This document shows, one piece after another, positions 1-64,000 of a stretch of 64,000 nt of DNA; position 1 is the stretch's first letter; every line of letters starts with the position of its first letter. Under the pieces are notes generated by a model. The model was not told the DNA's origin. It saw only the letters and a program-made list of their open reading frames with translations, and ran no database searches. The stretch spans positions 1 to 64,000 of the forward strand of contig JAJYOK010000002.1 of NCBI GenBank assembly GCA_021796215.1, given 5' to 3'. Position numbers and translations under genes: made by a program. The stretch comes from Bacteroidota bacterium. GTDB lineage: Bacteria; Bacteroidota; Ignavibacteria; UBA10030; UBA8401.

Positions 1-360
1 CCAGCCGCATTGGACCAGGATATCTTCCAGAATAGTTTGACCTGCACCGCCCATCGAATCAATCAGAACGCTTGTCCCAAAAAGCTTTCCAACACGATTC
101 TTCGGATCGGCGGCAAACGAACGCAACTTTGATTCCGCCCGATGTTAACACGCCGGAAAACAATTCTGCAAAATGGCGTGAATCTTTCCTTCCGTCATAA
201 CCAATTGCAACAGCCGTCTCTGCTGAAGTTGTTTTTTTTCAGAAAGCCATCGGACAAATGCTGCCGCAACCCGGCGAACATTGTCCTCGGTGAAGGTTTC
301 CCCCATCACTCCGCGCCAGCCATCGATTCCAAACGCAATTGCAGAAGATGTGTCGTTCAT
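1..360 (-). pseudogene. Phosphohexomutase (phosphoglucomutase/phosphomannomutase family), frameshifted and internally shortened, 5' part only
   Basis: The ATG at 360 opens a reading frame with the alpha-D-phosphohexomutase N-terminal signature (FGIDGWRGVM, then ENVRRVAAAFVRWL). At a run of eight A (232-239 on the plus strand) the homology moves to another frame, which continues with AVAIGYDGRKDS, the usual strand after the first helix. Near 140 it moves to a third frame that reads GKLFGTSVLIDSMGGAG, which belongs to domain 2. The part between, including the catalytic serine loop (TASHNP type), is absent, so about 80-100 codons are missing as well as the frame being broken. The gene runs out of the window at base 1. 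The start overlaps the stop of the zinc-ribbon gene as TAATG. It may be a decaying gene or an assembly error in a draft genome; the sequence alone does not decide. Confidence 0.7.
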
Positions 361-923
361 TATGTCCCATTCTCAAGAAGCAATTGCGCTGCGACAACAT
401 ATTGATCGAACGGAACAAAAATTTTTACCGGATGTTCGAGATTTGTTCTTCCAATCGGCGTGTCCATAAAACCGAAATATCCGATGCTGTGGTCATTCTG
501 CACTGACACATTCACTCCATCTCCTTCAAGCTTTGTGCGGGCAACTGACGCTTCAAAAAAATTCACCGATTGAAAGACCAGCGCCCAATCTTCTTCGACT
601 TCCACTTTTTGATGCTTTTCGCAAAAGAAACGCCTGCCAGTCTCTCGTGCACAATTACTGCACATCAAACGACGACAAAGAACGCACACCGCAACTGCTG
701 TGCGTCCCGGATGAGTTTCGCACTGTGATTTCTTTCCGAAAAGCAGCGTCCCGCAATGGACACAAAAATCGCTGTCGGGTGTAACGTCACCGCCGCAATG
801 CGCGCACGGCACCGCTTCAGCCGGCAAGTCTTGATCAAGCGAATCAACAAGTGCAGCGCCGCAATCACGACATAGCTTTACACCTGATTTGTATTCTGTT
901 TTACAATGTGGGCAGTACGGCAT
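360..923 (-). CDS. Zinc-ribbon / B-box-like protein with C-terminal DUF2007-type domain
   Basis: This is a 187-residue cytoplasmic protein built from zinc-binding modules. Two double-CxxC ribbons come first (CPHC...CRDC and CAHC...CVHC). A B-box-like cluster follows (CETHPGRTAVAVC, then CRRLMCSNC and FFCEKH). The C-terminal 70 residues resemble the DUF2007 'putative signal transducing' domain (SVNFFEASVARTKLEGDGV ... VAAQLLLENG). The start is set at 923 because AAAGGA lies 8 nt upstream; an ATG at 947 is also in frame. It is translationally coupled (TAATG) to the broken phosphohexomutase. The domains suggest protein-protein or metal binding, but no specific function can be assigned. Confidence 0.8.
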   Translation of the reverse strand: MPYCPHCKTEYKSGVKLCRDCGAALVDSLDQDLPAEAVPCAHCGGDVTPDSDFCVHCGTLLFGKKSQCETHPGRTAVAVCVLCRRLMCSNCARETGRRFFCEKHQKVEVEEDWALVFQSVNFFEASVARTKLEGDGVNVSVQNDHSIGYFGFMDTPIGRTNLEHPVKIFVPFDQYVVAAQLLLENGT

Positions 924-985
924 ACCATAATTCCTTTCCAATGACACACACGGTGTACACTAAATTTTTGATAACCGCAGTGTCT

Positions 986-3664
986 TTATTTGTAGGTGAG
1001 CTTCAGGGTAAGGATTTTTTTCGGCACCATTTCTACCTTCACCTGCGTTTCGTTCTGAAGCGAAAGAGGCTCGATAAACTCTTCATTCAAGGAAACGACG
1101 TCGGCACGAAGCAAGGAACGATGAACCGTAATCACTCCTTCGGTACGCTCATTCGAAATATTATAAAAGCGGATAATTGTGGCAGTTTTATCTTCGCTCC
1201 GTTTCATCGCAGTGAGAACCAGTGCCGGCGGCTCGAGCGTAAGAAGGCTAAGGCGATCCGGCAATATCCCGTTTGATTTCTCAACATTGAATGTTTTCAG
1301 CGGTGAAACAAAGTTGAATGCTTCACGAAAAGCTTGCGATGATTCCCACGAACCCCGATGTGGAATAATCGAATATTCAAAACTGTGCAAACCGCGGCAC
1401 TGAGCGTCCGGCGTCGGAATTTGCGGACCGGCTTGTTTGTTACGCGTAATAGCATCGTCACGCGAAAGCTGTCCTACACAGCGGAGAAGTGTCAGCGCGA
1501 TGGTGATTCCTTTGTTTGTGCGGATTGTTTCGTACTCCGGGATACCTTTATTGGCAATCGTTAAACCCGCGCGCTCATCATGAATACTGACAAATTCATC
1601 GTGATGCCGCGTGCCATAATATTCGAATCTGTTTTTGCGTGTCGGCTTTTTTTCCGGGGAATGCTCGCGCTCGACAACATCGAAATGTTCCGCTGCATGC
1701 GAGACTGCGGAAACGATATTTGTGCGAAACAAAACACGCAGGCGATGATCGCTCGCAGTATTGTCCACTTCTGTTCTTACATCGAGACGCTTCAAACCAG
1801 CCGTAAGCGTCACAAAAGTCGTCACCGGCATCTTTATTGTTTTCGCCGAACGCCCGGTGCGGCGCAAATTAAGGCTTACTGGAATTTCCATCACCAAAGA
1901 GATTGCAGCCGTTGCACGCAACGGGTTATTTTCTATCAGTCGAATCGTGGGACGCGATTTATCGGTTGTAATCGTCCGAGATTTTTCTGCCCACGAATAG
2001 GTGTACTCATCGCCGGCATCTTCGGTATCTTCATACACAAGCATTCCTTCATACATGCATTGTGTACTTTTGTCGGTAATATGAAGCGAGCCATTCGGGA
2101 GAATTTTCACGAGCAGCGTTTCATTTTCAAGCAGCCGTGGTTTCGCGTGCAGAGACTTTCGTAAACTGTTATTTTCTGCCCCGATGGGGTTTCCAACATG
2201 GTGGACATACAATGTCGTATAACCACACGGCGGAACATTGTCAACAAAAACATCCACAGTGACACCATCATATTTTGTTTCCTTTAACACTTCCATTCGT
2301 TGCAGAGAAGACTGTGAGCGAACTGTAAAAGGAATGCGATTTCCTGAACCATCAACAATTGATAACTTCCTTCCCTCCGTTTCGCTGTGCCGGAAAAGAA
2401 TCTCGCATCGAACAACTTCACTGCGAGGCAAATTTGTAGGATTGAAGACGACTATCGGCTTTCCTGCTTTTGCTGAAGTATTGATACACCGTGCAAAATC
2501 AACGAATGCCTGATCGCGGACAAATTCCACTGTCCGCCGAACCTGCTCAAATCGCAGCATATTGTCGCGATGAATTTCATCAGCTCCGCAGCCGCAAATG
2601 TCGTCATGCGGATGATTCTTTATTAACTCCTTCCATGCGCCCCACACAAAATGCGAGTAATCGCGCTTTGCCTCCAGCGCCGTCCACGCAACAATCGGCT
2701 CAACATATTTTTCAAGGAGATTTTCACACGCAGCATTAGCCTGTTTCAAATAGATTCTTGTCGAATAAACACTGAGCAATATCGGATGGTGGTAACAGCC
2801 GATCAATTCGCCTTGATGCGTAGCCAATGTGCCGCCGGATGTTGAAAGCACCGCATCAACAAAATCTGTAAATGTGCCATGCACAAGGCGGAGTTCCGTC
2901 TGCCGTCCGTTGACAAACGCAATGAGTTCGGGAACTTCATGCTGCGGAGGAAGATGGTCTTCACCGTTATTGAATAACATGTACGGCGTGCGGGAATATT
3001 TTTTCATGCTTTCAAAAGACTTAGTAACTTTTTGAAGAGCAAGTCCTCTATCCGGCGTTTGATTTCGATAGTCGCTGAAATCGTACGGAAATCCCCACCA
3101 GGCAAGATTCCCATAACCATCGCGCTGATTGATCGCAACAACACGGCTACCATCGGGCGCGTCCCACCAAAACTGAATACCGGTAGTTTCAATTTCCGGT
3201 CCCATACCGCGCATAAAAATAAACGAACGCAGGCCGAAGCCTTGCATCAATTGCGGCATTTGGCGAATGTGGCCGAATGCGTCCGGAGAGTAGCCTTCTT
3301 TCATAACAGCGCCGAATTGTTTCGCAATTCTATTACCGAGCATGAGATTGCGAATCAGCGCTTCACCGCTGACTAAAAATTCATCCGGCAAAACGTACCA
3401 CGGACCAATAAGGAGGCGATGTGATGCAATGAGGCGTTCCAGATCGGTGCGGCGTTCGGGGCGCACTTCGAGATAATCTTCAAGAACAATTGCCTGCCCG
3501 TCCAGCGTAAAAAATTTGAAGGTAGGAGTGCTGTGGAGAATGTCAATGAGTTCATCAATTGTTTGCACAAGCCTGACACGAAACTTCTCAAAGGGCCAGT
3601 ACCATGCACGATCCCAATGCGTGTGCGAAACAACAATTCCCTTATATTGCCTGGTAATTTCCAT
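986..3664 (-). CDS. Glycoside hydrolase family 38 alpha-mannosidase
   Basis: This 892-residue protein belongs to GH38, retaining zinc-dependent alpha-mannosidases that also include mannosylglycerate hydrolases. The N-terminus carries the metal-binding HTHWDRAWY motif (residues 14-22). Next come LDGQ, the conserved GPWYVLPDE block (about 87-95) and GYSPDAFGH with the probable nucleophile Asp128. The remainder matches the long beta-sandwich part of the family. No signal peptide is visible, so it probably acts in the cytoplasm on imported or internal mannosides. It stands alone: 38 bases separate it from the next gene downstream and about 330 bases lie upstream. The substrate cannot be read from the sequence. 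Confidence 0.9.
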   Translation of the reverse strand: MEITRQYKGIVVSHTHWDRAWYWPFEKFRVRLVQTIDELIDILHSTPTFKFFTLDGQAIVLEDYLEVRPERRTDLERLIASHRLLIGPWYVLPDEFLVSGEALIRNLMLGNRIAKQFGAVMKEGYSPDAFGHIRQMPQLMQGFGLRSFIFMRGMGPEIETTGIQFWWDAPDGSRVVAINQRDGYGNLAWWGFPYDFSDYRNQTPDRGLALQKVTKSFESMKKYSRTPYMLFNNGEDHLPPQHEVPELIAFVNGRQTELRLVHGTFTDFVDAVLSTSGGTLATHQGELIGCYHHPILLSVYSTRIYLKQANAACENLLEKYVEPIVAWTALEAKRDYSHFVWGAWKELIKNHPHDDICGCGADEIHRDNMLRFEQVRRTVEFVRDQAFVDFARCINTSAKAGKPIVVFNPTNLPRSEVVRCEILFRHSETEGRKLSIVDGSGNRIPFTVRSQSSLQRMEVLKETKYDGVTVDVFVDNVPPCGYTTLYVHHVGNPIGAENNSLRKSLHAKPRLLENETLLVKILPNGSLHITDKSTQCMYEGMLVYEDTEDAGDEYTYSWAEKSRTITTDKSRPTIRLIENNPLRATAAISLVMEIPVSLNLRRTGRSAKTIKMPVTTFVTLTAGLKRLDVRTEVDNTASDHRLRVLFRTNIVSAVSHAAEHFDVVEREHSPEKKPTRKNRFEYYGTRHHDEFVSIHDERAGLTIANKGIPEYETIRTNKGITIALTLLRCVGQLSRDDAITRNKQAGPQIPTPDAQCRGLHSFEYSIIPHRGSWESSQAFREAFNFVSPLKTFNVEKSNGILPDRLSLLTLEPPALVLTAMKRSEDKTATIIRFYNISNERTEGVITVHRSLLRADVVSLNEEFIEPLSLQNETQVKVEMVPKKILTLKLTYK

Positions 3665-3994
3665 AAATAAATTTCAACAACCATCTTAAGAAATTTACGG
3701 AAAAATGATTCGGCGGGCAAGCGAGAGAAAATGAGAGTAATGGTACATTTCAAAAGCAACATCATGGTGAGAACCCCGCAGGGCGCGCCGAACTATTCCG
3801 CTTAAGGCGGATCAGCCTTTTGTCACGAAGGACTTTTTTGGAGCTGAGAACCCCTCAACTCTCCCGACAAAAAAAGTCGCGAGCGCTCAGGGTTGCTATT
3901 TCTTTTGGTGTGGAAAAAATCAAACTGTAACACTACTAAAATGAGGAACGAAACGTCACATAACAAGGCGTAAAACTAAATCATCACAAACGCC
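3665..3994. other. Intergenic region of 330 bases with repeat-like hairpins
   Basis: No open frame with coding character is present. The stretch 3780-3900 is rich in short inverted repeats: AAGGC-GGATCA-GCCTT at 3804-3819, and CGAC-A7-GTCG inside 3860-3885. It contains one copy of a repeat family seen elsewhere in the window. The part nearest 3664 should hold the promoter of the mannosidase, but I see no confident -10/-35 pair. Confidence 0.6.
3804..3820 (+). repeat. Copy of dispersed hairpin repeat (AAGGCGGATCAGCCT core)
   Basis: AAGGCGGATCAGCCT here is identical to 10273-10287, and differs by one base from the copy inside tsaB (60397-60423, other strand). The upstream context (CGCCGAAC about 17-20 bases before) is also shared with the 10.2 kb copy, so the repeat unit is probably longer than the core. 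The core folds as AAGGC-GGATCA-GCCTT. Confidence 0.6.
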
Positions 3995-5098
3995 CTATCT
4001 TCTGCCAGCGACAGCACGCTCAATCGAATCCATAACCTGTTCGATTGTAATAGAAGTGATAAGTGAATCATCAGCACGGACCGCAATGTGGCGGGGATGC
4101 GGCGGTTTCCAGACGGCGGGGTCATTCATTGCATGAAACGAAACCGTCGGGACTTTTTGCGATGCCGCGATGTGCAGCGTGCCGGTATCGTTGCATAAAA
4201 ATAATTGCACATGGCAGATGAAAGCCGCCATCACGCGCAGCGGCATAATCGGAGCCGAGAACACTTTGTAATGAATGTGATCAAGAATGAATGCACGCCT
4301 CTCAATTTCGTTCGGGCCGATGATGAGAATGATATTCATGCCGAATCTCTCAATCATCAAATCAATGACTTGTGCAAGTTTGTGCAAAGGAAAACATCTC
4401 GTCGGATCAAGCGCGCCAAAATGCACGCCGGCAGTTATTTTCCCTTTGGGAAGTCCGAGTGAAAGGAAAATATTTTCCGCCTCACTACGTTCTGCGTTTG
4501 TCGGGAAAAGATCATAGTCGAAATCCCTTTCATCGGCTCCGAGCACGCGCACAATATCAAGATTGCGTTCGATTTCTGTTTTCTGTTCCGGCGATCTGGG
4601 AGCAATGATGTTGTAAATCTTTTCAGAGGACTTCGGCTCCAATCTGATGTGATCCGAACCAACAATGTATTTTGCTTTACTGAACAGCGCTATCATATCA
4701 GATGAAAACGACCGCGAAACGGTGTTCAAAACAATTGCGCAGTCATACCCGCCATGGCTTCGCAGAGCATACAAAAATGTTTTCATCCGATGAAGGTTCC
4801 AGCGCTGCAGCCGTTCATAAAAAACGATGACTTCATCAATATTTGGATTATTTTTCATCATTGGTGCGGTATATTGCCGCGCAACAATGGCAAGATGCGC
4901 ACTCGGAAACCGTTTTCTCACAGCGCGGATTGCCGGCGTGGCAATCAATAAATCACCCAGCTGATCATGCTGCCGGACGATGAGAATTCTATGAAAAGCT
5001 TCAAGAGGCAGGCGGTCTAACAAAACAGCTGGAGGTGTGAACAATTTAGCAATCACGCGGTACAAGAAGCGCTTCAACATGTGTTCGGGCGATCGCAT
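3995..5098 (-). CDS. Glycosyltransferase family 9 (heptosyltransferase-like)
   Basis: This 367-residue protein is a GT9 member, related to the LPS heptosyltransferases WaaC, WaaF and WaaQ. The N-terminal Rossmann half carries RILIVRQHDQLGDLLIATPA, the family's start motif with the GD loop, followed by AIRAVRKRFPSAHLAIVA. The C-terminal half carries GVHFGALDPTRCFPLHKLA and the donor-site motif CNDTGTLHIAASQKVPTV. It probably adds a sugar to a lipid-linked or LPS-core acceptor at the inner membrane. An ATG at 5080 (MLKRFLYR) is an alternative start; no ribosome binding site clearly favours either. A small membrane-protein gene lies 24 bases upstream in the same direction. Confidence 0.88.
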   Translation of the reverse strand: MRSPEHMLKRFLYRVIAKLFTPPAVLLDRLPLEAFHRILIVRQHDQLGDLLIATPAIRAVRKRFPSAHLAIVARQYTAPMMKNNPNIDEVIVFYERLQRWNLHRMKTFLYALRSHGGYDCAIVLNTVSRSFSSDMIALFSKAKYIVGSDHIRLEPKSSEKIYNIIAPRSPEQKTEIERNLDIVRVLGADERDFDYDLFPTNAERSEAENIFLSLGLPKGKITAGVHFGALDPTRCFPLHKLAQVIDLMIERFGMNIILIIGPNEIERRAFILDHIHYKVFSAPIMPLRVMAAFICHVQLFLCNDTGTLHIAASQKVPTVSFHAMNDPAVWKPPHPRHIAVRADDSLITSITIEQVMDSIERAVAGRR

Positions 5099-5122
5099 CA
5101 GAAGAGTTCTCAGCGGAAAAGA

Positions 5123-5338
5123 CTACTTTTTGTCGTCAACATCTTCAAAGTCCACGTCCTGCACGTTGTCATATTTCTGAACCGGCTGCGGCGGCGTCGT
5201 GTGAACGTAGGTTCCGGTTTTATCAGAGTGCGGGGGGTGAGGAAAGAAAATATCGCGCAGAACTTTGATCACTGCGCCGAACAGCTTTGCAGCAATCAAC
5301 AGGAAAATAAGAAAAATGATAATTCGAAACAGGAACAA
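5123..5338 (-). CDS. Small single-pass membrane protein, unknown function
   Basis: This 71-residue protein has one hydrophobic segment at residues 2-25 (FLFRIIIFLIFLLIAAKLFG), a short basic stretch and a polar, acidic tail ending DVDFEDVDDKK. The start is a TTG at 5338, supported by AGAGAGGG 8 nt upstream; no ATG fits. It lies between the deoxynucleoside kinase (23 bases upstream) and the GT9 gene (24 bases downstream), so it is probably co-transcribed with both. I recognise no family. The compact spacing and good ribosome site make it likely to be real. Confidence 0.65.
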   Translation of the reverse strand: MFLFRIIIFLIFLLIAAKLFGAVIKVLRDIFFPHPPHSDKTGTYVHTTPPQPVQKYDNVQDVDFEDVDDKK

Positions 5339-5361
5339 CGTTATTCCCTCTCTTACGTACG

Positions 5362-6033
5362 CTACGGCGTGGTTTTCAATTTCTTCACCGGCGGATTGTA
5401 ATATTCCACAGGTGCGCGGCTCGTCCGGAGAATCTCCTGATACAAATTCTCAAAATCTTCCGGACTGTCAACGAAATCAATCTCCGTAGAATTAACGATC
5501 AACAACGGAGAGTTCTTATATCGGAAAAAGAAATAATTGTACGCTTCGTTCAAATCCTTGATGTACTCTTCCGACATATTCTCTTCAAATTTTCTTCCGC
5601 GCTTTTTGATATTACTCATCAATCGCGGAACGCTCGATTGAAGATAGACAACCATATCCGGCGCCGGGACATTCTTTTCTATTGCGGTGACGACGGTTTC
5701 GTACAGCTTCAATTCATCATCCTGAAGATTGAGATATGCGAAAATTTTATCTTTATCGAAAATATAATCTGTCACGAGCACGTTTTGAAATAAATCCGCC
5801 TGAAATAATTCCTGCTGCTGCCTGTAGCGGCTCAGCAGAAAAAATATCTGCGTCTGAAATGCAAACCGATCCGGGTCTTCATAAAAACGTTCGAGGAACG
5901 GATTCTCCTCGAATTTTTCAAGAACAAGCCGCGCATTGAGCCGTTCCGCAAGCATGCGCGCAAGCGTTGTCTTTCCCGCCCCGATGACTCCTTCGATGGC
6001 AATGTATCGGATATCTGTGTGCGGTAATTCCAC
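5362..6033 (-). CDS. Deoxynucleoside kinase (dNK / dGK-dAK type)
   Basis: This 223-residue P-loop kinase phosphorylates deoxyribonucleosides with ATP for nucleotide salvage in the cytosol. It has Walker A IEGVIGAGKTTLARML near the N-terminus, the substrate-site segment NPFLERFYEDPDRFAFQTQ, DYIFDKDKIF and the lid-region arginines RKFEENMSEEYI. A longer in-frame reading up to 6108 is possible, but the chosen GTG at 6033 sits 6 nt behind GAAGGAG, just before the P-loop strand. That gives a 3-base gap from the folK stop to the GTG. The order folB-folK-dNK looks like one operon. Confidence 0.88.
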   Translation of the reverse strand: MELPHTDIRYIAIEGVIGAGKTTLARMLAERLNARLVLEKFEENPFLERFYEDPDRFAFQTQIFFLLSRYRQQQELFQADLFQNVLVTDYIFDKDKIFAYLNLQDDELKLYETVVTAIEKNVPAPDMVVYLQSSVPRLMSNIKKRGRKFEENMSEEYIKDLNEAYNYFFFRYKNSPLLIVNSTEIDFVDSPEDFENLYQEILRTSRAPVEYYNPPVKKLKTTP

Positions 6034-6035
6034 GA

Positions 6036-6557
6036 TCACTCCTTCGTATCGGATGAAAGGGTTAAAGGTAATTCCGGCAAACGCTCCACCGCGCTCGCGT
6101 CCTGGCATTTTGCTGCGAGCGACTCAACGGTCTCAAGCGAAACGGGATGAATCACGTCCGGCGCGATTTCTGCCAGAGGCGTCAGCACGAATCGTCGTTG
6201 TGTCATTTCGCGATGCGGAATTTTGAGCAGAGTCTCTTCAACAACAAGATCACCAAATAGTAAAATGTCAATATCAATTTCCCGCGGGCCAAAGCGGAAG
6301 GTTCGCTGCCGTCCAATTGTTTGTTCAAGCGCTTTCATTCGCGCATGAAAATCGTGCGCGCCCAAACGGGTCACAAGCCACACTGCAGCGTTGTAAAAAT
6401 CCTGCTGTTCTTTCACGCCAACCGGTTCCGTTTTATAGACGCTCGACACTTTCATGATGTCGGTTTCAGGAAATTCAGCAATACCATCAACCGCTTTTTG
6501 GAGATACGCCATTCGCTCGCCAACATTCGAACCCAATCCTAAAAAAACATTCTCCAC
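6036..6557 (-). CDS. folK: 2-amino-4-hydroxy-6-hydroxymethyldihydropteridine pyrophosphokinase
   Basis: HPPK transfers pyrophosphate from ATP to 6-hydroxymethyl-dihydropterin in folate synthesis. Visible signatures are FLGLGSNVGER at the start, YKTEPVG, QQDFYNAAVWL, the catalytic/binding segment RFGPREIDIDILLFG and the C-terminal IPHREMTQRRFVLTPLAEI. The start is taken as the GTG at 6557, six bases behind a strong GGAGGAG; it gives 173 residues, normal for the family. The frame is open further upstream but would overlap folB. That ribosome site lies inside a dispersed hairpin repeat (6564-6591). It follows folB and is closely linked to the kinase downstream. Confidence 0.92.
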   Translation of the reverse strand: MENVFLGLGSNVGERMAYLQKAVDGIAEFPETDIMKVSSVYKTEPVGVKEQQDFYNAAVWLVTRLGAHDFHARMKALEQTIGRQRTFRFGPREIDIDILLFGDLVVEETLLKIPHREMTQRRFVLTPLAEIAPDVIHPVSLETVESLAAKCQDASAVERLPELPLTLSSDTKE

Positions 6558-6563
6558 AACAAA

Positions 6564-6591
6564 CTCCTCCGAAGGAATCCCTTTGGGACCC
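6564..6591 (-). repeat. Hairpin repeat between folB and folK, second family (TCCTTCGGAGGA core)
   Basis: On the minus strand the segment reads GGTCCCAAAGGGA followed by TTCCTTCGGAGGAG. It is made of two small palindromes (TCCCaaaGGGA and TCCttcGGA). The TCCTTCGGAGGA core and the preceding GGTCC-AAGGA pattern recur in the palindrome at 14247-14276. The repeat starts just after the folB stop and supplies the GGAGGAG ribosome site of folK. Confidence 0.55.
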
Positions 6592-6594
6592 ACA

Positions 6595-6963
6595 TTATCT
6601 CGACTGTTCAATTTCAACTTCTACGTGATCAATTACTCCGTGCACCGGCGCTCCCGGTTTCCGCACCCGAATAACAAGCGATTCAACAAGCGGGAACTCA
6701 TTCAAAATACCGCTCGCAATTGAACTCGCAAGTGCTTCAAGTAATCTGAATTTTTTTCCGACAACAACCTTTTTCATACATCCGTACACTTTTTCGTAAT
6801 TGACCGTCTTTTCAAGCGCGTCTGTGTGTTTCGCGTCAGAAAGATCACAGCGTAATTCTACATCAATCTCGAACTTCCCGCCGAGATTTTGTTCGTCGGA
6901 AAGAACGCCGTGATATGCGTAAAACACCGCATTATGGAGCCGGATGATATCAATCTTTTTCAC
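6595..6963 (-). CDS. folB: Dihydroneopterin aldolase
   Basis: FolB cleaves 7,8-dihydroneopterin to 6-hydroxymethyl-dihydropterin and glycolaldehyde, the step before FolK. The protein (122 residues) shows IIRLHNAVFYAYHGVLSDEQ, GGKFEIDVEL, DALEKTVNYEKVY and the C-terminal VRKPGAPVHGVIDHVEVEI, all family landmarks. The start is placed at the GTG at 6963. A TTG at 6987 is in frame, but it overlaps the predicted -10 box (6988-6993) and so would not be in the transcript. It appears to be the first gene of folB-folK-dNK-small membrane protein-GT9. Confidence 0.9.
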   Translation of the reverse strand: MKKIDIIRLHNAVFYAYHGVLSDEQNLGGKFEIDVELRCDLSDAKHTDALEKTVNYEKVYGCMKKVVVGKKFRLLEALASSIASGILNEFPLVESLVIRVRKPGAPVHGVIDHVEVEIEQSR

Positions 6964-6987
6964 TGAACTTTTCTCAAAAGCTGGCAA

Positions 6988-7016
6988 AATATAAAGCTTG
7001 GCGTGAGCATTGTCAA
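6988..7016 (-). promoter_or_regulatory. Promoter of the folB operon
   Basis: On the minus strand a -35 box TTGACA (7011-7016) is followed by 17 bases and a -10 box TATATT (6988-6993), followed by TTG. Transcription would begin near 6980, leaving a leader of about 17 bases before the folB GTG. The spacing and five- to six-base matches are those of a primary-sigma promoter. Confidence 0.6.
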
Positions 7017-7036
7017 TCCTAAAGGGATTTCCAACT

Positions 7037-8743
7037 TCACGTTTTTTGCATCTTCAACCAAGTATCACGCAGTGTTACTGCACGATTAAAAACGAGCGCG
7101 CTTGTTTTCGAATCGTCATCAACACAGAAATAGCCGAGGCGTTCAAATTGAAAACGATCCTGCGGCTTTGCTGCAGCAAGGCCCGGCTCAATTTTGCAGT
7201 CTCGTAAAACTTCAACAGAATTAGGATTTATGCACTCTTTCCAATTATCGTCATTCGGGTTTTCAACATTGAACAGGCGATCGTACAAACGAACTTCTGC
7301 ATTCACAGCATGTAACGCAGATACCCAGTGGATTGTGCCTTTCACCTTTCGACCGCTCTGCGATGAGCCGCTTTTCGTTTCGGGATCGTACGTGCATCGA
7401 AGCTCCACAACTTTCCCCGATTTCTCGTCCTTCACAACATCAACACACTTAATAATATACGCATAGCGCAATCGGACTTCCATGCCGGGCGAGAGCCGGA
7501 AATATTTCTTCGGCGGATTTTCCTGAAAATCATCCTGTTCAATGTAGATGATTTTCGAAAATGGAATCTTACGCACACCCATTGCCGGGTCTTCCGGATT
7601 ATTTACCGCTTCAAGCTCTTCGACACGTTCATCAGGATAATTCTCGATGACAATTTTAAGCGGATGAAGCACTGCCATCACGCGCGAGGCACGTTTATTG
7701 AGATCGCTCCGCAAGCAATCCTCAAGCAGCGCCACATCAATCATACTTTCATTTTTTGAAACACCGATACGGTCGGCAAACAACCGAATTGATTCAGGCG
7801 TATATCCGCGACGACGCAAACCTGAAATTGTCGGCATCCGCGGGTCATCCCAGCCATTGACACGCTGCTCTTCAACAAGCTCAAGCAGTTTTCGCTTGCT
7901 CATTACCGTGTATGTCAGATTTAATCTCGCAAATTCAATTTGCCGGGGATGATGAATTTCCAACGCGTTAAGGAACCAATCATAAAGCGGACGGTGAATT
8001 TCAAACTCAAGTGTGCAGATCGAATGCGTGATGCCTTCGATAGAATCGGACTGTCCATGCGCCCAATCGTACGTCGGATAAATGCACCACGAATCTCCGG
8101 TACGATGATGCGTTGAGCGAAGAATGCGGTACATCACCGGATCGCGGAGATTAAGGTTTGGCGATGCCATGTCGATTTTCGCGCGAAGCGTTCGCGAGCC
8201 GTCGGGGAATTCTCCGCTCCGCATCCGCTGAAAAAGATCGAGATTTTCTTCGACGGTACGATTTCTATACGGACTTTCTTTCCCCGGTTCAGTCAGCGTT
8301 CCTCTGTACTGACGAATTTCATCAGCAGAAAGATCGCAGACGTACGCCTTCCCTTTTTGAATAAGTCTGATAGCAAACCCGCAGAGCTTTTCAAAATAAT
8401 CGGACGCGTAAAATAATCTGTCGTCCCAATCGAAACCTAACCAACGAACATCCTGCTGAATTGATTCGACATATTCCACTTCTTCTTTGCTTGGGTTGGT
8501 ATCATCGAAACGCAGATTGCACATCCCTTTGTAATCGTTCGCAATACCGAAGTTGAGGCAAATGGATTTTGCGTGACCAATGTGAAGATACCCGTTTGGC
8601 TCAGGAGGAAATCGAGTATGAACTTTGCGCTCGTACTTGTTTGCTTTGAGATCGACATCAATAATTTCGCGGATAAAATTCCTGCGTTCCGGCAAAGTTT
8701 CATTCGCCGACTCTTGTTCCATATTTTTTACGCTGTCAGTCAT
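7037..8743 (-). CDS. glnS: Glutaminyl-tRNA synthetase
   Basis: GlnRS charges tRNA-Gln with glutamine. The 568-residue protein has the class I signature [16 protein letters not shown], then NLRFDDTNP, which separates GlnRS from most GluRS. It also has [31 protein letters not shown] and the second class I motif as [11 protein letters not shown], with KMSKS-type K replaced by V. The C-terminal part is the two-barrel anticodon-binding domain. Its ATG overlaps the gltX stop as ATGA, so translation is coupled. Organisms with GlnRS do not need the transamidation route for Gln-tRNA. Confidence 0.95.
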
Positions 8744-10209
8744 TGCTGGAAACCTGCGATGGCAGGTACTTTTTCTATTGCTGAATTCATTCTCCGAACC
8801 GTTTCGTCCTTTCCGAGAATGACGATGATATCATAGAGGCCGGGACCGGCGCCCATTCCTGAAACCGCGAGCCGCAGCGGATGAATCAGATCGCTGTTCT
8901 TGATGTGCAGTGATTCCGCAGCACGATGAAGCGCCGTTTCATAGCTTTCTTTTGTTGGACTTTCCAATACCGAAAACTCTTCGGCAAGTTTTTTCAAATA
9001 AGAAGGAGAATCTTTCTGCCATCGCTTCTTCACGGTGTCTGCGTCATAATGCAGCGGCGCGCGAAAAAAATATGGACTCTTCTCAATGAAATCTTTCACA
9101 AACGTTACCCTTTCCCGCATTGCGCTGATGACACTGAGGAGATACGCATCACTGAAATGCGTAGTGTTAAATTCAGACAACATCAGTTTTTCTTTCACCA
9201 TGCAGAGGACTTCGGCATCGGGTTTCCTTCGCAGATGCTCAAAGTTCATCCAATCCAATTTTTCAGTATTGAATACCGCGCCGGATTTGCCGACACGCTC
9301 TAAAGAAAATTCTCTGATAAGCTCTTCAAGAGAGAAAATTTCTCTTTCATCTCCCGGATTCCATCCGAGAAACGCAACGAAATTGACAAGTGCTTCCCTC
9401 AAATAACCTTTCAAGCGGTAATCCTCAACCGCAACATCGCCTTGTCGTTTGCTCAGCTTCGATTTATCAGGATTCAGCAACAGAGGCAAATGAGCAAACT
9501 GCGGAATCTCCCATCCAAAATATTTGTAGAGCAGAACATGCTTCGGAGTGCTCGGCAGCCATTCTTCTCCGCGAATAACGTGGCTGATCTTCATCAAGTG
9601 ATCGTCAACAACAACAGCAAGATGATACGTGGGATATCCGTCAGACTTTAAGATTACCTGATCGTCAAGAATTTTGTATGCTATTGTGACATCCCCGCGA
9701 ATAATGTCAGTGAACGTCAGCTCACCTTCCAACGGGACTTTCATCCGTATCACAAACGGTTCGCCTGTTTTACGGCGCTTCTCAGCTTCTTCTTTCGTGA
9801 AAGCGCGGCAATGGCGGTCATATGATGCCGAAATTTTTGCCGCAATTTGTTTCCGCCGTATTTCCTCCAACCTTTCCGGCGTGCAGAAACAATAGTACGC
9901 TTTGCCTTCTTCTACCAATTGATGTGCATACCGCTGATACAATGAAAGTCTTTGTGATTGGATGTATGGGCCAAAGTTCCCTTCTTTTCCCGGTCCCTCA
10001 TCAAATTCAACACCCGCCCAATGAAGCGTGTCAATTAGGTTTTCCATCGCTCCTTCCACCTTGCGCGACCGGTCAGTGTCTTCAATGCGTAAAATGAACG
10101 AGCCGTTTTCCTTCTTAGCAAACAAATAATTATATAATGCCGTTCGCAAACCGCCGACATGAAGAAATCCGGTCGGACTTGGGGCAAACCGTGTGCGAAC
10201 GCTGCTCAT
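8740..10209 (-). CDS. gltX: Glutamyl-tRNA synthetase
   Basis: GluRS charges tRNA-Glu. Motifs are [20 protein letters not shown] (class I HIGH motif as HVGG), [11 protein letters not shown], a shortened cysteine region ([10 protein letters not shown]), [24 protein letters not shown] and [14 protein letters not shown] (KMSKS equivalent). The C-terminal alpha-helical anticodon domain follows. The ATG at 10209 is preferred to a TTG at 10221 because the family starts right before [11 protein letters not shown]. The stop overlaps the glnS start by four bases. The last codons contain a small hairpin (CCTGC-cATC-GCAGG around 8755-8770), similar in style to other coding hairpins in the window. Confidence 0.95.
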
Positions 10210-10272
10210 AAAAACTCTCAAACTCTCCTATAAAAAAAAATCGCCGAACGGCGAACTCTGACTTTTCCACCA

Positions 10273-10300
10273 AAGGCGGATCAGCCTCTGGCTGACAAAA
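10273..10300 (+). repeat. Copy of dispersed hairpin repeat upstream of gltX
   Basis: AAGGCGGATCAGCCT continues as CTGGCTGACAAAA. Over 27 positions it matches the inverted copy inside tsaB (60397-60423) with three differences, and the first 15 bases match 3804-3818 exactly. It lies in the 189-base gap between the methionine-synthesis fusion gene and gltX. A preceding CGCCGAACGGCGAAC (10242-10256) may be part of the unit. Confidence 0.7.
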
Positions 10301-10398
10301 TATACAAAAGTTATTTTGGGAATGCAAAAAAAGCAGCTACAATGCTTTCACCACACTTTTCTTCTGCACATCAATGAATGTAGATACCTCTACCCCCA

Positions 10399-12231
10399 TT
10401 ATCGTTCCAGCATCATGAACACCGCATCAACTCTTCCGAGCGGCGCGGAGATTTGCACGCCCGCCACTGACGATTTGATCTGCTCGTACGTTTCCTTTGC
10501 GATTGCAACGCCTTCGGCAAAACCTTCTTCCTTCGACATTGTTTTTTTCATCCGCTCCATAATTTCCGGCGGCACGGAAGCACCCGGCACTTCGTTGTTC
10601 ATGAATTCCGCATTGCGGTACGAGACAAGGGGCCAGATGCCGCAAATGAGCGGGATTTTGACGTGTTGAATTCGCTTCATGAATTTTTCAAGAATCTTCA
10701 AATCGAAGACCGGCTGCGTGATCATATATTCCGCGCCAGCTTCTATTTTCCAATCCAGGCGGCGAAGCTCTTCATCTAAGTTGATCGCACCGGGATTGAC
10801 ACCGACACCGACGCAAAATCCGGTCGGATCGCCGATGGGATTTTTCGCAAGATCAAGTCCATGATTAAGGCGGTTGATAAGATTCGTCAAACCGATTGCG
10901 TCAACATCAAACACCGCAGTCGCGTCAGGATAATTTCCCAACTTCGGCGGGTCGCCGGTGATGGCAAGAATGTTCCGCAACCCAAGCGCCCACGCGCCAA
11001 GCAAATCCGATTGCATGCCGATGGCATTTCTATCGCGGCACGCGAAATGCAAAACGGTTTCGATACCGACCGTCTGCTGGATCAGCACTGCCATTGCTAA
11101 CGCGGACATGCGAGCCGACGCGCGGGGACCATCGGGAATATTGATCGCGTCAATTCCGTGCTGGTACGCTTTCCTTGCCTTCTCGATTTCTTTTGCCGGG
11201 GAAACACCTTTCGGTGAAACGAGCTCGACAAGCGTCACAAACTTTTTATTAGCAAGCATGTTGGCGAAGCGCGATTTCTCATTCAACGGAACGAGTCTCA
11301 CCTCTTCCGGACTTTCAACCTTCAGTTCGGCGCTTTTCACATCCATTCGCTTTGCCGGTTGAAGTGCTTGCACTGCGCGGCGGATTGCGCGAATGTGCGA
11401 CGGATTTGTTCCGCAGCATCCGCCGACAATTGTAGCGCCGGTTTGAATGAACCGCTTCGCATATTCTGCCATATATTCCGGCGACGTCATATAAATATTC
11501 CTTCCGCCGAGGTTCATGGGAAGTCCGGCATTCGGTTGAACAGAAATCGGAAGGTCGGTCAATGCTTTAAGCTTCTCCAGCGCATCGAGCATCAGCTTCG
11601 GACCGACAGAACAATTCATTCCAATCACATCAACATGATACGGCGCAAGTTTTTCGATGAACGATTCGAGCGGCGCACCGCTCAGCAATTGTCCGTCGCT
11701 GTTGATCGTTACCTGCGCAATAATGGGCATGTCCGGATTCACTTCCCTTGCCGCACGGACAGCCTGAACCATTTCATCAACCAAAACAAACGTTTCAAAA
11801 ATTATCAGATCAACGCCGCCGTCAACCAATCCTTTGATCTGCTCTTTGAATGCTTCCTTCGCTTCGTCGTACGACAGCTTACCTAACGGTTCGATTTGCA
11901 CGCTCAGCGGTCCAACGGAACCGGCAACGAGCGTTGTTTCTTTTGCAACTGATTTCGCAAGCTGTGCACCTTTGAGATTGATCTCGTACACTTTATCTTC
12001 CAATCCTTGCTGAGCCAGCTTAAAACGATTTGCGCCGAATGTATTTGTTTCGATGACATCGGCACCAGCGTTCACATAGTCGCGGTGAACTTCCTTCACC
12101 AAATCCGGCTGCACCAAATTCAATTCATCGTAACAGCGGTTGATGAAGACGCCTTTTTCGTAGAGATATGTACCAACACCGCCGTCGAAAACAATAACAT
12201 CATTCTGCAGCCGTTCACGAAATGTTTTCAT
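10399..12231 (-). CDS. Bifunctional homocysteine S-methyltransferase / 5,10-methylenetetrahydrofolate reductase
   Basis: This 610-residue fusion has two catalytic halves. Residues 1-290 are a homocysteine methyltransferase barrel: DGGVGTYLYEKG, ETNTFGANRFKL, GMNCSVGP and the zinc-binding GGCCGTNPSHIRAI. Residues about 320-600 are a MTHFR-type FAD barrel: LVELVSPKG, HFACRDRNAIGMQSDLLGA, LAITGDPPKLGNYPDA, ITQPVFD and CGIWPLVSYRNAEFMNNEV. The same architecture occurs in proteins annotated as YitJ. It links reduction of methylene-THF to methylation of homocysteine. The ATG at 12231 follows AAGGACTG closely. Only 28 bases separate it from the thioredoxin-like gene upstream, so it may be the last gene of that transcript. 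Confidence 0.93.
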   Translation of the reverse strand: MKTFRERLQNDVIVFDGGVGTYLYEKGVFINRCYDELNLVQPDLVKEVHRDYVNAGADVIETNTFGANRFKLAQQGLEDKVYEINLKGAQLAKSVAKETTLVAGSVGPLSVQIEPLGKLSYDEAKEAFKEQIKGLVDGGVDLIIFETFVLVDEMVQAVRAAREVNPDMPIIAQVTINSDGQLLSGAPLESFIEKLAPYHVDVIGMNCSVGPKLMLDALEKLKALTDLPISVQPNAGLPMNLGGRNIYMTSPEYMAEYAKRFIQTGATIVGGCCGTNPSHIRAIRRAVQALQPAKRMDVKSAELKVESPEEVRLVPLNEKSRFANMLANKKFVTLVELVSPKGVSPAKEIEKARKAYQHGIDAINIPDGPRASARMSALAMAVLIQQTVGIETVLHFACRDRNAIGMQSDLLGAWALGLRNILAITGDPPKLGNYPDATAVFDVDAIGLTNLINRLNHGLDLAKNPIGDPTGFCVGVGVNPGAINLDEELRRLDWKIEAGAEYMITQPVFDLKILEKFMKRIQHVKIPLICGIWPLVSYRNAEFMNNEVPGASVPPEIMERMKKTMSKEEGFAEGVAIAKETYEQIKSSVAGVQISAPLGRVDAVFMMLER

Positions 12232-12259
12232 TCAGTCCTTTTGCTATTGTATTTTTTAA

Positions 12260-12700
12260 TCAGGGTTTCTTTTCCTTCAACCATGCAACAAATTCTTCAG
12301 CACCCATGTATCCAACATGACGCCGGATTTCCTGCTGCCCTGCATTTATCAACAATGAGGTTGGCATGGCATCCACATTATATTTTTTTGAGATCGGCTG
12401 CCCGAACAGCGGGTCGTCAACATTAATGCGTGTGGCAAAAATTTCATTCTTCAAAATCGCAATAACATTGTCTTTGGCGAATGTTGTTTTATCCATCTGC
12501 TTGCACGGGCCGCACCAGTCGGCGTAAAAATCCACATAGATCAGCTTTTTTGTTTCCGAAGCACGGCGGAGCGCATCATCGAACGAAATCCATTGCACCG
12601 TATGCAACGAATTGTAGTAGTCCACTGTTCCGGCACTCACCGCGCACACCAACGCAATAAGTGCAAATAATTTTATTCCGCTCTCTGTTCTCTGATTCAT
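12260..12700 (-). CDS. Membrane-anchored thioredoxin-like protein
   Basis: This 146-residue protein begins with a signal anchor (residues 8-27, IKLFALIALVCAVSAG type) followed by a thioredoxin fold. The active site is YADWCGPCKQMDK, a CGPC pair as in DsbD C-terminal domains and thioredoxin-like 'protein disulfide reductases'. The cis-proline loop is NVDAMPTSLLIN. It should face the periplasm and reduce disulfides or serve cytochrome c maturation. It starts 4 bases after the stop of the ABC permease, with CGGAG upstream of the ATG, so the ABC exporter genes and this gene form an operon. Confidence 0.88.
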   Translation of the reverse strand: MNQRTESGIKLFALIALVCAVSAGTVDYYNSLHTVQWISFDDALRRASETKKLIYVDFYADWCGPCKQMDKTTFAKDNVIAILKNEIFATRINVDDPLFGQPISKKYNVDAMPTSLLINAGQQEIRRHVGYMGAEEFVAWLKEKKP

Positions 12701-12703
12701 ACC

Positions 12704-13459
12704 TTACTCCGTGCTGACATCCACCTGGACTTTGTTGATGGAAAAAAGTGTGAGCGAAAGAAAGAACGCAACCGATGCTGTTCCCCACAAAATATCGGCT
12801 GTCGGGAATGACGCTCCTAATTTTACCGCCGTCTGCGCATTTTGAAAACCGGAAGGGAATAAAAAATCTTTTGCAGTCATAAGCCACGATACATTCCAAT
12901 ATGTCCTTCCAATAAACATTTCTAATATTCCTGCGGCTGAAATCCATATATAAACGACGAGAGAATTGAACGCTCCTGTAAGCCAGCACGAAACAAATGC
13001 TGAAACAATAATAAGTAAAATTGTCTGACAGCTTGTGAGCAGAAAAAAAGTCATCGTCGCCGCTGCGTCGAATGCAATTTTTTGCGGCGCTATCGCCGAA
13101 AAATAGACTACAGGGATTGCGACTGTCAGGAGCATAGCAAGCAGAGTAGCAGTACCAACAACAGCAAGTTTGGTCAGTACATATTGTTGTCTGGTTACAG
13201 AACGAATGAGCACCGTTCTCATCCAGCCGCTCCTGATATCCCCGCCGACGATGCCGGCAGAAAAAAGAAGCACAGCAAAAGTTGAAACAAGTCCTAAACT
13301 TGTTCCTCCGGCAACGGAGGCTTTTTGTATTTGTGCGGCGGACGCTATGATGAATTCAATAACTTCGCCAATGCCGACAATTCCCAGAGCGGCAATAAGC
13401 ATTGCCGGCGACCAAAAGCGCCTGAACTCCGCCTTGAAAAGGATGGAGAAATTTTTCAT
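12704..13459 (-). CDS. ABC-2 type exporter, permease subunit
   Basis: This 251-residue integral membrane protein has about six hydrophobic segments and the layout of ABC-2 permeases: a short cytoplasmic N-terminus (ILFKAEFRRFWSPAML), a first helix, and a loop containing GGDIRSGWMRTVLIRSVTRQQYVLTKL typical of the family. Its start overlaps the stop of the ATPase gene (ATGA at 13456-13459). A coding hairpin CCTCCG-gcaa-CGGAGG lies at about 13305-13320 (residues QKASVAGGTS). The transported substrate is unknown. Confidence 0.85.
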   Translation of the reverse strand: MKNFSILFKAEFRRFWSPAMLIAALGIVGIGEVIEFIIASAAQIQKASVAGGTSLGLVSTFAVLLFSAGIVGGDIRSGWMRTVLIRSVTRQQYVLTKLAVVGTATLLAMLLTVAIPVVYFSAIAPQKIAFDAAATMTFFLLTSCQTILLIIVSAFVSCWLTGAFNSLVVYIWISAAGILEMFIGRTYWNVSWLMTAKDFLFPSGFQNAQTAVKLGASFPTADILWGTASVAFFLSLTLFSINKVQVDVSTE

Positions 13460-14193
13460 GCGACGGCGCTCACTATTCCGAGATGCTTGCGAAAAAGCTG
13501 CTCAAGATAGCCCGGCTCAACATTCTGCATCGGACGATCATCAACAAGCATCCCTTTGTTAATAAAGATAACACGGTCACAGATAGATTCCACTTCAGTA
13601 AGATGGTGCGAACTGAACAGCACTGTAATGCCTTCTTTCTTTTTTTCTGCAAGAAAATCTCTCAGTGCAAATACCGACGGCGGATCGAGCGCGGCTGTCG
13701 GTTCATCCAAAAATACCAGCTTCGGTGAACCGAGAAATGCCAACACCAATTCCAACTTCTGTCTCATTCCTTTAGAAAGCGAGGTAAGCGAACGTTTGTA
13801 CGTTTCCAATAATTCAAACGAAGTCAACAAGTGTTCTATCTGAGATTCTGCTTCGCTCATTCCGATGAGTTCGGCGTGCAATTGCAGCAATGATTTCACG
13901 GTGACATTTTTTGCGCGGAATTGTGTATCTGCCTGATAGCCGATCATTGCTCTTACTCTCAGCGATTCGGGATGTTCTCCGAACAATTGCACGGTGCCGC
14001 TGTCGGCGGGAAGAAATCCGAGAAGAATCCGAAGAAGCGTTGACTTGCCTGCACCGTTCGGACCGATCAAGCCCGTCGCTTCTCCTTCTTGCATGGAGAA
14101 GGAAACATTCTTTAACGCCTCGACTGAAAGTTTCCCCCGTTGTTTGTAGATTTTTGAAAGACCTTGTACAGTTATTGCGGGTTGTGTACTCAT
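13456..14193 (-). CDS. ABC transporter ATP-binding protein
   Basis: This ABC ATPase of 245 residues pairs with the permease downstream. Walker A is GLIGPNGAGKSTLLRILLG and the Q-loop lies in MIGYQADTQF. The signature appears as LSKGMRQKLELV, Walker B as PKLVFLDEPTAALDPP and the H-loop as FSSHHLTEVE. The start at 14193 (MSTQPAITVQGLSK) fits the family; an ATG at 14247 would add an unrelated tail and falls in a palindromic repeat. The pair resembles drug or lipid exporters of the CcmA/NatA type, but nothing in the sequence fixes the substrate. Confidence 0.9.
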   Translation of the reverse strand: MSTQPAITVQGLSKIYKQRGKLSVEALKNVSFSMQEGEATGLIGPNGAGKSTLLRILLGFLPADSGTVQLFGEHPESLRVRAMIGYQADTQFRAKNVTVKSLLQLHAELIGMSEAESQIEHLLTSFELLETYKRSLTSLSKGMRQKLELVLAFLGSPKLVFLDEPTAALDPPSVFALRDFLAEKKKEGITVLFSSHHLTEVESICDRVIFINKGMLVDDRPMQNVEPGYLEQLFRKHLGIVSAVA

Positions 14194-14246
14194 TACGCAG
14201 TAAAAGTTGAATGATAAAAATGTATTCGATTCATTGTGATGTGCCA

Positions 14247-14276
14247 AAGGTCCGAAGGACTCCTTCGGAGGATTTT
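14247..14276. repeat. Perfect palindrome, second dispersed hairpin family
   Basis: TCCGAAGGA-c-TCCTTCGGA at 14251-14269 is a perfect 9+9 palindrome, flanked by AAAGG and GGATTTT. Its TCCTTCGGAGGA core is shared with the folB-folK spacer repeat at 6564-6591. It could act as a terminator-like hairpin or mRNA stabiliser, though it lies upstream rather than downstream of its neighbours. Confidence 0.6.
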
Positions 14277-14421
14277 CAACGTAGAATATAGAGAAGAGCG
14301 GAATGAAATTCCATTGGGGCGCTAACCTTTCATCGTTTATCTCATGAAATTTTACCGGCGCGAACGGGAACTATTTAAAACCTGCCTTCTAAAAAAATTC
14401 TAACTTTTTTCATTACCTCCA

Positions 14422-14448
14422 TTGACAATACAGGTGGAGTAGTATACA
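14422..14448 (+). promoter_or_regulatory. Candidate promoter for the propeller lipoprotein gene
   Basis: TTGACA at 14422-14427 is followed after 15 bases by TATACA (14443-14448), or after 17 bases by TACATT. The -35 box is exact; the -10 spacing is either short or the match is weaker. It reads toward the gene at 14616. Confidence 0.4.
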
Positions 14449-14615
14449 TTAGTCGCAGACTTTAATGGATACACGGGGCGCCCAAAGTTGCGGGAGCCAA
14501 CATGAGAGAAAAAATTCACAACGATAGTATTTCATCTGATTTTTTATCACACTGCACACCACGAATCTGCTTTTTTGCATGCGATCATTTGATAAAAACT
14601 GCTAAGGACCGGTAA

Positions 14616-15614
14616 ATGACAAAATATATTCTTTTTGCATCGCTTATGGTTCTTCTCTTCTCCGGCACCGACTGCCGTAAAGATAACCCGCCCTGCACGA
14701 CCTGCCCTCCACCCGATGGAGACTGCAACACAGCAATTTGTAAGATGGTAGATAATGCAGGCAACCCAGATTGGTCTCCTACGGGAGAGAGGTTTGCATT
14801 TCTCCGCATTGCAGACAGTATGCTCTGTCTTTACTATTTCTCTGATAAACATATTGAGCAGTTGGTAAACGGCGAAGAGCCAAGCTTTTCTCCTGACGGG
14901 AAGAAGCTTGTGTATGAATGGCACAGAGAGGTTTACATTATTGATATAGAAACAAAAGCAACAAAAAAAATTGACAAGGGGATAACCCCCAACTGGAGCG
15001 AGAACGGGAAATGGATTGCCTACGGGAATTACACAGCGTTCAAGCGAAGAAGCACGGGAGAAATAATTCCAGGGCAACCAAACCCCGACAGTTCTATTTA
15101 CGTGTATGATGTTGAGGCAGACACGATTGGGAGAATTATTATTAATCACTTAAACCCGCCGACTGGTTCAGAAGTGGGAATCTCTTATCCAACCTGGATA
15201 TTGCATGATACTTACCTTGCTTTTGCCACTGAGCCGCAGATTGCGGCTGTGCCGAGAGGAGGAGGTGATTGGATACAGTGGTGGAATTTACCGCCGCCCA
15301 ATGCTCAACCAATTACCTATGCTAAAAATTCTTTACGAAAAGCGTCAGACGATGGAGATTTTCTTGGTATTGGACAAATAAGTTGGAATAGAAGAAGTAT
15401 TGAATTAGCATATTACGAAGGGGCATCAGAATTCCCGGGTGGAATAAAAAAATTTGTGCGTGTGATCGTTTATGTAACTGATTCCAATCGATGGGGTTTG
15501 GCTTATTCAAATTCTTCCGAATCGGATCCGTGCTGGGCAAATGATTCAATTCAATCACTCTATGTAAACAACAACGCCATTTACAAAATGGATGTATCAA
15601 AACCAGCAAATTAA
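14616..15614 (+). CDS. Exported WD40-like (PD40) beta-propeller protein, probable lipoprotein
   Basis: This 332-residue protein has an N-terminal signal (KYILFASLMVLLFSGTDC); the cysteine at 20 could be a lipidation site, though the lipobox is not ideal. After a Cys/Pro-rich spacer come repeats of the TolB/PD40 type: NPDWSPTGERFAFLR, EPSFSPDGKKLVYE, TPNWSENGKWIAYG, then ISWNRRSIELAYY and SDPCWANDSIQSLYV. Such propellers usually bind ligands or partners in the periplasm. The start has AAGGA upstream. A second secreted-protein gene begins 14 bases downstream behind AGGAGG, so the two form an operon. The precise role is unknown. Confidence 0.8.
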   Translation: MTKYILFASLMVLLFSGTDCRKDNPPCTTCPPPDGDCNTAICKMVDNAGNPDWSPTGERFAFLRIADSMLCLYYFSDKHIEQLVNGEEPSFSPDGKKLVYEWHREVYIIDIETKATKKIDKGITPNWSENGKWIAYGNYTAFKRRSTGEIIPGQPNPDSSIYVYDVEADTIGRIIINHLNPPTGSEVGISYPTWILHDTYLAFATEPQIAAVPRGGGDWIQWWNLPPPNAQPITYAKNSLRKASDDGDFLGIGQISWNRRSIELAYYEGASEFPGGIKKFVRVIVYVTDSNRWGLAYSNSSESDPCWANDSIQSLYVNNNAIYKMDVSKPAN

Positions 15615-15628
15615 CAACAGGAGGTTTT

Positions 15629-16259
15629 ATGAAAAAACTTCTTTTCATTATAGGAACACTGATTGGAACCTCATCCGCTTTCGCCAGCGATCCGCCTGAC
15701 TGTGCAGTGTGGTTTGAGGAGCCGCCGACACGGATTGTTTCAACTACGGGGGCTCAATCGGTATATCTCAGGATTATGTATTACCCGGCGCCGGGTGTGC
15801 CATCCACAACCCCATACTGGGTAAAAGTGTACTTCAACAAACCAGTTGCAGATGGAGAAGATTGGGTATGGGAGTCGCCACATTATACAGCAGAAAATTT
15901 TCCATGGAAATTTTGGCCCGAAGGATGACTTTGGATATGTTGATCCGTGGTGGCAGCCTTACTATTACAGCATTTATCCTTCATTGACTTTTCATCCGGG
16001 TGAAAATAATCTCAAAGCAGAACTTTGTGCACATGACTTTGCTACTGGCGCAGAGATCATACTCAAAATAGGTACAACAGTGATTTTGTTCGACACTCCC
16101 TACGGGACGTGGCACAATGAGATACCTCGTAGCCATCCTTTTCTTTTATTTACATCAAGCGAAATCACAACGGCAAAATCACTCCCTCGGCCGTTTCATT
16201 GCACCCACTCCCACGGTTTCAACAAGCTGGCGGTACGTAATCAAACGCGCGTGCTTTGA
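15629..16259 (+). pseudogene. Secreted protein, unknown function, frameshifted
   Basis: A good ribosome site (AGGAGG) and signal peptide (KKLLFIIGTLIGTSSAFAS) open a frame that stops at 15928 after ENFPWKFWPEG. From about 15910 another frame continues with matching composition: PKDDFGYVDPWWQPYYYS and SLTFHPGENNLKAELCAHD, typical of a beta-rich secreted protein. One base gained or lost near the TTTTGGCCC tract at 15911-15919 explains this. The second frame ends at 16259, overlapping the convergent deacetylase gene by 81 bases with a tail that looks like antisense reading, so the true 3' end may also be lost. I recognise no family. A sequencing error is possible. Confidence 0.6.
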
Positions 16260-17078
16260 AGCTAATGCCGCGCGAAATTCCGGCGACAGCAGCGCTTCCA
16301 ATTCCGCATGGCGGTGCTGGCTCATGTTTCTCGGACCAAAAGGATTCAAATCAACAAGCGCATTCATTTCCGGTGTTTCCAAACCGATATGAAACACCAT
16401 CAGGCGAATTGCTCCCGGTTGAAGATTTGACGTAACTGCAACGAGCGTATCCTTCTTTTGTTCGGGTGAAACTGCGTACCACCCTTCGGCATCTTCTTCA
16501 CCAAAGTACCGCGAAATTCCAAGTCCGTACTCGTGCGCCAGTTTTTCCACAACTGCGCGAAACTCCGGTGTGCTCACCGCTGTGCTCATGTGGTAATCGA
16601 GATAATCAATATGCAATCCGGAGTGCACCGCACGTTCAACTTGTGCCCGAAGCTCGGTTTCAACATCGCTTACTGTCGGATGGTGAGCAAACAACAGTGC
16701 ACGGGATGGAAAGAAATATCCGTCGCTGTCAACCAAGCTTGGAACCGCCGTTCTGCCGGAAACCGGGCCCCAGCGATAGTTTTTCCATTCTGCATTCAGC
16801 GTGAGATGAACCCCGATGGAAATCTCAGGATGCGTTTTCAAAATTTCGACCGCTTCATCATACCATGGGCACGCAAACATCACCGATGCTGAAAACGGTA
16901 TTTTCGATTCCGCCAATTGCTGCACCGCCATGTTCACAGCATGGCACATTCCGATGTCATCGCAGCGAATTAACACAACAACAGAATCTTTTGCGTTGAT
17001 GGGCGCAGCTTCCTGCGCGGCCACAGTGCAAAAGTAGATCGTTAAACTTAGAAGTGTTGTAAAGATTTTAGCTTTCAT
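16179..17078 (-). CDS. YdjC/ChbG-type carbohydrate deacetylase, secreted
   Basis: This 299-residue protein has a signal peptide (KAKIFTTLLSLTIYFCTVAA) followed by a YdjC-like fold. Members such as ChbG remove acetyl groups from chito-oligosaccharides with a metal ion. Metal-site motifs are LIRCDDIGMCHAVN (acidic pair), GVHLTLNAEW and the histidine segment HIDYLDYHMST. The core then follows through VFHIGLETPEMN and the C-terminal LITYRQLV. The start has AGGAG 7 nt upstream. Unlike cytosolic ChbG it carries an export signal, so it would act in the periplasm or outside. It is convergent with the frameshifted secreted protein and followed upstream by a palindromic element and a deacetylase-like T9SS substrate. 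Confidence 0.85.
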   Translation of the reverse strand: MKAKIFTTLLSLTIYFCTVAAQEAAPINAKDSVVVLIRCDDIGMCHAVNMAVQQLAESKIPFSASVMFACPWYDEAVEILKTHPEISIGVHLTLNAEWKNYRWGPVSGRTAVPSLVDSDGYFFPSRALLFAHHPTVSDVETELRAQVERAVHSGLHIDYLDYHMSTAVSTPEFRAVVEKLAHEYGLGISRYFGEEDAEGWYAVSPEQKKDTLVAVTSNLQPGAIRLMVFHIGLETPEMNALVDLNPFGPRNMSQHRHAELEALLSPEFRAALASKHARLITYRQLVETVGVGAMKRPRE

Positions 17079-17146
17079 GTTGGCTCCTGAAAAATGTAAG
17101 ATTGAGCATCATTGCTTATGCGCTGTTCCAAAAAACCGATTTGTTT

Positions 17147-17229
17147 CACCGCAAAGACGCCATGGCGCAGAGAAAAATTATTAAACAGTTTGAATAAAAC
17201 TCTCTGCGTCTTTGCGCCTCAGCGGTAAA
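17147..17229. repeat. Inverted-repeat element of the CGCAGAGACGC type
   Basis: The left arm CACCGCAAAGACGCCATGG runs on into CGCAGAGAA; it is mirrored on the right (17200-17229) by CTCTCTGCGTCTTTGCGCC and TCAGCGGTAA, with an AT-rich loop between. The arms are imperfect (ACCGC...CGCAGAGA conserved at both ends). Non-coding elements of this appearance are scattered in many bacterial genomes. It fills the gap between the deacetylase and the T9SS protein gene and could form a long hairpin in either transcript. Confidence 0.7.
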
Positions 17230-17240
17230 AAAATCTATTC

Positions 17241-19391
17241 TCATTTCTCAACAACCATCTTCTTCACATCAGTGAAGTTTCCTGCTTGCAGGCGGTAAAA
17301 ATAGACGCCGCTCGGCAGAGATTGGGCATTAAAATTCATTTCGTATGTTCCCGGAGATTTTCGTTCATTCACCAACACGGCAATCTCACGCCCGAGAACA
17401 TCAAACACTTTTAATGACACAAATCCTGCATCGGCAATCGTATATCTTAAATGCGTTGTCGGATTAAACGGATTCGGAAACGCATCATTCAGATTGTAGG
17501 TGAAATGATTGCCGCTCTGAGTGTGAACACTCGTCACTGTAAGATCAATATTCTTCACTGCGCTGTTGCCAGAGGTATCCGTCGCTCCAATTCCAATCGT
17601 TCCGTTAAATCCGTTGTGAAGATTTAAATGAGCGCGCCATGAAAGCGAGCCGTTTGCTTCAGGAATAATTCTAGTGACGGAATTTTCGGATGCCTTCACA
17701 TAAACCAGCGGCGCATTTTGCCACAGTGGTTCGTCCGTCTGTACCGTCAAAACTCCTCCGACTTCAATAGAATCAATACTCGCCGTAATTGTCGGCGGAG
17801 TGTTATCGGTGCTGCCGCGCCATTCTTTCATTGCCTGTGTCGCTGTCACATATTCAAATTTCACTTCAGGGAAACTTTGAGAAGCGAGCTGAATCAATGA
17901 ATCTTCTGTAGCAATCTGCTGTGGAAAATCATCTTCGGCAAGATGAGACCAGAGTGTTACAACTTGATCTTTCCCTGCAAACGCTTTGCTAAAAACTGTA
18001 CTAAGCTGGCTTGCGGTCATACTCTTCATATACATACATCGCGATTCCCAGCCTTTCAGATTTCCGCTTGACTGATAATCGTCGGCGCTGGGATGATACG
18101 GAATAAATTCCAGCGTGGCGTGTGACCAATCATAAATATTGTCGAGTGGTTCAACCGTATCGTCGTGAACGCCAGGAGATGCATCCTCAAAACGATACGG
18201 AATCAAACTGTCAATAAGCGTTTCCCATTCATTGTCCATATAATGCCAGCCGCTCCGAAATGCTGTCGGCATTCTTCCACCTTCGATAATAATGTGGCCT
18301 ATCGTTTCGATGAAATCATTTCTGTATTCATCAAGGCGCCTGGATTGATTCCAATAAAAGACACCATTGGAATCGGGGTCGCTCCAAATCCAGTCATGAT
18401 AGTGAAATGCAATTTCATCTCCGACCTGTTGAATTGAATCGCCGCGAAATTTTGTCATTGCTTCGAGGTTTGAAATCCATGGATGCACCGTTTGAGGATT
18501 TATGTTGGGTGCCGTCATGCTTCCGTCCATCATATACCATGTCACCACAAGCGTGTGCCCGTAGCTGTCCCGCATCGGTTCGCGGTATGTTGTATTGATA
18601 ACCTTCGCGGCATTTCTGCTCGGATCGGAAAAAAGTCCGAACTGAAGATAAACATAACGCGTGTTCACATTTAAGCCTTCCCACGTATCGGTATCCGAGC
18701 TGAAGAGAAAATAGATTTTTCCCGGCGGAAGCAGAACTGCGTTAGTTGTCATGGAAATATCGTCAACATAAAATGTGCTCGTGTGGGCAATATATTTGTT
18801 ACCGATCTGAATAATAGATGGAACATCAATCAACGATTGAGCTGCTGTTCCCTTGTTTACATTGTTAATGAATAGCGTGGTGTTTCCATTGCCGTCATAC
18901 TGAATTGTAAACTTCAGCCACGTTTTTGTCGTGTAACCGGAAGGGACAGAAATGTCAACGGTTGACCAAACACTTCTCGATTTCAGCACCGACAACTGAA
19001 CAGTTCCATTTGGCAAAAGAAACAACGCCATCACCGTTGCGTCTCCTCTGAGAAGGCACGGAATCGCTTCGTCGTGCAAAGTATCAACGTAGACATATTC
19101 AGTCAATTCAAACGACATAGTGGAACTGTAAATCCGCGTATTATTTTCAATTGCGGAAAGCTGATTGTTCGTAGAGATCTTGCAAGCATACGGCGCAGAA
19201 TACGATTGAGATGAATCCGATGTAATTAAGCTGGCATCGGAGAAAAATTGCCACGGCGGATTTTTTGATAAATCTCCGTCATCAAACGTTTCATGGAATA
19301 GCTGCGTTTGTCCAAATGATGTCATGTACAACGAAGCCACCAAAAAAAGAAAAAGCGGAAAATAAAACCGGCGGGACTTTCTCATAAACAT
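17241..19391 (-). CDS. Secreted multidomain protein with polysaccharide-deacetylase-like domain and T9SS sorting domain
   Basis: This 716-residue protein has a signal peptide (residues 4-27). A jelly-roll, concanavalin-like domain follows (about 30-225; LFHETFDDGDLSKNPPWQFF, WLKFTIQYDGNGNTTLFINN). A NodB-like domain spans about 230-540 (VTWYMMDGSMTAP, EIAFHYHDWIW, MPTAFRSGWHYMDNEWE). After an Ig-like linker comes a C-terminal T9SS type A domain (FPNPFNPTTHLRYTI, LKVFDVLGREIAVLV, GVYFYRLQAGNF). It would be exported by Sec, passed through the outer membrane by T9SS and released or anchored. The start at 19391 has AGGAAGGA five bases upstream. Whether the NodB part is catalytic is uncertain, although D, H and W residues of the metal site are present. 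Confidence 0.85.
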   Translation of the reverse strand: MFMRKSRRFYFPLFLFLVASLYMTSFGQTQLFHETFDDGDLSKNPPWQFFSDASLITSDSSQSYSAPYACKISTNNQLSAIENNTRIYSSTMSFELTEYVYVDTLHDEAIPCLLRGDATVMALFLLPNGTVQLSVLKSRSVWSTVDISVPSGYTTKTWLKFTIQYDGNGNTTLFINNVNKGTAAQSLIDVPSIIQIGNKYIAHTSTFYVDDISMTTNAVLLPPGKIYFLFSSDTDTWEGLNVNTRYVYLQFGLFSDPSRNAAKVINTTYREPMRDSYGHTLVVTWYMMDGSMTAPNINPQTVHPWISNLEAMTKFRGDSIQQVGDEIAFHYHDWIWSDPDSNGVFYWNQSRRLDEYRNDFIETIGHIIIEGGRMPTAFRSGWHYMDNEWETLIDSLIPYRFEDASPGVHDDTVEPLDNIYDWSHATLEFIPYHPSADDYQSSGNLKGWESRCMYMKSMTASQLSTVFSKAFAGKDQVVTLWSHLAEDDFPQQIATEDSLIQLASQSFPEVKFEYVTATQAMKEWRGSTDNTPPTITASIDSIEVGGVLTVQTDEPLWQNAPLVYVKASENSVTRIIPEANGSLSWRAHLNLHNGFNGTIGIGATDTSGNSAVKNIDLTVTSVHTQSGNHFTYNLNDAFPNPFNPTTHLRYTIADAGFVSLKVFDVLGREIAVLVNERKSPGTYEMNFNAQSLPSGVYFYRLQAGNFTDVKKMVVEK

Positions 19392-19588
19392 AAAATCCTT
19401 CCTGAGAGGAATATTTCCAGATTTATAAAACTCCCCATTTGATTATTTGCGTGCTGCATATAATACAAAAATCACTTCTCTTTGACAAGGGTTTTTCATT
19501 CTGCCGGCAAAAATTAATTTTGTTTTTAACCCCGTTTTTGTACATTGCGTTAAAGACAGATGTTCTACAACCATGAAGGAAGGGCGTA

Positions 19589-19846
19589 ATGAGTAAAAAA
19601 CGCTCTCGGGAGAGAGAGAGACTCGCAAATAAGGACGTAGTGTTCTGTACGGAATGCGGTATTTCACTGATAAATTTTTGCGTTTCAGACGGCGTCAATG
19701 ATGTAAACGCCATAAAACAAACGCTTGCTCAATGCAAGCTAAGCGGCAAATTTACCGGTAAGTTCTGTGCAAAACTTTTTATTTCTGACGATGATATGCT
19801 TGATAAAATGTGGGAAGAGCTTCAACCGCCAACTGATGACGAGTAG
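19589..19846 (+). CDS. Small orphan protein, unknown function
   Basis: This 85-residue protein begins with a strongly basic stretch (SKKRSRERERLANK), then has FCTECGISLINFC with cysteines at C-x2-C-x8-C, a further two cysteines in the middle, and an acidic end (EELQPPTDDE). The ribosome site GGAAGGG is 6 bases upstream of the ATG, which argues for a real gene. The cysteines could bind zinc but do not form a standard ribbon. It is divergent from the T9SS substrate, with 197 bases between. I recognise no family. Confidence 0.6.
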   Translation: MSKKRSRERERLANKDVVFCTECGISLINFCVSDGVNDVNAIKQTLAQCKLSGKFTGKFCAKLFISDDDMLDKMWEELQPPTDDE

Positions 19847-19935
19847 CAACTACAAGGAAAACCTCCCTCATTTTGTTTTTTTTCTGGAAGTACAGCAAAC
19901 ACACCCGGATTGTTCAAAGAGCAAAATGGACGCGC

Positions 19936-19958
19936 ATTAATCAAACGCGCGTTAGTAA
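19936..19958. promoter_or_regulatory. Palindrome between two small genes, possible operator
   Basis: AACGCGCGTT (19944-19953) is a perfect 10-base palindrome, extended loosely by ATTA on the left and TAAT on the right. It lies in the 243-base gap between the two small orphan genes, 130 bases upstream of the second. A protein-binding site is possible; nothing else supports it. Confidence 0.25.
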
Positions 19959-20089
19959 TCGCAAGTCCATGTTGACAAGCGGGAACCCCCAGTTTACTTC
20001 ATAGATAATATTTTTGAATGCTGGTTTGCAAATGTTCGTAAAATACATTATTTTCTTACGCACTCAAGAATACTTATTCCTCGCCCTAC

Positions 20090-20356
20090 ATGGCAAAACA
20101 TCACGATCAGAAAAAGCTGTCGAAAGAGTTCGAACAAGCAGTCAATATCCTGCGCATGACCGAATACGACTCTTTCCTTAGCGGCATTCAAATCATGTTG
20201 AAGCATGACAAACAATTCCTTATTTATCATGGCGGAAGTGTGAGCTTGAAAATAATGCACATCCTGCACGAAAATGGACTTAATTGGGAAATGAAAACGC
20301 TGGAGGAAAATCTTGAGCAGCTTCTACTTGCATCGTTTACAATCCCAAGGGATTGA
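20090..20356 (+). CDS. Small soluble protein, unknown function
   Basis: This 88-residue protein is mostly helical in appearance (LSKEFEQAVNILRMTEYDSF, then IMHILHENGLNWEMKTLEEN). It has no cysteine, signal or membrane segment. No Shine-Dalgarno sequence precedes the ATG, which is common in Bacteroidota. A strong bidirectional terminator starts 21 bases after the stop, which supports it being a transcribed unit. I recognise no family. Confidence 0.6.
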   Translation: MAKHHDQKKLSKEFEQAVNILRMTEYDSFLSGIQIMLKHDKQFLIYHGGSVSLKIMHILHENGLNWEMKTLEENLEQLLLASFTIPRD

Positions 20357-20376
20357 GAAGGTTTGACATTTCATCA

Positions 20377-20412
20377 GAAACAAAAAAGGCTCGAAAGAGC
20401 CTTTTTTGTTTC
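20377..20412. terminator. Bidirectional intrinsic terminator
   Basis: The arms GAAACAAAAAAGGCTC and GAGCCTTTTTTGTTTC are perfectly complementary, with a GAAA loop. The stem has T runs on either side, so it can end transcription of the 88-residue protein gene from the left and of the tRNA from the right. Confidence 0.9.
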
Positions 20413-20415
20413 TTG

Positions 20416-20505
20416 CGGAGAGGGAGAGATTTGAACTCTCGGTAGCGCTTTACGCACTACGGCGGTTTAGCAAACCGCTGGTTTAAGCCGCTCACCCACC
20501 TCTCC
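20416..20505 (-). tRNA. tRNA-Ser (GCT)
   Basis: The minus strand folds as a class II tRNA of 90 bases. The acceptor stem is GGAGAGG / CCTCTCC with discriminator G, and the anticodon stem-loop is GCGGT-TTGCTAA-ACCGC with anticodon GCT. A long variable arm (GTAG...CTAC) is typical of serine, and the T arm is GAGAG-TTCAAAT-CTCTC. CCA is not encoded. It reads AGC/AGU codons. Confidence 0.95.
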
Positions 20506-20537
20506 ATGCTGGGCGCACTTAAATTTGTTGCACCAGC

Positions 20538-20566
20538 AATATATAAAACTTTCTTTCTGAAGGCAA
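20538..20566 (-). promoter_or_regulatory. Promoter of tRNA-Ser
   Basis: On the minus strand TTGCCT (20561-20566), a 17-base spacer and TATATT (20538-20543) lie 32 bases ahead of the tRNA 5' end. The distance leaves room for a short 5' leader. Confidence 0.5.
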
Positions 20567-20826
20567 GATTTTTTCTTCCTACTGCAACTCTCACCAATAT
20601 TCTCTCTCAACGGTTGAATTCTTTAACACGATGCGATGCAAAACTATACACTATCAATCTCCCTACACCGCATAGATTTACAGCAAATCAGCTTCAATGC
20701 TTCATTTTTATTAGTTGAACTTTACAACACCGATGTCTCCTCTACTTACTTAACCGCAACCACAATCCTAAGCGGTTGCAATGCAATGAATTAGCGTTGC
20801 ATTTTTTCATCCGGAAAAAAGAAAGC
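20567..20826. other. Intergenic region upstream of the redox operon, with overlapping inverted repeats
   Basis: No coding frame of quality is present between the tRNA promoter and the sigma54-like site. The right third (20752-20808) is structured. AACCGCAACC (20752-20761) is mirrored by GCGGTTGC (20772-20779). AATGCAA (20780-20786) is mirrored by TTGCATT (20797-20803), which is followed by T4. The first pair, about 50-75 bases upstream of the -24 box, is where an enhancer-binding activator could sit. The second looks like an intrinsic terminator or a further binding site. Confidence 0.4.
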
Positions 20827-20841
20827 TGGCACGATTCTTTA
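20827..20841 (+). promoter_or_regulatory. Candidate sigma54 (-24/-12) promoter, weak -12
   Basis: TGGCACG (20827-20833) is an exact -24 element. The -12 position, ten bases after GG, reads TTTA instead of TTGC. Transcription would begin about 20850, some 30 bases ahead of the ATG at 20880. An NtrC-type activator is encoded 6 kb downstream in the same direction. Confidence 0.4.
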
Positions 20842-20879
20842 AACAAAATGAGGCATACAAGATGAGAAAGGAGAATTGT

Positions 20880-21581
20880 ATGGTGTTCATCCTATGTATC
20901 ATCACCGCGATAGTGATTCTTACAATAGAAATTTTGCTGAAGCGGGATCGAAAACAAGTTCCCGCAAAAAATTTACCTCTTCAATTCAACACTGTTTCTG
21001 ACATTGTTCTTCAACGATTTTTCCATCCCGGACACATGTGGGCACTCGAACAAAAAGCGGAAGTCGTTGCAATCGGCGCGGATGACTTTGCACAGAAATT
21101 TATCGGAACAATCGAGAACGTTCAACTTCCAAAAGCAGGCTCAGCAATCCGACAGGGTGAAGAACTTGTGACGTACCAACATAAAGATAAAATTCTCAAA
21201 CAGGTAGCACCAATTTCAGGTGTCGTCATTGCAGTGAATAAAAAACTCAATCGCTCCCCGTCTCTGATTAACGATTCCCCACTCGAAAAAGGATGGATTG
21301 CAAAAATCTCTCCCACGGACTTTACCCGTGAAAAAAGAAATTTATTGAAGGGAAGCACAGCCGAGCGATGGCAAGATGCAATACGCGCTGAACTCATACA
21401 TTTTTTTGCGCCGCAACATTATGCCTTACAGGACGGTGGAAACATCATCAGTAATTTCAGCGATAATGTCAGCGATGAAGAGTGGCTTCGCTTGCAAAGC
21501 GAATTTTTTCCCTCAGTTTATTCAGTCGCACAAAAACAATCAACTAAGCAATCTTTACAGGCAACATCGCTATCAACCTAA
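20880..21581 (+). CDS. Membrane-anchored GcvH-like protein 1, no lipoyl lysine
   Basis: This 233-residue protein begins with one hydrophobic helix (residues 2-20, VFILCIITAIVILTIEILL). A glycine-cleavage H-protein fold follows at about 50-150: HMWALEQKAEVVAIGADDFAQ, QLPKAGSAIRQGEEL, VAPISGVVIAVNKKL, then SPLEKGWIAKISP. Aligned without gaps to E. coli GcvH, the lipoylated lysine is an aspartate here. The start at 20880 has AAAGGAG 6 bases upstream; an ATG at 20862 precedes that ribosome site. It is the first of three GcvH-like genes around a HybA/HybB-like pair. The single helix leaves open which side of the membrane the domain faces. Its role is unknown. Confidence 0.8.
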   Translation: MVFILCIITAIVILTIEILLKRDRKQVPAKNLPLQFNTVSDIVLQRFFHPGHMWALEQKAEVVAIGADDFAQKFIGTIENVQLPKAGSAIRQGEELVTYQHKDKILKQVAPISGVVIAVNKKLNRSPSLINDSPLEKGWIAKISPTDFTREKRNLLKGSTAERWQDAIRAELIHFFAPQHYALQDGGNIISNFSDNVSDEEWLRLQSEFFPSVYSVAQKQSTKQSLQATSLST

Positions 21582-21597
21582 TATAGGAGACATCACA

Positions 21598-22278
21598 ATG
21601 GTCGCTTTATTTGTCATTGGAACTATTATTACATGCGTTCTTATCGAATACGTTCGCGGGCGGACTAAACAGAATGCGCTTGCGTTACAATCTACGCACA
21701 CACGGAACGGCCAACACGATCGTTTTCTTCTGCCGCGCGGATATTTTCTCAGTAAATATCACGCATGGGCAGAGCTTCTTTTTTCCGGAAATGTTCGAAT
21801 CGGAGCAGATGATTTTGCTCAGAAAGTTGTCGGAACAATTGATGCCGTCGAAGTTGTACCTCAAGGCTCTGAAATCAAAAAAGGCGAGCCGCTTTTTCAA
21901 ATTAGACAAGGCAATCGAACGTTAAGCTTTCCTTCACCATTTTCCGGGAAGGTTTCGCAGATTAACTCGCAGCTGCTCGATTCTCCATCGTTGCTGAAAG
22001 AAGCACCATACTTTGATGGATGGATTGCGGTGATTGAACCGACAAATTTTTCCCCGGAACTAAAACTTCTCACTATTGCAGACGAAGCAGCGCAATGGCT
22101 CAGAGCAGAAATCAGCCGTTTCCGAAATTTCCTGAACAGTGAACGAACAGTCAACACAATTGTTCCTGCAGGAGCGACGCTTCTTGACGGCGGAATACCG
22201 ATGAACGGCGTGCTTCAAACAACAAACGATAAAACATGGAAAGAATTTGAACAAATGTTCATCCACAACTCCAATTGA
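21598..22278 (+). CDS. Membrane-anchored GcvH-like protein 2, no lipoyl lysine
   Basis: This 226-residue paralogue of the preceding gene has the same layout: helix (residues 2-18, VALFVIGTIITCVLIEY), then a GcvH-like domain from about 50 (HAWAELLFSGNVRIGADDFAQ, VVPQGSEIKKGEPLF, PSPFSGKVSQINSQ, APYFDGWIAVIEP). The lipoyl-lysine position is an asparagine. The ATG at 21598 has AGGAG 7 bases upstream and begins 17 bases after the previous stop; the frame is open further left but overlaps gene 1. The two genes share about 100 residues of clear similarity, so they arose by duplication and presumably work together. Confidence 0.8.
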   Translation: MVALFVIGTIITCVLIEYVRGRTKQNALALQSTHTRNGQHDRFLLPRGYFLSKYHAWAELLFSGNVRIGADDFAQKVVGTIDAVEVVPQGSEIKKGEPLFQIRQGNRTLSFPSPFSGKVSQINSQLLDSPSLLKEAPYFDGWIAVIEPTNFSPELKLLTIADEAAQWLRAEISRFRNFLNSERTVNTIVPAGATLLDGGIPMNGVLQTTNDKTWKEFEQMFIHNSN

Positions 22279-22338
22279 TCGCTGTAGCAAAGTGAGCGGA
22301 GTATTTACTGATCTTGAACTTTCACCGGAGATTTAATT

Positions 22339-23130
22339 ATGCAACATTATGGCATTCTTATTGACACAACTCTCTGCATCGGCTGCTACGCATGTGAAGA
22401 AGCTTGCGCTGATCGTTGGGGATTTCCCAAAACCGATGTTCACGAACTTTCATCAACAAAAAATACAACAGTGCTGACAGTCAACGACGCGTACGTTCCG
22501 CGGATGTGTATGCACTGTGACGTACCAACCTGTGCATCCGTCTGCCCGGTCGGAGCGCTGGAAAAAACTGACGAGGGACCTGTCACGTACGACGTCAGTA
22601 AATGCATCGGCTGCCGTTACTGCATGCAGGCATGTCCTTTTGATGTTCCCAAATACCAATGGAACAGCGCAAACCCAAAAGTCTCGAAATGTGACATGTG
22701 CCATGATAGAATTGTGGCAGGCAAAAAACCGGCATGCGTCGAAGCATGCCCGGCGGAAGCGCGCGTATTCGGAACATTGGAAGAGCTAAAGCAAATTGCC
22801 GAAAAACGTTTCGCAGAAAATCCGGCGAATTATTTTCCACAAATTTACGGCATCAAAGAAGCTGGCGGAACATCAATCCTCTACCTCGCATCAAAACCAT
22901 TTGCTGAGATTGGATTGAAGGGTAATCTGCCGGATCACCCTCTTCCCTCGCTCACATGGGCTGTGATGTCGAAGATTCCGAACTACGTTTTCTGGGGCGG
23001 CACATTGTTAGGCGGCATTTACTGGATAACGAATCGCAGAAAAGAAGTGCGTGATCTCGAAGCAAAACTTGAACAAATGGAAAACACCAATCCAAGTCGT
23101 CGAATTTCAAATCATGAACAAGAAAATTGA
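22339..23130 (+). CDS. HybA/PsrB/DmsB-like protein with four 4Fe-4S clusters
   Basis: This 263-residue ferredoxin-like subunit has four cysteine sets: CIGCYACEEAC (13-23), CMHCDVPTCASVCP, CIGCRYCMQACP and CDMCHDRIVAGKKPACVEACP. This is the fold of electron-transfer subunits of hydrogenase-2 (HybA) and polysulfide or DMSO reductases. A hydrophobic helix near residue 215-230 (YVFWGGTLLGGIYWI) resembles the HybA tail anchor. No Tat signal is present, so the clusters would lie on the cytoplasmic side unless exported with a partner. The next gene encodes the matching quinone-interacting membrane subunit. No catalytic hydrogenase or molybdopterin subunit is adjacent. Confidence 0.9.
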   Translation: MQHYGILIDTTLCIGCYACEEACADRWGFPKTDVHELSSTKNTTVLTVNDAYVPRMCMHCDVPTCASVCPVGALEKTDEGPVTYDVSKCIGCRYCMQACPFDVPKYQWNSANPKVSKCDMCHDRIVAGKKPACVEACPAEARVFGTLEELKQIAEKRFAENPANYFPQIYGIKEAGGTSILYLASKPFAEIGLKGNLPDHPLPSLTWAVMSKIPNYVFWGGTLLGGIYWITNRRKEVRDLEAKLEQMENTNPSRRISNHEQEN

Positions 23131-23140
23131 GGAAACTACT

Positions 23141-24358
23141 ATGACATCATTGTTGAAAACCCCCTTGGGAAAAATTCATCGAATGACATTTTGGACCGCC
23201 GTCTTTTGGATTATTATGGCACTGGGTTTGACTGCAACGGTTATTCGCTTTACACAAGGACTCGGTGCAGCGACTAATCTCAGCGACAAATTTCCGTGGG
23301 GCTTTTGGATCGGCTTTGATGTGCTGTGCGGTGTCGGTCTCGCTGCCGGTGGATTTGTTGTTGCTGCGGCAGTGTACATTTTTCACCTCGATTACTATAA
23401 ACCAATTCTACGACCCGCAGTACTGACGGCTTTTCTCGGTTATGTTTTAGTTGTTGTTGCATTACTGTTCGACCTTGGACGTCCGTGGCAAATTTGGCAT
23501 CCGTTGATCATGTGGAATCCACACTCGGTCATGTTTGAAGTCGCATGGTGTGTCATGTTTTACACGACTGTGCTCGCACTTGAATTCAGCCCTATCGTGT
23601 TTGAGCGGTTTAAGCTGGAAAAGCCGCAAAAAATTCTTCATGCAATCATCGTTCCGCTGGTTATTTTAGGAGTTATCCTTTCTTCACTTCATCAATCATC
23701 TTTAGGGTCACTGTATTTGATAGTACCGGAAAAAGTTTATCCTTTATGGTATTCATCAAATCTCCCCTATCTCTTTTTCTTAACGGCTATCGCCGTCGGC
23801 CCTGCGATGGTAACAATTGAATCGTTCCTGAGTTCGCGTACATTCAGGCGCGAAATTGAGCTGCCGATTCTTTCGAAGTTAGGAAAAGTGACTGCCGTCG
23901 CTCTATCCGTTTATCTCGTATTGAAAATAGAAGATGTCGTCAACGATCACCTTTGGTCGTACGTTTTCACTTTCAATCTTGAAGGATTGTTGTATTGGGC
24001 AGAAATTATTTTAGGTGCTGTTGTGCCAATCATCCTGCTCTCTTACAAAAAAACAAATAGGAGCAAAAAAGGACTTTTCTATTCCGCTTTATTTGTTGTG
24101 CTCGGTTTCATTTTGAATCGTATGAATCTCAGTGTTACCTCCATCGAACACTATACCGGTGCACATTATTTTCCAAGCTGGATGGAAATTTCAATTACGC
24201 TAATGATTGTGGCTCTTGGATTTGCCGGATTTAGATTAGCAGTAAAATATCTTCCGGTGTTTCCAAAAGAAAAAGAAGCAAACGAGCCGTTAAGCAAAAC
24301 ATTCGATGTGGTTGAATTTATCGGCGACAAACACGAGCACACTACCGTGCTAAATTAG
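23141..24358 (+). CDS. HybB/NrfD-like integral membrane quinone-interacting subunit
   Basis: This 405-residue polytopic protein has about ten hydrophobic helices. It matches HybB, the quinone-interacting membrane subunit of hydrogenase-2 and a member of the NrfD/PsrC superfamily: FTQGLGAATNLSDKFPWGFW, GFDVLCGVGLAAGGFVVAAA, ALLFDLGRPWQIWHPLIMWN and SLHQSSLGSLYLIVPEK. It should move electrons between the quinone pool and the 4Fe-4S partner. The ATG at 23141 follows GAGGAA by 7 bases and the previous stop by 10, so the pair is tightly coupled. The frame is open further upstream, overlapping the ferredoxin gene, but the family starts close to the chosen ATG. Confidence 0.9.
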   Translation: MTSLLKTPLGKIHRMTFWTAVFWIIMALGLTATVIRFTQGLGAATNLSDKFPWGFWIGFDVLCGVGLAAGGFVVAAAVYIFHLDYYKPILRPAVLTAFLGYVLVVVALLFDLGRPWQIWHPLIMWNPHSVMFEVAWCVMFYTTVLALEFSPIVFERFKLEKPQKILHAIIVPLVILGVILSSLHQSSLGSLYLIVPEKVYPLWYSSNLPYLFFLTAIAVGPAMVTIESFLSSRTFRREIELPILSKLGKVTAVALSVYLVLKIEDVVNDHLWSYVFTFNLEGLLYWAEIILGAVVPIILLSYKKTNRSKKGLFYSALFVVLGFILNRMNLSVTSIEHYTGAHYFPSWMEISITLMIVALGFAGFRLAVKYLPVFPKEKEANEPLSKTFDVVEFIGDKHEHTTVLN

Positions 24359-24395
24359 GCGAAGTTTTTACAACACTTATGGAATCGAGGGCGTC

Positions 24396-25253
24396 ATGGC
24401 GCCAACAACAAAACATCACGTCATACCGGAAGGTGAATTACATTGCATTTGGATGGAAGCGGGCTTAGCAGATTATAAGCTGTGCGATAAAGACTATTTG
24501 TGTGAAGAATGCGCTTTCGATTCTGATATGAGGAAATTAAAATCGGAAATGGACTTTCCGGCCGCTTCCGAAGAAAAAACTGTTGCGAAAAAAAACCGCC
24601 GCGTGTACGCTGACATTCTTCAAACTAAGGCAGACTTGTCTGCCGGTAACCAAGCTGCAAACGATTATTTTTTACACTTGTGCGATGAAGAAACACGCAC
24701 AATTCTCAAACAGCCTATACCAGGTGATAGAACATATTTTCGCAATCACACATGGCTGAAATTTGAAACGCCATCTGTAATCACAATGGGCATTGACCAC
24801 GTCGGTGCCCATTTCTTACAACAAATGGTGAGCGTTGTCCTGCCCGAAACGCCGACACAAATAGAGCGAAACAGTCCGTTTGTTTGGATTGTCTTCCGGG
24901 AAGGCACAATTGGCCTTCGCTCCGGCGTTCAAGGAACAGTAATGGAAACAAATGGAGAACTGCTCGATCGTCCAATGCAGTTGACAAATGACCCTTACAA
25001 TGCTGGTTGGATTCTTAAAATTTCGGTTTCAGCAAGCGACAAGCAGATAGGATACACACACAATAAAAATTTATCCGTCCTTAGAACAGAACTTGCCGGA
25101 ATAAAATCAAATTTCTTGGTAAGTTTTCAGCATGAACAGGCGCACGCAAGAACAGAATACGATGGCGGCAAACCGCTGAGAGCAATTCACGAAATCATAG
25201 GTGAGAAAAAATATTTTGAAATCGCCAACAACTTCCTTTCGCGTAATACCTGA
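24396..25253 (+). CDS. Soluble GcvH-like protein 3 with N-terminal cysteine motif, no lipoyl lysine
   Basis: This 285-residue protein opens with a compact cysteine motif, CIWMEAGLADYKLCDKDYLC followed by EEC and AFDSDM (about 17-46). The pattern C-x13-C-x5-C-x2-C suggests a metal or cluster site. Residues about 118-215 are GcvH-like (HTWLKFETPSVITMGIDHVG, NDPYNAGWILKISVS), but the lipoyl position is glutamate. No membrane segment is seen. A hairpin repeat-like segment (24629-24644) encodes part of the linker (TKADLSAGNQ). It follows the HybB-like gene by 37 bases. Unlike the other two, it is probably cytoplasmic and could contact the iron-sulfur subunit. That is inference. Confidence 0.75.
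   Translation: MAPTTKHHVIPEGELHCIWMEAGLADYKLCDKDYLCEECAFDSDMRKLKSEMDFPAASEEKTVAKKNRRVYADILQTKADLSAGNQAANDYFLHLCDEETRTILKQPIPGDRTYFRNHTWLKFETPSVITMGIDHVGAHFLQQMVSVVLPETPTQIERNSPFVWIVFREGTIGLRSGVQGTVMETNGELLDRPMQLTNDPYNAGWILKISVSASDKQIGYTHNKNLSVLRTELAGIKSNFLVSFQHEQAHARTEYDGGKPLRAIHEIIGEKKYFEIANNFLSRNT
24629..24644. repeat. Perfect hairpin inside the third GcvH-like gene
   Basis: GGCAGAC-TT-GTCTGCC is a perfect 7+7 hairpin preceded by CTAA, reading in frame as KADLSAG. The CTAAGGCAGA lead is the same, in the same reading frame, as the repeat inside tsaB (60397-60423), so it may be a diverged member of that family. Confidence 0.4.
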
Positions 25254-25348
25254 TACGCTTTCTCTGCACCTTTCCTTCTTCGATTTTTCAGGAATTTACT
25301 GCATAATTTCGCAATTCTGAGTAAGCGGGGTTTTCCTTTCGCGTAATA
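25233..25348 (+). repeat. Two direct copies of a 16-base motif, 100 bases apart
   Basis: TTCCTTTCGCGTAATA occurs at 25233-25248, across the end of the third GcvH-like gene, and identically at 25333-25348. The second copy ends 34 bases before the -24 box of the sigma54 promoter and the first about 134 bases before it. That is the range in which activators of the NtrC class bind. The region between holds no gene. Confidence 0.5.
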
Positions 25349-25382
25349 TTCAACCAAATTTCATACTTCCAATATTCAGAAC

Positions 25383-25397
25383 TGGCACAGTAGTTGC
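25383..25397 (+). promoter_or_regulatory. Sigma54 promoter of the sensor kinase operon
   Basis: TGGCACA-GTAG-TTGC has the GG (25384-25385) and GC (25396-25397) pairs separated by exactly ten bases and matches the sigma54 consensus at all key positions. Transcription should begin about 25409, only about 11 bases before the ATG at 25420, so the kinase message would be nearly leaderless. Confidence 0.75.
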
Positions 25398-25419
25398 CAT
25401 TAAAAAAGCGGATAACTCT

Positions 25420-27075
25420 ATGAACTTCACGCATCTTCTTGCATTCAGATTATTCCTCATTATTCTCGTTGTGATGCTTATTGGAACTGCAGTCTTCACA
25501 ACGCTCAGTGTTGACCGTCAATCTGATCAACACATGCGAGATGTTGTTGGCGGGGCTACACGCGTTGCAGATATCATTAAGCGCTCGACCAACTATAGCA
25601 TGATGTTGAACCGACGCGAAGATATTTATCACATCATAAATACCGTGGGTCACGAGCCCGGCATTGAAGCAATCCGCATCTATAATAAAAAAGGGGAAAT
25701 TACTTTTTCGTCTGTTGAAGGTGAAGTTGGAAAGACCGTGAATGTCAATGCGGAAGCCTGCAATGTCTGTCATGTTGCCGGCAAATCGCCCGCCCCGGCG
25801 AATGGACACGAATTAAGCCGCATTTTTCTCTCTCCAAAAGGGTATCGCGTGCTTGGTTTGATCACACCGATTCGCAATGAAGGAAAATGTGCAACCGCCG
25901 ACTGCCATGCACATTCGTCATCACAGACCGTGCTCGGAGTTCTCGATGTCATGATGCCTCTCGCTGATCTTGATAAAAACCTCGCTGACGAAAAACATGC
26001 TGAGTACATGAATGGTTTGTTAATGCTTGGATTGATGACCGTCTTTACAGCGGTGTTCATTTGGTTTGTCGTTAACATTCCTGTGAAAAATCTAACAAAA
26101 GGAACACAGGAAATTATAAAAGGGAATCTTGACCATCGTATTCCGGTGCGTTCAAAGGACGAAATTGGCCGGCTCGCTGCTTCCTTCAATCAAATGACCG
26201 ATGAAGTGAAACGCGCCCACGACGAATTAACGCAGTGGGCACAAACTTTGGAAGAACGGGTTGCACAAAAAACGGACGAGCTTCAGCGCGCTCAAATAAA
26301 TATGGTTCAAATGGAAAAAATGGTTTCACTCGGAAAACTTGCGTCAACTGTCGCTCACGAGTTAAACAATCCGTTGGAAGGCGTGCTCACCTACGCAAAG
26401 CTTTTGAAGCGCTCCGTGAAAGCCGGCATCTTGAACGAAGAAGAAGCGCACGAGATACAAAGCGAACTCTCCATTATTGCCGATGAAACCGCCCGCTGCG
26501 GAAATGTTGTGAAAAATCTTCTTCTCTTTTCTCGGCAGAAAGTCGGTGCATTTCAAGAATCCGACATACGCGTCGCAATAGAAAATTCATTGAAGTTGAT
26601 TGATCACCATTTACACATTCATAACATTGCGCTCCAAACATCGCTTCCCGATGACAAGTTATCACTTGTCTGTGATATCCAACAAATTGAACAGGCACTG
26701 CTCGCAATTGAAATCAATGCCGTCGAAGCAATGCCAGAAGGTGGAACGCTGACTTTGAGCGCGCAACACGATGCAGTAAACAAAAACGTGAACATTAGTA
26801 TTAAGGATACCGGCAGCGGCATCAACGATGAAGACCTGCCACACATCTTCGAGCCATTCTTCACGACTAAAGAAAATGGAAAAGGCACTGGCTTAGGGCT
26901 TGCTGTTGCCTATGGCATTATTGAGCGGCATAATGGAACCATCGAAGTACATTCTAAACAGCATCAAGGTTCAGAATTTACTATCACTCTCCCGATTAAG
27001 AAAGCACCTATTGAAGATGGCACTGAAAACGCCAGTGAACAACCAAGAATCATTCAACCGACAACTACCGTGTGA
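25420..27075 (+). CDS. Sensor histidine kinase with periplasmic haem-c motifs
   Basis: This 551-residue kinase has a first membrane helix at residues 8-28, a periplasmic domain of about 170 residues and a second helix at 198-219. HAMP follows (220-272), then a short coiled coil (273-300), HisKA with the phospho-acceptor His313 in VAHELNNPLEG, and HATPase (NAVEAMPEGG, DTGSGI, GTGLGLAVAYGI). The periplasmic domain carries CNVCH (114-118) and CATADCH (157-163), so it may bind one or two c-type haems and sense redox state or a gas. Four-base overlap (GTGA) with the response regulator gene marks them as a pair. It sits behind a sigma54 promoter, which suggests self-amplification. Confidence 0.9.
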   Translation: MNFTHLLAFRLFLIILVVMLIGTAVFTTLSVDRQSDQHMRDVVGGATRVADIIKRSTNYSMMLNRREDIYHIINTVGHEPGIEAIRIYNKKGEITFSSVEGEVGKTVNVNAEACNVCHVAGKSPAPANGHELSRIFLSPKGYRVLGLITPIRNEGKCATADCHAHSSSQTVLGVLDVMMPLADLDKNLADEKHAEYMNGLLMLGLMTVFTAVFIWFVVNIPVKNLTKGTQEIIKGNLDHRIPVRSKDEIGRLAASFNQMTDEVKRAHDELTQWAQTLEERVAQKTDELQRAQINMVQMEKMVSLGKLASTVAHELNNPLEGVLTYAKLLKRSVKAGILNEEEAHEIQSELSIIADETARCGNVVKNLLLFSRQKVGAFQESDIRVAIENSLKLIDHHLHIHNIALQTSLPDDKLSLVCDIQQIEQALLAIEINAVEAMPEGGTLTLSAQHDAVNKNVNISIKDTGSGINDEDLPHIFEPFFTTKENGKGTGLGLAVAYGIIERHNGTIEVHSKQHQGSEFTITLPIKKAPIEDGTENASEQPRIIQPTTTV

Positions 27076-28436
27076 ACGCCATGAATGGAAAACCGACTAA
27101 ACAAAACAGCATCTTGATTGTTGACGATGAGATTGTTGTCCGCGATTCGCTTTCAAAGTGGTTCAAGCAGGACAACTACCGCGTTGATTCGGCAGAAGAC
27201 GCGGCTCACGCTTTGAAAAAAATGGGTTGCGGCCCGTGGGATATCATTCTGCTCGACATCAAGATGCCGGGCATGAGCGGATTGGAATTGCAGCAGCGTC
27301 TTCGCGAAATCGATCCCGCCGCAACGATCATTATGATTACCGCGTTTGCTTCCGTTGAAAGCGCTGTGCAGGCTTTGAAAGAAGGCGCGTTCGATTACGT
27401 GACCAAACCGGTTGACCCTGATCATCTTTCTCACCTTGTTCAAAAAGCAATTCAGCATAAGAAACTTGCGGATGAAAATGCACAACTTCGCCAGCACATT
27501 TCTGAAATAATGAGAAGTGAAGACATCGTTGGCAGCAGCCCGCAAATGAAAAAAGTGATTGAGATGGCAAAAACCGTCGCACAGACCGACACGACGGCAA
27601 TGATACGCGGTGAAAGCGGGTCGGGGAAAGAAATTATCGCGAGGGCAATTCACGCAAACAGCGCACGACGGTATTTTCCAATTATTGCTGTGAACTGCGG
27701 CGCCGTTCCTGAAACACTTCTTGAAAGCGAACTTTTCGGACACGAAAAAGGCGCGTTCACCGGTGCGCAATACCGCCGAAAAGGAAAATTTGAAATGGCT
27801 GACGGCGGAACCATTTTTCTTGATGAGATCGGAACTATCTCACCAAAGATGCAAGTGCAATTGCTTCGCGTCATCGAGACAAAACAATTCACGCGCGTCG
27901 GTGGAAATGAAGTCATCGCAAGCGACTTCCGCATCATCTGCGCAACCAATCACGATCTTGAAGCCGCTGTAAAAGCGGGCACATTCCGTGAAGACCTGTA
28001 CTACCGGCTGAATGTCTTTACAATCTTTATACCGCCATTACGTGAAAGAAAAGCCGATATCCCGTTACTTGCACGCCATTTCCTTACGCGCTATACGATT
28101 TCAATGAATAAACCTGTAAAGGATATTTCTCCTGAAGCAATGGACATGATGGTGCGTTACGACTGGCCCGGCAACGTGCGTGAATTGGAAAATGTTATAG
28201 AGCGTGCAATGGTGCTTGCAGCGCCGCCATCAATTCGTCCGGACGATTTGCCTTTTCAGCTCATCCCGAAACACCATGCTCCTGCGGATGAATCAATTGA
28301 TGCTGTCGAGAAAACACACATTGAACATGTGCTTGCAAAATATGGGTGGAATATTACCCATTCAGCGCGCATTTTGGATATTGATCGAGTAACGTTGTAC
28401 AACAAAATTGCTAAGTACGGATTAATAAAACCGTGA
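27072..28436 (+). CDS. NtrC-family sigma54-dependent response regulator
   Basis: This 454-residue activator has a receiver domain (about 13-128; phospho-acceptor Asp62 in LLDIKMPG, TKPVD switch). An AAA+ domain spans about 150-390, with Walker A GESGSGKE at 180-187, the sigma54-contacting GAFTGA loop at 227-232, Walker B GGTIFLDEIG and the arginine-rich sensor segment YDWPGNVRELENVIERAM. A Fis-type helix-turn-helix ends the protein (WNITHSARILDIDRVTLYNK). It would be phosphorylated by the adjoining haem-motif kinase and switch on sigma54 promoters, of which two candidates lie upstream. The GTG at 27072 overlaps the kinase stop; an ATG at 27081 is the alternative start. Confidence 0.95.
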   Translation: MNAMNGKPTKQNSILIVDDEIVVRDSLSKWFKQDNYRVDSAEDAAHALKKMGCGPWDIILLDIKMPGMSGLELQQRLREIDPAATIIMITAFASVESAVQALKEGAFDYVTKPVDPDHLSHLVQKAIQHKKLADENAQLRQHISEIMRSEDIVGSSPQMKKVIEMAKTVAQTDTTAMIRGESGSGKEIIARAIHANSARRYFPIIAVNCGAVPETLLESELFGHEKGAFTGAQYRRKGKFEMADGGTIFLDEIGTISPKMQVQLLRVIETKQFTRVGGNEVIASDFRIICATNHDLEAAVKAGTFREDLYYRLNVFTIFIPPLRERKADIPLLARHFLTRYTISMNKPVKDISPEAMDMMVRYDWPGNVRELENVIERAMVLAAPPSIRPDDLPFQLIPKHHAPADESIDAVEKTHIEHVLAKYGWNITHSARILDIDRVTLYNKIAKYGLIKP

Positions 28437-28439
28437 GCA

Positions 28440-28985
28440 ATGTCTTCTCTTCTTCTTGTACCAATTCCTCCGGTGGAGATTGAGCACATTTTGTTGCTCC
28501 GCCCGGCATTACAGTCAACATTGAATATTGAAACAGCGATAGACGAAAGCATTCATCTCGATATCGCTGCCGCATTCGATGCCTACCGGAATCAATACAA
28601 TTCATCAGTTTTGCTGACATCGCTGCAAGAACACTTTCCGCATTACAATGGGAAAATTCTCGGCATCAGTAAGGTTGATTTTTTTGTTCCGGTGCTTACC
28701 TATGTATTCGGAGAGGCGCAACTGAACGGAACTTACGCAGTTGTCTCAACATATCGGTTGAGCGATACGCTGTACGGGTTACCTGAAAACACGCAGCGAT
28801 TTATAGAACGTTTTAGAAAAGAAGCTGTGCATGAACTTGGACACACCTTTGGATTGTACCATTGCCTTGACTACGATTGTGTTATGCATTCATCAACCAC
28901 CGTCGAAGACATTGATATCAAAGGAGACAATTTTTGTCCGGCATGCGGCAAAATAGTAAAAAGACATTTACACGCGCGGTTATAA
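28440..28985 (+). CDS. Archaemetzincin family metalloprotease
   Basis: This 181-residue zinc protease is recognisable by the extended motif HELGHTFGLYHC, followed by C-VMH and later CPAC. That is the HExxHxxGxxxC...CxM...CxxC pattern that defines archaemetzincins, with both a catalytic zinc and a structural zinc. No signal peptide is present, so it is cytoplasmic. The ATG lies 3 bases after the regulator's stop, placing it in the two-component operon. Its last 6 bases overlap the convergent flippase gene. Natural substrates of the family are unknown; its link to the redox system is only positional. Confidence 0.9.
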   Translation: MSSLLLVPIPPVEIEHILLLRPALQSTLNIETAIDESIHLDIAAAFDAYRNQYNSSVLLTSLQEHFPHYNGKILGISKVDFFVPVLTYVFGEAQLNGTYAVVSTYRLSDTLYGLPENTQRFIERFRKEAVHELGHTFGLYHCLDYDCVMHSSTTVEDIDIKGDNFCPACGKIVKRHLHARL

Positions 28986-30464
28986 CCCCTTTTCCCATAC
29001 ATTCCGCAGCTTCCCAATCTCTTCCCTGTTGAAAAATTGCATCACGTACATCAGCACAAAAAAAAGCGCGAGCAAACCGAATTTCATAAGCTCAATAAAA
29101 ATTCCTGTGTGAATATTCAACCAGTGCGGCGATAAAAGATAATAGAGCGCCGTAACGCCGCCGGCAGCGATCGCAATCTTGAATAGCCGCCACAATTCAT
29201 ACGAAATCGGATAAATCTTCTGCACAATCACATAGACAACGCCAGCCATTGCGAAATAAGCAAGAAACGTCGCCCACGCTGCACCGGTCATTCCGTAATG
29301 CGGGATGAGAAAATAATTGGCAACAATGTTCACCGCGGCGCCGACGAATGTGTTGATAGAAAGCAATTTGGTACGCTTTTCAATGTAAATGCCGGCGGTG
29401 AGACTTGTAGAAACGCCCAGAAACAAATATCCGAGCAGCACAATCGGTACTATGTTCAATCCGCCCCAATAATTCGGGTGGATGAGATACCTGCCAAACA
29501 TTCTGAATTTTACAATGTCATCCACAAAAAACGTCAGCACAAGAAATACTGCCGCCATGAAAAGAACAAGGTACGTGAGAACGCGGGAAAATATTTGTTT
29601 CGCGTTCGGCTCTTTCACAATAGAAAAATAGAACGGCCGCCATGCATAATCGTACATCGAAACAATAAGCATCATGAAAATTCCCAGCCGGTAATTTGCC
29701 TGATAAATTCCCACGACCGAATCATTCGTGAACGCACGCAAAATCGGACGGTCAATAACTTGAATCGCCATCGTGGCAAGTCCCGCGGGAATGTACGGCA
29801 CGCCATATTTCAGAAGCGCTTTGTATAATGCACCGCTCGGCGGGAGCGAAAAATGCTTTATTATCGTCGGGAGCAGAAAAAGAAATGTGCTTGCCGAGGC
29901 GGCAAACCCGCTGATAAAAATTCCCTTAATCCCCATCTTTAAAAAAACAAGGAGATAGATATTGAGAACAACATTGATAACGATATTCAGCAATTTATAG
30001 GTCGCAAATCGTTTCGCTTTCCTCTCCATGCGCAATGAAGCGAATGGAATAATGGCAAGTGCGTCGAACGCAAGAATACCTGCAGTGAAATAAATAATTG
30101 AGATATAGCTTTCAGAGACATTGATAAGATGGAGAATCTGGTGTGCGGCAGCAGCAATGAAAAAAGAAAACGCTGCAGATGTTGCAAGAACAGAAAGGAA
30201 TGGCGTAGTGAAATTTTGCTTCTCAGTCCCTATTTCCAGTGTTGAAAAATATTTGAAGTACGCCGACTCCATTCCATACGAGTAAATGACATTCACAAAT
30301 GCAATAAGTGAATAGATGTAAGAAACAATACCATATTCGCCCGGCAGAAGAACATTTGTATAGAAAGGAACAAGAAGAAAGGTGAGAAAGCGGCCAACGA
30401 TTGTGCTGATTCCGTAAATCGCTGTATCGGCACCGAGCCGTTTAATTTGGGCAAACAGTGTCAA
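28980..30464 (-). CDS. Polysaccharide flippase (Wzx/MOP superfamily)
   Basis: This 494-residue protein has about 12-14 hydrophobic helices and the MOP-exporter start (DTAIYGISTIVGRFLTFLLV, PFYTNVLLPGEYGIVSYIYS). It would flip undecaprenyl-linked glycans across the inner membrane. It overlaps the nadC stop by four bases (ATGA), so it is expressed with nadC and the genes before it. A second flippase of a different subgroup is encoded at 44265-45713. This one is separated from the sugar genes by accA, a thioesterase, a Trm112-like gene and nadC, so it may serve another glycan. Confidence 0.87.
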   Translation of the reverse strand: MTLFAQIKRLGADTAIYGISTIVGRFLTFLLVPFYTNVLLPGEYGIVSYIYSLIAFVNVIYSYGMESAYFKYFSTLEIGTEKQNFTTPFLSVLATSAAFSFFIAAAAHQILHLINVSESYISIIYFTAGILAFDALAIIPFASLRMERKAKRFATYKLLNIVINVVLNIYLLVFLKMGIKGIFISGFAASASTFLFLLPTIIKHFSLPPSGALYKALLKYGVPYIPAGLATMAIQVIDRPILRAFTNDSVVGIYQANYRLGIFMMLIVSMYDYAWRPFYFSIVKEPNAKQIFSRVLTYLVLFMAAVFLVLTFFVDDIVKFRMFGRYLIHPNYWGGLNIVPIVLLGYLFLGVSTSLTAGIYIEKRTKLLSINTFVGAAVNIVANYFLIPHYGMTGAAWATFLAYFAMAGVVYVIVQKIYPISYELWRLFKIAIAAGGVTALYYLLSPHWLNIHTGIFIELMKFGLLALFFVLMYVMQFFNREEIGKLRNVWEKGL

Positions 30465-31321
30465 TGGAGTAATTCGAGAGAGATATCGAGTGCTTTGGAT
30501 GAGTGAGTCAGTGCGCCGACGGAAATAAAGTCTACACCAGTTTCGGCGATAGCGCGCACGGTTTCGAGCGTAACACCGCCGGAGACTTCAACTTCTACCG
30601 CGTGGTCAATTCGGCGAATTGCTGCCGTCATGTCATTCAATAAAAAATTATCAAGCATAATTCTGTTTACACCGGCGCAGCGTAATGCTTCTTCCACCTG
30701 AGCGAGCGAAGTAGTTTCGACTTCAATCTTTGCTTCGATGTGATGATCGAGGAGATATTTTGTGCATCGCGAAACGGCGTTACTGATGCTTCCCGCCGCC
30801 TGAATATGATTGTCCTTGATCAACACCATTTGGTCCAAACCGAAACGATGATTCACTCCTCCGCCGTCAACAACGGCTTTGCGTTCGAGCATGCGCAATC
30901 CGGGAGAGGTCTTTCGTGTATCGGTAATTTTTGCATTCGTGCCGGCGACGGCGTGAACAAATTTGTGCGTCAACGTAGCAATACCCGACATGCGCTGAAG
31001 AAAATTCAATGCTACGCGTTCACCTGTTAAAATGCTGCGCACCGGACCTTCTACTTCCCCAATGTGTTTGCTGGCAGTAGCTAATCCACCGTCAAAACGA
31101 TCGAACTCTGCGGTAACTTGTCTATCAATGTATTGAAAGACAATTTTAAACAGCTCGACACCGGAAATAATACCATTTTCTTTCGGCAGAACAACAGCGC
31201 GACCGATTTGTTCTTCAGGAATAATTGCTTCGCTTGTGATATCGCCAAATCCAACATCTTCCTGAAGAGCTTGCTCAACAAGCCGCCCAATTCTGCTATC
31301 GTTAAGGATGTCAACCGTCAT
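30461..31321 (-). CDS. nadC: Nicotinate-nucleotide pyrophosphorylase (carboxylating)
   Basis: QPRTase converts quinolinate and PRPP to nicotinate mononucleotide in de novo NAD synthesis. The 286-residue protein shows LQEDVGFGDITSEAI, FLQRMSGIATLTHKFV, the active-site segment DTRKTSPGLRMLERKAV, GGGVNHRFGLDQMVLIKDNH, VEVSGGVTLETV and VDFISVGALTHS. The start overlaps the Trm112-like stop (ATGA) and the stop overlaps the flippase start. No nadA or nadB is in the window. Confidence 0.94.
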   Translation of the reverse strand: MTVDILNDSRIGRLVEQALQEDVGFGDITSEAIIPEEQIGRAVVLPKENGIISGVELFKIVFQYIDRQVTAEFDRFDGGLATASKHIGEVEGPVRSILTGERVALNFLQRMSGIATLTHKFVHAVAGTNAKITDTRKTSPGLRMLERKAVVDGGGVNHRFGLDQMVLIKDNHIQAAGSISNAVSRCTKYLLDHHIEAKIEVETTSLAQVEEALRCAGVNRIMLDNFLLNDMTAAIRRIDHAVEVEVSGGVTLETVRAIAETGVDFISVGALTHSSKALDISLELLH

Positions 31322-31479
31322 TCTTTCGTCTCGTCGACAAGCATAATGGGAATATCATCTTTGACCAAATATACTTTGCCGCACTTTTTGCATGTCAGTG
31401 TGTTTTCTTTCGGTTTGTAGTCAAGTTCGCCTTTGCATTTCGGACAGCAAAGGATATCAAGCAATTCTTTCTTTACCAT
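31318..31479 (-). CDS. Trm112-like zinc-ribbon protein
   Basis: This 53-residue protein reads VKKELLDILCCPKCKGELDY, then LTCKKCGKVYLVKDDIPIML. It is the UPF0434/YcaR (Trm112p-like) family, with CPxC and CxxC pairs forming a zinc ribbon and the family's DDIPIML ending. Bacterial members are small accessory proteins of methyltransferases or are uncharacterised. The ATG is preceded by AAGGTG, and the stop overlaps the nadC start (ATGA). Confidence 0.9.
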   Translation of the reverse strand: MVKKELLDILCCPKCKGELDYKPKENTLTCKKCGKVYLVKDDIPIMLVDETKE

Positions 31480-31518
31480 CAATTCACCTTTCTACTCTAT
31501 GGTTGTTGATAGAAAATA

Positions 31519-31938
31519 TCATTTCGCCTTTTTCATCGCTTCGCCGATTGCTTCAACAAATTTAGCCGGCGCGCGAGTAGGCTTCCCTGTTTTTGCATTC
31601 AAAAAACTGTGTACGGTGTAGCCTTCCGCCATTGGTTCTGATTCATCATTGTGGAAAACACGATATTCGATCCGAACACGGGCAACCGGCATCTCATGGA
31701 GTGAAGTTTCGACGCGCAGCAAGTCATCATACCGTGCAGATTTTTTATAACGCGCTGAGGCTTCAATCACCGGAAGGTATAACCCCATTGCTTCAATTTC
31801 GGTGTACGGAAGCCCTACGTGGCGAAGTAAATCCGAACGGCCCTGTTCGAAATACTCAAAAAATTTTCCATAGTACACAAACCGCATCTGATCTGTATCT
31901 GCGTAACGCACACGTATTTCTGTTACGAATGAAATCAT
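31519..31938 (-). CDS. YbgC-type acyl-CoA thioesterase (hot-dog fold)
   Basis: This 139-residue hot-dog protein has the 4-hydroxybenzoyl-CoA thioesterase signature VRYADTDQMRFVYYGKFFEY near the N-terminus (catalytic Asp in the DTDQM segment). It also has RSDLLRHVGLPYTEIEAMG, ARYKKSARYDDLLRVET and the C-terminal NAKTGKPTRAP. Members hydrolyse short- or medium-chain acyl-CoA and often sit with Tol-Pal or lipid genes. Here it lies 22 bases downstream of accA, which fits lipid metabolism. Confidence 0.88.
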   Translation of the reverse strand: MISFVTEIRVRYADTDQMRFVYYGKFFEYFEQGRSDLLRHVGLPYTEIEAMGLYLPVIEASARYKKSARYDDLLRVETSLHEMPVARVRIEYRVFHNDESEPMAEGYTVHSFLNAKTGKPTRAPAKFVEAIGEAMKKAK

Positions 31939-31960
31939 ACGTCATATTTTTCTAAAAAAA

Positions 31961-32935
31961 CTATTGATGAAACTCGCCCATCCCCGCAAATTTCTCGATG
32001 CGCTTTTCAACCAGCTTGTCGGGTTTGATTTTTTGGAGCAGTTTTAATTCTTCGATGAGCGTATCCTTAAGAATCGCTGCGGCTTGCTGCGGGTTACGAT
32101 GCGCACCGCCCGGCGGTTCAGGAACAACGCGGTCAATAATTTTTTGTTCCAGCAAATCTGTAGCAGTAAGGCGCATTGCTTCGGCGGCTTGCTCTTTATA
32201 ATCCCAGCTTCGCCAAAGAATACTTGAACACGATTCCGGTGAAATAACGGAATACCACGTATTTTCCAACATCAACACACGGTCGCCAACACCAATGCCA
32301 AGCGCACCGCCTGAGGCGCCTTCTCCGATGATTGCAACAATGATCGGCACGGGGAGATGTGACATTTCGAAAAGATTCCGCGCGATCGCTTCTCCTTGTC
32401 CGCGCTCTTCCGCTTCGATTCCCGGATATGCACCTGACGTATCGATCATGGTGATAATCGGACGATTGAGTTTTGCCGCAAGCTTCATCAACCGAAGCGC
32501 TTTGCGATAGCCTTCGGGCTGCGGCATACCAAAATTTCTAAAAAGATTCGTCTTGGTATCGCGACCTTTTTGATGCCCGATAATCATAACAGGCTGACCA
32601 TCGAGACGCGCAAAACCCGCGACGATAGCTTTATCGTCGCCGAAAGCGCGGTCTCCGTGAAGCTCAACAAAGTCGGTCATCATCATTCCGACATAATCGA
32701 GAGTATACGGACGATCCGGGTGGCGGGCAAGCTGTACTTTTTGCCACCTGGTGAGGTTCGAAAAAACATTTTCTCGTAGTTGACTCACTTTATTCTCCAA
32801 TGTGGCTATTTCATCGGCAATGTCGAGATTGTCGCTGAGTTTTTTCATCTCCTCGATTTTTTGTTCGAGCTCGACAATCGGTTTTTCGAAATCCAATACC
32901 GCTCGAGGCATATTCCTCCGGAAATTCTCACTCAT
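31961..32935 (-). CDS. accA: Acetyl-CoA carboxylase carboxyltransferase, alpha subunit
   Basis: AccA joins AccD to transfer the carboxyl group from biotin to acetyl-CoA, forming malonyl-CoA. The 324-residue protein has [59 protein letters not shown] and [20 protein letters not shown]. It also has the oxyanion-hole segment [15 protein letters not shown] and [10 protein letters not shown]. It starts by four-base overlap (ATGA) with the preceding glycosyltransferase fusion gene. accD is 27 kb away at 59470-60315. Confidence 0.96.
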
Positions 32936-34941
32936 GGTGTATGTTGTAAACGGCGCATCGCCGCTTTTAACAAAATCTCAAAGTCCAAAATAAGGGACTG
33001 GTTCCTTGCATAGTACAACAAATATTGTTCTCTCTCTTCCTTGCTCAAACGCTTGTCTGAATGAATTTGAACAATTCCTGTAATCCCGGACTTCCCGAGA
33101 AATATTCCGTTCTTCTGCAACAATGCGTCGTGACCGTTCGAGATGCCAATGGGCTGGCCTACAAGACTCAACTTACCGCGAACAACATGCGGCAACAAAC
33201 GAATCACAGAAGAAAATGAGGAATGGGTAACGACAGCACGCTTCAAATATACAAAAGGAGCACAGCAAATCAAAAGAATCAGCGCAATAATCAAGTCCGC
33301 AGCACGTTTAGCGGCGCGATGGGAAAATTTGTTGATGTTGTACTCGATATCAATAAAAGGGATTTCATCAAGCTGATCAACATTCGCTTTTCCGATGATT
33401 ACTTCCAGCGATTTCGGCACAAGACGAAAGTTTACCATTTTGTTTCGGCTCTTGCCAATAACGGATAGAATAGTTGAATATGGCATTGCATCGGTAGAAA
33501 AAATCACTTCGCTGATCTTATGATCGTGAATGATTTTCCCGATATTTTCAACACTCCCGACGATTTCTACGCCGGAAATTTTCTTCCCAAGACGACGCCT
33601 GTCGTTATCAATGAAACCAACCACCGTGTAACCATCGCCGGGGTGGCTGTTAATTTTTTTCAACAGCTCTTGTCCTGATTGATCGGCACCGACAATGAGC
33701 GTACGTTTTCCAAAAAGAGTTTTTCGTGAAAGCTTCCCTCCAATGCCAAGGAAGCGGAGAGCAATTCTCCATCCCGGAATCATAACAACGCTTATCACGC
33801 CGGAAAGAATAACCACAATTCTACTGAAAGCAAATTCCAAAAAAAACGCCGTGATTGCCGAAATAATAACGAACGCCGTCAACACAGCTGCGAATGAGCG
33901 GGAGACGGAAAACCGCCTGTACGAATACACCCCGGAAAAATAAAGCGACACAACGACGACAAATGCCGGAATGATAAAGACCCACGGATAACCATATTCG
34001 GGAAATGAATGTAGACGTCCGGTACGGTAAATCGCTGCCGCAAGAATCGCCGCATCCACAAGAATAAAATCTACAAGGGCAACAAGCATTGGTTTGCTGA
34101 ATCGCACAAGAAAGGCAAGAAACGCGCGGGCAAGAATTCCGAATTCAATAATCAACTCAAACAATAACGACCCGCGATAATGCTTGCGAACGAACAACCG
34201 CATTGCCTGATAGAACAACCGAAGCTCGTCAATATCACTGCGCCGTGTGCTTTCCCCTTTGTAATGGATGATCTGCGTATCCGAAACATAAAAAACTTTC
34301 CATCCTGCTTGTTGAACGCGATAGCACCAATCAAGGTCCTCGCCGTACATAAAAAATGTTTCGTCAAGCCCGCCAATGCGTGCATAGACTTCTTTGCGCA
34401 CCATCATAAACGAGCCGCTGACGGCATCCACTTCATAATTCTCATCTGGATTTAAGTATGTAAGGTTATATTTCGCGAAAAGCCTTGAAGAAGGAAACAG
34501 CGATCCAAGTCCAAGCACTTTCGTCAGCGCCGTCCATGGAGTGGGAAAACTTCGACGGCATGCAAGCTGCAACGTTCCATCCGGATTTAAAATTTTGCAA
34601 CCCGTCATACCAACATCAGAGTTATTCTCAAAGAATTTTATCAGCGTGCGGAATGTCCCTTCCTGAACAACGGTGTCAGGGTTGATCAGCAAAAGATATT
34701 TCCCTCGCGCACGGGCGAGCGCTTGATTATTCGCTTTAGCATAACCGGCATTGGAAGAATTTTCAATAAGGTGAACGCGTGGAAACGATTGACGAACCAT
34801 TTCGCTGCTGCCGTCATCCGATGCATTGTCAACAACAAACACTTCTCCCTTCATTCCCTTCAACGCTTTGAAGATAGACACCAGCGCGCTGTGAAGGAAA
34901 TCTCTTACATTGTAGTTAACAATGATAACTGAAATATCCAT
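32932..34941 (-). CDS. Fusion of a GT2 glycosyltransferase with a degenerate polyprenyl-phosphate sugar-transferase
   Basis: This 669-residue protein joins two enzymes. Residues 1-270 are a rhamnosyl-type GT2: [61 protein letters not shown]. Residues about 275-390 hold four or five hydrophobic helices, then comes the nucleotide-binding-like domain of WbaP/WcaJ enzymes ([32 protein letters not shown]). The C-terminus resembles the bacterial sugar transferase domain ([42 protein letters not shown]). The central catalytic part around KFRSM and LDELPQ is missing and VGPRP is VGQPI, so this half is probably inactive as a transferase. It overlaps the accA start. Confidence 0.85.
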
Positions 34942-34949
34942 TGGAAATT

Positions 34950-35666
34950 TCAGAGAGTGCCGATGATGCTGAGGAATTTCAATTTCCAGACCATAAATAC
35001 CGCTTCATAGACGATGTTCTTCGACATTTTCGATTCGCCCCGATCGCGGTCAACAAAAATTATCGGGATTTCGCAAAGACGAAATCCTTTCTTCCACGCT
35101 TTGAAACTCATTTCAATCTGGAAGGCGTAACCATTCGATTTGATTTTAGAAAGATCAATACTTTCCAACACTTTTCTGCGATAGCATTTAAAGCCGCCCG
35201 TCGCATCTTTCAATGGAAGGCCGGTAATAATCCGTGTATAAAGATTTGCAAAATAACTTAGCAGCAACCGACGAAATGGCCAGTACACAACACTGACGCC
35301 GCGGGAATACCGTGAACCAACCACCAAATCATAATCCTGAATTTTCACCAAAAAATTTGGAATCTCTTTCGGATTGTGTGAAAAGTCCGCATCCATCTCA
35401 AAAACATAATCGAAACCATTGGCGAGTGCATATTTAAAGCCGGCAACATACGCCGTTCCTAATCCCATTTTTCCTGAGCGTTCAAGCAAATGAACACGGG
35501 GATTATCCTTCTGGATTTCTTTGACAATTGCTGCCGTTCCGTCCGGAGAATTGTCGTCAATAATCAAAATTTCAATATCAGAAAGCATCTGCATTACTTT
35601 CGCAATAAGCTTTTTGATATTTGGAGATTCGTTGTACGTCGGCGTAATGACGAGAGCTTTAGGCAT
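34950..35666 (-). CDS. Polyprenol-phosphate mannosyltransferase-like GT2 (DPM1 family)
   Basis: This 238-residue GT2 enzyme is of the dolichyl-phosphate-mannose synthase type, loading a hexose onto undecaprenyl phosphate. Motifs are ALVITPTYNESPNIKKLI, ILIIDDNSPDGTAAIV, FEMDADFSHNPKEIP (DxD), DLVVGSRYSRGV, DATGGFKCYRRKVLES and the C-terminal FVDRDRGESKMS. No C-terminal membrane helices follow, as in the short DPM1 forms. It lies between an aminotransferase (3 bases) and the GT2 fusion gene (8 bases). Confidence 0.9.
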   Translation of the reverse strand: MPKALVITPTYNESPNIKKLIAKVMQMLSDIEILIIDDNSPDGTAAIVKEIQKDNPRVHLLERSGKMGLGTAYVAGFKYALANGFDYVFEMDADFSHNPKEIPNFLVKIQDYDLVVGSRYSRGVSVVYWPFRRLLLSYFANLYTRIITGLPLKDATGGFKCYRRKVLESIDLSKIKSNGYAFQIEMSFKAWKKGFRLCEIPIIFVDRDRGESKMSKNIVYEAVFMVWKLKFLSIIGTL

Positions 35667-35669
35667 ACG

Positions 35670-36785
35670 TTATGATTGTTGGCAGAAACGTGTAACCGCT
35701 TCGGCAATGAATCTGATTTGTTCGTCGTTCAGTTCCGGATGCATTGGAAGAGAAATAATCTCTTTCGCTATTTGTTCGGCAACAGGAAAGGACTTGTTTT
35801 TTTCAACAAAGCCTGGAATTTTCCGGAGTGCTTCCTGTTGATGCAATGGAATCGGATAATGGATTGCACTTGGAATTCCCTTTGTCCGAAGATGTTCTTG
35901 TAATGCATCTCTTTTATGAACTCGAATTGAGTATTGATGATAAATATGTGAACGCTCAGACGCAATAAAAGGTTTTATGACATTTTCAGTTGTGAGCAGT
36001 TTGTTGTACATTGCCGCATTGCGCTGCCGCGCTGCATTCCAGTGATCAAGATATTTTAACTTCACGTTGAGAATTGCCGCCTGTATTGTATCCAGCCGGC
36101 TGTTGACGCCGAGCAGCTCATGTTTGTAGCGAACGCGCGATCCATGTTGCGCAATCATGCGTGCTTTTGATGCGAGCGTATCGTTATTTGTCATGATCAT
36201 ACCGGCATCGCCATACGCGCCTAAATTTTTGCTCGGGAAAAAGCTTGTGCAGGAAAAATCGCCAAAACTTCCGGCTTTCTTTCCATAATACAAAGAACCT
36301 AGCGCTTGCGCATTATCTTCAATAACAAACAAATGATGACGGCGAGCGATTTCAAGAATTTCATTAAGATCCGCGGGCTGACCGTACAAATGCACCGGCA
36401 TGATTGCTTTTGTCCTGGAGGTTATCGCCGACTCAATCAACTCCACTTTAATATTGTATGTTTTTTCGTCTATGTCAACAAAAACAGGAATGATACCGAG
36501 CAATGCTACAGCCTCTGCAGTAGCAAAAAATGTGAACGGCGTTGTGATAATTTCATCGCCGGGTTTTAATCCGAGCGCCATTACTGCAATTTGCAACGCA
36601 TCGGTACCTGAGGCACAACCAATGGCATGCTTTACTCCGATATAATGAGCAGCCGCAGACTCAAATTCGCCGACTTCCTTTCCTAAAATAAATTGCCCTG
36701 ATTCCAGAATTTTTGCAACCGCTGAATCAATTTCCGGTTTCAGTTTCTTGTACTGCGTTACTAGATCCACCATTTGAATCGTCAT
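35670..36785 (-). CDS. DegT/DnrJ/EryC1/StrS sugar aminotransferase
   Basis: This 371-residue PLP enzyme should aminate a nucleotide-linked keto-sugar. Landmarks are KILESGQFILGKEVGEFE, CASGTDALQIAVMAL, PTTFxATAEA-type loop (TTPFTFFATAEAVALLG), MPVHLYGQPADLNEI, VIEDNAQALGS and the PLP-lysine segment SFFPSKNLGAYGDAG. GVNSRLDTIQAAIL completes the signature. The pattern is closest to VioA/DesV/FdtB-like enzymes. It is 25 bases downstream of the initiating sugar transferase. A second, distinct DegT enzyme lies at 46478-47638. Confidence 0.92.
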   Translation of the reverse strand: MTIQMVDLVTQYKKLKPEIDSAVAKILESGQFILGKEVGEFESAAAHYIGVKHAIGCASGTDALQIAVMALGLKPGDEIITTPFTFFATAEAVALLGIIPVFVDIDEKTYNIKVELIESAITSRTKAIMPVHLYGQPADLNEILEIARRHHLFVIEDNAQALGSLYYGKKAGSFGDFSCTSFFPSKNLGAYGDAGMIMTNNDTLASKARMIAQHGSRVRYKHELLGVNSRLDTIQAAILNVKLKYLDHWNAARQRNAAMYNKLLTTENVIKPFIASERSHIYHQYSIRVHKRDALQEHLRTKGIPSAIHYPIPLHQQEALRKIPGFVEKNKSFPVAEQIAKEIISLPMHPELNDEQIRFIAEAVTRFCQQS

Positions 36786-36810
36786 ACGAAAAGTTTCCTT
36801 ACCAAGAAGA

Positions 36811-38208
36811 TCAATGACCTTTTCCTGCCAACATTACATAAAATGTGTAAAGGAGAATTTTCATGTCCATGCGGAGGGACATATTCTCAATGTAAAATAA
36901 ATCGTACCTCACTTTTGAACGCACGTCATCAATTGAACGGTCATATCCTTGCTTCACTTGTGCCCAGCCGGTGATTCCGGGGCGCACTTTCAATCGCCGG
37001 TGATATAATGGAATTTCTTTTGAAAGTTTCTCAACAAAAAAAGGACGTTCAGGGCGCGGTCCAACTAAACTCATTTCGCCGCGAAGCACGTTGATGAATT
37101 GCGGGATTTCGTCGAGGCGTGTGTTCCGAAGAAATCTGCCAACACGAGTGACGCGCGAATCATTGACCGGCGCCCACACAGGACCTGTTTTCTTTTCTGC
37201 ATCGGCATGCATAGAGCGGAACTTGTGCATTTTGAAAATCTTTTCATCTTTGCCTACACGCTCCTGACTATAGACAACTGGTCCTTTTGAATCGAGCTTA
37301 ATCGCAACGGCAATGATAAACCATAATGGAGTTGAAACAGCAAGGACAACAAGTGAAGCAAAAATATCCATCAACCGCTTCGCACTTTCTTCCCACGGTT
37401 GCATAATCTGCGGCATAATTTCTATGAGCGGAAAGCCATAAAGCTGATTTGTCCGCGCCTGCCCGCTGATAATGTCGTACATATCCGGCATAATCTTCAT
37501 ACTGACGTCGTGGCCATTACAGCAGCTTATCACTTCAAGTAACTTGTTATGATCGTCCGACTCAAGGGCAATAAGTACATCTTTAATCTGACGTGAAGCA
37601 ATAAGCGACGGAAGATTTTCCACTCCCCCTAATATAGAGATACCTTTGTGCGCTGTCCCCGCTTTTTTCTTATCAACTTTCACAAAGCCAACTATTTTAT
37701 ATCCGAGTGCGGGGTGCTGCTGAACCAGATCAAAAAGGTCACGGCCTTTTTTATTCCATCCAACAATGACTGTATTGCGTCTTCCAATACCTGATTCGAG
37801 AAGACGGCGGCGCACAGTGCGGTATAATACGCGTCCAGAGCCGACCGCAAGAAGCATGATTCCCCAGTAAATAAGAATAACAAGCCGGGAACTGATTTCC
37901 GTCTGTACATTTGTATCATTGAGAAAAATAACAAAGAAAAGAAATAAGCAGCCAACACTCACAGCCTTAAGAATGGTAAGAAACTCATCGGTTCTTGACG
38001 CGGCGTGCCACGAGCGGTACAAACCGTAAAATGAAAAGATGATCAACCAATAAAAGGCGATGACTAATAAAGGAAGAAAGAAATCCGGTTTGATAGCATA
38101 AGGAATCCAATGGCTTTCAATGCGAACAAAATAATAGATTGCCCATGCTAACGATACACTTACAAAATCAAGAGCCAATAGCCGTATGAGTTCTTTTTTT
38201 GCAATCAA
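36811..38208 (-). CDS. Undecaprenyl-phosphate sugar phosphotransferase (initiating, WbaP/WcaJ type)
   Basis: This 465-residue enzyme links the first sugar phosphate to undecaprenyl phosphate. The N-terminal third has four to five membrane helices, followed by a nucleotide-binding-like domain (TVIVGWNKKGRDLFDLVQ, LLALESDD region). The catalytic domain has KRLMDIFASLVVLAVSTPLW, VVYSQERVGKDEKIF, MHKFRSMHADAE, FLRNTRLDEIPQFINVLRG and MSLVGPRPERPFFVE, with RPGITGWAQVKQGY near the end. All catalytic motifs are intact, unlike the fusion protein at 32932-34941, so this is likely the starter enzyme of the locus. Confidence 0.94.
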   Translation of the reverse strand: MIAKKELIRLLALDFVSVSLAWAIYYFVRIESHWIPYAIKPDFFLPLLVIAFYWLIIFSFYGLYRSWHAASRTDEFLTILKAVSVGCLFLFFVIFLNDTNVQTEISSRLVILIYWGIMLLAVGSGRVLYRTVRRRLLESGIGRRNTVIVGWNKKGRDLFDLVQQHPALGYKIVGFVKVDKKKAGTAHKGISILGGVENLPSLIASRQIKDVLIALESDDHNKLLEVISCCNGHDVSMKIMPDMYDIISGQARTNQLYGFPLIEIMPQIMQPWEESAKRLMDIFASLVVLAVSTPLWFIIAVAIKLDSKGPVVYSQERVGKDEKIFKMHKFRSMHADAEKKTGPVWAPVNDSRVTRVGRFLRNTRLDEIPQFINVLRGEMSLVGPRPERPFFVEKLSKEIPLYHRRLKVRPGITGWAQVKQGYDRSIDDVRSKVRYDLFYIENMSLRMDMKILLYTFYVMLAGKGH

Positions 38209-38251
38209 AATTTTACCATGTGAAATAATCGTACCAATATAGCAAAAGCAA

Positions 38252-39472
38252 TCATTCTATAACAAATCGGCTCATCAATGAATAATATTTTTCCAGTACC
38301 TGTGAGTATTGGTAGCTTTTAGATACTGCAGATTCGGCTCGGGCAGAAAATATATTAAGATCAGCTCGTTTTCGAATCGCAAGTATCGCTTTTACCAATG
38401 CTTCAATATCGCCTTGCGGAACTACCCAGCCGACTTGCTTTTCATTAATCACCATACCCAGTTCTGAAAGAGGGTCAGTCAAAGCAATAATTGGTTTCCC
38501 TGCAGCAAAAATATTATACATTCTACTCGGCACGGAAACACCTTTCATACCTTTCACAAACGAAATCATTGCCACATCACATGCATTTAGTGTGGTTAAT
38601 AAATTTTCTCTCGGCTGTGGAGGTAATATTGTTATATTTCGTAAATGACTTGTCCTTACTGAAGTCTCCAACCACTGACGTTTCGCACCATCTCCAATAA
38701 AAAGAAAATGGATATCCTCATATCCAAGAAGCTGTTGTGCCGCCGCAACAATGGATTTAATATCGTGAGTACGCCCTATGTTCCCTGAATACTGAAAAAC
38801 AAATTTATCTATTAAATGTAGTTGCTGTAGAAGTGGATTCTCCAACCGCGGCATTGGGACAATGGATTCTACATCCGCCCAATGAGGGATATACTCTACT
38901 TCCGGATGTCGGTCACGAAGGTGGCTCTTGACAAGCAAACACATATCTCGCCCGATAACGATAATATGATTGACACTTTCGTATAGCCGCCGATTGAGCG
39001 ACCGCAGAAAACGTGATAGAAAAGATTGTTCGCGTATCATACCAGACGCAATCAAGACATCGGGATAAACATCATGAATCAACAAGACGCTTTTTGCGCC
39101 ATGCAACCAGCACACAATTCGCGTAATAAATGGAAGCGATGGAGGATTAGTCACAACCAGTACAACATCGCCACGAGCAATCTTCAGTAATGATTTCCAA
39201 AAGATTGATAATGACACACTAAGCAATCGAAGGATACGAAAGAAAAGCACATTCTTGTTAAAGGTAGGGGCAAAACAGCGATAAATAACAACTCCGTTAT
39301 ACACATCAGTATATGGAATATTCCGAATTGTTGAATTCTCCATCGGGTAACTGCAGATGGCATGAACCGAAAACATCTTTGCCAATCCTTCTGCAATCTT
39401 CGTCAAATAGTACCCTGTTGCAGTATCTTCGGGATAATAAAACTCAGAAATAATCCAGATCCGTTTCACCAT
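38252..39472 (-). CDS. Glycosyltransferase family 4 (WbuB-like)
   Basis: This GT4 enzyme of 406 residues starts at the ATG at 39472 (VKRIWIISEFYYPEDTATGY); the frame is open further but would overlap the upstream GT2 gene. N-terminal motifs include DVVLVVTNPPSLPFIT, and the C-terminal donor domain has FVFQYSGNIGRTHDIKSIV, FLFIGDGAKRQWLE and PSRMYNIFAAGKPIIALTDP. This arrangement matches WbuB-type fucosamine or N-acetyl-sugar transferases. It is part of the AT-rich central block. Confidence 0.88.
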   Translation of the reverse strand: MVKRIWIISEFYYPEDTATGYYLTKIAEGLAKMFSVHAICSYPMENSTIRNIPYTDVYNGVVIYRCFAPTFNKNVLFFRILRLLSVSLSIFWKSLLKIARGDVVLVVTNPPSLPFITRIVCWLHGAKSVLLIHDVYPDVLIASGMIREQSFLSRFLRSLNRRLYESVNHIIVIGRDMCLLVKSHLRDRHPEVEYIPHWADVESIVPMPRLENPLLQQLHLIDKFVFQYSGNIGRTHDIKSIVAAAQQLLGYEDIHFLFIGDGAKRQWLETSVRTSHLRNITILPPQPRENLLTTLNACDVAMISFVKGMKGVSVPSRMYNIFAAGKPIIALTDPLSELGMVINEKQVGWVVPQGDIEALVKAILAIRKRADLNIFSARAESAVSKSYQYSQVLEKYYSLMSRFVIE

Positions 39473-39476
39473 AATC

Positions 39477-40433
39477 CTACTTGCCATTAAAAGTTTTTTG
39501 AAGTATACCACTCTTACCAAGTGAACCGTCAACAAAACCCTTCCACAATGCTATAAACTGAACCTTTGTTCTTCGAGGCTCATCTATCGCATTCATGAGA
39601 ATCACAGCGGACTTAGCAATCGAATTAATCAGGGTAAATATCCACACATAAACGCGATAAAGAAACACATCCTCCCGAAAAACAAGAATACGATTTCTCG
39701 TATGATAATAAAGATAGAGCGGTGTGTATGAATGCCACCCTTTCCCTCCTCCACTTTTATGGTACGCAATTGCTTGAGGGATGTACGCCATTTCGTATTT
39801 CTTTAGAACCCTTTGTGAAAATTCCAAGTCTTCAAAATACATAAAATATTTTTCATCCAACAACCCAACCTTTCGAAATACTTCTGCCCGAACCAACATT
39901 AACACCCCACACACATAGTCAACTTTTTTTATCCTTTCCGTTTCGCTTTTTTTAATACGTATTCCCCCTTTATTTTGTCCTGTACAGAGAAACTTATTAA
40001 ATCTCCCTGCAGCCGAAAATATTTCGTTTGTTCCAGGGAAAAAAACCCGAGCATTAAGAACGCCGACATTAGAATTCTTTTCGGCATACTCAACCAAATG
40101 ATTTAAGAAATCCGGTTCGACAGTCGTGTCATTATTAATTATCAAAATATAATCGGCGTTATGGGCAAGAGCGTACTTAATGCCTGCATTATTACCTGCG
40201 GCATAACCGGCATTAGCAGCTCGCTTTAACAATGGAATATATGAGAACACTTTCTCAAATTTTTGAACACTCTCATCAACTGAACCGTTATCAACGATAA
40301 CAATTTTTAAATTAGGGAACTTGACTTCTTTAAGAGAGTTAAGACAACGGATTGTGTCTTCGCACCCGTTATAGTTTAATACTACGGCTGTCACTGACGG
40401 GCATTGATTTCTCTTATCCAAAGATGAATGCAA
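39477..40433 (-). CDS. Glycosyltransferase family 2 (rhamnosyltransferase-like)
   Basis: This 318-residue GT2 shows PSVTAVVLNYNGCEDTIRCL, IVIVDNGSVDESVQKFE, NAGYAAGNNAGIKYAL, ADYILIINNDTTVEPDFL, VCGVLMLVRAEVFRKVGLLD and YFEDLEFSQRVLKKYEMAYI. These are typical of dTDP-rhamnose transferases. The C-terminus has a weakly hydrophobic helix (VYVWIFTLINSIAKSAVILM). It precedes the WbuB-like gene by 4 bases. The acceptor and donor cannot be told from the sequence. Confidence 0.88.
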   Translation of the reverse strand: MHSSLDKRNQCPSVTAVVLNYNGCEDTIRCLNSLKEVKFPNLKIVIVDNGSVDESVQKFEKVFSYIPLLKRAANAGYAAGNNAGIKYALAHNADYILIINNDTTVEPDFLNHLVEYAEKNSNVGVLNARVFFPGTNEIFSAAGRFNKFLCTGQNKGGIRIKKSETERIKKVDYVCGVLMLVRAEVFRKVGLLDEKYFMYFEDLEFSQRVLKKYEMAYIPQAIAYHKSGGGKGWHSYTPLYLYYHTRNRILVFREDVFLYRVYVWIFTLINSIAKSAVILMNAIDEPRRTKVQFIALWKGFVDGSLGKSGILQKTFNGK

Positions 40434-40488
40434 CAGGCTTCCTTTTAATTTTTCTGTTATAAGAGAACATTATCCAAGATTATTAATC

Positions 40489-41706
40489 TCAAACAATCTT
40501 TCGATAAATACTATCATATTGTTGTACTGCTTTTTCGAAAGAAAAAACTTCTGAAGCAATCATTCGGCAGCGTGAGAAAACCTCATGATTCTTCTTCTCA
40601 TAAAAATAGATTATCCTTTTACTTGCATCGTCAAATGCTCGAGTTGAAAACTCTTCAACAAATATACCGATATCATGATTTGAAAGAACATTTTCTGTAT
40701 CTCCTATACCTCTTGTTAACAGAATCGGAATGCCAGCAGCCAAGTATTCCCCTACTTTTAACGGTGAAGAAACTTGATTTAGCAGCTCTTGCTTCCGAAA
40801 GATAATGCCAATATTACCTAAAGAAAGATATGTCGGCATCATTTCGGGTGGTATTGATAAAAAAAGAACATCGTCATTTCTTAATTTATCATAATTTATT
40901 TCACTTCGGATTTTTTCGGTCAACTCACTATAAGTAAGAACGAGAAAAAAAGCTTGCGGGCATAGGATTTTGAATCTAAGAAAAAACTCCATCATATATG
41001 AGGGAAGTTGCCAAGCATCCAGTGATCCAGCATATAATATTACAAACCGATTCTCTATATGTAATTGTTTTTTTAATTTTTTCTGGACCTCTTCTGGAAC
41101 TTCAAACCGTGAAACTTCCACACTATTAGGCACAACTCCAATATCTAAGAGTTTCTTGCTACTGCTTACATGTCCTAGCGATTCGATATATTTACGAAAG
41201 GCGCCAGAGACAACTATGAGATAGTCTGCATGAAAAATACAAAGACGTTCAAAAAATCTCATTACAACTGTAATAATTGAATTTTGCTTCCACCGTCCTT
41301 TAGAAATCATTTCATCAATCATTAATCCACGCATGTCAAATATTAGTCTGACATTTAACACAGCTCGCGTAAATAAGCTTACAATAGTAGGAACATATCC
41401 GCGTGCATGGATAATCTGAATAGAATATTTCTTAACGTAAAAAAAAGTAATAAAATGGCCGCATATCAATATTTGCGTAAGAACTCTTAAAATCGCTGAC
41501 GAAACAACCCAAACTGGCAGAAAGCTAATTTTCCCTTTATATTGATGCATTATGGATTTGCGCTTCTCGTCTCCAATTTCTCTTGATTCAAACGAAAGTA
41601 CATAGATTTTATGTCCTAATTCAGCAAGGGCAGCCAAATGAGGGAGACCTTGCGCTTGGAAAATAGGGTTTGTAATGCTCCCGTCGTTTACAAAAAGTAC
41701 TTTCAC
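40489..41706 (-). CDS. Glycosyltransferase family 4, unknown specificity
   Basis: This 405-residue protein has the GT4 two-domain layout. The N-terminal part (MKVLFVNDGSITNPIFQAQG, VLSFESREIGDEKRKSIMHQ, IIHARGYVPTIVSLF, IFDMRGLMIDEM) is the Glyco_trans_4_4 type. The C-terminal part has VILYAGSLDAWQLPSYMMEF and SPLKVGEYLAAGIPILLTRG with the donor-binding glutamate. The gene is low in G+C compared with the flanking housekeeping genes. It lies between two other transferases with gaps of 55 and 25 bases. Confidence 0.85.
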   Translation of the reverse strand: MKVLFVNDGSITNPIFQAQGLPHLAALAELGHKIYVLSFESREIGDEKRKSIMHQYKGKISFLPVWVVSSAILRVLTQILICGHFITFFYVKKYSIQIIHARGYVPTIVSLFTRAVLNVRLIFDMRGLMIDEMISKGRWKQNSIITVVMRFFERLCIFHADYLIVVSGAFRKYIESLGHVSSSKKLLDIGVVPNSVEVSRFEVPEEVQKKLKKQLHIENRFVILYAGSLDAWQLPSYMMEFFLRFKILCPQAFFLVLTYSELTEKIRSEINYDKLRNDDVLFLSIPPEMMPTYLSLGNIGIIFRKQELLNQVSSPLKVGEYLAAGIPILLTRGIGDTENVLSNHDIGIFVEEFSTRAFDDASKRIIYFYEKKNHEVFSRCRMIASEVFSFEKAVQQYDSIYRKIV

Positions 41707-41731
41707 TGCTTATTCACATTTACACTAATAA

Positions 41732-42859
41732 TCATAGACTTTCAAATAAATCCTCGAGTAAATTCATTTGCGTGTTTAGATTATATTCTAATTCAATGTG
41801 AGTGCGGCCCACTTTTCCATAACCTTCCCACAAATCAGGGTGCAAAATTAAATATTCGAGATGATCTGACAATTGATCTACATTCCGCTCTTCAGCCAGA
41901 AGGCCTGAACGCTCATGAAAAACCACTTCGGGTATATCAGCATGACGTGACGAAATGACAGGTAGTCCGGTCGCCAGCGCCTCAATAATAGTAACAGGTG
42001 CCCCACCTTCTGTATCACCATCAGCAGCAGTCACACTAGGGTACAATAGAATATGAGCATTAATAAGTTCTTGTATTATTTCTTGATGAGTTCGTGTGCC
42101 CAGAAATTCAACTGAACCCTCAATCTGCAATGCTTTAACCATTTGTTTCATTGCAATCAACAGCGGGCCGTCTCCAATTAAACGAAGTTGAAGCGTTGGA
42201 TGTTTTTTTTTTACCGCTGCAAACGCTTCTAGAGCATATTTATGGCCTTTCTTCTCTCTAAATGTTGCACAGTGTAAAATTCGAATCGAGTCATTCCCCA
42301 AAGGAAGCGTCCTCACGCAAAATGGATATTCGGCGATATCAATCCCTAAGTGAGCTACTTCAATTTTACTCTCAGGACAACCCAGGCTGATAAGGTTCTT
42401 TTTCATGTTGTTCCCCTCAACAAGCACAATGCTTGCACGATTAAAAACTCTTATATATGCTTTCCGCCAAAAAAAACTTTTCGGTTGAACGGTCACATCT
42501 ACACCGTAAAAGCGTACAACGAGCGGGACTTTTGGGAATGCTCTGAGGAGAGGTGCGGCAAACACCGCCTCCCATCCGAAATGAGCATAAAAAATGCCCA
42601 CATTAAAATCTCGTATTGGGTGTTTATAAAAATAATAATAATGCCGCCATGTATGCTTAACAGCAAACTGATGCAGTTTGCGTTGCAGTGGAGATAACTC
42701 ATTTAGTGAAATAATTTTAGGAAAAGGAAATTGCTCCAAATTTTGCGTTTGATGAGTAATGACAACATTATCAAATCTTTTAATATGGGTAAGCTGATCG
42801 TAAATCCAACTACCAGTATGAAAAAGATAAGGAGAAACGATGTGGCCAATGGTTTTCAT
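41732..42859 (-). CDS. Glycosyltransferase family 4 (WcaL-like)
   Basis: This 375-residue GT4 resembles colanic-acid WcaL and related amylovoran transferases: HIVSPYLFHTGSWIYDQLTH, IFYAHFGWEAVFAAPLLRAF, PLVVRFYGVDVTVQP, then ILHCATFREKKGHKYALEAF, LRLIGDGPLLIAMKQMV, EFLGTRTHQEIIQELINAHI and GAPVTIIEALATGLPVISSR. The ATG overlaps the stop of the Wzy-like gene (ATGA at 42856-42859). It probably adds a hexose to the repeat unit. Confidence 0.9.
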   Translation of the reverse strand: MKTIGHIVSPYLFHTGSWIYDQLTHIKRFDNVVITHQTQNLEQFPFPKIISLNELSPLQRKLHQFAVKHTWRHYYYFYKHPIRDFNVGIFYAHFGWEAVFAAPLLRAFPKVPLVVRFYGVDVTVQPKSFFWRKAYIRVFNRASIVLVEGNNMKKNLISLGCPESKIEVAHLGIDIAEYPFCVRTLPLGNDSIRILHCATFREKKGHKYALEAFAAVKKKHPTLQLRLIGDGPLLIAMKQMVKALQIEGSVEFLGTRTHQEIIQELINAHILLYPSVTAADGDTEGGAPVTIIEALATGLPVISSRHADIPEVVFHERSGLLAEERNVDQLSDHLEYLILHPDLWEGYGKVGRTHIELEYNLNTQMNLLEDLFESL

Positions 42860-44256
42860 TCAATCAGCTTCTTTAACGAATTTTGAATTTGGGTTGCTTC
42901 ATATTCAATGAAAGCGAGAACAATTGCGATGATGATATTCAAATTATATTTTGTAATAGCCGCACTAAACGTAGCAAGAACAATAAGCCCGCATAGTCCA
43001 GAAAATATTCCTGCCCCAAGCCATTTCCCAAATTGAGTCGTCGAGTTCCAAAAAACGTATGAAGAACGTTTCAATGCTGCTACCAACAGCCAACAATAGG
43101 CCATAAAACCCACAACACCCATCTTCCATAATATCTGCAAATGAGACGTATCCAAACTCCACGTTGAACCAATATATAATATCTTATAATTCACCACATC
43201 ACCTAATCCAGCACCAAATATTGGAAAGTGAAGAAATCGGACGAATGCCGTGTAATTCAATTCTACTCTCATCAGGAATGACATGTCTCCAAAGGCTGAA
43301 CCAATTGAGCTTGCTCTTGAGCCAATTTCAGATTTTGGAATTACATTTGACAATCGGATAAAGATTCCACTATCAAGAAAAAACGCTACAAAAAGAAGTG
43401 ACGCCACTATTACAAAAATCATTAAAGAAGCCCCCAGCGTAAGCTTCTTGTCCCAAATCAGGAAAAAAAACAACACCATTACTGCAACTCCTGTGCCTAC
43501 CCATTCTGCGCGAGCCATTGAAATAAGAAGCCCCAAGAAATATAAAATAAGTAACACCGTGCATCCAATTCTCACCACCGCACTCTTTTCATACACAAGT
43601 GCAGCAATTGCTAAAGGAATCATCAATGGGAAAATATCGGCGTGATATGTTGGAATACGTAAAAAAGCTCCCGCAGCAATGAGAAGCCCAATATATTGCA
43701 CTGTCACTACACCTACTATGATCATCATCCACCAGAGAAGTGAAATTTGACCAGAGCGTTGAATAGCAGCCAGTGCAACAAAAAATAATGCATAATACAA
43801 CAGATTTCTGCCCTCAAGAAGGATGAGAGTACTGTCACGACCGTAGAGAAACCCAAGTACTAGTCCGACTATTATAAGAACGATAAAAATAAACATCGCT
43901 ATAGTGAGACTTGACCATCGAAAAGAATAACCACCTTCAGCAATTGCACGAGCAATAAAAAGCACGACACCAAAACTAAGACAGATATCAACAACAGGCA
44001 CTGAAAGCTCTCCGACAAACTGCTCCCATAAAATACAAAACGAAAGAACGGAAAATCCAATCGCACTGAGAACCGGCTCCCTACTATAAAAAATTATTGT
44101 TGCGACAACAAACAATACTCCCACTGCAAAAAGCAACATATAGTCAATCACTATTGCAAGAACAATCACTAATACTTCGAGCACTATAAGAGCCCACCCA
44201 CTTGTAAATTCTCCTTTTCGCTGTAACGAAAATATTTCACTCGTGAAATTTGTCAT
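42856..44256 (-). CDS. O-antigen/exopolysaccharide polymerase or ligase (Wzy/WaaL-type)
   Basis: This 466-residue membrane protein has about 12 hydrophobic helices. A large loop near the C-terminal half contains the O-antigen ligase/polymerase-like segment (FVRFLHFPIFGAGLGDVVNY, STWSLDTSHLQILWKMGVVG), where G-G and H residues are conserved in the Wzy_C family. It would polymerise repeat units on the periplasmic face of the inner membrane. The ATG at 44256 is chosen; a TTG at 44268 overlapping the flippase stop is possible. As the only polymerase-like gene, it defines the locus as a Wzx/Wzy-dependent pathway. Confidence 0.82.
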   Translation of the reverse strand: MTNFTSEIFSLQRKGEFTSGWALIVLEVLVIVLAIVIDYMLLFAVGVLFVVATIIFYSREPVLSAIGFSVLSFCILWEQFVGELSVPVVDICLSFGVVLFIARAIAEGGYSFRWSSLTIAMFIFIVLIIVGLVLGFLYGRDSTLILLEGRNLLYYALFFVALAAIQRSGQISLLWWMMIIVGVVTVQYIGLLIAAGAFLRIPTYHADIFPLMIPLAIAALVYEKSAVVRIGCTVLLILYFLGLLISMARAEWVGTGVAVMVLFFFLIWDKKLTLGASLMIFVIVASLLFVAFFLDSGIFIRLSNVIPKSEIGSRASSIGSAFGDMSFLMRVELNYTAFVRFLHFPIFGAGLGDVVNYKILYIGSTWSLDTSHLQILWKMGVVGFMAYCWLLVAALKRSSYVFWNSTTQFGKWLGAGIFSGLCGLIVLATFSAAITKYNLNIIIAIVLAFIEYEATQIQNSLKKLIE

Positions 44257-44264
44257 AGAGAGAA

Positions 44265-45713
44265 TCAAGAATTGACATGAGAAAAAATTGTTTTAACTTC
44301 TATAATAAGCGAGCGTTTTAAAGCGCCGATTGTTAAAATGTATATAATAATTGCGCTTCCAAATGAAATGAGAAGAATCCCCATATCGTTATTATAAAAG
44401 TAAGCTCGACCCAACAACTTTATCATATATATACTGGGGAGTAAAATAACTGAAACAACTAACGCAAACGACAAAGTATTGAAAAACGATCTCCAACTTA
44501 GACGAATCAGCAGATTTGTCTTGCGTTGCCATAAATATGTTAGCGGCAATGACACGCTCGTTAGCGAAGTTGCAACTCCAATAATCCCGTAATGTAACCC
44601 AATAGAAACTGCACTTGCTACAATTGCAACATTGATAATATTGTACGAAAATGCAATATCGGCTCGGTTCTTTGCATATAAAACTCCCCCCACTGTTGTT
44701 CCAATTGATTCAATTGCCCCATATAGACAGAATATTTGAAGAACAGAGATTGTGGCATCCCAATTCTTACCATAAACAGAATGGATAAACTCCGGTGCGA
44801 CAACAAAAAGAACTGCAACAAACGGGAAAGTGATGAGTGCGATGTATTTTAACATAATTATATAACCGTCTTGCATCTTCTCGGGCTCGTTTTGTACTTT
44901 TGAGAAAACAGGATATGTTACTTTCCCGACAACTTGAGCAACTCTTGAAATGGGAACAAGAATAATTTGATATGCCAACGTATAGTATCCTAAAAGTTCC
45001 GTACCCAAAAACTTCCCTATAAGTAAATAATCAATATTACGATTCAAATAATTTAGAATTCTCTCGCCTAACACAAACGTTCCAAATCGTAAGAGATGTC
45101 GAATTTCTGTTAGCCGAAAGAAGCTTGTTAAACGATAGCGAACGATGAACCAGAGAATAGACACTTCAATAAATTGCCGAATAATTACACCATAGACAAG
45201 ACTTTTAACTCCATAGCCTAGTATGGCCAAAGTTATTGAAACAATTCCGTAAGTCGCAATTCCTGAAAGCTCAGTAACAGAAAGTGCTGCAAATCTCATT
45301 TCCTTTTGTAAAATAGTTCGAAATGTGGAGCCTATGCCACTTAATAAAAACACAATTGCAATCAAGTGTAGAAGAGTAGCCAATTCAGTATTTTTGAAAA
45401 ACGAAGAAATCAAAGGAGCAAGACAATACACTAACGCTCCCAAAATCACCCCTAAAATGAGATTGACATAAAAGAATGTCGAAACCTGAGAAGCAGTGAA
45501 AAGTTCTTCTTGAATAACTGCTGTACCCAGACCGAAATCGGAGATCATTGTGATGAACCCAATAACAAGTAACACCATTCCCATGAGTCCAAAATCAGCA
45601 GGAGACAAGAAATGCGCAAGTAAGGCAACAATAGAGAAGTTAAGCATCCCCGAGACGACATTGCCGGACCCTGTCCATAATAACCCTCGAACTGCTTTTT
45701 TTCTCAAGCTCAT
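44265..45713 (-). CDS. Lipopolysaccharide flippase (WzxC-like, MOP superfamily)
   Basis: This 482-residue protein has about 14 helices and the WzxC/TuaB-type beginning KKAVRGLLWTGSGNVVSGML, LSPADFGLMGMVLLVIGFIT and SDFGLGTAVIQEELFTASQV. It exports undecaprenyl-linked repeat units. It lies upstream of the polymerase gene with overlapping ends, and 5 bases after the methyltransferase gene. Members of this subgroup differ clearly from the flippase at 28980-30464, so the two are not recent duplicates. Confidence 0.9.
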   Translation of the reverse strand: MSLRKKAVRGLLWTGSGNVVSGMLNFSIVALLAHFLSPADFGLMGMVLLVIGFITMISDFGLGTAVIQEELFTASQVSTFFYVNLILGVILGALVYCLAPLISSFFKNTELATLLHLIAIVFLLSGIGSTFRTILQKEMRFAALSVTELSGIATYGIVSITLAILGYGVKSLVYGVIIRQFIEVSILWFIVRYRLTSFFRLTEIRHLLRFGTFVLGERILNYLNRNIDYLLIGKFLGTELLGYYTLAYQIILVPISRVAQVVGKVTYPVFSKVQNEPEKMQDGYIIMLKYIALITFPFVAVLFVVAPEFIHSVYGKNWDATISVLQIFCLYGAIESIGTTVGGVLYAKNRADIAFSYNIINVAIVASAVSIGLHYGIIGVATSLTSVSLPLTYLWQRKTNLLIRLSWRSFFNTLSFALVVSVILLPSIYMIKLLGRAYFYNNDMGILLISFGSAIIIYILTIGALKRSLIIEVKTIFSHVNS

Positions 45714-45718
45714 GGGCG

Positions 45719-46393
45719 CTATCTTTTCTGTGCAACAACAAGATAGTTTGTGGCAAAATTTCCGTCTTTATCTAGCTGTTCAAGTATATAACCCAGCCTC
45801 TGTATACCCCATCCCAAAAGTGAGAATAAAACCCTTGTAAGGATATTTTTTTGAAACTTATATAGATAATATACAAACTCCTGAAAAAAAGTTACCCAAA
45901 AAACAGAGACAGCATTCAACTCTAAGGCATGAAGTTGGCTTTGGTTGAAAAGATATTGTAATCCAAACCTAGAGTATCGAAAAAAATCCCTCAGCTCCTC
46001 ACGAATGTGCCAAATAAAAGAACAAGTAGGTATACAATACCCGCTTATCTTCAAAATACGATGAATCTCTTTTAATGTAACCAAGGGCAACTTCATATGC
46101 TCTCGCATCTCAGTACATAACACTGTATCAAAGATAGAGTCCACAAAGGGGATATTAAAAATTTTCCTCATGACCTCAATCTTGGTTTGAGAGTGTTGTG
46201 TATCAGGAACCTCAAAGCCAAGGTAAGATTTAACAAAAGGCGAAAACATCGTCTCGTATGTTTTATCACCACAGCCGATACCTATTATTCTTCTTTGAGC
46301 ATACGTACCAGCAGCATGTGGCACATCTCTATCAGGAAAAGTATGAATAAGCCAATTATATTGCAGAGTAAAGTTCCTTAGAGCAGTAGCCAT
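45719..46393 (-). CDS. SAM-dependent class I methyltransferase
   Basis: This 224-residue protein has a SAM-binding motif I (IGIGCGDKTYETMF), an acidic strand after it (YLGFEVPDTQH), motif II around FDTVLCTEMREHM and LKEIHRILKISGYCIPT, as in the Methyltransf_11 family. The C-terminal half is hydrophobic and aromatic (VFWVTFFQEFVYYLYKFQ), perhaps for membrane contact. Its place between the aminotransferase and the flippase suggests it methylates a sugar or a chain end. The target is not predictable. Confidence 0.82.
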   Translation of the reverse strand: MATALRNFTLQYNWLIHTFPDRDVPHAAGTYAQRRIIGIGCGDKTYETMFSPFVKSYLGFEVPDTQHSQTKIEVMRKIFNIPFVDSIFDTVLCTEMREHMKLPLVTLKEIHRILKISGYCIPTCSFIWHIREELRDFFRYSRFGLQYLFNQSQLHALELNAVSVFWVTFFQEFVYYLYKFQKNILTRVLFSLLGWGIQRLGYILEQLDKDGNFATNYLVVAQKR

Positions 46394-46477
46394 GTAAGCT
46401 TAAAAAACAAAACTTCAAAAAAAGTAATTTTAAAAAAATAATATTTGTCTTTTAACGTATCGCTATAACATCGAAGA

Positions 46478-47638
46478 TCATTTCTGATGCTTCGTCAAAA
46501 TACTTTGGACTGCAGAAATGACATCCTGCACTTCTTCGTCGGAAAGTTTGGCGGAAAGTGGAATAGAAACGGTGCGGTCGGCAATAAATTCCGTATTTGG
46601 AAAGTCTCCTCGCTTGAATCCAAAGCGCTTGTGATAATACGGATGAAGGTGGAGTGCTGTGTAATGTACTCCAGTACCAATATTCTCATGATGCATGAGT
46701 GTCATAAAATCATCGCGCGAAATTTTCAATTCCTCAAGTTTTAACAACAGCGTATAAAGGTGCAAAGAATGGCGGGTTCCCAGTTCAATTGCTGCGGGAA
46801 GAATGACCGGAAGATTGGCAAAGGCACGGTTATACATTTCCCAAATTTCGTTCCGTCGAATGGCATACTTCTCCAATTTTTCCAATTGATGAATGCCGAT
46901 AGCAGCCTGAATATCCATCATATTATATTTATAACCGGGGTAGATTACTTCATAATGCTTGTAACCAGAATCAGAAAACCTTTTCCATGCATCTTTTGAC
47001 ATACCGTGAAGCCCAAGAATCTTTATCTTATCAGCAAGCTCTTGATTGTTTGTAGTTACCATTCCACCTTCACCTGTAACAAGATTCTTTGTAGCATAAA
47101 AACTATACGCAGTTAAATCCCCCAAAACTCCAATTTTCTTCCCATGATATTCTGTTTCAATTGCATGGGCCGCATCGTTAATAACTATAGCATTGACTTC
47201 CCTTGCTACGGAAAGAATTGAGTCCATGTCACATGCCCGACCCGCAAAATGGACAGGTACGATTGCACGTGTCTTGGAAGTAATTTTTTTTCGAATCTCT
47301 TTTGGATCAATATTCATTGTTGACCTCTCCACATCAGCAAAAACTGGGGTAGCCCCTGAATGAATGATTGAATTCGCTGTTGCCGCAAATGTCATTGGTG
47401 AAGTAATAACTTGATCACCTTCTCCAATATTTGCTGCGATCATTGAAAGGTGGAGAGCAGCAGTGCAAGAATGAACAGCCAACGCGAAGTCACTACCAAT
47501 ATACTGACGAAACATTTCCTCAAATTTTTCAACTCGGGGACCTGTGCCAATCCATCCTGAGCGGAGAGTATCAACAACTTCTTGAATTTCATCCTCTTCG
47601 ATTCGAGGACTACCAAACACCAAAAAAGATTTGCGCAA
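46478..47638 (-). CDS. DegT/DnrJ/EryC1/StrS aminotransferase (ArnB/PseC-like)
   Basis: This 386-residue PLP-dependent enzyme carries LRSGWIGTGPRVEKFEEMF, AVHSCTAALHLSMIAANIG, VITSPMTFAATANSIIHSGA, MNIDPKEIRKKIT, VPVHFAGRACDMDSI, VINDAAHAIET and SFYATKNLVTGEGGMVTTN, with the PLP lysine in the last. The TKN(L)xxGEGG pattern is that of UDP-4-keto-sugar aminotransferases such as ArnB, PseC and PglE. It lies 4 bases after the Wzz gene. An 84-base gap separates it from the methyltransferase. Confidence 0.92.
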   Translation of the reverse strand: MRKSFLVFGSPRIEEDEIQEVVDTLRSGWIGTGPRVEKFEEMFRQYIGSDFALAVHSCTAALHLSMIAANIGEGDQVITSPMTFAATANSIIHSGATPVFADVERSTMNIDPKEIRKKITSKTRAIVPVHFAGRACDMDSILSVAREVNAIVINDAAHAIETEYHGKKIGVLGDLTAYSFYATKNLVTGEGGMVTTNNQELADKIKILGLHGMSKDAWKRFSDSGYKHYEVIYPGYKYNMMDIQAAIGIHQLEKLEKYAIRRNEIWEMYNRAFANLPVILPAAIELGTRHSLHLYTLLLKLEELKISRDDFMTLMHHENIGTGVHYTALHLHPYYHKRFGFKRGDFPNTEFIADRTVSIPLSAKLSDEEVQDVISAVQSILTKHQK

Positions 47639-47642
47639 GTCG

Positions 47643-48830
47643 CTACTCCTTTTTTCGGATCATTATTCGGATCAACTTTGAAGCTCGGATCTCATCAAAA
47701 AATGAACTCAACCTACTGTCACTTTTCAACTTTGCCACACGTTCTTTACCAATGATATAGAAAACGCTTAGAAACAATGCAAGAATATCCCATCCAAGTA
47801 TAAAAAACAATCTCTTTGGTTTCGCTTTATGTTCGGATGGTACCGCTTTGTCGAGTACAAGAATTACTGGCACATCTTTCTGTTCATCGATTTTCGCTTG
47901 TTCATACAGTGGTACTAAGTATTCCAAAATCTTTTGCTGAATTGCAACATTACGGTAGAGTCGAATAGTTCGAATCCCAGACGCGGGTACACCTGCAAGT
48001 TTGTGATCAATCTCAACAAGTTCGAGTTTCAGTTGTTGAAGCGCCTCATTATCCTTGCCCACTTTCTTTTCTAGAATACCCAATTCAATTTCTTTTTGTG
48101 CTTTTATCCCGTACAAATCAGCAATCCCAGCAAAGCCCGTCATATTTTCGCTTGGAATAAGGGCAATGTCGCTATGTTCTTGAAATTTCTGAAGAGAGTC
48201 TTCTGCAAAATGCAATTCGGAGCGTGTTTGGTTCAATCGCTTTTCGATAAACAGCCGATTCTCTCTTGCTTCCCGTGTTGATAGCTCATTACTTAATGTA
48301 TTAAGCACATCTACAAAATAATTCGCAATATCGGCCGCTCTTTGAGAATCTCTGTCAAATACTGTTATGGTGATGTTGTCATCCTCTTGGAGTTCAAAGG
48401 AGACATTATCACGCAACATTTCAATTGTCTTCTCCATCGAGCCTGAAGCCAGACCATAAACTTGAATCAGATTAAACTTTTGTACTACCAATTCCATTGC
48501 AGTCCGACTTTTTAGAATTGCAAGATAATTGTACGTACCCTGATTCTCCCCAATTCCACCGATTTTCCCGATAGAACCCAATCCTTTCAAAGTTGAGGTC
48601 ACAGCACCAAGCGGATTAAGAAGGGTCTGATTTTTTGGCGGAAGAATTGATGCGGTTGATTTGTACCATTTAGGAAGAAACAAACTAACAATAAGCGAAA
48701 CAATGGTCACAATAAGAAAATTCAATAAAATGAATTTTCTCCCTCGAAAAAGAGGCAACACGTAATTTACCCACCGTAATGAGGGCAATTGAACTTTATC
48801 ATTTGTGTTCGCTGGATTAGTATCTACCAT
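47643..48830 (-). CDS. Chain-length determinant / Wzz-type polysaccharide co-polymerase
   Basis: This 395-residue protein has two membrane helices, at residues about 34-52 (ILLNFLIVTIVSLIVSLFL) and about 340-360 (LFFILGWDILALFLSVFYI), enclosing a periplasmic, partly coiled-coil domain (ENRLFIEKRLNQTRSELHF). The Wzz signature is present: YKSTASILPPKN near the first helix and AVPSEHKAKPKRL before the second. No cytoplasmic tyrosine-kinase domain is attached. It sets polymer length with the Wzy-like protein and contacts the Wza-like exporter gene upstream. AAGGAG lies 10 bases before the ATG. Confidence 0.9.
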   Translation of the reverse strand: MVDTNPANTNDKVQLPSLRWVNYVLPLFRGRKFILLNFLIVTIVSLIVSLFLPKWYKSTASILPPKNQTLLNPLGAVTSTLKGLGSIGKIGGIGENQGTYNYLAILKSRTAMELVVQKFNLIQVYGLASGSMEKTIEMLRDNVSFELQEDDNITITVFDRDSQRAADIANYFVDVLNTLSNELSTREARENRLFIEKRLNQTRSELHFAEDSLQKFQEHSDIALIPSENMTGFAGIADLYGIKAQKEIELGILEKKVGKDNEALQQLKLELVEIDHKLAGVPASGIRTIRLYRNVAIQQKILEYLVPLYEQAKIDEQKDVPVILVLDKAVPSEHKAKPKRLFFILGWDILALFLSVFYIIGKERVAKLKSDSRLSSFFDEIRASKLIRIMIRKKE

Positions 48831-49050
48831 GAGTGGGTGTATCTCCTTCTAAGATAAGTATGACCCATTTCTACTCTTGCATCTTACCATTACTTCTTCA
48901 CCTCTTCAATTATACCGCGATATCACACTTGCCTGGCATCATAACGAGTAATTGTCTACCCGTTGCCTATACAATAATACAATTCAAAGATTTATCTTAT
49001 ATACATCTCTGACAACATCTATTCTATAATACATCGACAGCATTCTTCTT

Positions 49051-50763
49051 TTATTTTCTCGCCTGTATCACAAGCACTGCAACGGTCGCCACTGTTCCAA
49101 TAATGCCGAACACTTGTGAATATATTTGCAAATAATAACTGAAAGGTCTGTACGGTTCTTTCGGTATCCACACATAATCGCCTTCTTCAATTGTCGTTTC
49201 GCTTGGAGAAAGCCATTGCTTGTCGTTCGCTTTGATGATCTTGATATCACCGCTTAAGGCATCATCCGTCAATCCTCCAGCCTTCTCCACATAATATTTA
49301 TAACCGCGGCCTTGCTCGAAGGCGATGTGACCCGGATGGACTACTTCGCCAAAGACGTACACTGTTTTTCTTTCCTGAGGAATAATGATGTGGTCGCCGT
49401 CCTGAAGATACACATCTTTCGATTTGTCGTCTTTGGCAAAGAGCGCAACGAAATCCGCAACAACGAGTTCTCCGTCTGCACGAATGTTATTCTCAAGTTG
49501 ATAATATGTGCTATCTTCTTGCGTTGAAATCCCACGCAACATTTCAAGTTTCTCCCCGGGAACATTTCTAAAAGTTTTTACTTGTCGGTACAATCGCGAA
49601 GCTCCTAGTGAAGCGTCTTCTTTAAATCCTCCCGCACGTTGAATGATCTCTGCAAGAGTAGTTGAATCTCTTGTAATGGGATAATACCCCGGATACATCA
49701 CTTCGCCTTCAAGAAATACTTTGTAATCGCGGAGAAGTTCCGGCTTTTCCCTCACAACAATCCTGTCTCCGCTTTGCAACAAAACACCGGGCGATTTACC
49801 ATCAACAATTGATGAGAGATTGACTGTGAAAGTATTCATTCGATTTCCGGCGGGATCAGAACGGGTGATTTCAACATGACTGCTATCAGCAAGTTCGGTA
49901 AGACCGCGGGCGATCTTCAACATTGACAGCAAACTATCACCCTGAACAAATTCGTACGTTCCCTCCTTGTTCACGGCTCCATATACTCCGATAAAATCTT
50001 TATCAAGATTTCGTTTCGGCACTATAACAACATCGCCGTCCTGAAGAAGCGGATTCAACCGCGGGTCTTGCTGAACAAAATATTTTTCTAAATCTGCTGT
50101 TGCTGTGGTTCCATCCTTGTGGCGGATAACGATTCTACGCAGAGAACCGATGCTGTCCGGTTTCACTATGAGATTACTCTGCAGGAACTTCGCTTTCTCC
50201 TCGAAGAGCGTGCTTTTTTGCGTCTGATTTGTGGCTGCATTAGCCAGCGCTATTGCTGCATTCACGCGCTCCGATGCCTGAACGTAGACAGTTCCTTCCT
50301 GCTTTACAACACCTTTCACAGTGACTGCAAACATTCGTGGTGTCATTAGCGTGAAACTGATATCACCTGCTATGTATTTCTTCCGAACATCAGCAACAAC
50401 CTTCTTCTTTGCTTCATCAAGATGAAGCCCCGCAACATGGATTTCTCCGACCGTCGGGATAATGATAGAGCCTTCCGGCGTAACCGGCAATTGAAAGCTT
50501 ACCGGCGGACTGATCCATACATTCACGCTGTAAATATCGCCGGGTCCGACTATATATTCTGCCGGATCAATCGGGCCGTCAAGGACGGGAGTTTTGATAT
50601 TTTGAATATTCTGTTGCTGTTGTTGCTGCATCTGTTGCATCAGACTTTGCTGGCTGCCTGATTGTGATTCCTTGTCATTGAAAAGCTGACCAAAGGCAAC
50701 ACTCTCATTCAACCACAGCAACACAACTACACTAAAAGCAACAAATCGGAATAATCGAATCAT
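49051..50763 (-). CDS. Polysaccharide export protein, Wza-like, multiple SLBB domains
   Basis: This 570-residue protein has a signal peptide (RLFRFVAFSVVVLLWLNESV). A glutamine-rich stretch (about 40-52, QQMQQQQQQN) follows, then the Poly_export domain (YIVGPGDIYSVNVWISPPVS, EGSIIIPTVGEIHVAGL). Four or so SLBB domains come next (VYGAVNKEGTYEFVQGDSLL, FLEGEVMYPGYYPITRDSTT, VFGEVVHPGHIAFEQGRGYK). A C-terminal hydrophobic helix ends in VATVAVLVIQARK. It would form the outer-membrane export channel, with the tail helix at the membrane. A 220-base gap separates it from wzz, so wzz may have its own promoter. Confidence 0.9.
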   Translation of the reverse strand: MIRLFRFVAFSVVVLLWLNESVAFGQLFNDKESQSGSQQSLMQQMQQQQQQNIQNIKTPVLDGPIDPAEYIVGPGDIYSVNVWISPPVSFQLPVTPEGSIIIPTVGEIHVAGLHLDEAKKKVVADVRKKYIAGDISFTLMTPRMFAVTVKGVVKQEGTVYVQASERVNAAIALANAATNQTQKSTLFEEKAKFLQSNLIVKPDSIGSLRRIVIRHKDGTTATADLEKYFVQQDPRLNPLLQDGDVVIVPKRNLDKDFIGVYGAVNKEGTYEFVQGDSLLSMLKIARGLTELADSSHVEITRSDPAGNRMNTFTVNLSSIVDGKSPGVLLQSGDRIVVREKPELLRDYKVFLEGEVMYPGYYPITRDSTTLAEIIQRAGGFKEDASLGASRLYRQVKTFRNVPGEKLEMLRGISTQEDSTYYQLENNIRADGELVVADFVALFAKDDKSKDVYLQDGDHIIIPQERKTVYVFGEVVHPGHIAFEQGRGYKYYVEKAGGLTDDALSGDIKIIKANDKQWLSPSETTIEEGDYVWIPKEPYRPFSYYLQIYSQVFGIIGTVATVAVLVIQARK

Positions 50764-50775
50764 GGTTATCTTCCA

Positions 50776-51876
50776 TCAAGTCAAAATTTGTTCTGCAACG
50801 ATTTTAGTAATTCTTTCTGCCGAATGACCGTCCCACAATTCCGGAATTCGTCCCTTCTTGAATTCACCGCGAAACACTTTTTCTGATTCTTTTACAACAG
50901 CGTCATAATCAAATCCCATTAACTGATTGGTTCCTTCGCTTACAGTCACGGGGCGCTCTGTATTCTCTCGCATTGTAAGACATGGAACGCCAAGATACGT
51001 TGTCTCTTCCTGAATGCCGCCGGAATCTGTTACAACTAACGAGGAAGAATTGAGCAGACCAAGAAAATCAAGATATCCGATTGGGTCAGTCAACAACAGC
51101 TTCTCATTATGGCGCACCTGTTCACTTAAACCAAATTGCTCAAACATTTTTCGTGTGCGCGGGTGAATTGGAAAAACAATCTTGAGATGCTGAGCAATTT
51201 TTTCGAACATTGAAAGCAGCCGTTCCAAATTCTCTTTTACATCAACATTGCTCGGACGGTGAAGCGTAACCAAGACATAGTTTTTTTTCGAGACGCCAAA
51301 GGTTTCAAGTATTGAAGAACGCTTCGCTTTTTCCAAAAACTGAATAAGCGAATCTATCATGACATTCCCTACAAAGAACACACGCTCTTCCGGCACACCT
51401 TCATGCTTCAAATTTGCAATGCCGCTCCGTTCAGAGACGAACAGTGCATCGGCAATTGCATCAGTCACAAGGCGATTAATTTCTTCCGGCATTCTTCTAT
51501 CAAAACTCCTGAGACCCGCTTCAACATGAGCAACCGGTATTTCAAGCTTGGAACACACCAACGAGCATGCCAATGTGGAATTCACGTCGCCGACAACAAT
51601 CACAAGGTCCGGATTTTCACGAAGAACAACCTGTTCAAATTCAGTCATCACTTTCGCTGTTTGCACAGCGTGCGAACCGGAGCCAACGCCCAAATACACA
51701 TCGGGTTGAGGAAGCTGCAAATCTTCGAAAAAGATTTTCGACATGTTGGCATCATAATGCTGGCCGGTATGAACGATCATATGATGAATTGATGAATATT
51801 TTTGAAACGCTCTGTGCAATGGAGCGACCTTCATAAAATTCGGCCGCGCTCCAACAACGCTGATTACTTTTCTCAA
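50776..51876 (-). CDS. wecB: UDP-N-acetylglucosamine 2-epimerase (non-hydrolysing)
   Basis: This enzyme interconverts UDP-GlcNAc and UDP-ManNAc. The 366-residue protein has SVVGARPNFMKVAPLHRAF, HTGQHYDANMSKIFFEDL, VVVGDVNSTLACSLV, HVEAGLRSFDRRMPEEINR, TLHRPSNVD, VTDSGGIQEETTYLGVPCLT and ENTERPVTVSEGTN. The product suggests that the polysaccharide contains a ManNAc-derived sugar, although no wecC dehydrogenase is present in the window. It lies 12 bases from rfbB and from the Wza-like gene. Confidence 0.95.
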   Translation of the reverse strand: MRKVISVVGARPNFMKVAPLHRAFQKYSSIHHMIVHTGQHYDANMSKIFFEDLQLPQPDVYLGVGSGSHAVQTAKVMTEFEQVVLRENPDLVIVVGDVNSTLACSLVCSKLEIPVAHVEAGLRSFDRRMPEEINRLVTDAIADALFVSERSGIANLKHEGVPEERVFFVGNVMIDSLIQFLEKAKRSSILETFGVSKKNYVLVTLHRPSNVDVKENLERLLSMFEKIAQHLKIVFPIHPRTRKMFEQFGLSEQVRHNEKLLLTDPIGYLDFLGLLNSSSLVVTDSGGIQEETTYLGVPCLTMRENTERPVTVSEGTNQLMGFDYDAVVKESEKVFRGEFKKGRIPELWDGHSAERITKIVAEQILT

Positions 51877-51888
51877 ATCAAATCCTGA

Positions 51889-52902
51889 TTAACGTTCAAT
51901 GTACTGCTGCGTATAATACTGCTGATACTCTCCGGACATAATTCTTTGCCACCACAATTTATTTTCAAGATACCAGTGAATTGTTTCGACAATTCCGTCT
52001 TCAAATGTGTGTGCCGGTTTCCATTCCAATTCCTGTGCAATTTTCGTGGCATCGATTGCATAACGGCGGTCGTGGCCCGGGCGGTCTTTTACAAACTGAA
52101 TCAATGATTGCGGCTTGTTCAAACTTTCCAAAACCAGCTTTACAATTTCAATATTTTTTTTCTCATTATTGCCGCCGATGTTATACACTTCCCCGCTCCT
52201 GCCCTTATGAAGAACTACATCCAGCGCGGTGCAGTGATCGCCAACATAAAGCCAGTCGCGCACATTCATTCCATCGCCGTAGACCGGCAACGGTTTATTA
52301 TTTAATGCGTTCGCGATCATCAAAGGAATTAATTTTTCCGGAAATTGATACGGGCCGTAATTATTTGAACAGCGGGTGACAACACCGGGAAAACCGAACG
52401 TGTGGTGGTACGCAAGTACCAGCAAATCGGAAGATGCTTTGCTCGCCGAGTACGGGCTATTCGGATGAAGAGACGTCGCTTCAGTAAATTTTCCGGCAGT
52501 GCCGAGCGAGCCGTACACTTCGTCCGTTGAAACATGAAGGAATTTTTCGACAGAAAATTTCTTTGCTGAATCCAGAAGCACTTGTGTGCCGACAACATTG
52601 GTCTGAACAAAAATCGCCGGACCTAAGATACTGCGGTCAACGTGCGACTCCGCCGCGAAATGAACAACAGCATCAATGCTAAATTGCTGAAACACTTTCG
52701 CCACAGCATCTTGATCACAAATATTGCCTTTGACAAAATGATAGTGCGGATTGTTTTCAACAGCTTCGAGATTCTCAAGATTGCCCGCGTAGGTCAGTGC
52801 GTCATAATTGACAATCGAATATTCCGAATGAGCCTGCAGCATGTGCCGAATGAAATTGCTGCCAATGAAACCCGCACCGCCTGTAACAAGAATATTTTTC
52901 AT
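51889..52902 (-). CDS. rfbB: dTDP-glucose 4,6-dehydratase
   Basis: RfbB makes dTDP-4-keto-6-deoxyglucose. The 337-residue SDR enzyme shows NILVTGGAGFIGSNFIRHML (NAD site), HFAAESHVDRSI, LHVSTDEVYGSLG (catalytic T-D-E) and PYSASKASSDLLV (YxxxK). It also has SNNYGPYQFPEKLIPLMI and GDGMNVRDWLYVGDH. The next gene upstream encodes a matching epimerase-like cupin. rfbA and rfbD are not in the window, so synthesis of dTDP-rhamnose or another 6-deoxy sugar needs genes elsewhere. A second ATG three bases upstream (52905) is an equal start. Confidence 0.95.
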   Translation of the reverse strand: MKNILVTGGAGFIGSNFIRHMLQAHSEYSIVNYDALTYAGNLENLEAVENNPHYHFVKGNICDQDAVAKVFQQFSIDAVVHFAAESHVDRSILGPAIFVQTNVVGTQVLLDSAKKFSVEKFLHVSTDEVYGSLGTAGKFTEATSLHPNSPYSASKASSDLLVLAYHHTFGFPGVVTRCSNNYGPYQFPEKLIPLMIANALNNKPLPVYGDGMNVRDWLYVGDHCTALDVVLHKGRSGEVYNIGGNNEKKNIEIVKLVLESLNKPQSLIQFVKDRPGHDRRYAIDATKIAQELEWKPAHTFEDGIVETIHWYLENKLWWQRIMSGEYQQYYTQQYIER

Positions 52903-52909
52903 CAATAAT

Positions 52910-53383
52910 TCAATCTAATTGATAGATCGTTTTGGGATCTTGTTCGTGGCGAATTTCATCTACAGGGGATTTCTTTCCTTCTCCCGCAAATAACCTGTTC
53001 GGGAAATTCAAAACCATTCCAAGGGTGCCGCCGACATTTTTGTACGCGTGCACCACGCCTTTGGGAATAATAACGGAACGGGGAGAGTCCTGTCCCGCAT
53101 AGAAAACCTGTTTGACATTGTAGGTTGGAGAGTCTTTCCGATTATCCCACAAATAAATCTTAAAATTCGATGGACCGATAAATGCAAACAAATCCGCCTG
53201 GTCAGCGTGTTCGTGCGGACCGCGCGCAACTTCTGCTTGCGTCATCGAAACATAAGACATAGCCGGCATAAATTCTTTTTCAAGTTCATCTTCCCGGAAC
53301 AGTTCTGAAAGCCAGCCGCGCTCATCAATAAATTTCTTCAGGTCTTTTACAACAACGCCCTGAATTTTTCCAGCCTTGAACAT
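52910..53383 (-). CDS. dTDP-4-dehydrorhamnose 3,5-epimerase-like cupin
   Basis: This 157-residue protein belongs to the dTDP-sugar epimerase/isomerase cupin family: GVVVKDLKKFIDERGWLSEL, MSYVSMTQAEVARGPHEHAD, PRSVIIPKGVVHAYKNVGG and LNFPNRLF. The usual catalytic histidine segment RGLHYQ is RGPHEHADQ here, and the protein is about 25 residues shorter than RfbC. It may therefore be a 3,5-epimerase, a 3-epimerase or an isomerase of dTDP-4-keto sugars. It is the first gene of the locus, followed by rfbB after 8 bases. Confidence 0.8.
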   Translation of the reverse strand: MFKAGKIQGVVVKDLKKFIDERGWLSELFREDELEKEFMPAMSYVSMTQAEVARGPHEHADQADLFAFIGPSNFKIYLWDNRKDSPTYNVKQVFYAGQDSPRSVIIPKGVVHAYKNVGGTLGMVLNFPNRLFAGEGKKSPVDEIRHEQDPKTIYQLD

Positions 53384-53642
53384 TTAGTGCCCTTTGTAAT
53401 TTCTGTGGGAAAAATAGTCTCTTGTTGCGTCGCATGACTGATAAAAATACGAAACGATGCCCGCAAAATCAATGATTTTTAGACGCTAATGTATTACATG
53501 ATAAGGAAATATAAGTGTTGCAAAGCAGATTCCGCTAACAAAATGCAATGCAAACTATAAAGCAGTAGAAAGGTCGGTCAGCAGTTCCTCGAAATGAATA
53601 AAATCTGTCAACAGTATAGCACGCCAGCACGAAAAAATCAAG

Positions 53643-55292
53643 TCACATTTTATCGGGTGCGGTTACGCCAAGAATCGTGCACCCGTTTGCAATGACCATC
53701 TTCGCCATCATACATAATGCGAGGCGGGCAAGCATTAGCTCTTTTTTATCACTCACAACTCGATATTCATGATAAAAGCGATGAAACGCCTCCGCAACTT
53801 CACGAAGATAAGTTGTTAAGCGATGAGGCTCGTACGCCGCAGCACAGTTTTGAACAACCTCAGGGAAATCCGAAAGCAATTTTAATAAATCAATTTCTTC
53901 CTTCTCTTTCACAACATCGGAATTAAATGTTGAAAGAAGAAGACTGGTGTTGCTGATGTCAATTCCCTGTTCCTGAGCGAAACGTAAAATGCTTGCAATG
54001 CGCGCATGAGCATACTGAAGATAGTACACCGGATTTTTTTCAGATTGTTCTTTCGCCAACTCAACATCAAATTCCAAATGTGTATTTGCGCTTCTCATGA
54101 CAAAAAAGTAATGCACCGCGTCCGAACCGACTTCATCAATCAATTCATCAAGCGTATACACTTTAGCATTCCGTTTTGACATCTTGACCACTTCATCGCC
54201 GGAAACAAACGACACCATTTGATGAATGATTACTTTCACATTTTCGATGTTAAAGCCGAGTGCTTTAACGCCCGCCAAAACATCCGGTATTGTAGCAATG
54301 TGGTCGGCACCAAAAATATCGACAACGAGTTCGAAACCCCGGCGGAATTTTTCGCGATGGTATGCAATGTCCGGCAAACGATAGGTCGGCTCACCTGTGC
54401 TTTTAACAATCACGCGGTCCTTATCAAGCCCAAGTGCAGTTGCTCTCAGCCAAATTGCGCCGTCCAGTTCATACGCTAAATCGCGCTTCCGAAATTCCCC
54501 GATAACCTCGGCAATCTTTCCGCTCGTGTAAAGCGAATCTTCATTATAAAATATGTCGTGATGAACGCCAAGCCGCGCAAGAGTTTTACGGATGCTTGCA
54601 AAACACCATTCTTCGCCGCGTTTCCTGAAATACTCCCGCTCCGCATCGGTGTCACGCAGGCTGTTTCCCTTTTCCTTAAAAATCTCCTCTGCAATCTCAC
54701 GGATGTAATCGCCTTGATATCCATCTTCTGGAAAAGTATAATCGTCGCCAAGCAGCTGCCGATAGCGTGCATAAATGCTTTCCCCAAGTTTACGCATTTG
54801 GTTTCCCGCATTATTAAAATAATATTCCCTCGTCACCTCATAGCCTGCCCATTCAAGCAAATTTGAAATCGCAGCGCCGAGAATCACCTGACGTCCGTGG
54901 CCGCTATGTAACGGACCTGTGGGATTTGCGCTTACCCATTCAACATTTGTTTTTATTTTTTTTCCGGTATTCGATTTTCCAAAATCTTTTCCTTCCTGTA
55001 AAATCTTTTTCGATTTTTCAACAACCGAAACCGATGCAAAGCGAAAATTAATAAAGCCGGGCCCGGCAATTTCTACCGCCGCGACACGCAGCGGATCAAG
55101 ATGAAGAGCCTGAACGATCGCCTGAGCAATTTCACGTGGATTTTTTCCGACAGATTTTGCCAGCACCATTGCAATGTTTGTCGTGAGATCGCCGTGTGCA
55201 GCAATCTTCGGTTTGTCAAATGTTATATTCTCGGCGGGATAATGAAGCGAGCGCAGCGATTCCCTCACTGCTTGAAGGAGATAGTCTTTCAT
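53643..55292 (-). CDS. argS: Arginyl-tRNA synthetase
   Basis: ArgRS charges tRNA-Arg. The 549-residue protein has the N-terminal Add1 domain, the class I signature WVSANPTGPLHSGHGRQV (HIGH as HSGH), REYYFNNAGNQMRKLGESIY, YRLPDIAYHREKF, FGADHIATIPDVLAGVKALG, KMSKRNAKVYTLDELIDEVG and the DALR anticodon domain (YAHARIASILRFA, EPHRLTTYLREVAEAFHRFY). It ends in KM. The start overlaps the rsfS stop as TAATG. Confidence 0.96.
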   Translation of the reverse strand: MKDYLLQAVRESLRSLHYPAENITFDKPKIAAHGDLTTNIAMVLAKSVGKNPREIAQAIVQALHLDPLRVAAVEIAGPGFINFRFASVSVVEKSKKILQEGKDFGKSNTGKKIKTNVEWVSANPTGPLHSGHGRQVILGAAISNLLEWAGYEVTREYYFNNAGNQMRKLGESIYARYRQLLGDDYTFPEDGYQGDYIREIAEEIFKEKGNSLRDTDAEREYFRKRGEEWCFASIRKTLARLGVHHDIFYNEDSLYTSGKIAEVIGEFRKRDLAYELDGAIWLRATALGLDKDRVIVKSTGEPTYRLPDIAYHREKFRRGFELVVDIFGADHIATIPDVLAGVKALGFNIENVKVIIHQMVSFVSGDEVVKMSKRNAKVYTLDELIDEVGSDAVHYFFVMRSANTHLEFDVELAKEQSEKNPVYYLQYAHARIASILRFAQEQGIDISNTSLLLSTFNSDVVKEKEEIDLLKLLSDFPEVVQNCAAAYEPHRLTTYLREVAEAFHRFYHEYRVVSDKKELMLARLALCMMAKMVIANGCTILGVTAPDKM

Positions 55293-55723
55293 TACTTTAC
55301 AGATTTCTTTACAACAGAGTGTCCCGCTGTGCGGGATCCAGTACCGCTGGATTTTTTTCGCACCAGGCGGGCTGCGGGTTTGTCTGCCACTTGTTCAGCG
55401 GGCGCATCGCCCCAAAGTTTTTCGAGATTGTAAAATGTGCGTGTGTTTTTGTGGAACACATGAACGACGACGTCCACAAAATCAAGCAACACCCATTGCG
55501 AATCGGATTTCCCTTCGCTATGCCATACGCGTTCTCCTTTTTTTCCCATTCCGTCCTCCACAGCGTCGGCAATGGCACGCACCTGTGTGTCGGAATCAGC
55601 GGAACAAACAACAAAAAAATCCGCCATTGAGGTAAGCGTGCGGAGATCAAGAATAACAACATCGAACGCCTTTTTTGATAAGGCTAATTTTGCGGCGTTC
55701 TTTGCAAGCATTTTTGATGTCAA
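55292..55723 (-). CDS. rsfS: Ribosomal silencing factor RsfS
   Basis: RsfS binds uL14 and blocks subunit joining in starved cells. The 143-residue protein contains DVVILDLRTLTSMADFFVVC, SADSDTQVRAIADAVEDGMG and the signature segment HSEGKSDSQWVLLDFVDVVV followed by HVFHKNTRTFYNLEKLWGDA. A basic tail of about 30 residues (KPAARLVRKKSSGTGSR...) extends past the usual end of the family. It is translationally coupled to argS. LytR_C-domain and RsfS genes are often neighbours, as here. Confidence 0.93.
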   Translation of the reverse strand: MTSKMLAKNAAKLALSKKAFDVVILDLRTLTSMADFFVVCSADSDTQVRAIADAVEDGMGKKGERVWHSEGKSDSQWVLLDFVDVVVHVFHKNTRTFYNLEKLWGDAPAEQVADKPAARLVRKKSSGTGSRTAGHSVVKKSVK

Positions 55724-55753
55724 ATGATTCCTCTTTCTCTGTGATACAATATT

Positions 55754-56221
55754 TCAGTGCGAGTCTTTCCACGCATTGAGTTTTTTGAAATCTTTTCCGA
55801 TAACGACCGATGTGGTCACAAGGTAATCCGGGCTGATTTGCTGAATCACATTTTTTTGATGAATACCGAGAAGTGAAGCAAGGTTTTGCGCAACGCTAAG
55901 ATTTCCTGTGCGGTCAATCACCAATGTTTCCTTCACGTCGAACGATTTGTAATTCCCCATTTCAACAACATCATATCCTTGTGAACGAAGAAAAGCCGTC
56001 AACTTTTGACCGACGCCCTGAGCCCCGCATCCGTTCAACACGTCAATTTGAACAACACTCCGGGAACTGTTCCCAGTTGTTAGTTCCTGCACCAGCGGCT
56101 GCGACTCCGAAGTGCTGGAAAAAGCAAAAACGTAAAGCTGATAGATGATAAATGCAGCAACGAGGATAAGAAGGCTGTTCAGCAGAACGTTTCTGGAAGA
56201 AAAATCTTTCGATGCTGTCAT
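55754..56221 (-). CDS. LytR_C-domain membrane-anchored protein
   Basis: This 155-residue protein has one N-terminal membrane helix (residues 11-33, VLLNSLLILVAAFIIYQLYV type), a Ser/Thr linker and a LytR/CpsA/Psr C-terminal domain: VVQIDVLNGCGAQGVGQKLT, FLRSQGYDVVEMGNYKSFDV and VAQNLASLLGI. The catalytic LCP domain is absent, so this stand-alone module may bind cell-wall or partner proteins in the periplasm. It sits 30 bases upstream of rsfS. An intrinsic terminator on its upstream side closes the preceding unit. Confidence 0.82.
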   Translation of the reverse strand: MTASKDFSSRNVLLNSLLILVAAFIIYQLYVFAFSSTSESQPLVQELTTGNSSRSVVQIDVLNGCGAQGVGQKLTAFLRSQGYDVVEMGNYKSFDVKETLVIDRTGNLSVAQNLASLLGIHQKNVIQQISPDYLVTTSVVIGKDFKKLNAWKDSH

Positions 56222-56242
56222 GAATTTGTATAACGCAAATTA

Positions 56243-56286
56243 GAAAAAAAATAACCGAACCTGCCGCTTTCGGCAAGATCGGTTAT
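56243..56286 (-). terminator. Intrinsic terminator
   Basis: On the minus strand a stem formed by ATAACCGATCTTGCCG and CGGCAGGTTCGGTTAT (one mismatch pair, AAAG loop) is followed by a run of eight T. It ends transcription from the exported-protein gene at 56323-56826, so the LytR_C gene needs its own promoter. Confidence 0.88.
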
Positions 56287-56322
56287 CATTATGTAAAGCA
56301 AAATTTCTCTGCAACGGAATGC

Positions 56323-56826
56323 TTAATATCCTTGATCGAAACCGAAACCTGTGGAGTAACGTTGAAACGGTGAGTAATAATCGTACGCCCACGGATTCTG
56401 TTGAAACGAAAACTGGATGACCACATCCTTCGCGGGGTGATAATTCAATTCTGCCCGATCCAAATAAACTCCGTTCAGACTGTTTGCAATTTTGCTGCCA
56501 AACGAACTATACGGAGAATGCTGCAAACTTACATCAACACGGGCATCGAGATTTTTTGAAAACTGATACATCATGCTGTTCGTATATCGTGCGAGCGCTA
56601 TGCCTTGTCCGCCGAAAGCCGCATAACTCATTGAATAGCTCTGATGCATTTGAAAATTGTCCGGATTAAAGAATCCAAGCCAGCCGCTCGAAGAATTTGA
56701 CGAACGAAAAAGAGAGCCTAAAACGGATGGCTGAGCTTCTGTCGAAGTTTTAAATTGTGCACGCGATTCTTGTGAGAAAATCACACACAAGGCAACAACA
56801 GCCGCAATAATACTCACTCTTTTCAT
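56323..56826 (-). CDS. Exported protein of unknown function
   Basis: This 167-residue protein begins with a signal peptide (KRVSIIAAVVALCVIFSQ, cut near SRAQ). The mature part is rich in Ser, Tyr, Phe and Gln, with alternating beta-like segments (QMHQSYSMSYAAFGGQGIAL, ARVDVSLQHSPYSSFG, AELNYHPAKDVVIQFSFQQN), suggesting an outer-membrane or surface beta protein. The ATG at 56826 follows GGAGA; upstream ATGs would not give a signal peptide. It ends just before an intrinsic terminator. No family is recognised. Confidence 0.75.
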   Translation of the reverse strand: MKRVSIIAAVVALCVIFSQESRAQFKTSTEAQPSVLGSLFRSSNSSSGWLGFFNPDNFQMHQSYSMSYAAFGGQGIALARYTNSMMYQFSKNLDARVDVSLQHSPYSSFGSKIANSLNGVYLDRAELNYHPAKDVVIQFSFQQNPWAYDYYSPFQRYSTGFGFDQGY

Positions 56827-56888
56827 ACTACATCTCCATTCATCATCCATCGGAATTGTACTCAATTTCATAGCGATTGTCAACATCT

Positions 56889-57686
56889 TTACAATGATTT
56901 AACACTGGCCTGGCGCAGACTGTTCCGCTGAAGCAGCGCAGTTTGCGCTTCCTCTAATTGCTCTGCCGTATTGACTCCGCGAATTTCATTGAAATCATCG
57001 GTCACTTTCGCCGTAACGTGCAAATGATGTTTCCAATAATACTGAAACACGTCCGTGAGATAATATTCGTTCTGAACGTTATGCGCATCTATATGATGAA
57101 GCGCATCGAATAAATGAGCGTTGTCGAATAAATAAATTCCGGAATTGATTTCATGAATTTCCCGCTGCGCTTCGCTTGAATCTTTGTGTTCAACGATTCC
57201 GGTAACACTCCCCTCGTTGTTACGAATGATTCTTCCGTAACCGGATGGGTCATCAAGTTCGGCTGTGAGAATTGTTGCAACAGATTTTGTCTGGCGATGA
57301 TAGGAAATCATATCAAGCATTGTTGAATGCTTCAGCAAAGGAACATCGCCGGAAAGCACCAGCACATCGCCTTCAAAATCTTTGAGCTGAGATTCGGTTT
57401 GAAGTACCGCATGACCGGTTCCTAATTGCGGGTCCTGCACGGCGAAATCCGCCCACGGCGCCGATTTCTTCACGTGCGACATCACTTCTTCACGATGAAA
57501 TCCCACAACGACAATCGTTCGCGTTGACTTGATAGAATGCGCAAGCTTTGTGACATGCTCGATCATCGGCTTTCCAAGAACTTCGAACATCACTTTTGCT
57601 TTATCAGGATTTTTCATACGGGTTCCTTTTCCCGCCGCCATAATCACAGTTGCAATTTTTCGCTCCATATTTTCTGCCGAAGGCAT
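56889..57686 (-). CDS. Sugar-phosphate nucleotidyltransferase (GlmU N-terminal type, single domain)
   Basis: This 265-residue protein is like the uridylyltransferase half of GlmU: IATVIMAAGKGTRMKNPDKA (nucleotide loop with the catalytic Arg and Lys), VMFEVLGKPMIEHV, QDPQLGTGHAV, VLVLSGDVPLL (metal Asp), SGYGRIIRNNEGSVTGIVEH and NSGIYLFDNAHLF. The left-handed helix acetyltransferase half of GlmU is missing, so it cannot make GlcNAc-1-P. It would form UDP-GlcNAc or a related UDP-sugar from the sugar-1-phosphate. The ATG at 57686 is chosen; it overlaps the panC end by a few bases. Confidence 0.85.
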   Translation of the reverse strand: MPSAENMERKIATVIMAAGKGTRMKNPDKAKVMFEVLGKPMIEHVTKLAHSIKSTRTIVVVGFHREEVMSHVKKSAPWADFAVQDPQLGTGHAVLQTESQLKDFEGDVLVLSGDVPLLKHSTMLDMISYHRQTKSVATILTAELDDPSGYGRIIRNNEGSVTGIVEHKDSSEAQREIHEINSGIYLFDNAHLFDALHHIDAHNVQNEYYLTDVFQYYWKHHLHVTAKVTDDFNEIRGVNTAEQLEEAQTALLQRNSLRQASVKSL

Positions 57687-57696
57687 CTCCAACCTG

Positions 57697-58548
57697 CTAT
57701 TGTTGAACAATAATATTGTCTATCAATCGCGTCTTGCCGAAACGTGCAGCAAGTGAAACGAGAATAGATTTCCCTTTTTGAATTTCTGCTATCTCCGCCA
57801 AAGATTCGGCATCATTTACTGCCACATAATCAATGACCGCTGTTTTCTTTGTGTGGATTATTTTCTCAACTTCTTTAATAATCACGGCCGCACTGGCTTC
57901 TCCCTTGTGAATCATCTCTTCAGCCTTATTTAATGATTGAAACAAAATCGCCGCATCGTTTCGTTCTCCAGGCGAGAGATAAATATTGCGCGACGATTTC
58001 GCCAGCCCGTCTTTTTCTCTCATTATCGGTGCAACAATAATTTGTGTATCAAAATTCAGATCGCGCACCATACGTTTAATAATAATGCTTTGTTGCGCAT
58101 CCTTCTGCCCGAACATTGCTGCATGTGGATGAGCAATAAGGAAAAGTTTTGCTACGATTGTTGCCACACCGCGAAAATGTGCTGGACGGAATTTCCCTTC
58201 CAATATTGAAGAGATGCTTTCCGGGACAACATAGGTTGAGAAGCCTGCCGGATACATTTCTTCAACGCTCGGCGTGAACAAAATAGTAACACCTTCGGAG
58301 TGCAAGAGTGACGTGTCCCGTTCAATGTCGCGCGGGTAGCGTTCAAAATCTTCATTTGGTGCAAACTGAGTCGGATTGACAAATATTGATACAATAACTG
58401 CATCCGAAACTTCGCGCGCACGCCGAATTAAACTTAAATGCCCTTCGTGAAGATACCCCATCGTTGGAACAAGTCCGATGCGCTTTCCGCTCCGACGAAG
58501 TTCTTCGGCAAAGGCCTGCATTTCGGAGACGGAAGAAATAATTTTCAT
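57697..58548 (-). CDS. panC: Pantothenate synthetase
   Basis: PanC joins pantoate and beta-alanine with ATP. The 283-residue enzyme shows GLVPTMGYLHEGHLSLIRRA (HxGH nucleotide motif), VIVSIFVNPTQFAPNEDFER YP-type segment, FRGVATIVAKLFLI, AMFGQKDAQQSIIIKRMVRD, REKDGLAKSSRNIYLSPGER and AVIDYVAVNDAESL. The ATG at 58548 (MKIISSVSEM) is preferred to one three codons earlier, because the earlier start overlaps the arginase stop. The nucleotidyltransferase follows directly. Confidence 0.94.
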   Translation of the reverse strand: MKIISSVSEMQAFAEELRRSGKRIGLVPTMGYLHEGHLSLIRRAREVSDAVIVSIFVNPTQFAPNEDFERYPRDIERDTSLLHSEGVTILFTPSVEEMYPAGFSTYVVPESISSILEGKFRPAHFRGVATIVAKLFLIAHPHAAMFGQKDAQQSIIIKRMVRDLNFDTQIIVAPIMREKDGLAKSSRNIYLSPGERNDAAILFQSLNKAEEMIHKGEASAAVIIKEVEKIIHTKKTAVIDYVAVNDAESLAEIAEIQKGKSILVSLAARFGKTRLIDNIIVQQ

Positions 58549-58553
58549 AGCGC

Positions 58554-59456
58554 TCAAATAATTTTCTTCCCGAATCCTGATTGCACAAGTTCCACAGCAA
58601 ACTCCGCCGATTGATTGCGGTTATCGAGAATCGGATTCGCTTCGACAACCTCCAGCGATGTCATGCGCTTTGATTCGGCAAGTGTCTCCATAATAAGATG
58701 TGCCTCGCGGTAATCAAGTCCGCCCTTCACCGGCGTGCCGACGCCCGGCGCAACTTGCGGGTCCATTGCATCAAGATCGAAACTGACATGAAGATAATCC
58801 ACAGCTCGCAGCTTGCGAAGCGCTTTCGTGATCACCACTGCCATGCCGTGCTTATCAATATCTTCCATTGTGAAAATGTCGAGTCCGCTTTTTTTGATTG
58901 CTAGTTTTTCTCCTTCATCCAAGTCGCGAATAGCAATCATAACCACATTTTTCGGATCAACTTTCCGGAAATCGCCGCCGACCGAAGTCAATTCCAGCGT
59001 ACCCAATCCTACTGAAACCGCGAGCGGCATTCCATGAATATTTCCCGACGGACTTGTTTCCGCCGTGTTCATATCGCCATGCGCATCAACCCAAAGCACG
59101 CCAAGCGATTTATTCTTCTTCCGGCAAAAAGACGAAATCCCTGCAATCGTTCCGATCGCTATCGAGTGATCGCCGCCGATAACGAGCGGAAAATTTCCGC
59201 TTTCCATAATTTTTTCAACTTTCGCTGCAAGAAGCGTGCAAGCGCGGACAATTTCCGAGAGATATTTTAAGCGCGGATCTTTGATTCGCTGCGTTTCGGG
59301 AGCCTTCACCTGAATATCGCCGTCGTCCGTCACTGTGTGTCCAAGTGCAGAAAGCTTTTCCGTAATTCCAGCGATACGAATCGCAGAGGGCCCCATATCC
59401 ACACCGCGCCTTCCGGCACCAAGATCCATTGGAACCCCCAAAAGATGAATGTTCAT
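58554..59456 (-). CDS. rocF: Arginase
   Basis: Arginase hydrolyses arginine to ornithine and urea with a Mn pair. The 300-residue protein has all metal motifs: VIGGDHSIAIGTIAG, VDAHGDMNTAETSPSGNIHG and VSFDLDAMDPQVAPGVGTPV, and the family start HLLGVPMDLGAGRRGVDMGP. The C-terminal EVVEANPILDNRNQSAEFAV completes the match. It follows accD by 13 bases and precedes panC by 5. Arginase next to fatty-acid and pantothenate genes is not a known pathway grouping. Confidence 0.94.
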   Translation of the reverse strand: MNIHLLGVPMDLGAGRRGVDMGPSAIRIAGITEKLSALGHTVTDDGDIQVKAPETQRIKDPRLKYLSEIVRACTLLAAKVEKIMESGNFPLVIGGDHSIAIGTIAGISSFCRKKNKSLGVLWVDAHGDMNTAETSPSGNIHGMPLAVSVGLGTLELTSVGGDFRKVDPKNVVMIAIRDLDEGEKLAIKKSGLDIFTMEDIDKHGMAVVITKALRKLRAVDYLHVSFDLDAMDPQVAPGVGTPVKGGLDYREAHLIMETLAESKRMTSLEVVEANPILDNRNQSAEFAVELVQSGFGKKII

Positions 59457-59469
59457 GATCGCGCCTGTT

Positions 59470-60315
59470 TTAGTTGGAATGCATCATGCTGAGCAATTTC
59501 GTTAATGTATCCTTCATATCTTTGCGATGAACAACGGCATCCACGAACCCTTTCTCGAGTAAAAATTCCGAGCGCTGGAACCCGGGCGGCAGATCTTTTC
59601 CGATTGTTTGTTTGATCACGCGCGGTCCTGCGAAGCCGATCAACGCACCGGGTTCTGCAAGAATAACATCTCCCAACATTGCAAAACTTGCGGTAACGCC
59701 GCCGGTTGTCGGGTCTGTGAGAACTGCGATGTATGGAATCTTTGCGTCTGAAAGACGCGCAAGTTTAGCGCTTGTCTTCGCCATTTGCATGAGGGAATAT
59801 GCGGCTTCCATCATTCGCGCACCGCCGCTGGAGCAAATGATAATCAGCGGCTTCTTCGTTTTCCACGCCTTGTCAATTGCACGGCTGATTTTTTCGCCAA
59901 CTACCGACCCCATGCTTCCGCCAATGAAAGTAAAATCCATTCCCGCCACAACCACACCGATCTTGTTCACCTCCGCTGTTCCATACCGCACGGCATCGTA
60001 CAGTCCTGTCTTTTTAATAGTTTCACGCACGCGGTCGCGGTATTTTTTCGTATCAACAAAGTTCAAAGGATCTTTCGAGTACATTTTTTTATCGTACTCT
60101 CTGAACGAGTCTTGATCAAGAAGAAATGAAAAATATTCCTTGCTCCCGATCCGAAAATGGAAATTACATTTCGTGCATGTCCATAAATTTTGTTCAAGCG
60201 TTTTTTTGTGAATGATCTCTCCGCATGATTCGCATTTCATCCACATCCCCTCAGGAGTATCTTTCTTTTGGCTGTCAGCGGAAATATTTTCTTTCGATCG
60301 TCGAAACCATGCCAT
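59470..60315 (-). CDS. accD: Acetyl-CoA carboxylase carboxyltransferase, beta subunit
   Basis: AccD pairs with AccA (31961-32935) in the carboxyltransferase of acetyl-CoA carboxylase. The 281-residue protein has the N-terminal zinc finger CESCGEIIHKKTLEQN with a second pair CTKC, then FRIGSKEYFSFLLD, the core GMDFTFIGGSMGSVVGEKI, CSSGGARMMEAAYSLMQMAK, LTDPTTGGVTASFAMLGD and AEPGALIGFAGPRVIKQTIG. The ATG has AAGGA upstream. The spacing of 9 bases from tsaB implies co-transcription. Confidence 0.96.
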   Translation of the reverse strand: MAWFRRSKENISADSQKKDTPEGMWMKCESCGEIIHKKTLEQNLWTCTKCNFHFRIGSKEYFSFLLDQDSFREYDKKMYSKDPLNFVDTKKYRDRVRETIKKTGLYDAVRYGTAEVNKIGVVVAGMDFTFIGGSMGSVVGEKISRAIDKAWKTKKPLIIICSSGGARMMEAAYSLMQMAKTSAKLARLSDAKIPYIAVLTDPTTGGVTASFAMLGDVILAEPGALIGFAGPRVIKQTIGKDLPPGFQRSEFLLEKGFVDAVVHRKDMKDTLTKLLSMMHSN

Positions 60316-60324
60316 AGAGGATCC

Positions 60325-61101
60325 TTATGATGAGTGGGCAACTCTTCGAGCTGGTGATTGAATATGAGTCCCGGAAGACAATGATAATGCGTTCGGTTTT
60401 TCAGCCGGAGGCTGATCTGCCTTAGGTTGAGCCGCAACAAATTCACGAAGGTAAAGCGGCTCAAGCATCGAATATTCTTCACTCTTCAATTCAAAGAATT
60501 TTTCCTCGGCAAGGAGCGCGACAGAAACCGCACTGCACCTAACATCGCTCCGGAATTGAAAACTATCCTGCGGTGCAGCGAGCGCTTGAATTTTCCTGAC
60601 GCCATCACCAACAAAGACTACTGAAGAATACTGTCCCGCCTTTTCAATAATCGTCTGTGCCGAAGCAATTTCATATTCCGATCTACGAAACGGGATATTA
60701 TTTTGAATTGAATAAAAGGAAAAAAATGCTTCATCGCGCTTCGCATCAATCAAAGGGCAAACAATTACATCTGTATTAGAATTCTTGCGATAAAATTCAA
60801 AAGCTAAAGCATCAAGCGTTGGAACAGGCATCAGTGGCAATTTTGCCGCCATTGCAAGCCCTTTCGCAGCGCTAAGTCCGATACGAAGCCCGGTAAACGA
60901 TCCGGGACCAATTGAAACAGCCACTGCATTCACACTCTGAAAATGAACCGCAGCTTCTTTCAAAAGTTCATCAATCATCGGGAGCAATTTTTCGGAATGA
61001 ACATTCTTCTCTGAAAGAGCGCGCTGTGATAGCACAGCGTGATCGCGAATCAACGCCGTTCCGCAAATATCTGTCGCTGTGTCAATCGCTAAGATTGTCA
61101 T
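60325..61101 (-). CDS. tsaB: tRNA threonylcarbamoyladenosine biosynthesis protein TsaB, C-terminally extended
   Basis: TsaB is the scaffold partner of TsaD in t6A37 modification of tRNA. The 258-residue protein has ILAIDTATDICGTAL, LSEKNVHSEKLLPMIDELLK, VNAVAVSIGPGSFTGLRIGL and AAKGLAMAAKLPLMPVPTLD. It is a degenerate ASKHA fold, as in all TsaB. The family normally ends near PLYLRE, as here at residue 220; a further 36 residues (KADQPPAEKPNALSL...) follow. The beginning of that tail is encoded by a dispersed hairpin repeat (60397-60423). The start overlaps the tsaE stop (ATGA), so tsaE and tsaB are coupled. Confidence 0.93.
   Translation of the reverse strand: MTILAIDTATDICGTALIRDHAVLSQRALSEKNVHSEKLLPMIDELLKEAAVHFQSVNAVAVSIGPGSFTGLRIGLSAAKGLAMAAKLPLMPVPTLDALAFEFYRKNSNTDVIVCPLIDAKRDEAFFSFYSIQNNIPFRRSEYEIASAQTIIEKAGQYSSVVFVGDGVRKIQALAAPQDSFQFRSDVRCSAVSVALLAEEKFFELKSEEYSMLEPLYLREFVAAQPKADQPPAEKPNALSLSSGTHIQSPARRVAHSS
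60397..60423 (-). repeat. Dispersed hairpin repeat inside the tsaB coding sequence
   Basis: On the minus strand AAGGCAGATCAGCCT continues CCGGCTGAAAAA. Over 27 positions it differs in three from the intergenic copy at 10273-10300. It is read in frame as KADQPPAEK, adding no stop, and lies in the non-conserved tail of TsaB. Confidence 0.7.
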
Positions 61102-61526
61102 GAAGTTTTGTTGATATGAATAATACGTTCCGCGTTCGTTGCTCCGAGCGAAAGCTGAACGTCATATCGTTTTACAGGAAGCTCTTCTTCAATCATGTCC
61201 GCCCATTCAAGCAGACAAACGCCTTCATCATTGATATATTCTTCGTAGCCGATTTCTTTCAGCTCACTCAACGAACGCAGCCGGTAAAAATCAAAATGAT
61301 AGACTGGAAATTTTCCGCCGATATACTCATTCACAATCGTAAATGTCGGACTCGTTACATGTTCCCGAATTCCTAAACCGCGGCAGACACCCTTTGCAAA
61401 GTGTGTTTTTCCGCTGCCAAGGTCGCCGCGAAGTGCCACAACATCGCCGTCAAGGAGTTTCCGTGAGAAATGTTCCGCTGCCGCGATTGTTTCTTCTTCA
61501 CTATGTGTAATAATTGATTTATTCAT
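61098..61526 (-). CDS. tsaE: tRNA threonylcarbamoyladenosine biosynthesis ATPase TsaE
   Basis: TsaE is the P-loop ATPase of the t6A37 pathway. The 142-residue protein shows VVALRGDLGSGKTHFAKGVC (Walker A), SPTFTIVNEY, FPVYHFDFYRL and VCLLEWADMIEEELP, the usual landmarks. It begins 15 bases after porX and overlaps tsaB by four bases. Its order with tsaB follows the usual arrangement in many bacteria. Confidence 0.95.
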   Translation of the reverse strand: MNKSIITHSEEETIAAAEHFSRKLLDGDVVALRGDLGSGKTHFAKGVCRGLGIREHVTSPTFTIVNEYIGGKFPVYHFDFYRLRSLSELKEIGYEEYINDEGVCLLEWADMIEEELPVKRYDVQLSLGATNAERIIHINKTS

Positions 61527-61541
61527 GAAACGGCAATGGCG

Positions 61542-63113
61542 CTATAATTTTTTCGGGTCAAGAATAATCACCGGCAGAATCACCTCTTCCATTGAAATGC
61601 CGCCATGCTGGAAACTGTCGCGGTACTGATTAAGATATTTATGATAATCTGTCGGATACACAAAATAATAATCTTCCTTGGCGATAATATAATTCGTCGT
61701 CACACCGCGCCGCGGAAGTTTATAATCCTGCGGATTCTTCACAAAAATTGCCTGCTTATCATCGCTCTTCAAATTGCGGCCGAACTTGTAACGCAGATTC
61801 GTTGACGCTTCTTTGTCGCCGATGACTTTCGAGCCGCGCAGGCACCGGACGCTTCCGTGGTCTGTTGTGATAATAATCTTCACGTCTTTCTTCGTTGCAA
61901 GCGCCTGGAGCATTCCGAGCAAAGATGAATGCTGGAACCAAGAATTCGTGAGCGAGCGGTACGCAGGTTCGTCCGGAGCAATTTCCCGAAGCAAATCAGA
62001 ATCGGAGCGGCCGTGCGCCATCATATCAACAAAATTCACCACAATGCTTGTTAACTTATTCGATGTGTACGAAAGAATATTGTTTTCCGTCTGCCTGCCG
62101 AAATCGCCGTCGAGAATTTTGATATATTTCGCTTCCGGTTTCACTTCAACATGGCGGCGCTCAAGCAGCTTGTCAAGCAATTGTTTCTCGTACCGATTGT
62201 GGCTGGTTTCATCATCCTCTCCCTTTTGCCACAAGTCCGGAAATCGCTGCTCAATTTCTATGGGAAACAAGCCGCTGAAAATCGCATTACGGGAATACGG
62301 TGTTGCAGTCGGAAGAATTGAAAAATAATATTCCTTCGAGACGGAATACAGTGAGCGCAAATGCTGTTCCATCACCAGCCATTGATCAAGCCGCATGCAG
62401 TCAACGACAAAAAAGAATACTGACGGCTCTGTCTTTACATTAGGAATGACGTACTTATCAACAATATCAACAGAAAGCGTCGGGCGATCTGCGGGCTGGT
62501 TGAGCCAGCGAATATAATTCCGTTCGATAAATTTCGAGAACTCAGCGTTGCACTCGCGCCATTGATCACTGAATGTCTGTCTCAAGCCAAGATTAGGATG
62601 CATATCCAGTTCCATATCCCAGCCTACCAGTTTCACATACAAATCCACCCATTCATCATAGTTCATCGGATTCATCAGCATCCGGGAAATGGAATTGAAT
62701 TCCTGAATGTAATCCTTCGAGACTTGCTGCCCCTGAATTTTTTTCCCTTCAAGAATCCGTTTCGCAGTCAGCAGCATCTGGCTCGGATTCACAGGCTTCG
62801 TTAAATAGTCCGTGATCTTCACACCGATCGCATCATCCATCAGCGATTCGGCTTCGTTCTTCGTCACCATAACGACCGGCAGAGCAGGGGCAATTTCTTT
62901 TATCTCCGACAATGTCTCTAATCCCCCTTTGCCGGACATCATCTCGTCGAGAAAAACAAGATCGAACTCATTTTTTCTTGCTAATTCAAGCGCATCTTCG
63001 CCGTTTGTAGCGGTGGTAACTTCGTACCCTTTCTCGCGCAAAAAAAGAACGTGAGAACGGAGAAGCTCCATTTCATCATCTACCCAAAGAATGGTACCTT
63101 TTTTGTCACTCAT
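61542..63113 (-). CDS. porX: PorX-like T9SS regulator: response regulator fused to PglZ domain
   Basis: This 523-residue protein has an N-terminal receiver domain (residues 6-125; acidic pair Asp12-Asp13, phospho-acceptor Asp56 in VFLDEMMSGKGG, TKPVNPSQ switch). A helical linker follows, then a PglZ-type alkaline-phosphatase-like domain (about 220-520): FFFVVDCMRLDQW, TPYSRNAIFSGLFP, NFVDMMAHGRSDSD and IITTDHGSVR, which carry the predicted metal ligands. This architecture is that of PorX, which with a sensor (PorY) controls T9SS genes in Bacteroidota and whose PglZ domain acts on cyclic oligonucleotides. The T9SS substrate at 17241-19391 fits. The C-terminus is complete. Confidence 0.92.
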   Translation of the reverse strand: MSDKKGTILWVDDEMELLRSHVLFLREKGYEVTTATNGEDALELARKNEFDLVFLDEMMSGKGGLETLSEIKEIAPALPVVMVTKNEAESLMDDAIGVKITDYLTKPVNPSQMLLTAKRILEGKKIQGQQVSKDYIQEFNSISRMLMNPMNYDEWVDLYVKLVGWDMELDMHPNLGLRQTFSDQWRECNAEFSKFIERNYIRWLNQPADRPTLSVDIVDKYVIPNVKTEPSVFFFVVDCMRLDQWLVMEQHLRSLYSVSKEYYFSILPTATPYSRNAIFSGLFPIEIEQRFPDLWQKGEDDETSHNRYEKQLLDKLLERRHVEVKPEAKYIKILDGDFGRQTENNILSYTSNKLTSIVVNFVDMMAHGRSDSDLLREIAPDEPAYRSLTNSWFQHSSLLGMLQALATKKDVKIIITTDHGSVRCLRGSKVIGDKEASTNLRYKFGRNLKSDDKQAIFVKNPQDYKLPRRGVTTNYIIAKEDYYFVYPTDYHKYLNQYRDSFQHGGISMEEVILPVIILDPKKL

Positions 63114-63253
63114 AATTTTTCTCTTTTGATAAAATACAAATTGCTGTTCCGAGAGTCAACGATTGGTTTTAGCAACAACGCCGCAGCGAACCTTTCCATT
63201 TTGAATTATGTTAAAAAATACGGATTTTACATTACCTTATTTTTCAAATATAG

Positions 63254-64000
63254 ATGAATAGATATCTGCTTTACACAAGTTTTAAGATCCTCGGCGTTAT
63301 TGTGTTTGCCTTTTCGCAACGGTACGCGCACAAAAAACTTCTGCTCTGGCTGCGGACGGAGAAAAATTTCCCGCGGAGTGCAACAATTGCTTTATCGGCT
63401 GTTTTCGTTGCGTTCAACATTCCATTGCTCATCTTTTTTCTCCCTCTGAGCGCGCTTGAATACTTACAGGGAAAAATCTTCAGCCTCATTGCATATCCGT
63501 TTTACGTTTGGCAGTTCGCGATTTTCCTCATTGTGTTGACGCTCTCAGGAATCAAATTGTTCCGAAGCGCCGCAAAACAAACATACCGGCTCTTCATCTC
63601 TAGAGGGGTTTTCAACAGAAAGCCGGAAATAGAGGAAAGAATCGCTCTTTTGAAAACAACTCCTTCTTTCCAAAAGTTTGATGCGTCACGGCGGGCTTTC
63701 CTACGCACCGGAATTGTTGGAATTTCTGCGTACTCTTTCATCGGTGCGGCAAGAGGAGTGATTGAACGGAATGATTATGAAATCATCGAACGCAACATCC
63801 ACATCAAAAATCTACCGGAGGAATTTAAAGGCTTTACCATCGGATTGATGAGCGACGTTCACTCCAGCGCATTCATGACAAAAGATGAAATGGACGATTA
63901 CGTAGCCGCTCTTAATACATTAAAAACAGATCTGGTTGTCGTTCCGGGAGATTTTGTCAACAGCGAAACAGAAGAAGTATATCCATTCGCCGAAGCTTTT
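63254..64000 (+). CDS. Metallophosphoesterase with N-terminal membrane helices, cut by the window edge
   Basis: From the ATG at 63254 a frame runs to the window end without a stop (249 codons seen). Residues about 1-115 contain three hydrophobic helices (LLYTSFKILGVIVFAFS, ATIALSAVFVAFNIPLLIFF, YPFYVWQFAIFLIVLTLSG). The calcineurin-like phosphoesterase domain begins after a linker (SRRAFLRTGIVGISAYSFIG): TIGLMSDVHSSAFM is the first metal motif (D-x-H) and VVVPGDFVNSETEEVYPF the GDxxN motif. The YkuE/YaeI-like group of these enzymes acts on UDP-diacylglucosamine or related lipids. It is transcribed divergently from porX. Confidence 0.85.
   Translation, partial: MNRYLLYTSFKILGVIVFAFSQRYAHKKLLLWLRTEKNFPRSATIALSAVFVAFNIPLLIFFLPLSALEYLQGKIFSLIAYPFYVWQFAIFLIVLTLSGIKLFRSAAKQTYRLFISRGVFNRKPEIEERIALLKTTPSFQKFDASRRAFLRTGIVGISAYSFIGAARGVIERNDYEIIERNIHIKNLPEEFKGFTIGLMSDVHSSAFMTKDEMDDYVAALNTLKTDLVVVPGDFVNSETEEVYPFAEAF

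Follow-up and report, generated by a model that had tools for sequence, protein, structure and literature searches.

Lysine-less GcvH-fold proteins encoded beside an NrfD module, a haem kinase and an archaemetzincin

Three genes of a Bacteroidota bacterium encode proteins with the fold of the glycine cleavage H protein (GcvH) in which the position of the lipoylated lysine is occupied by Asp (gene 1), Asn (gene 2) or Glu (gene 3). The loss of the lysine is well supported. All three belong to one old, conserved lysine-less family, whose members probably serve redox signalling or electron transfer as adaptors and are not glycine enzymes. In the explanation proposed here, to which a probability of about 0.45 is given, they are lipoate-free, non-carrier adaptors that couple an NrfD module to a haem kinase.

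The genes lie in the window, which is the whole stretch of 64,000 nucleotides that was analysed. Their features are as follows.

20880..21581, forward strand: gene 1, a single membrane helix at the N terminus, GcvH-fold domain and DGG motif (Pfam GCV_H 3.4e-22)
21186..21188, forward strand: gene 1 codon at the lipoyl position, Asp103 (GAT)
21432..21440, forward strand: gene 1 DGG motif, D185, G186 and G187 invariant in 49 relatives
21598..22278, forward strand: gene 2, membrane helix, GcvH-fold domain and DGG motif (Pfam GCV_H 2.9e-20)
21913..21915, forward strand: gene 2 codon at the lipoyl position, Asn106 (AAT)
22186..22194, forward strand: gene 2 DGG motif
24396..25253, forward strand: gene 3, four-Cys motif at the N terminus, GcvH-fold domain and DGG motif (Pfam GCV_H 1e-15, and models)
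24444..24512, forward strand: Cys motif CIWMEAGLADYKLCDKDYLCEEC of gene 3, a possible site for Fe-S or Zn with invariant Cys
24900..24902, forward strand: gene 3 codon at the lipoyl position, Glu169 (GAA)
25161..25169, forward strand: gene 3 DGG motif

Gene 1 starts at the ATG at 20880, within a longer open reading frame from 20862. Its closest relative is the copy at locus L036, with 48% identity, and it did not arise as a recent copy of gene 2 but is an old paralogue. In gene 3, C17, C30, C36 and C39 are invariant in 40 relatives. All three proteins score above the Pfam cut-off for the GCV_H fold; on the gcvH equivalog TIGR00527 they reach 66.3, 53.3 and 57.9 bits, below the cut-off of 115.85. 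Neither gcvP nor gcvT adjoins them. Pfam also gives a weak, sub-threshold match to NqrA_N.

A preliminary description of this DNA had placed Asp, Asn and Glu on the lipoyl lysine, and closer alignment agrees. Between the 'KG' turn and 'AP.SG' no gaps occur against the canonical GcvH of the same genome (L001), nor against E. coli GcvH 3a8i in a PDB profile alignment. The AlphaFold model of gene 1 (mean pLDDT 88; barrel 94-98) has a two-residue turn, Lys102-Asp103, between strands 95-101 and 104-109; in this model Asp103 therefore forms the tip of the correct hairpin in a confident GcvH fold. The models of genes 1 and 3 match solved H proteins with a TM of about 0.9 (Foldseek). A register shift that restores a lysine is ruled out by the gapless anchors and the two-residue turn in the gene 1 model.

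The same substitution extends over the family. Lysine stands at the lipoyl position in 37/37 canonical GcvH domains sampled versus 6/127 relatives of the window genes (Fisher p about 8e-31), and chance is excluded as the cause of this difference. None of the six has its lysine within the lipoylation motif. The Glu of the E-x-V-K motif is invariant in the 37 canonical domains. In the column numbering of the alignment, Glu63 and Lys66, the residues for lipoylation, have become randomised in the family. The structural residues Gly29, Trp18, Asn83, Pro74 and Trp102 are preserved, and the earlier reading had likewise described neighbouring structural residues as kept.

That reading also took the acceptor to have been lost in three paralogues together. 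The loss stands, but separate losses do not. One branch sets off the canonical domains, with an SH-aLRT support of 96 (37 rows) that comes from a quick tree of few columns (103, loop columns left out). With all canonical domains on one side of a branch, three independent losses are unneeded, and the missing lysine is most simply one shared ancestral state. The genome encodes five lysine-less members, two of them at contig C14, and one canonical GcvH; the weak member C14:463478-464053 was missed by the Pfam search of the whole genome and found by the family profile. The family occurs in about seven phyla with a conserved gene setting. In some relatives the GcvH-fold domain is fused to response-regulator receivers, and one such fusion is membrane-anchored.

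The neighbours of the three genes are the following.

22339..23130, forward strand: HybA/HmcB-type iron-sulphur (FeS) protein, 16 Cys, no Tat signal (Fer4_11 2.9e-23)
23141..24358, forward strand: integral membrane subunit of NrfD type, HmcC/HybB kind (NrfD 1.6e-22)
25383..25397, forward strand: perfect sigma-54 core TGGCAC-N5-TTGC ahead of the kinase gene
25420..27075, forward strand: sensor histidine kinase with two c-type haem motifs in its periplasmic part (HisKA, HATPase_c, HAMP)
25759-25773 and 25888-25908, forward strand: kinase haem motifs CNVCH and CATADCH
27072..28436, forward strand: NtrC-type sigma-54 response regulator (Response_reg 3.1e-31, Sigma54_activat 1.2e-71)
28440..28985, forward strand: archaemetzincin (M54), active-site motif complete (HELGHTFGLYHCLDYDCVM...CPAC; PF07998 4.3e-23)

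The first two form a module of the Hmc/Hyb type, with Cys enough for four clusters and an NrfD protein of the same subgroup. The best-scoring models are HmcB (1.1e-70; 238 bits against an equivalog cut-off of 420) and HybA (4.9e-55) for the iron-sulphur protein, and HmcC (4.9e-102; 342 against 550 bits) and HybB (4.3e-95) for the membrane subunit, all below their cut-offs. The same-genus orthologue of the iron-sulphur protein also contains 16 Cys and lacks a Tat signal. No cytochrome or hydrogenase partner was found in the window cluster. The idea that a catalytic subunit lies hidden next to the module was considered and rejected: some relatives have additional genes upstream, but these encode a phosphoesterase, a DeoC-type aldolase and a sortilin/BNR protein, none of them a redox enzyme.

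The next two genes form a two-component system, with HisKA and HATPase domains in the kinase, receiver and sigma-54 domains in the regulator, and CxxCH motifs in the sensor. Both haem motifs are retained in 41/41 relatives, and by these motifs the kinase is a candidate covalent-haem redox sensor. Among relatives, sigma-54 sites precede kinase or GcvH genes in 11/90 cases versus 4/432 for other genes (p about 2e-6), and the reversed pattern gave none. A genome-wide sigma-54 regulon was rejected, with four strict sites versus two in the reversed control being too few.

In the proposed mechanism, genes 1 and 2 would be held by their predicted membrane anchors with the GcvH domain on the cytoplasmic side, and gene 3 would be soluble and carry the four-Cys site. 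The GcvH-like proteins would dock both on the quinone-reactive FeS/NrfD module and on the adjoining two-component system of di-haem kinase and NtrC-type regulator. They would couple how reduced the quinone or cytochrome pool is to phosphorylation and sigma-54 transcription. The DGG tail may be a common signal by which a partner docks on the proteins or processes them, with M54 as the leading candidate. This reading draws on the lysine loss, the fold, the conservation, the gene setting, the motif and the receiver fusions, that is, on sequence and models; from these we infer the docking, which way the signal runs, what partner the DGG motif has and the M54 link.

The adaptor reading is preferred because the lysine is absent family-wide while the fold is retained, because the diheme kinase and NtrC regulator recur beside GcvH-like genes across phyla, and because relatives carry the GcvH-receiver fusions. 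The DGG-type GcvH co-occurs with M54, and the sigma-54 sites precede kinase or GcvH genes; both also argue for it. Further evidence comes from gene sets. Three loci carry the GcvH pair with no FeS/NrfD genes next to it, and in two of these (L077 and L059) kinase, regulator and M54 still follow. Likewise, the window genome has two non-ACIII NrfD complexes of different types, both with lysine-less GcvH, kinase, M54 and regulator, whereas its ACIII-like NrfD complex has none of the four. Against the adaptor reading, NrfD genes are present at other places in the genomes that contain L077 and L059.

Another explanation, which is quite possible, is that the GcvH-like proteins are accessory subunits of an FeS/NrfD electron-transfer complex, aiding its assembly or positioning an unlinked redox partner, and that the two-component system only controls its transcription. 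An FeS gene lies within 7 kb of 130/141 lysine-less domains and an NrfD gene within 7 kb of 131/141, so that a subunit role fits this setting equally well. The FeS proteins have at least 15 Cys in every relative checked, and the operon is preceded by sigma-54 sites in some relatives. A Qrc-like complex also has GcvH-like proteins. The second cluster of the window genome encodes a QrcA-type cytochrome above cut-off with QrcB/C/D-like proteins. The receiver fusions, the loci with GcvH pair, kinase, regulator and M54 but without FeS/NrfD, and the lack of an adjoining catalytic subunit speak against a subunit role.

The DGG tail points to a possible further partner. Most family members share a C-terminal GxT[LM]xDGG motif, which was previously unreported; the tail also stands alone on tiny membrane proteins, whose genes can come first in such operons. 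The product of 28440..28985 carries the full HExxHxxGxxHCx4CxM...CxxC pattern and passes the Pfam cut-off, and is a predicted M54 peptidase. M54 is present in 61/63 genomes with a DGG-type GcvH versus 5/86 without one, where DGG status in the 149 class genomes was assigned by profile score (E < 1e-50), plus one locus read directly. Genomes whose only such members are receiver fusions have M54 in 0/12 cases, and the Phycisphaerales locus L083 has neither a DGG-type GcvH nor M54. It is conceivable, though improbable, that the GcvH-like proteins are mainly regulated archaemetzincin substrates, their tail being cleaved or recognised and proteolysis switching the adaptors off. The strong co-occurrence, the joint absences and the free-standing tails would fit such a role. 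The GcvH-like, kinase and M54 genes are linked, however, and therefore co-occurrence is no proof of contact; NrfD, FeS and the kinase are equally plausible binding partners of the motif. Outside the class, M54 is absent from genomes G302 and G305 despite a DGG or DGG-like member, which counts against the adaptor reading as well; in G302 the motif itself is present, and its assembly may be incomplete.

The preliminary description had pointed to lysines one to two positions from the lipoyl site in gene 1. That Lys102 or Lys104, which flank Asp103, is lipoylated, leaving the protein a carrier, is very improbable. Lys102, at -1, is not preserved among relatives and has no equivalent in genes 2 and 3; at +1 a basic residue is retained in the nearest relatives only, and the E-x-V-K Glu is lost. 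Lipoyl domains are no longer lipoylated once their lysine is shifted by a single residue.

That genes 1-3 are decaying GcvH duplicates is suggested by the missing lysine and nothing else, and is refuted by several observations. Their frames are open, and comparison with a same-genus relative gives dN/dS of 0.10 for gene 2 and 0.21 for gene 3. Residues outside the lipoyl site and the DGG are invariant, and the family is conserved over about seven phyla. It is under purifying selection, which together with its conserved setting supports the earlier view that the fold was adopted for a non-lipoyl function; the wider context, which hints at the use of the fold, lay outside that view.

Known systems resemble parts of this arrangement. 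GcvH (PF01597, TIGR00527) shares the domain fold and structural residues, but the window genes lack its lipoyl lysine and E-x-V-K motif, add a membrane helix or Cys motif plus the DGG tail, and coexist with a separate canonical GcvH. LbpA of Hdr-like sulphur oxidation is likewise a paralogue of GcvH that serves a process other than glycine cleavage; its lipoylated lysine is strictly conserved (PMC6067878), unlike in the window genes, whose neighbours are FeS, NrfD, kinase, regulator and M54 and not Hdr-like genes. The NCBIfam families not_gcvH (TIGR03077) and GcvH_rel_desulf (NF045810) are also named as GcvH-like and not glycine cleavage, but the window genes fall far under their cut-offs (at best 57.7/144 and 33.6/150). 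Unmodified barrel-sandwich domains, such as the NqrA N-terminal domain and HlyD/CusB, have a lipoyl-like fold without a cofactor; they lie outside the GcvH family and have other partners. The HmcBC/HybAB and QrcABCD complexes share the FeS and NrfD pair, whereas the window module has no catalytic subunit, multihaem cytochrome or FeS Tat signal. The complete active-site motif is shared with archaemetzincins (M54; PMC3427221, PMC4681839), whose biological importance is described as little known in PMC3427221.

In the literature searched, with subscription journals mostly outside it, no paper joined GcvH-like proteins with NrfD, NrfD papers reported no GcvH-like partner, and nothing relevant joined GcvH with receiver domains or linked archaemetzincin to a haem kinase and NrfD module. 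The broadest proposal, a tentative and rather doubtful one, is a widespread undescribed redox-signalling system in which lipoate-free GcvH-fold adaptors connect a quinone-reactive NrfD module (Hmc/Hyb- or Qrc-like) with a di-haem kinase. In it, the GcvH fold would act in relatives as an output or docking domain of response regulators, and M54 would recognise the DGG tail of the adaptors, which would supply this protease family with a physiological partner.

Genes of this kind sit in the family 'glycine cleavage H-protein', and pathway predictions can be misled by them. A lipoyl-carrier fold that persists across phyla with the carrier residue lost, and that is linked to a haem kinase and a quinone module, would be a new use of the fold. 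Archaemetzincins, enzymes with a little-known role, would at the same time gain a concrete, testable setting.

The three GcvH-like proteins of the window all lack the lysine that carries lipoate in canonical GcvH. Their genes, and the sigma-54 site upstream of the adjoining kinase gene, are located as follows.

20880-21581, + strand: gene 1, open frame
21598-22278, + strand: gene 2, open frame
24396-25253, + strand: gene 3, open frame
25383-25397: perfect sigma-54 core, upstream of the kinase gene

Each protein exceeds the Pfam GCV_H cut-off. From the KG turn to the AP.SG block they align without gaps to the same genome's canonical GcvH and to E. coli GcvH (PDB profile search), which places Asp103 (gene 1), Asn106 (gene 2) and Glu169 (gene 3) at the lipoyl-lysine position, as the preliminary description had claimed. 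AlphaFold models built from relatives show the GcvH domain confidently and match solved H proteins at a TM of about 0.9 (Foldseek); in the gene 1 model, Lys102-Asp103 is the turn between strands 95-101 and 104-109, as read from the model's secondary-structure string.

The family was sampled with 165 GcvH domains, to which canonical ones from further phyla were added. Lysine occupies the position in 37/37 distinct canonical domains compared with 6/127 relatives of the window genes (Fisher p about 8e-31), and none of the six lies within an E-x-V-K motif. In a tree with loop columns left out, a branch with SH-aLRT 96 has the canonical domains on one of its sides. Thus, although each paralogue lacks the lysine, as first proposed, three separate losses are rejected as unneeded, and the sequences are most simply explained by one ancestral event. 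Decay of the genes is ruled out, in line with the earlier suggestion: against a same-genus genome, dN/dS is 0.10 for gene 2 and 0.21 for gene 3 (canonical GcvH, 0.07), and the structural residues Gly29, Trp18, Asn83, Pro74 and Trp102 are retained while the lipoyl column varies (rank 71 of 109).

In the window the order is gene 1, gene 2, FeS protein, NrfD, gene 3, di-haem kinase, NtrC-type regulator and archaemetzincin (M54). All or most of this set is also found in Bacteroidota/Ignavibacteriota, Gemmatimonadota, Acidobacteriota, Syntrophobacterales, Nitrospinota, Calditrichota and Phycisphaerales; M54 is missing from it in the Nitrospinota and Phycisphaerales genomes. The kinase retains both haem motifs in 41/41 relatives checked, and sigma-54 sites are enriched upstream of kinase or GcvH genes in relatives. 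Upstream of gene 1, the TGGCAC half of such a site is seen by eye at 20827-20841, its downstream GC missing. Upstream of the cluster, both here (19589-19846) and in a same-family genome (L036:7435-7719), a small conserved protein carries two Cys pairs (FCTECG...; ...FCAKLF); its zinc-ribbon matches are weak and sub-threshold. The open frame at 10399-12231 resembles, by eye, a fused homocysteine methyltransferase and methylenetetrahydrofolate reductase.

Genes 1 and 2 encode a single N-terminal helix followed by basic residues, and therefore their GcvH domain is predicted to be cytoplasmic. Gene 3 lacks the helix and has a C-x12-C-x5-C-x2-C motif, its cysteines invariant in 40 relatives. The FeS protein (22339-23130) is of the HybA/HmcB type and begins directly at the cluster domain. 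It has no Tat signal, nor have its relatives in clusters of this type, and no Tat-bearing partner was seen in the cluster. Despite this, the charges around a weak C-terminal helix, where seen, fit a periplasmic FeS domain.

C-terminal to the GcvH domain, all three proteins carry a DGG motif (consensus GxT[LM]xDGG), which is invariant in family alignment A3 and almost invariant in A4. It is absent from canonical GcvH and from the receiver-fused relatives. The tail, as TMxDGG, also ends small proteins with a single helix and about 70-115 residues (L054:15441-15743(-), L051:7598-7858(-), L078:6661-7011(+), L116, L118, L084 and L076), which come first in some of these operons, and did so wherever position was checked; the one tested matched no Pfam family. 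Since it occurs on these proteins too, the tail itself is probably a recognition element.

Of 141 lysine-less domains, 131 have NrfD within 7 kb. Three sorts of exception or variant bear on the question of the partner. Some relatives have the domain joined to receiver domains of intact appearance, one such fusion being membrane-anchored (L049:9246-10400(-), L049:10493-11281(-), L046, L051, L087); these fusions, in which the GcvH fold may serve as an output domain, adjoin a Tat-type FeS protein, NrfD, a multihaem cytochrome and a di-haem kinase. In two loci (L077, L059) the GcvH pair adjoins kinase, regulator and M54 with no FeS/NrfD nearby, and L113 has a GcvH pair with neither group nearby. 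NrfD is present elsewhere in those genomes, so a split operon is possible. In G055 and G251 the GcvH-FeS-NrfD operon and the kinase-regulator-M54 trio stand apart, and each genome retains both.

Among 149 genomes of the class, M54 occurs in 61/63 with DGG-type GcvH versus 5/86 others, and in 0/12 with receiver fusions only. Four of the five exceptions were inspected: three are clusters cut by contig ends and one is an unrelated M54. Because the genes are linked, this is association, not contact. M54, di-haem kinase and NtrC-type regulator form a fixed trio, present twice in the window's genome; both archaemetzincins (28440-28985, and contig C14 about 466920-467489) are bacterial, with a complete active-site motif.

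The second copy of the arrangement in this Bacteroidota-related genome centres on a Qrc-like complex (C14, about 457800-468800; L054, L160), with a QrcA-type cytochrome (over cut-off), a QrcB-like molybdopterin protein, FeS protein and NrfD. It also holds two lysine-less GcvH and a small DGG protein, and kinase, M54 and regulator adjoin it. The genome's third NrfD, in an ACIII-like locus, is without lysine-less GcvH, small DGG protein, kinase, M54 or regulator.

LbpA (PMC6067878) is a known case of GcvH paralogues recruited to roles other than glycine cleavage, and MBNT15 has been reported to have a multihaem/FeS/NrfD module that lacks a molybdopterin subunit (PMC9386147). The NrfD literature searched does not mention GcvH partners. 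LbpA retains the lysine, whereas genes 1-3 lack it, and the literature searched contained no description of the lysine-less family, its DGG motif, the receiver fusions or the M54 link; we therefore class genes 1-3 as a new variation on an established fold family and not as GcvH itself.

In the main rival explanation, the GcvH-like proteins are ordinary accessory subunits of the complex, and the two-component system acts on transcription only. We favour over it a lipoate-free GcvH-fold adaptor, which would couple the quinone-reactive module to the kinase; the DGG tail would be a signal, common to these proteins, for docking or processing.
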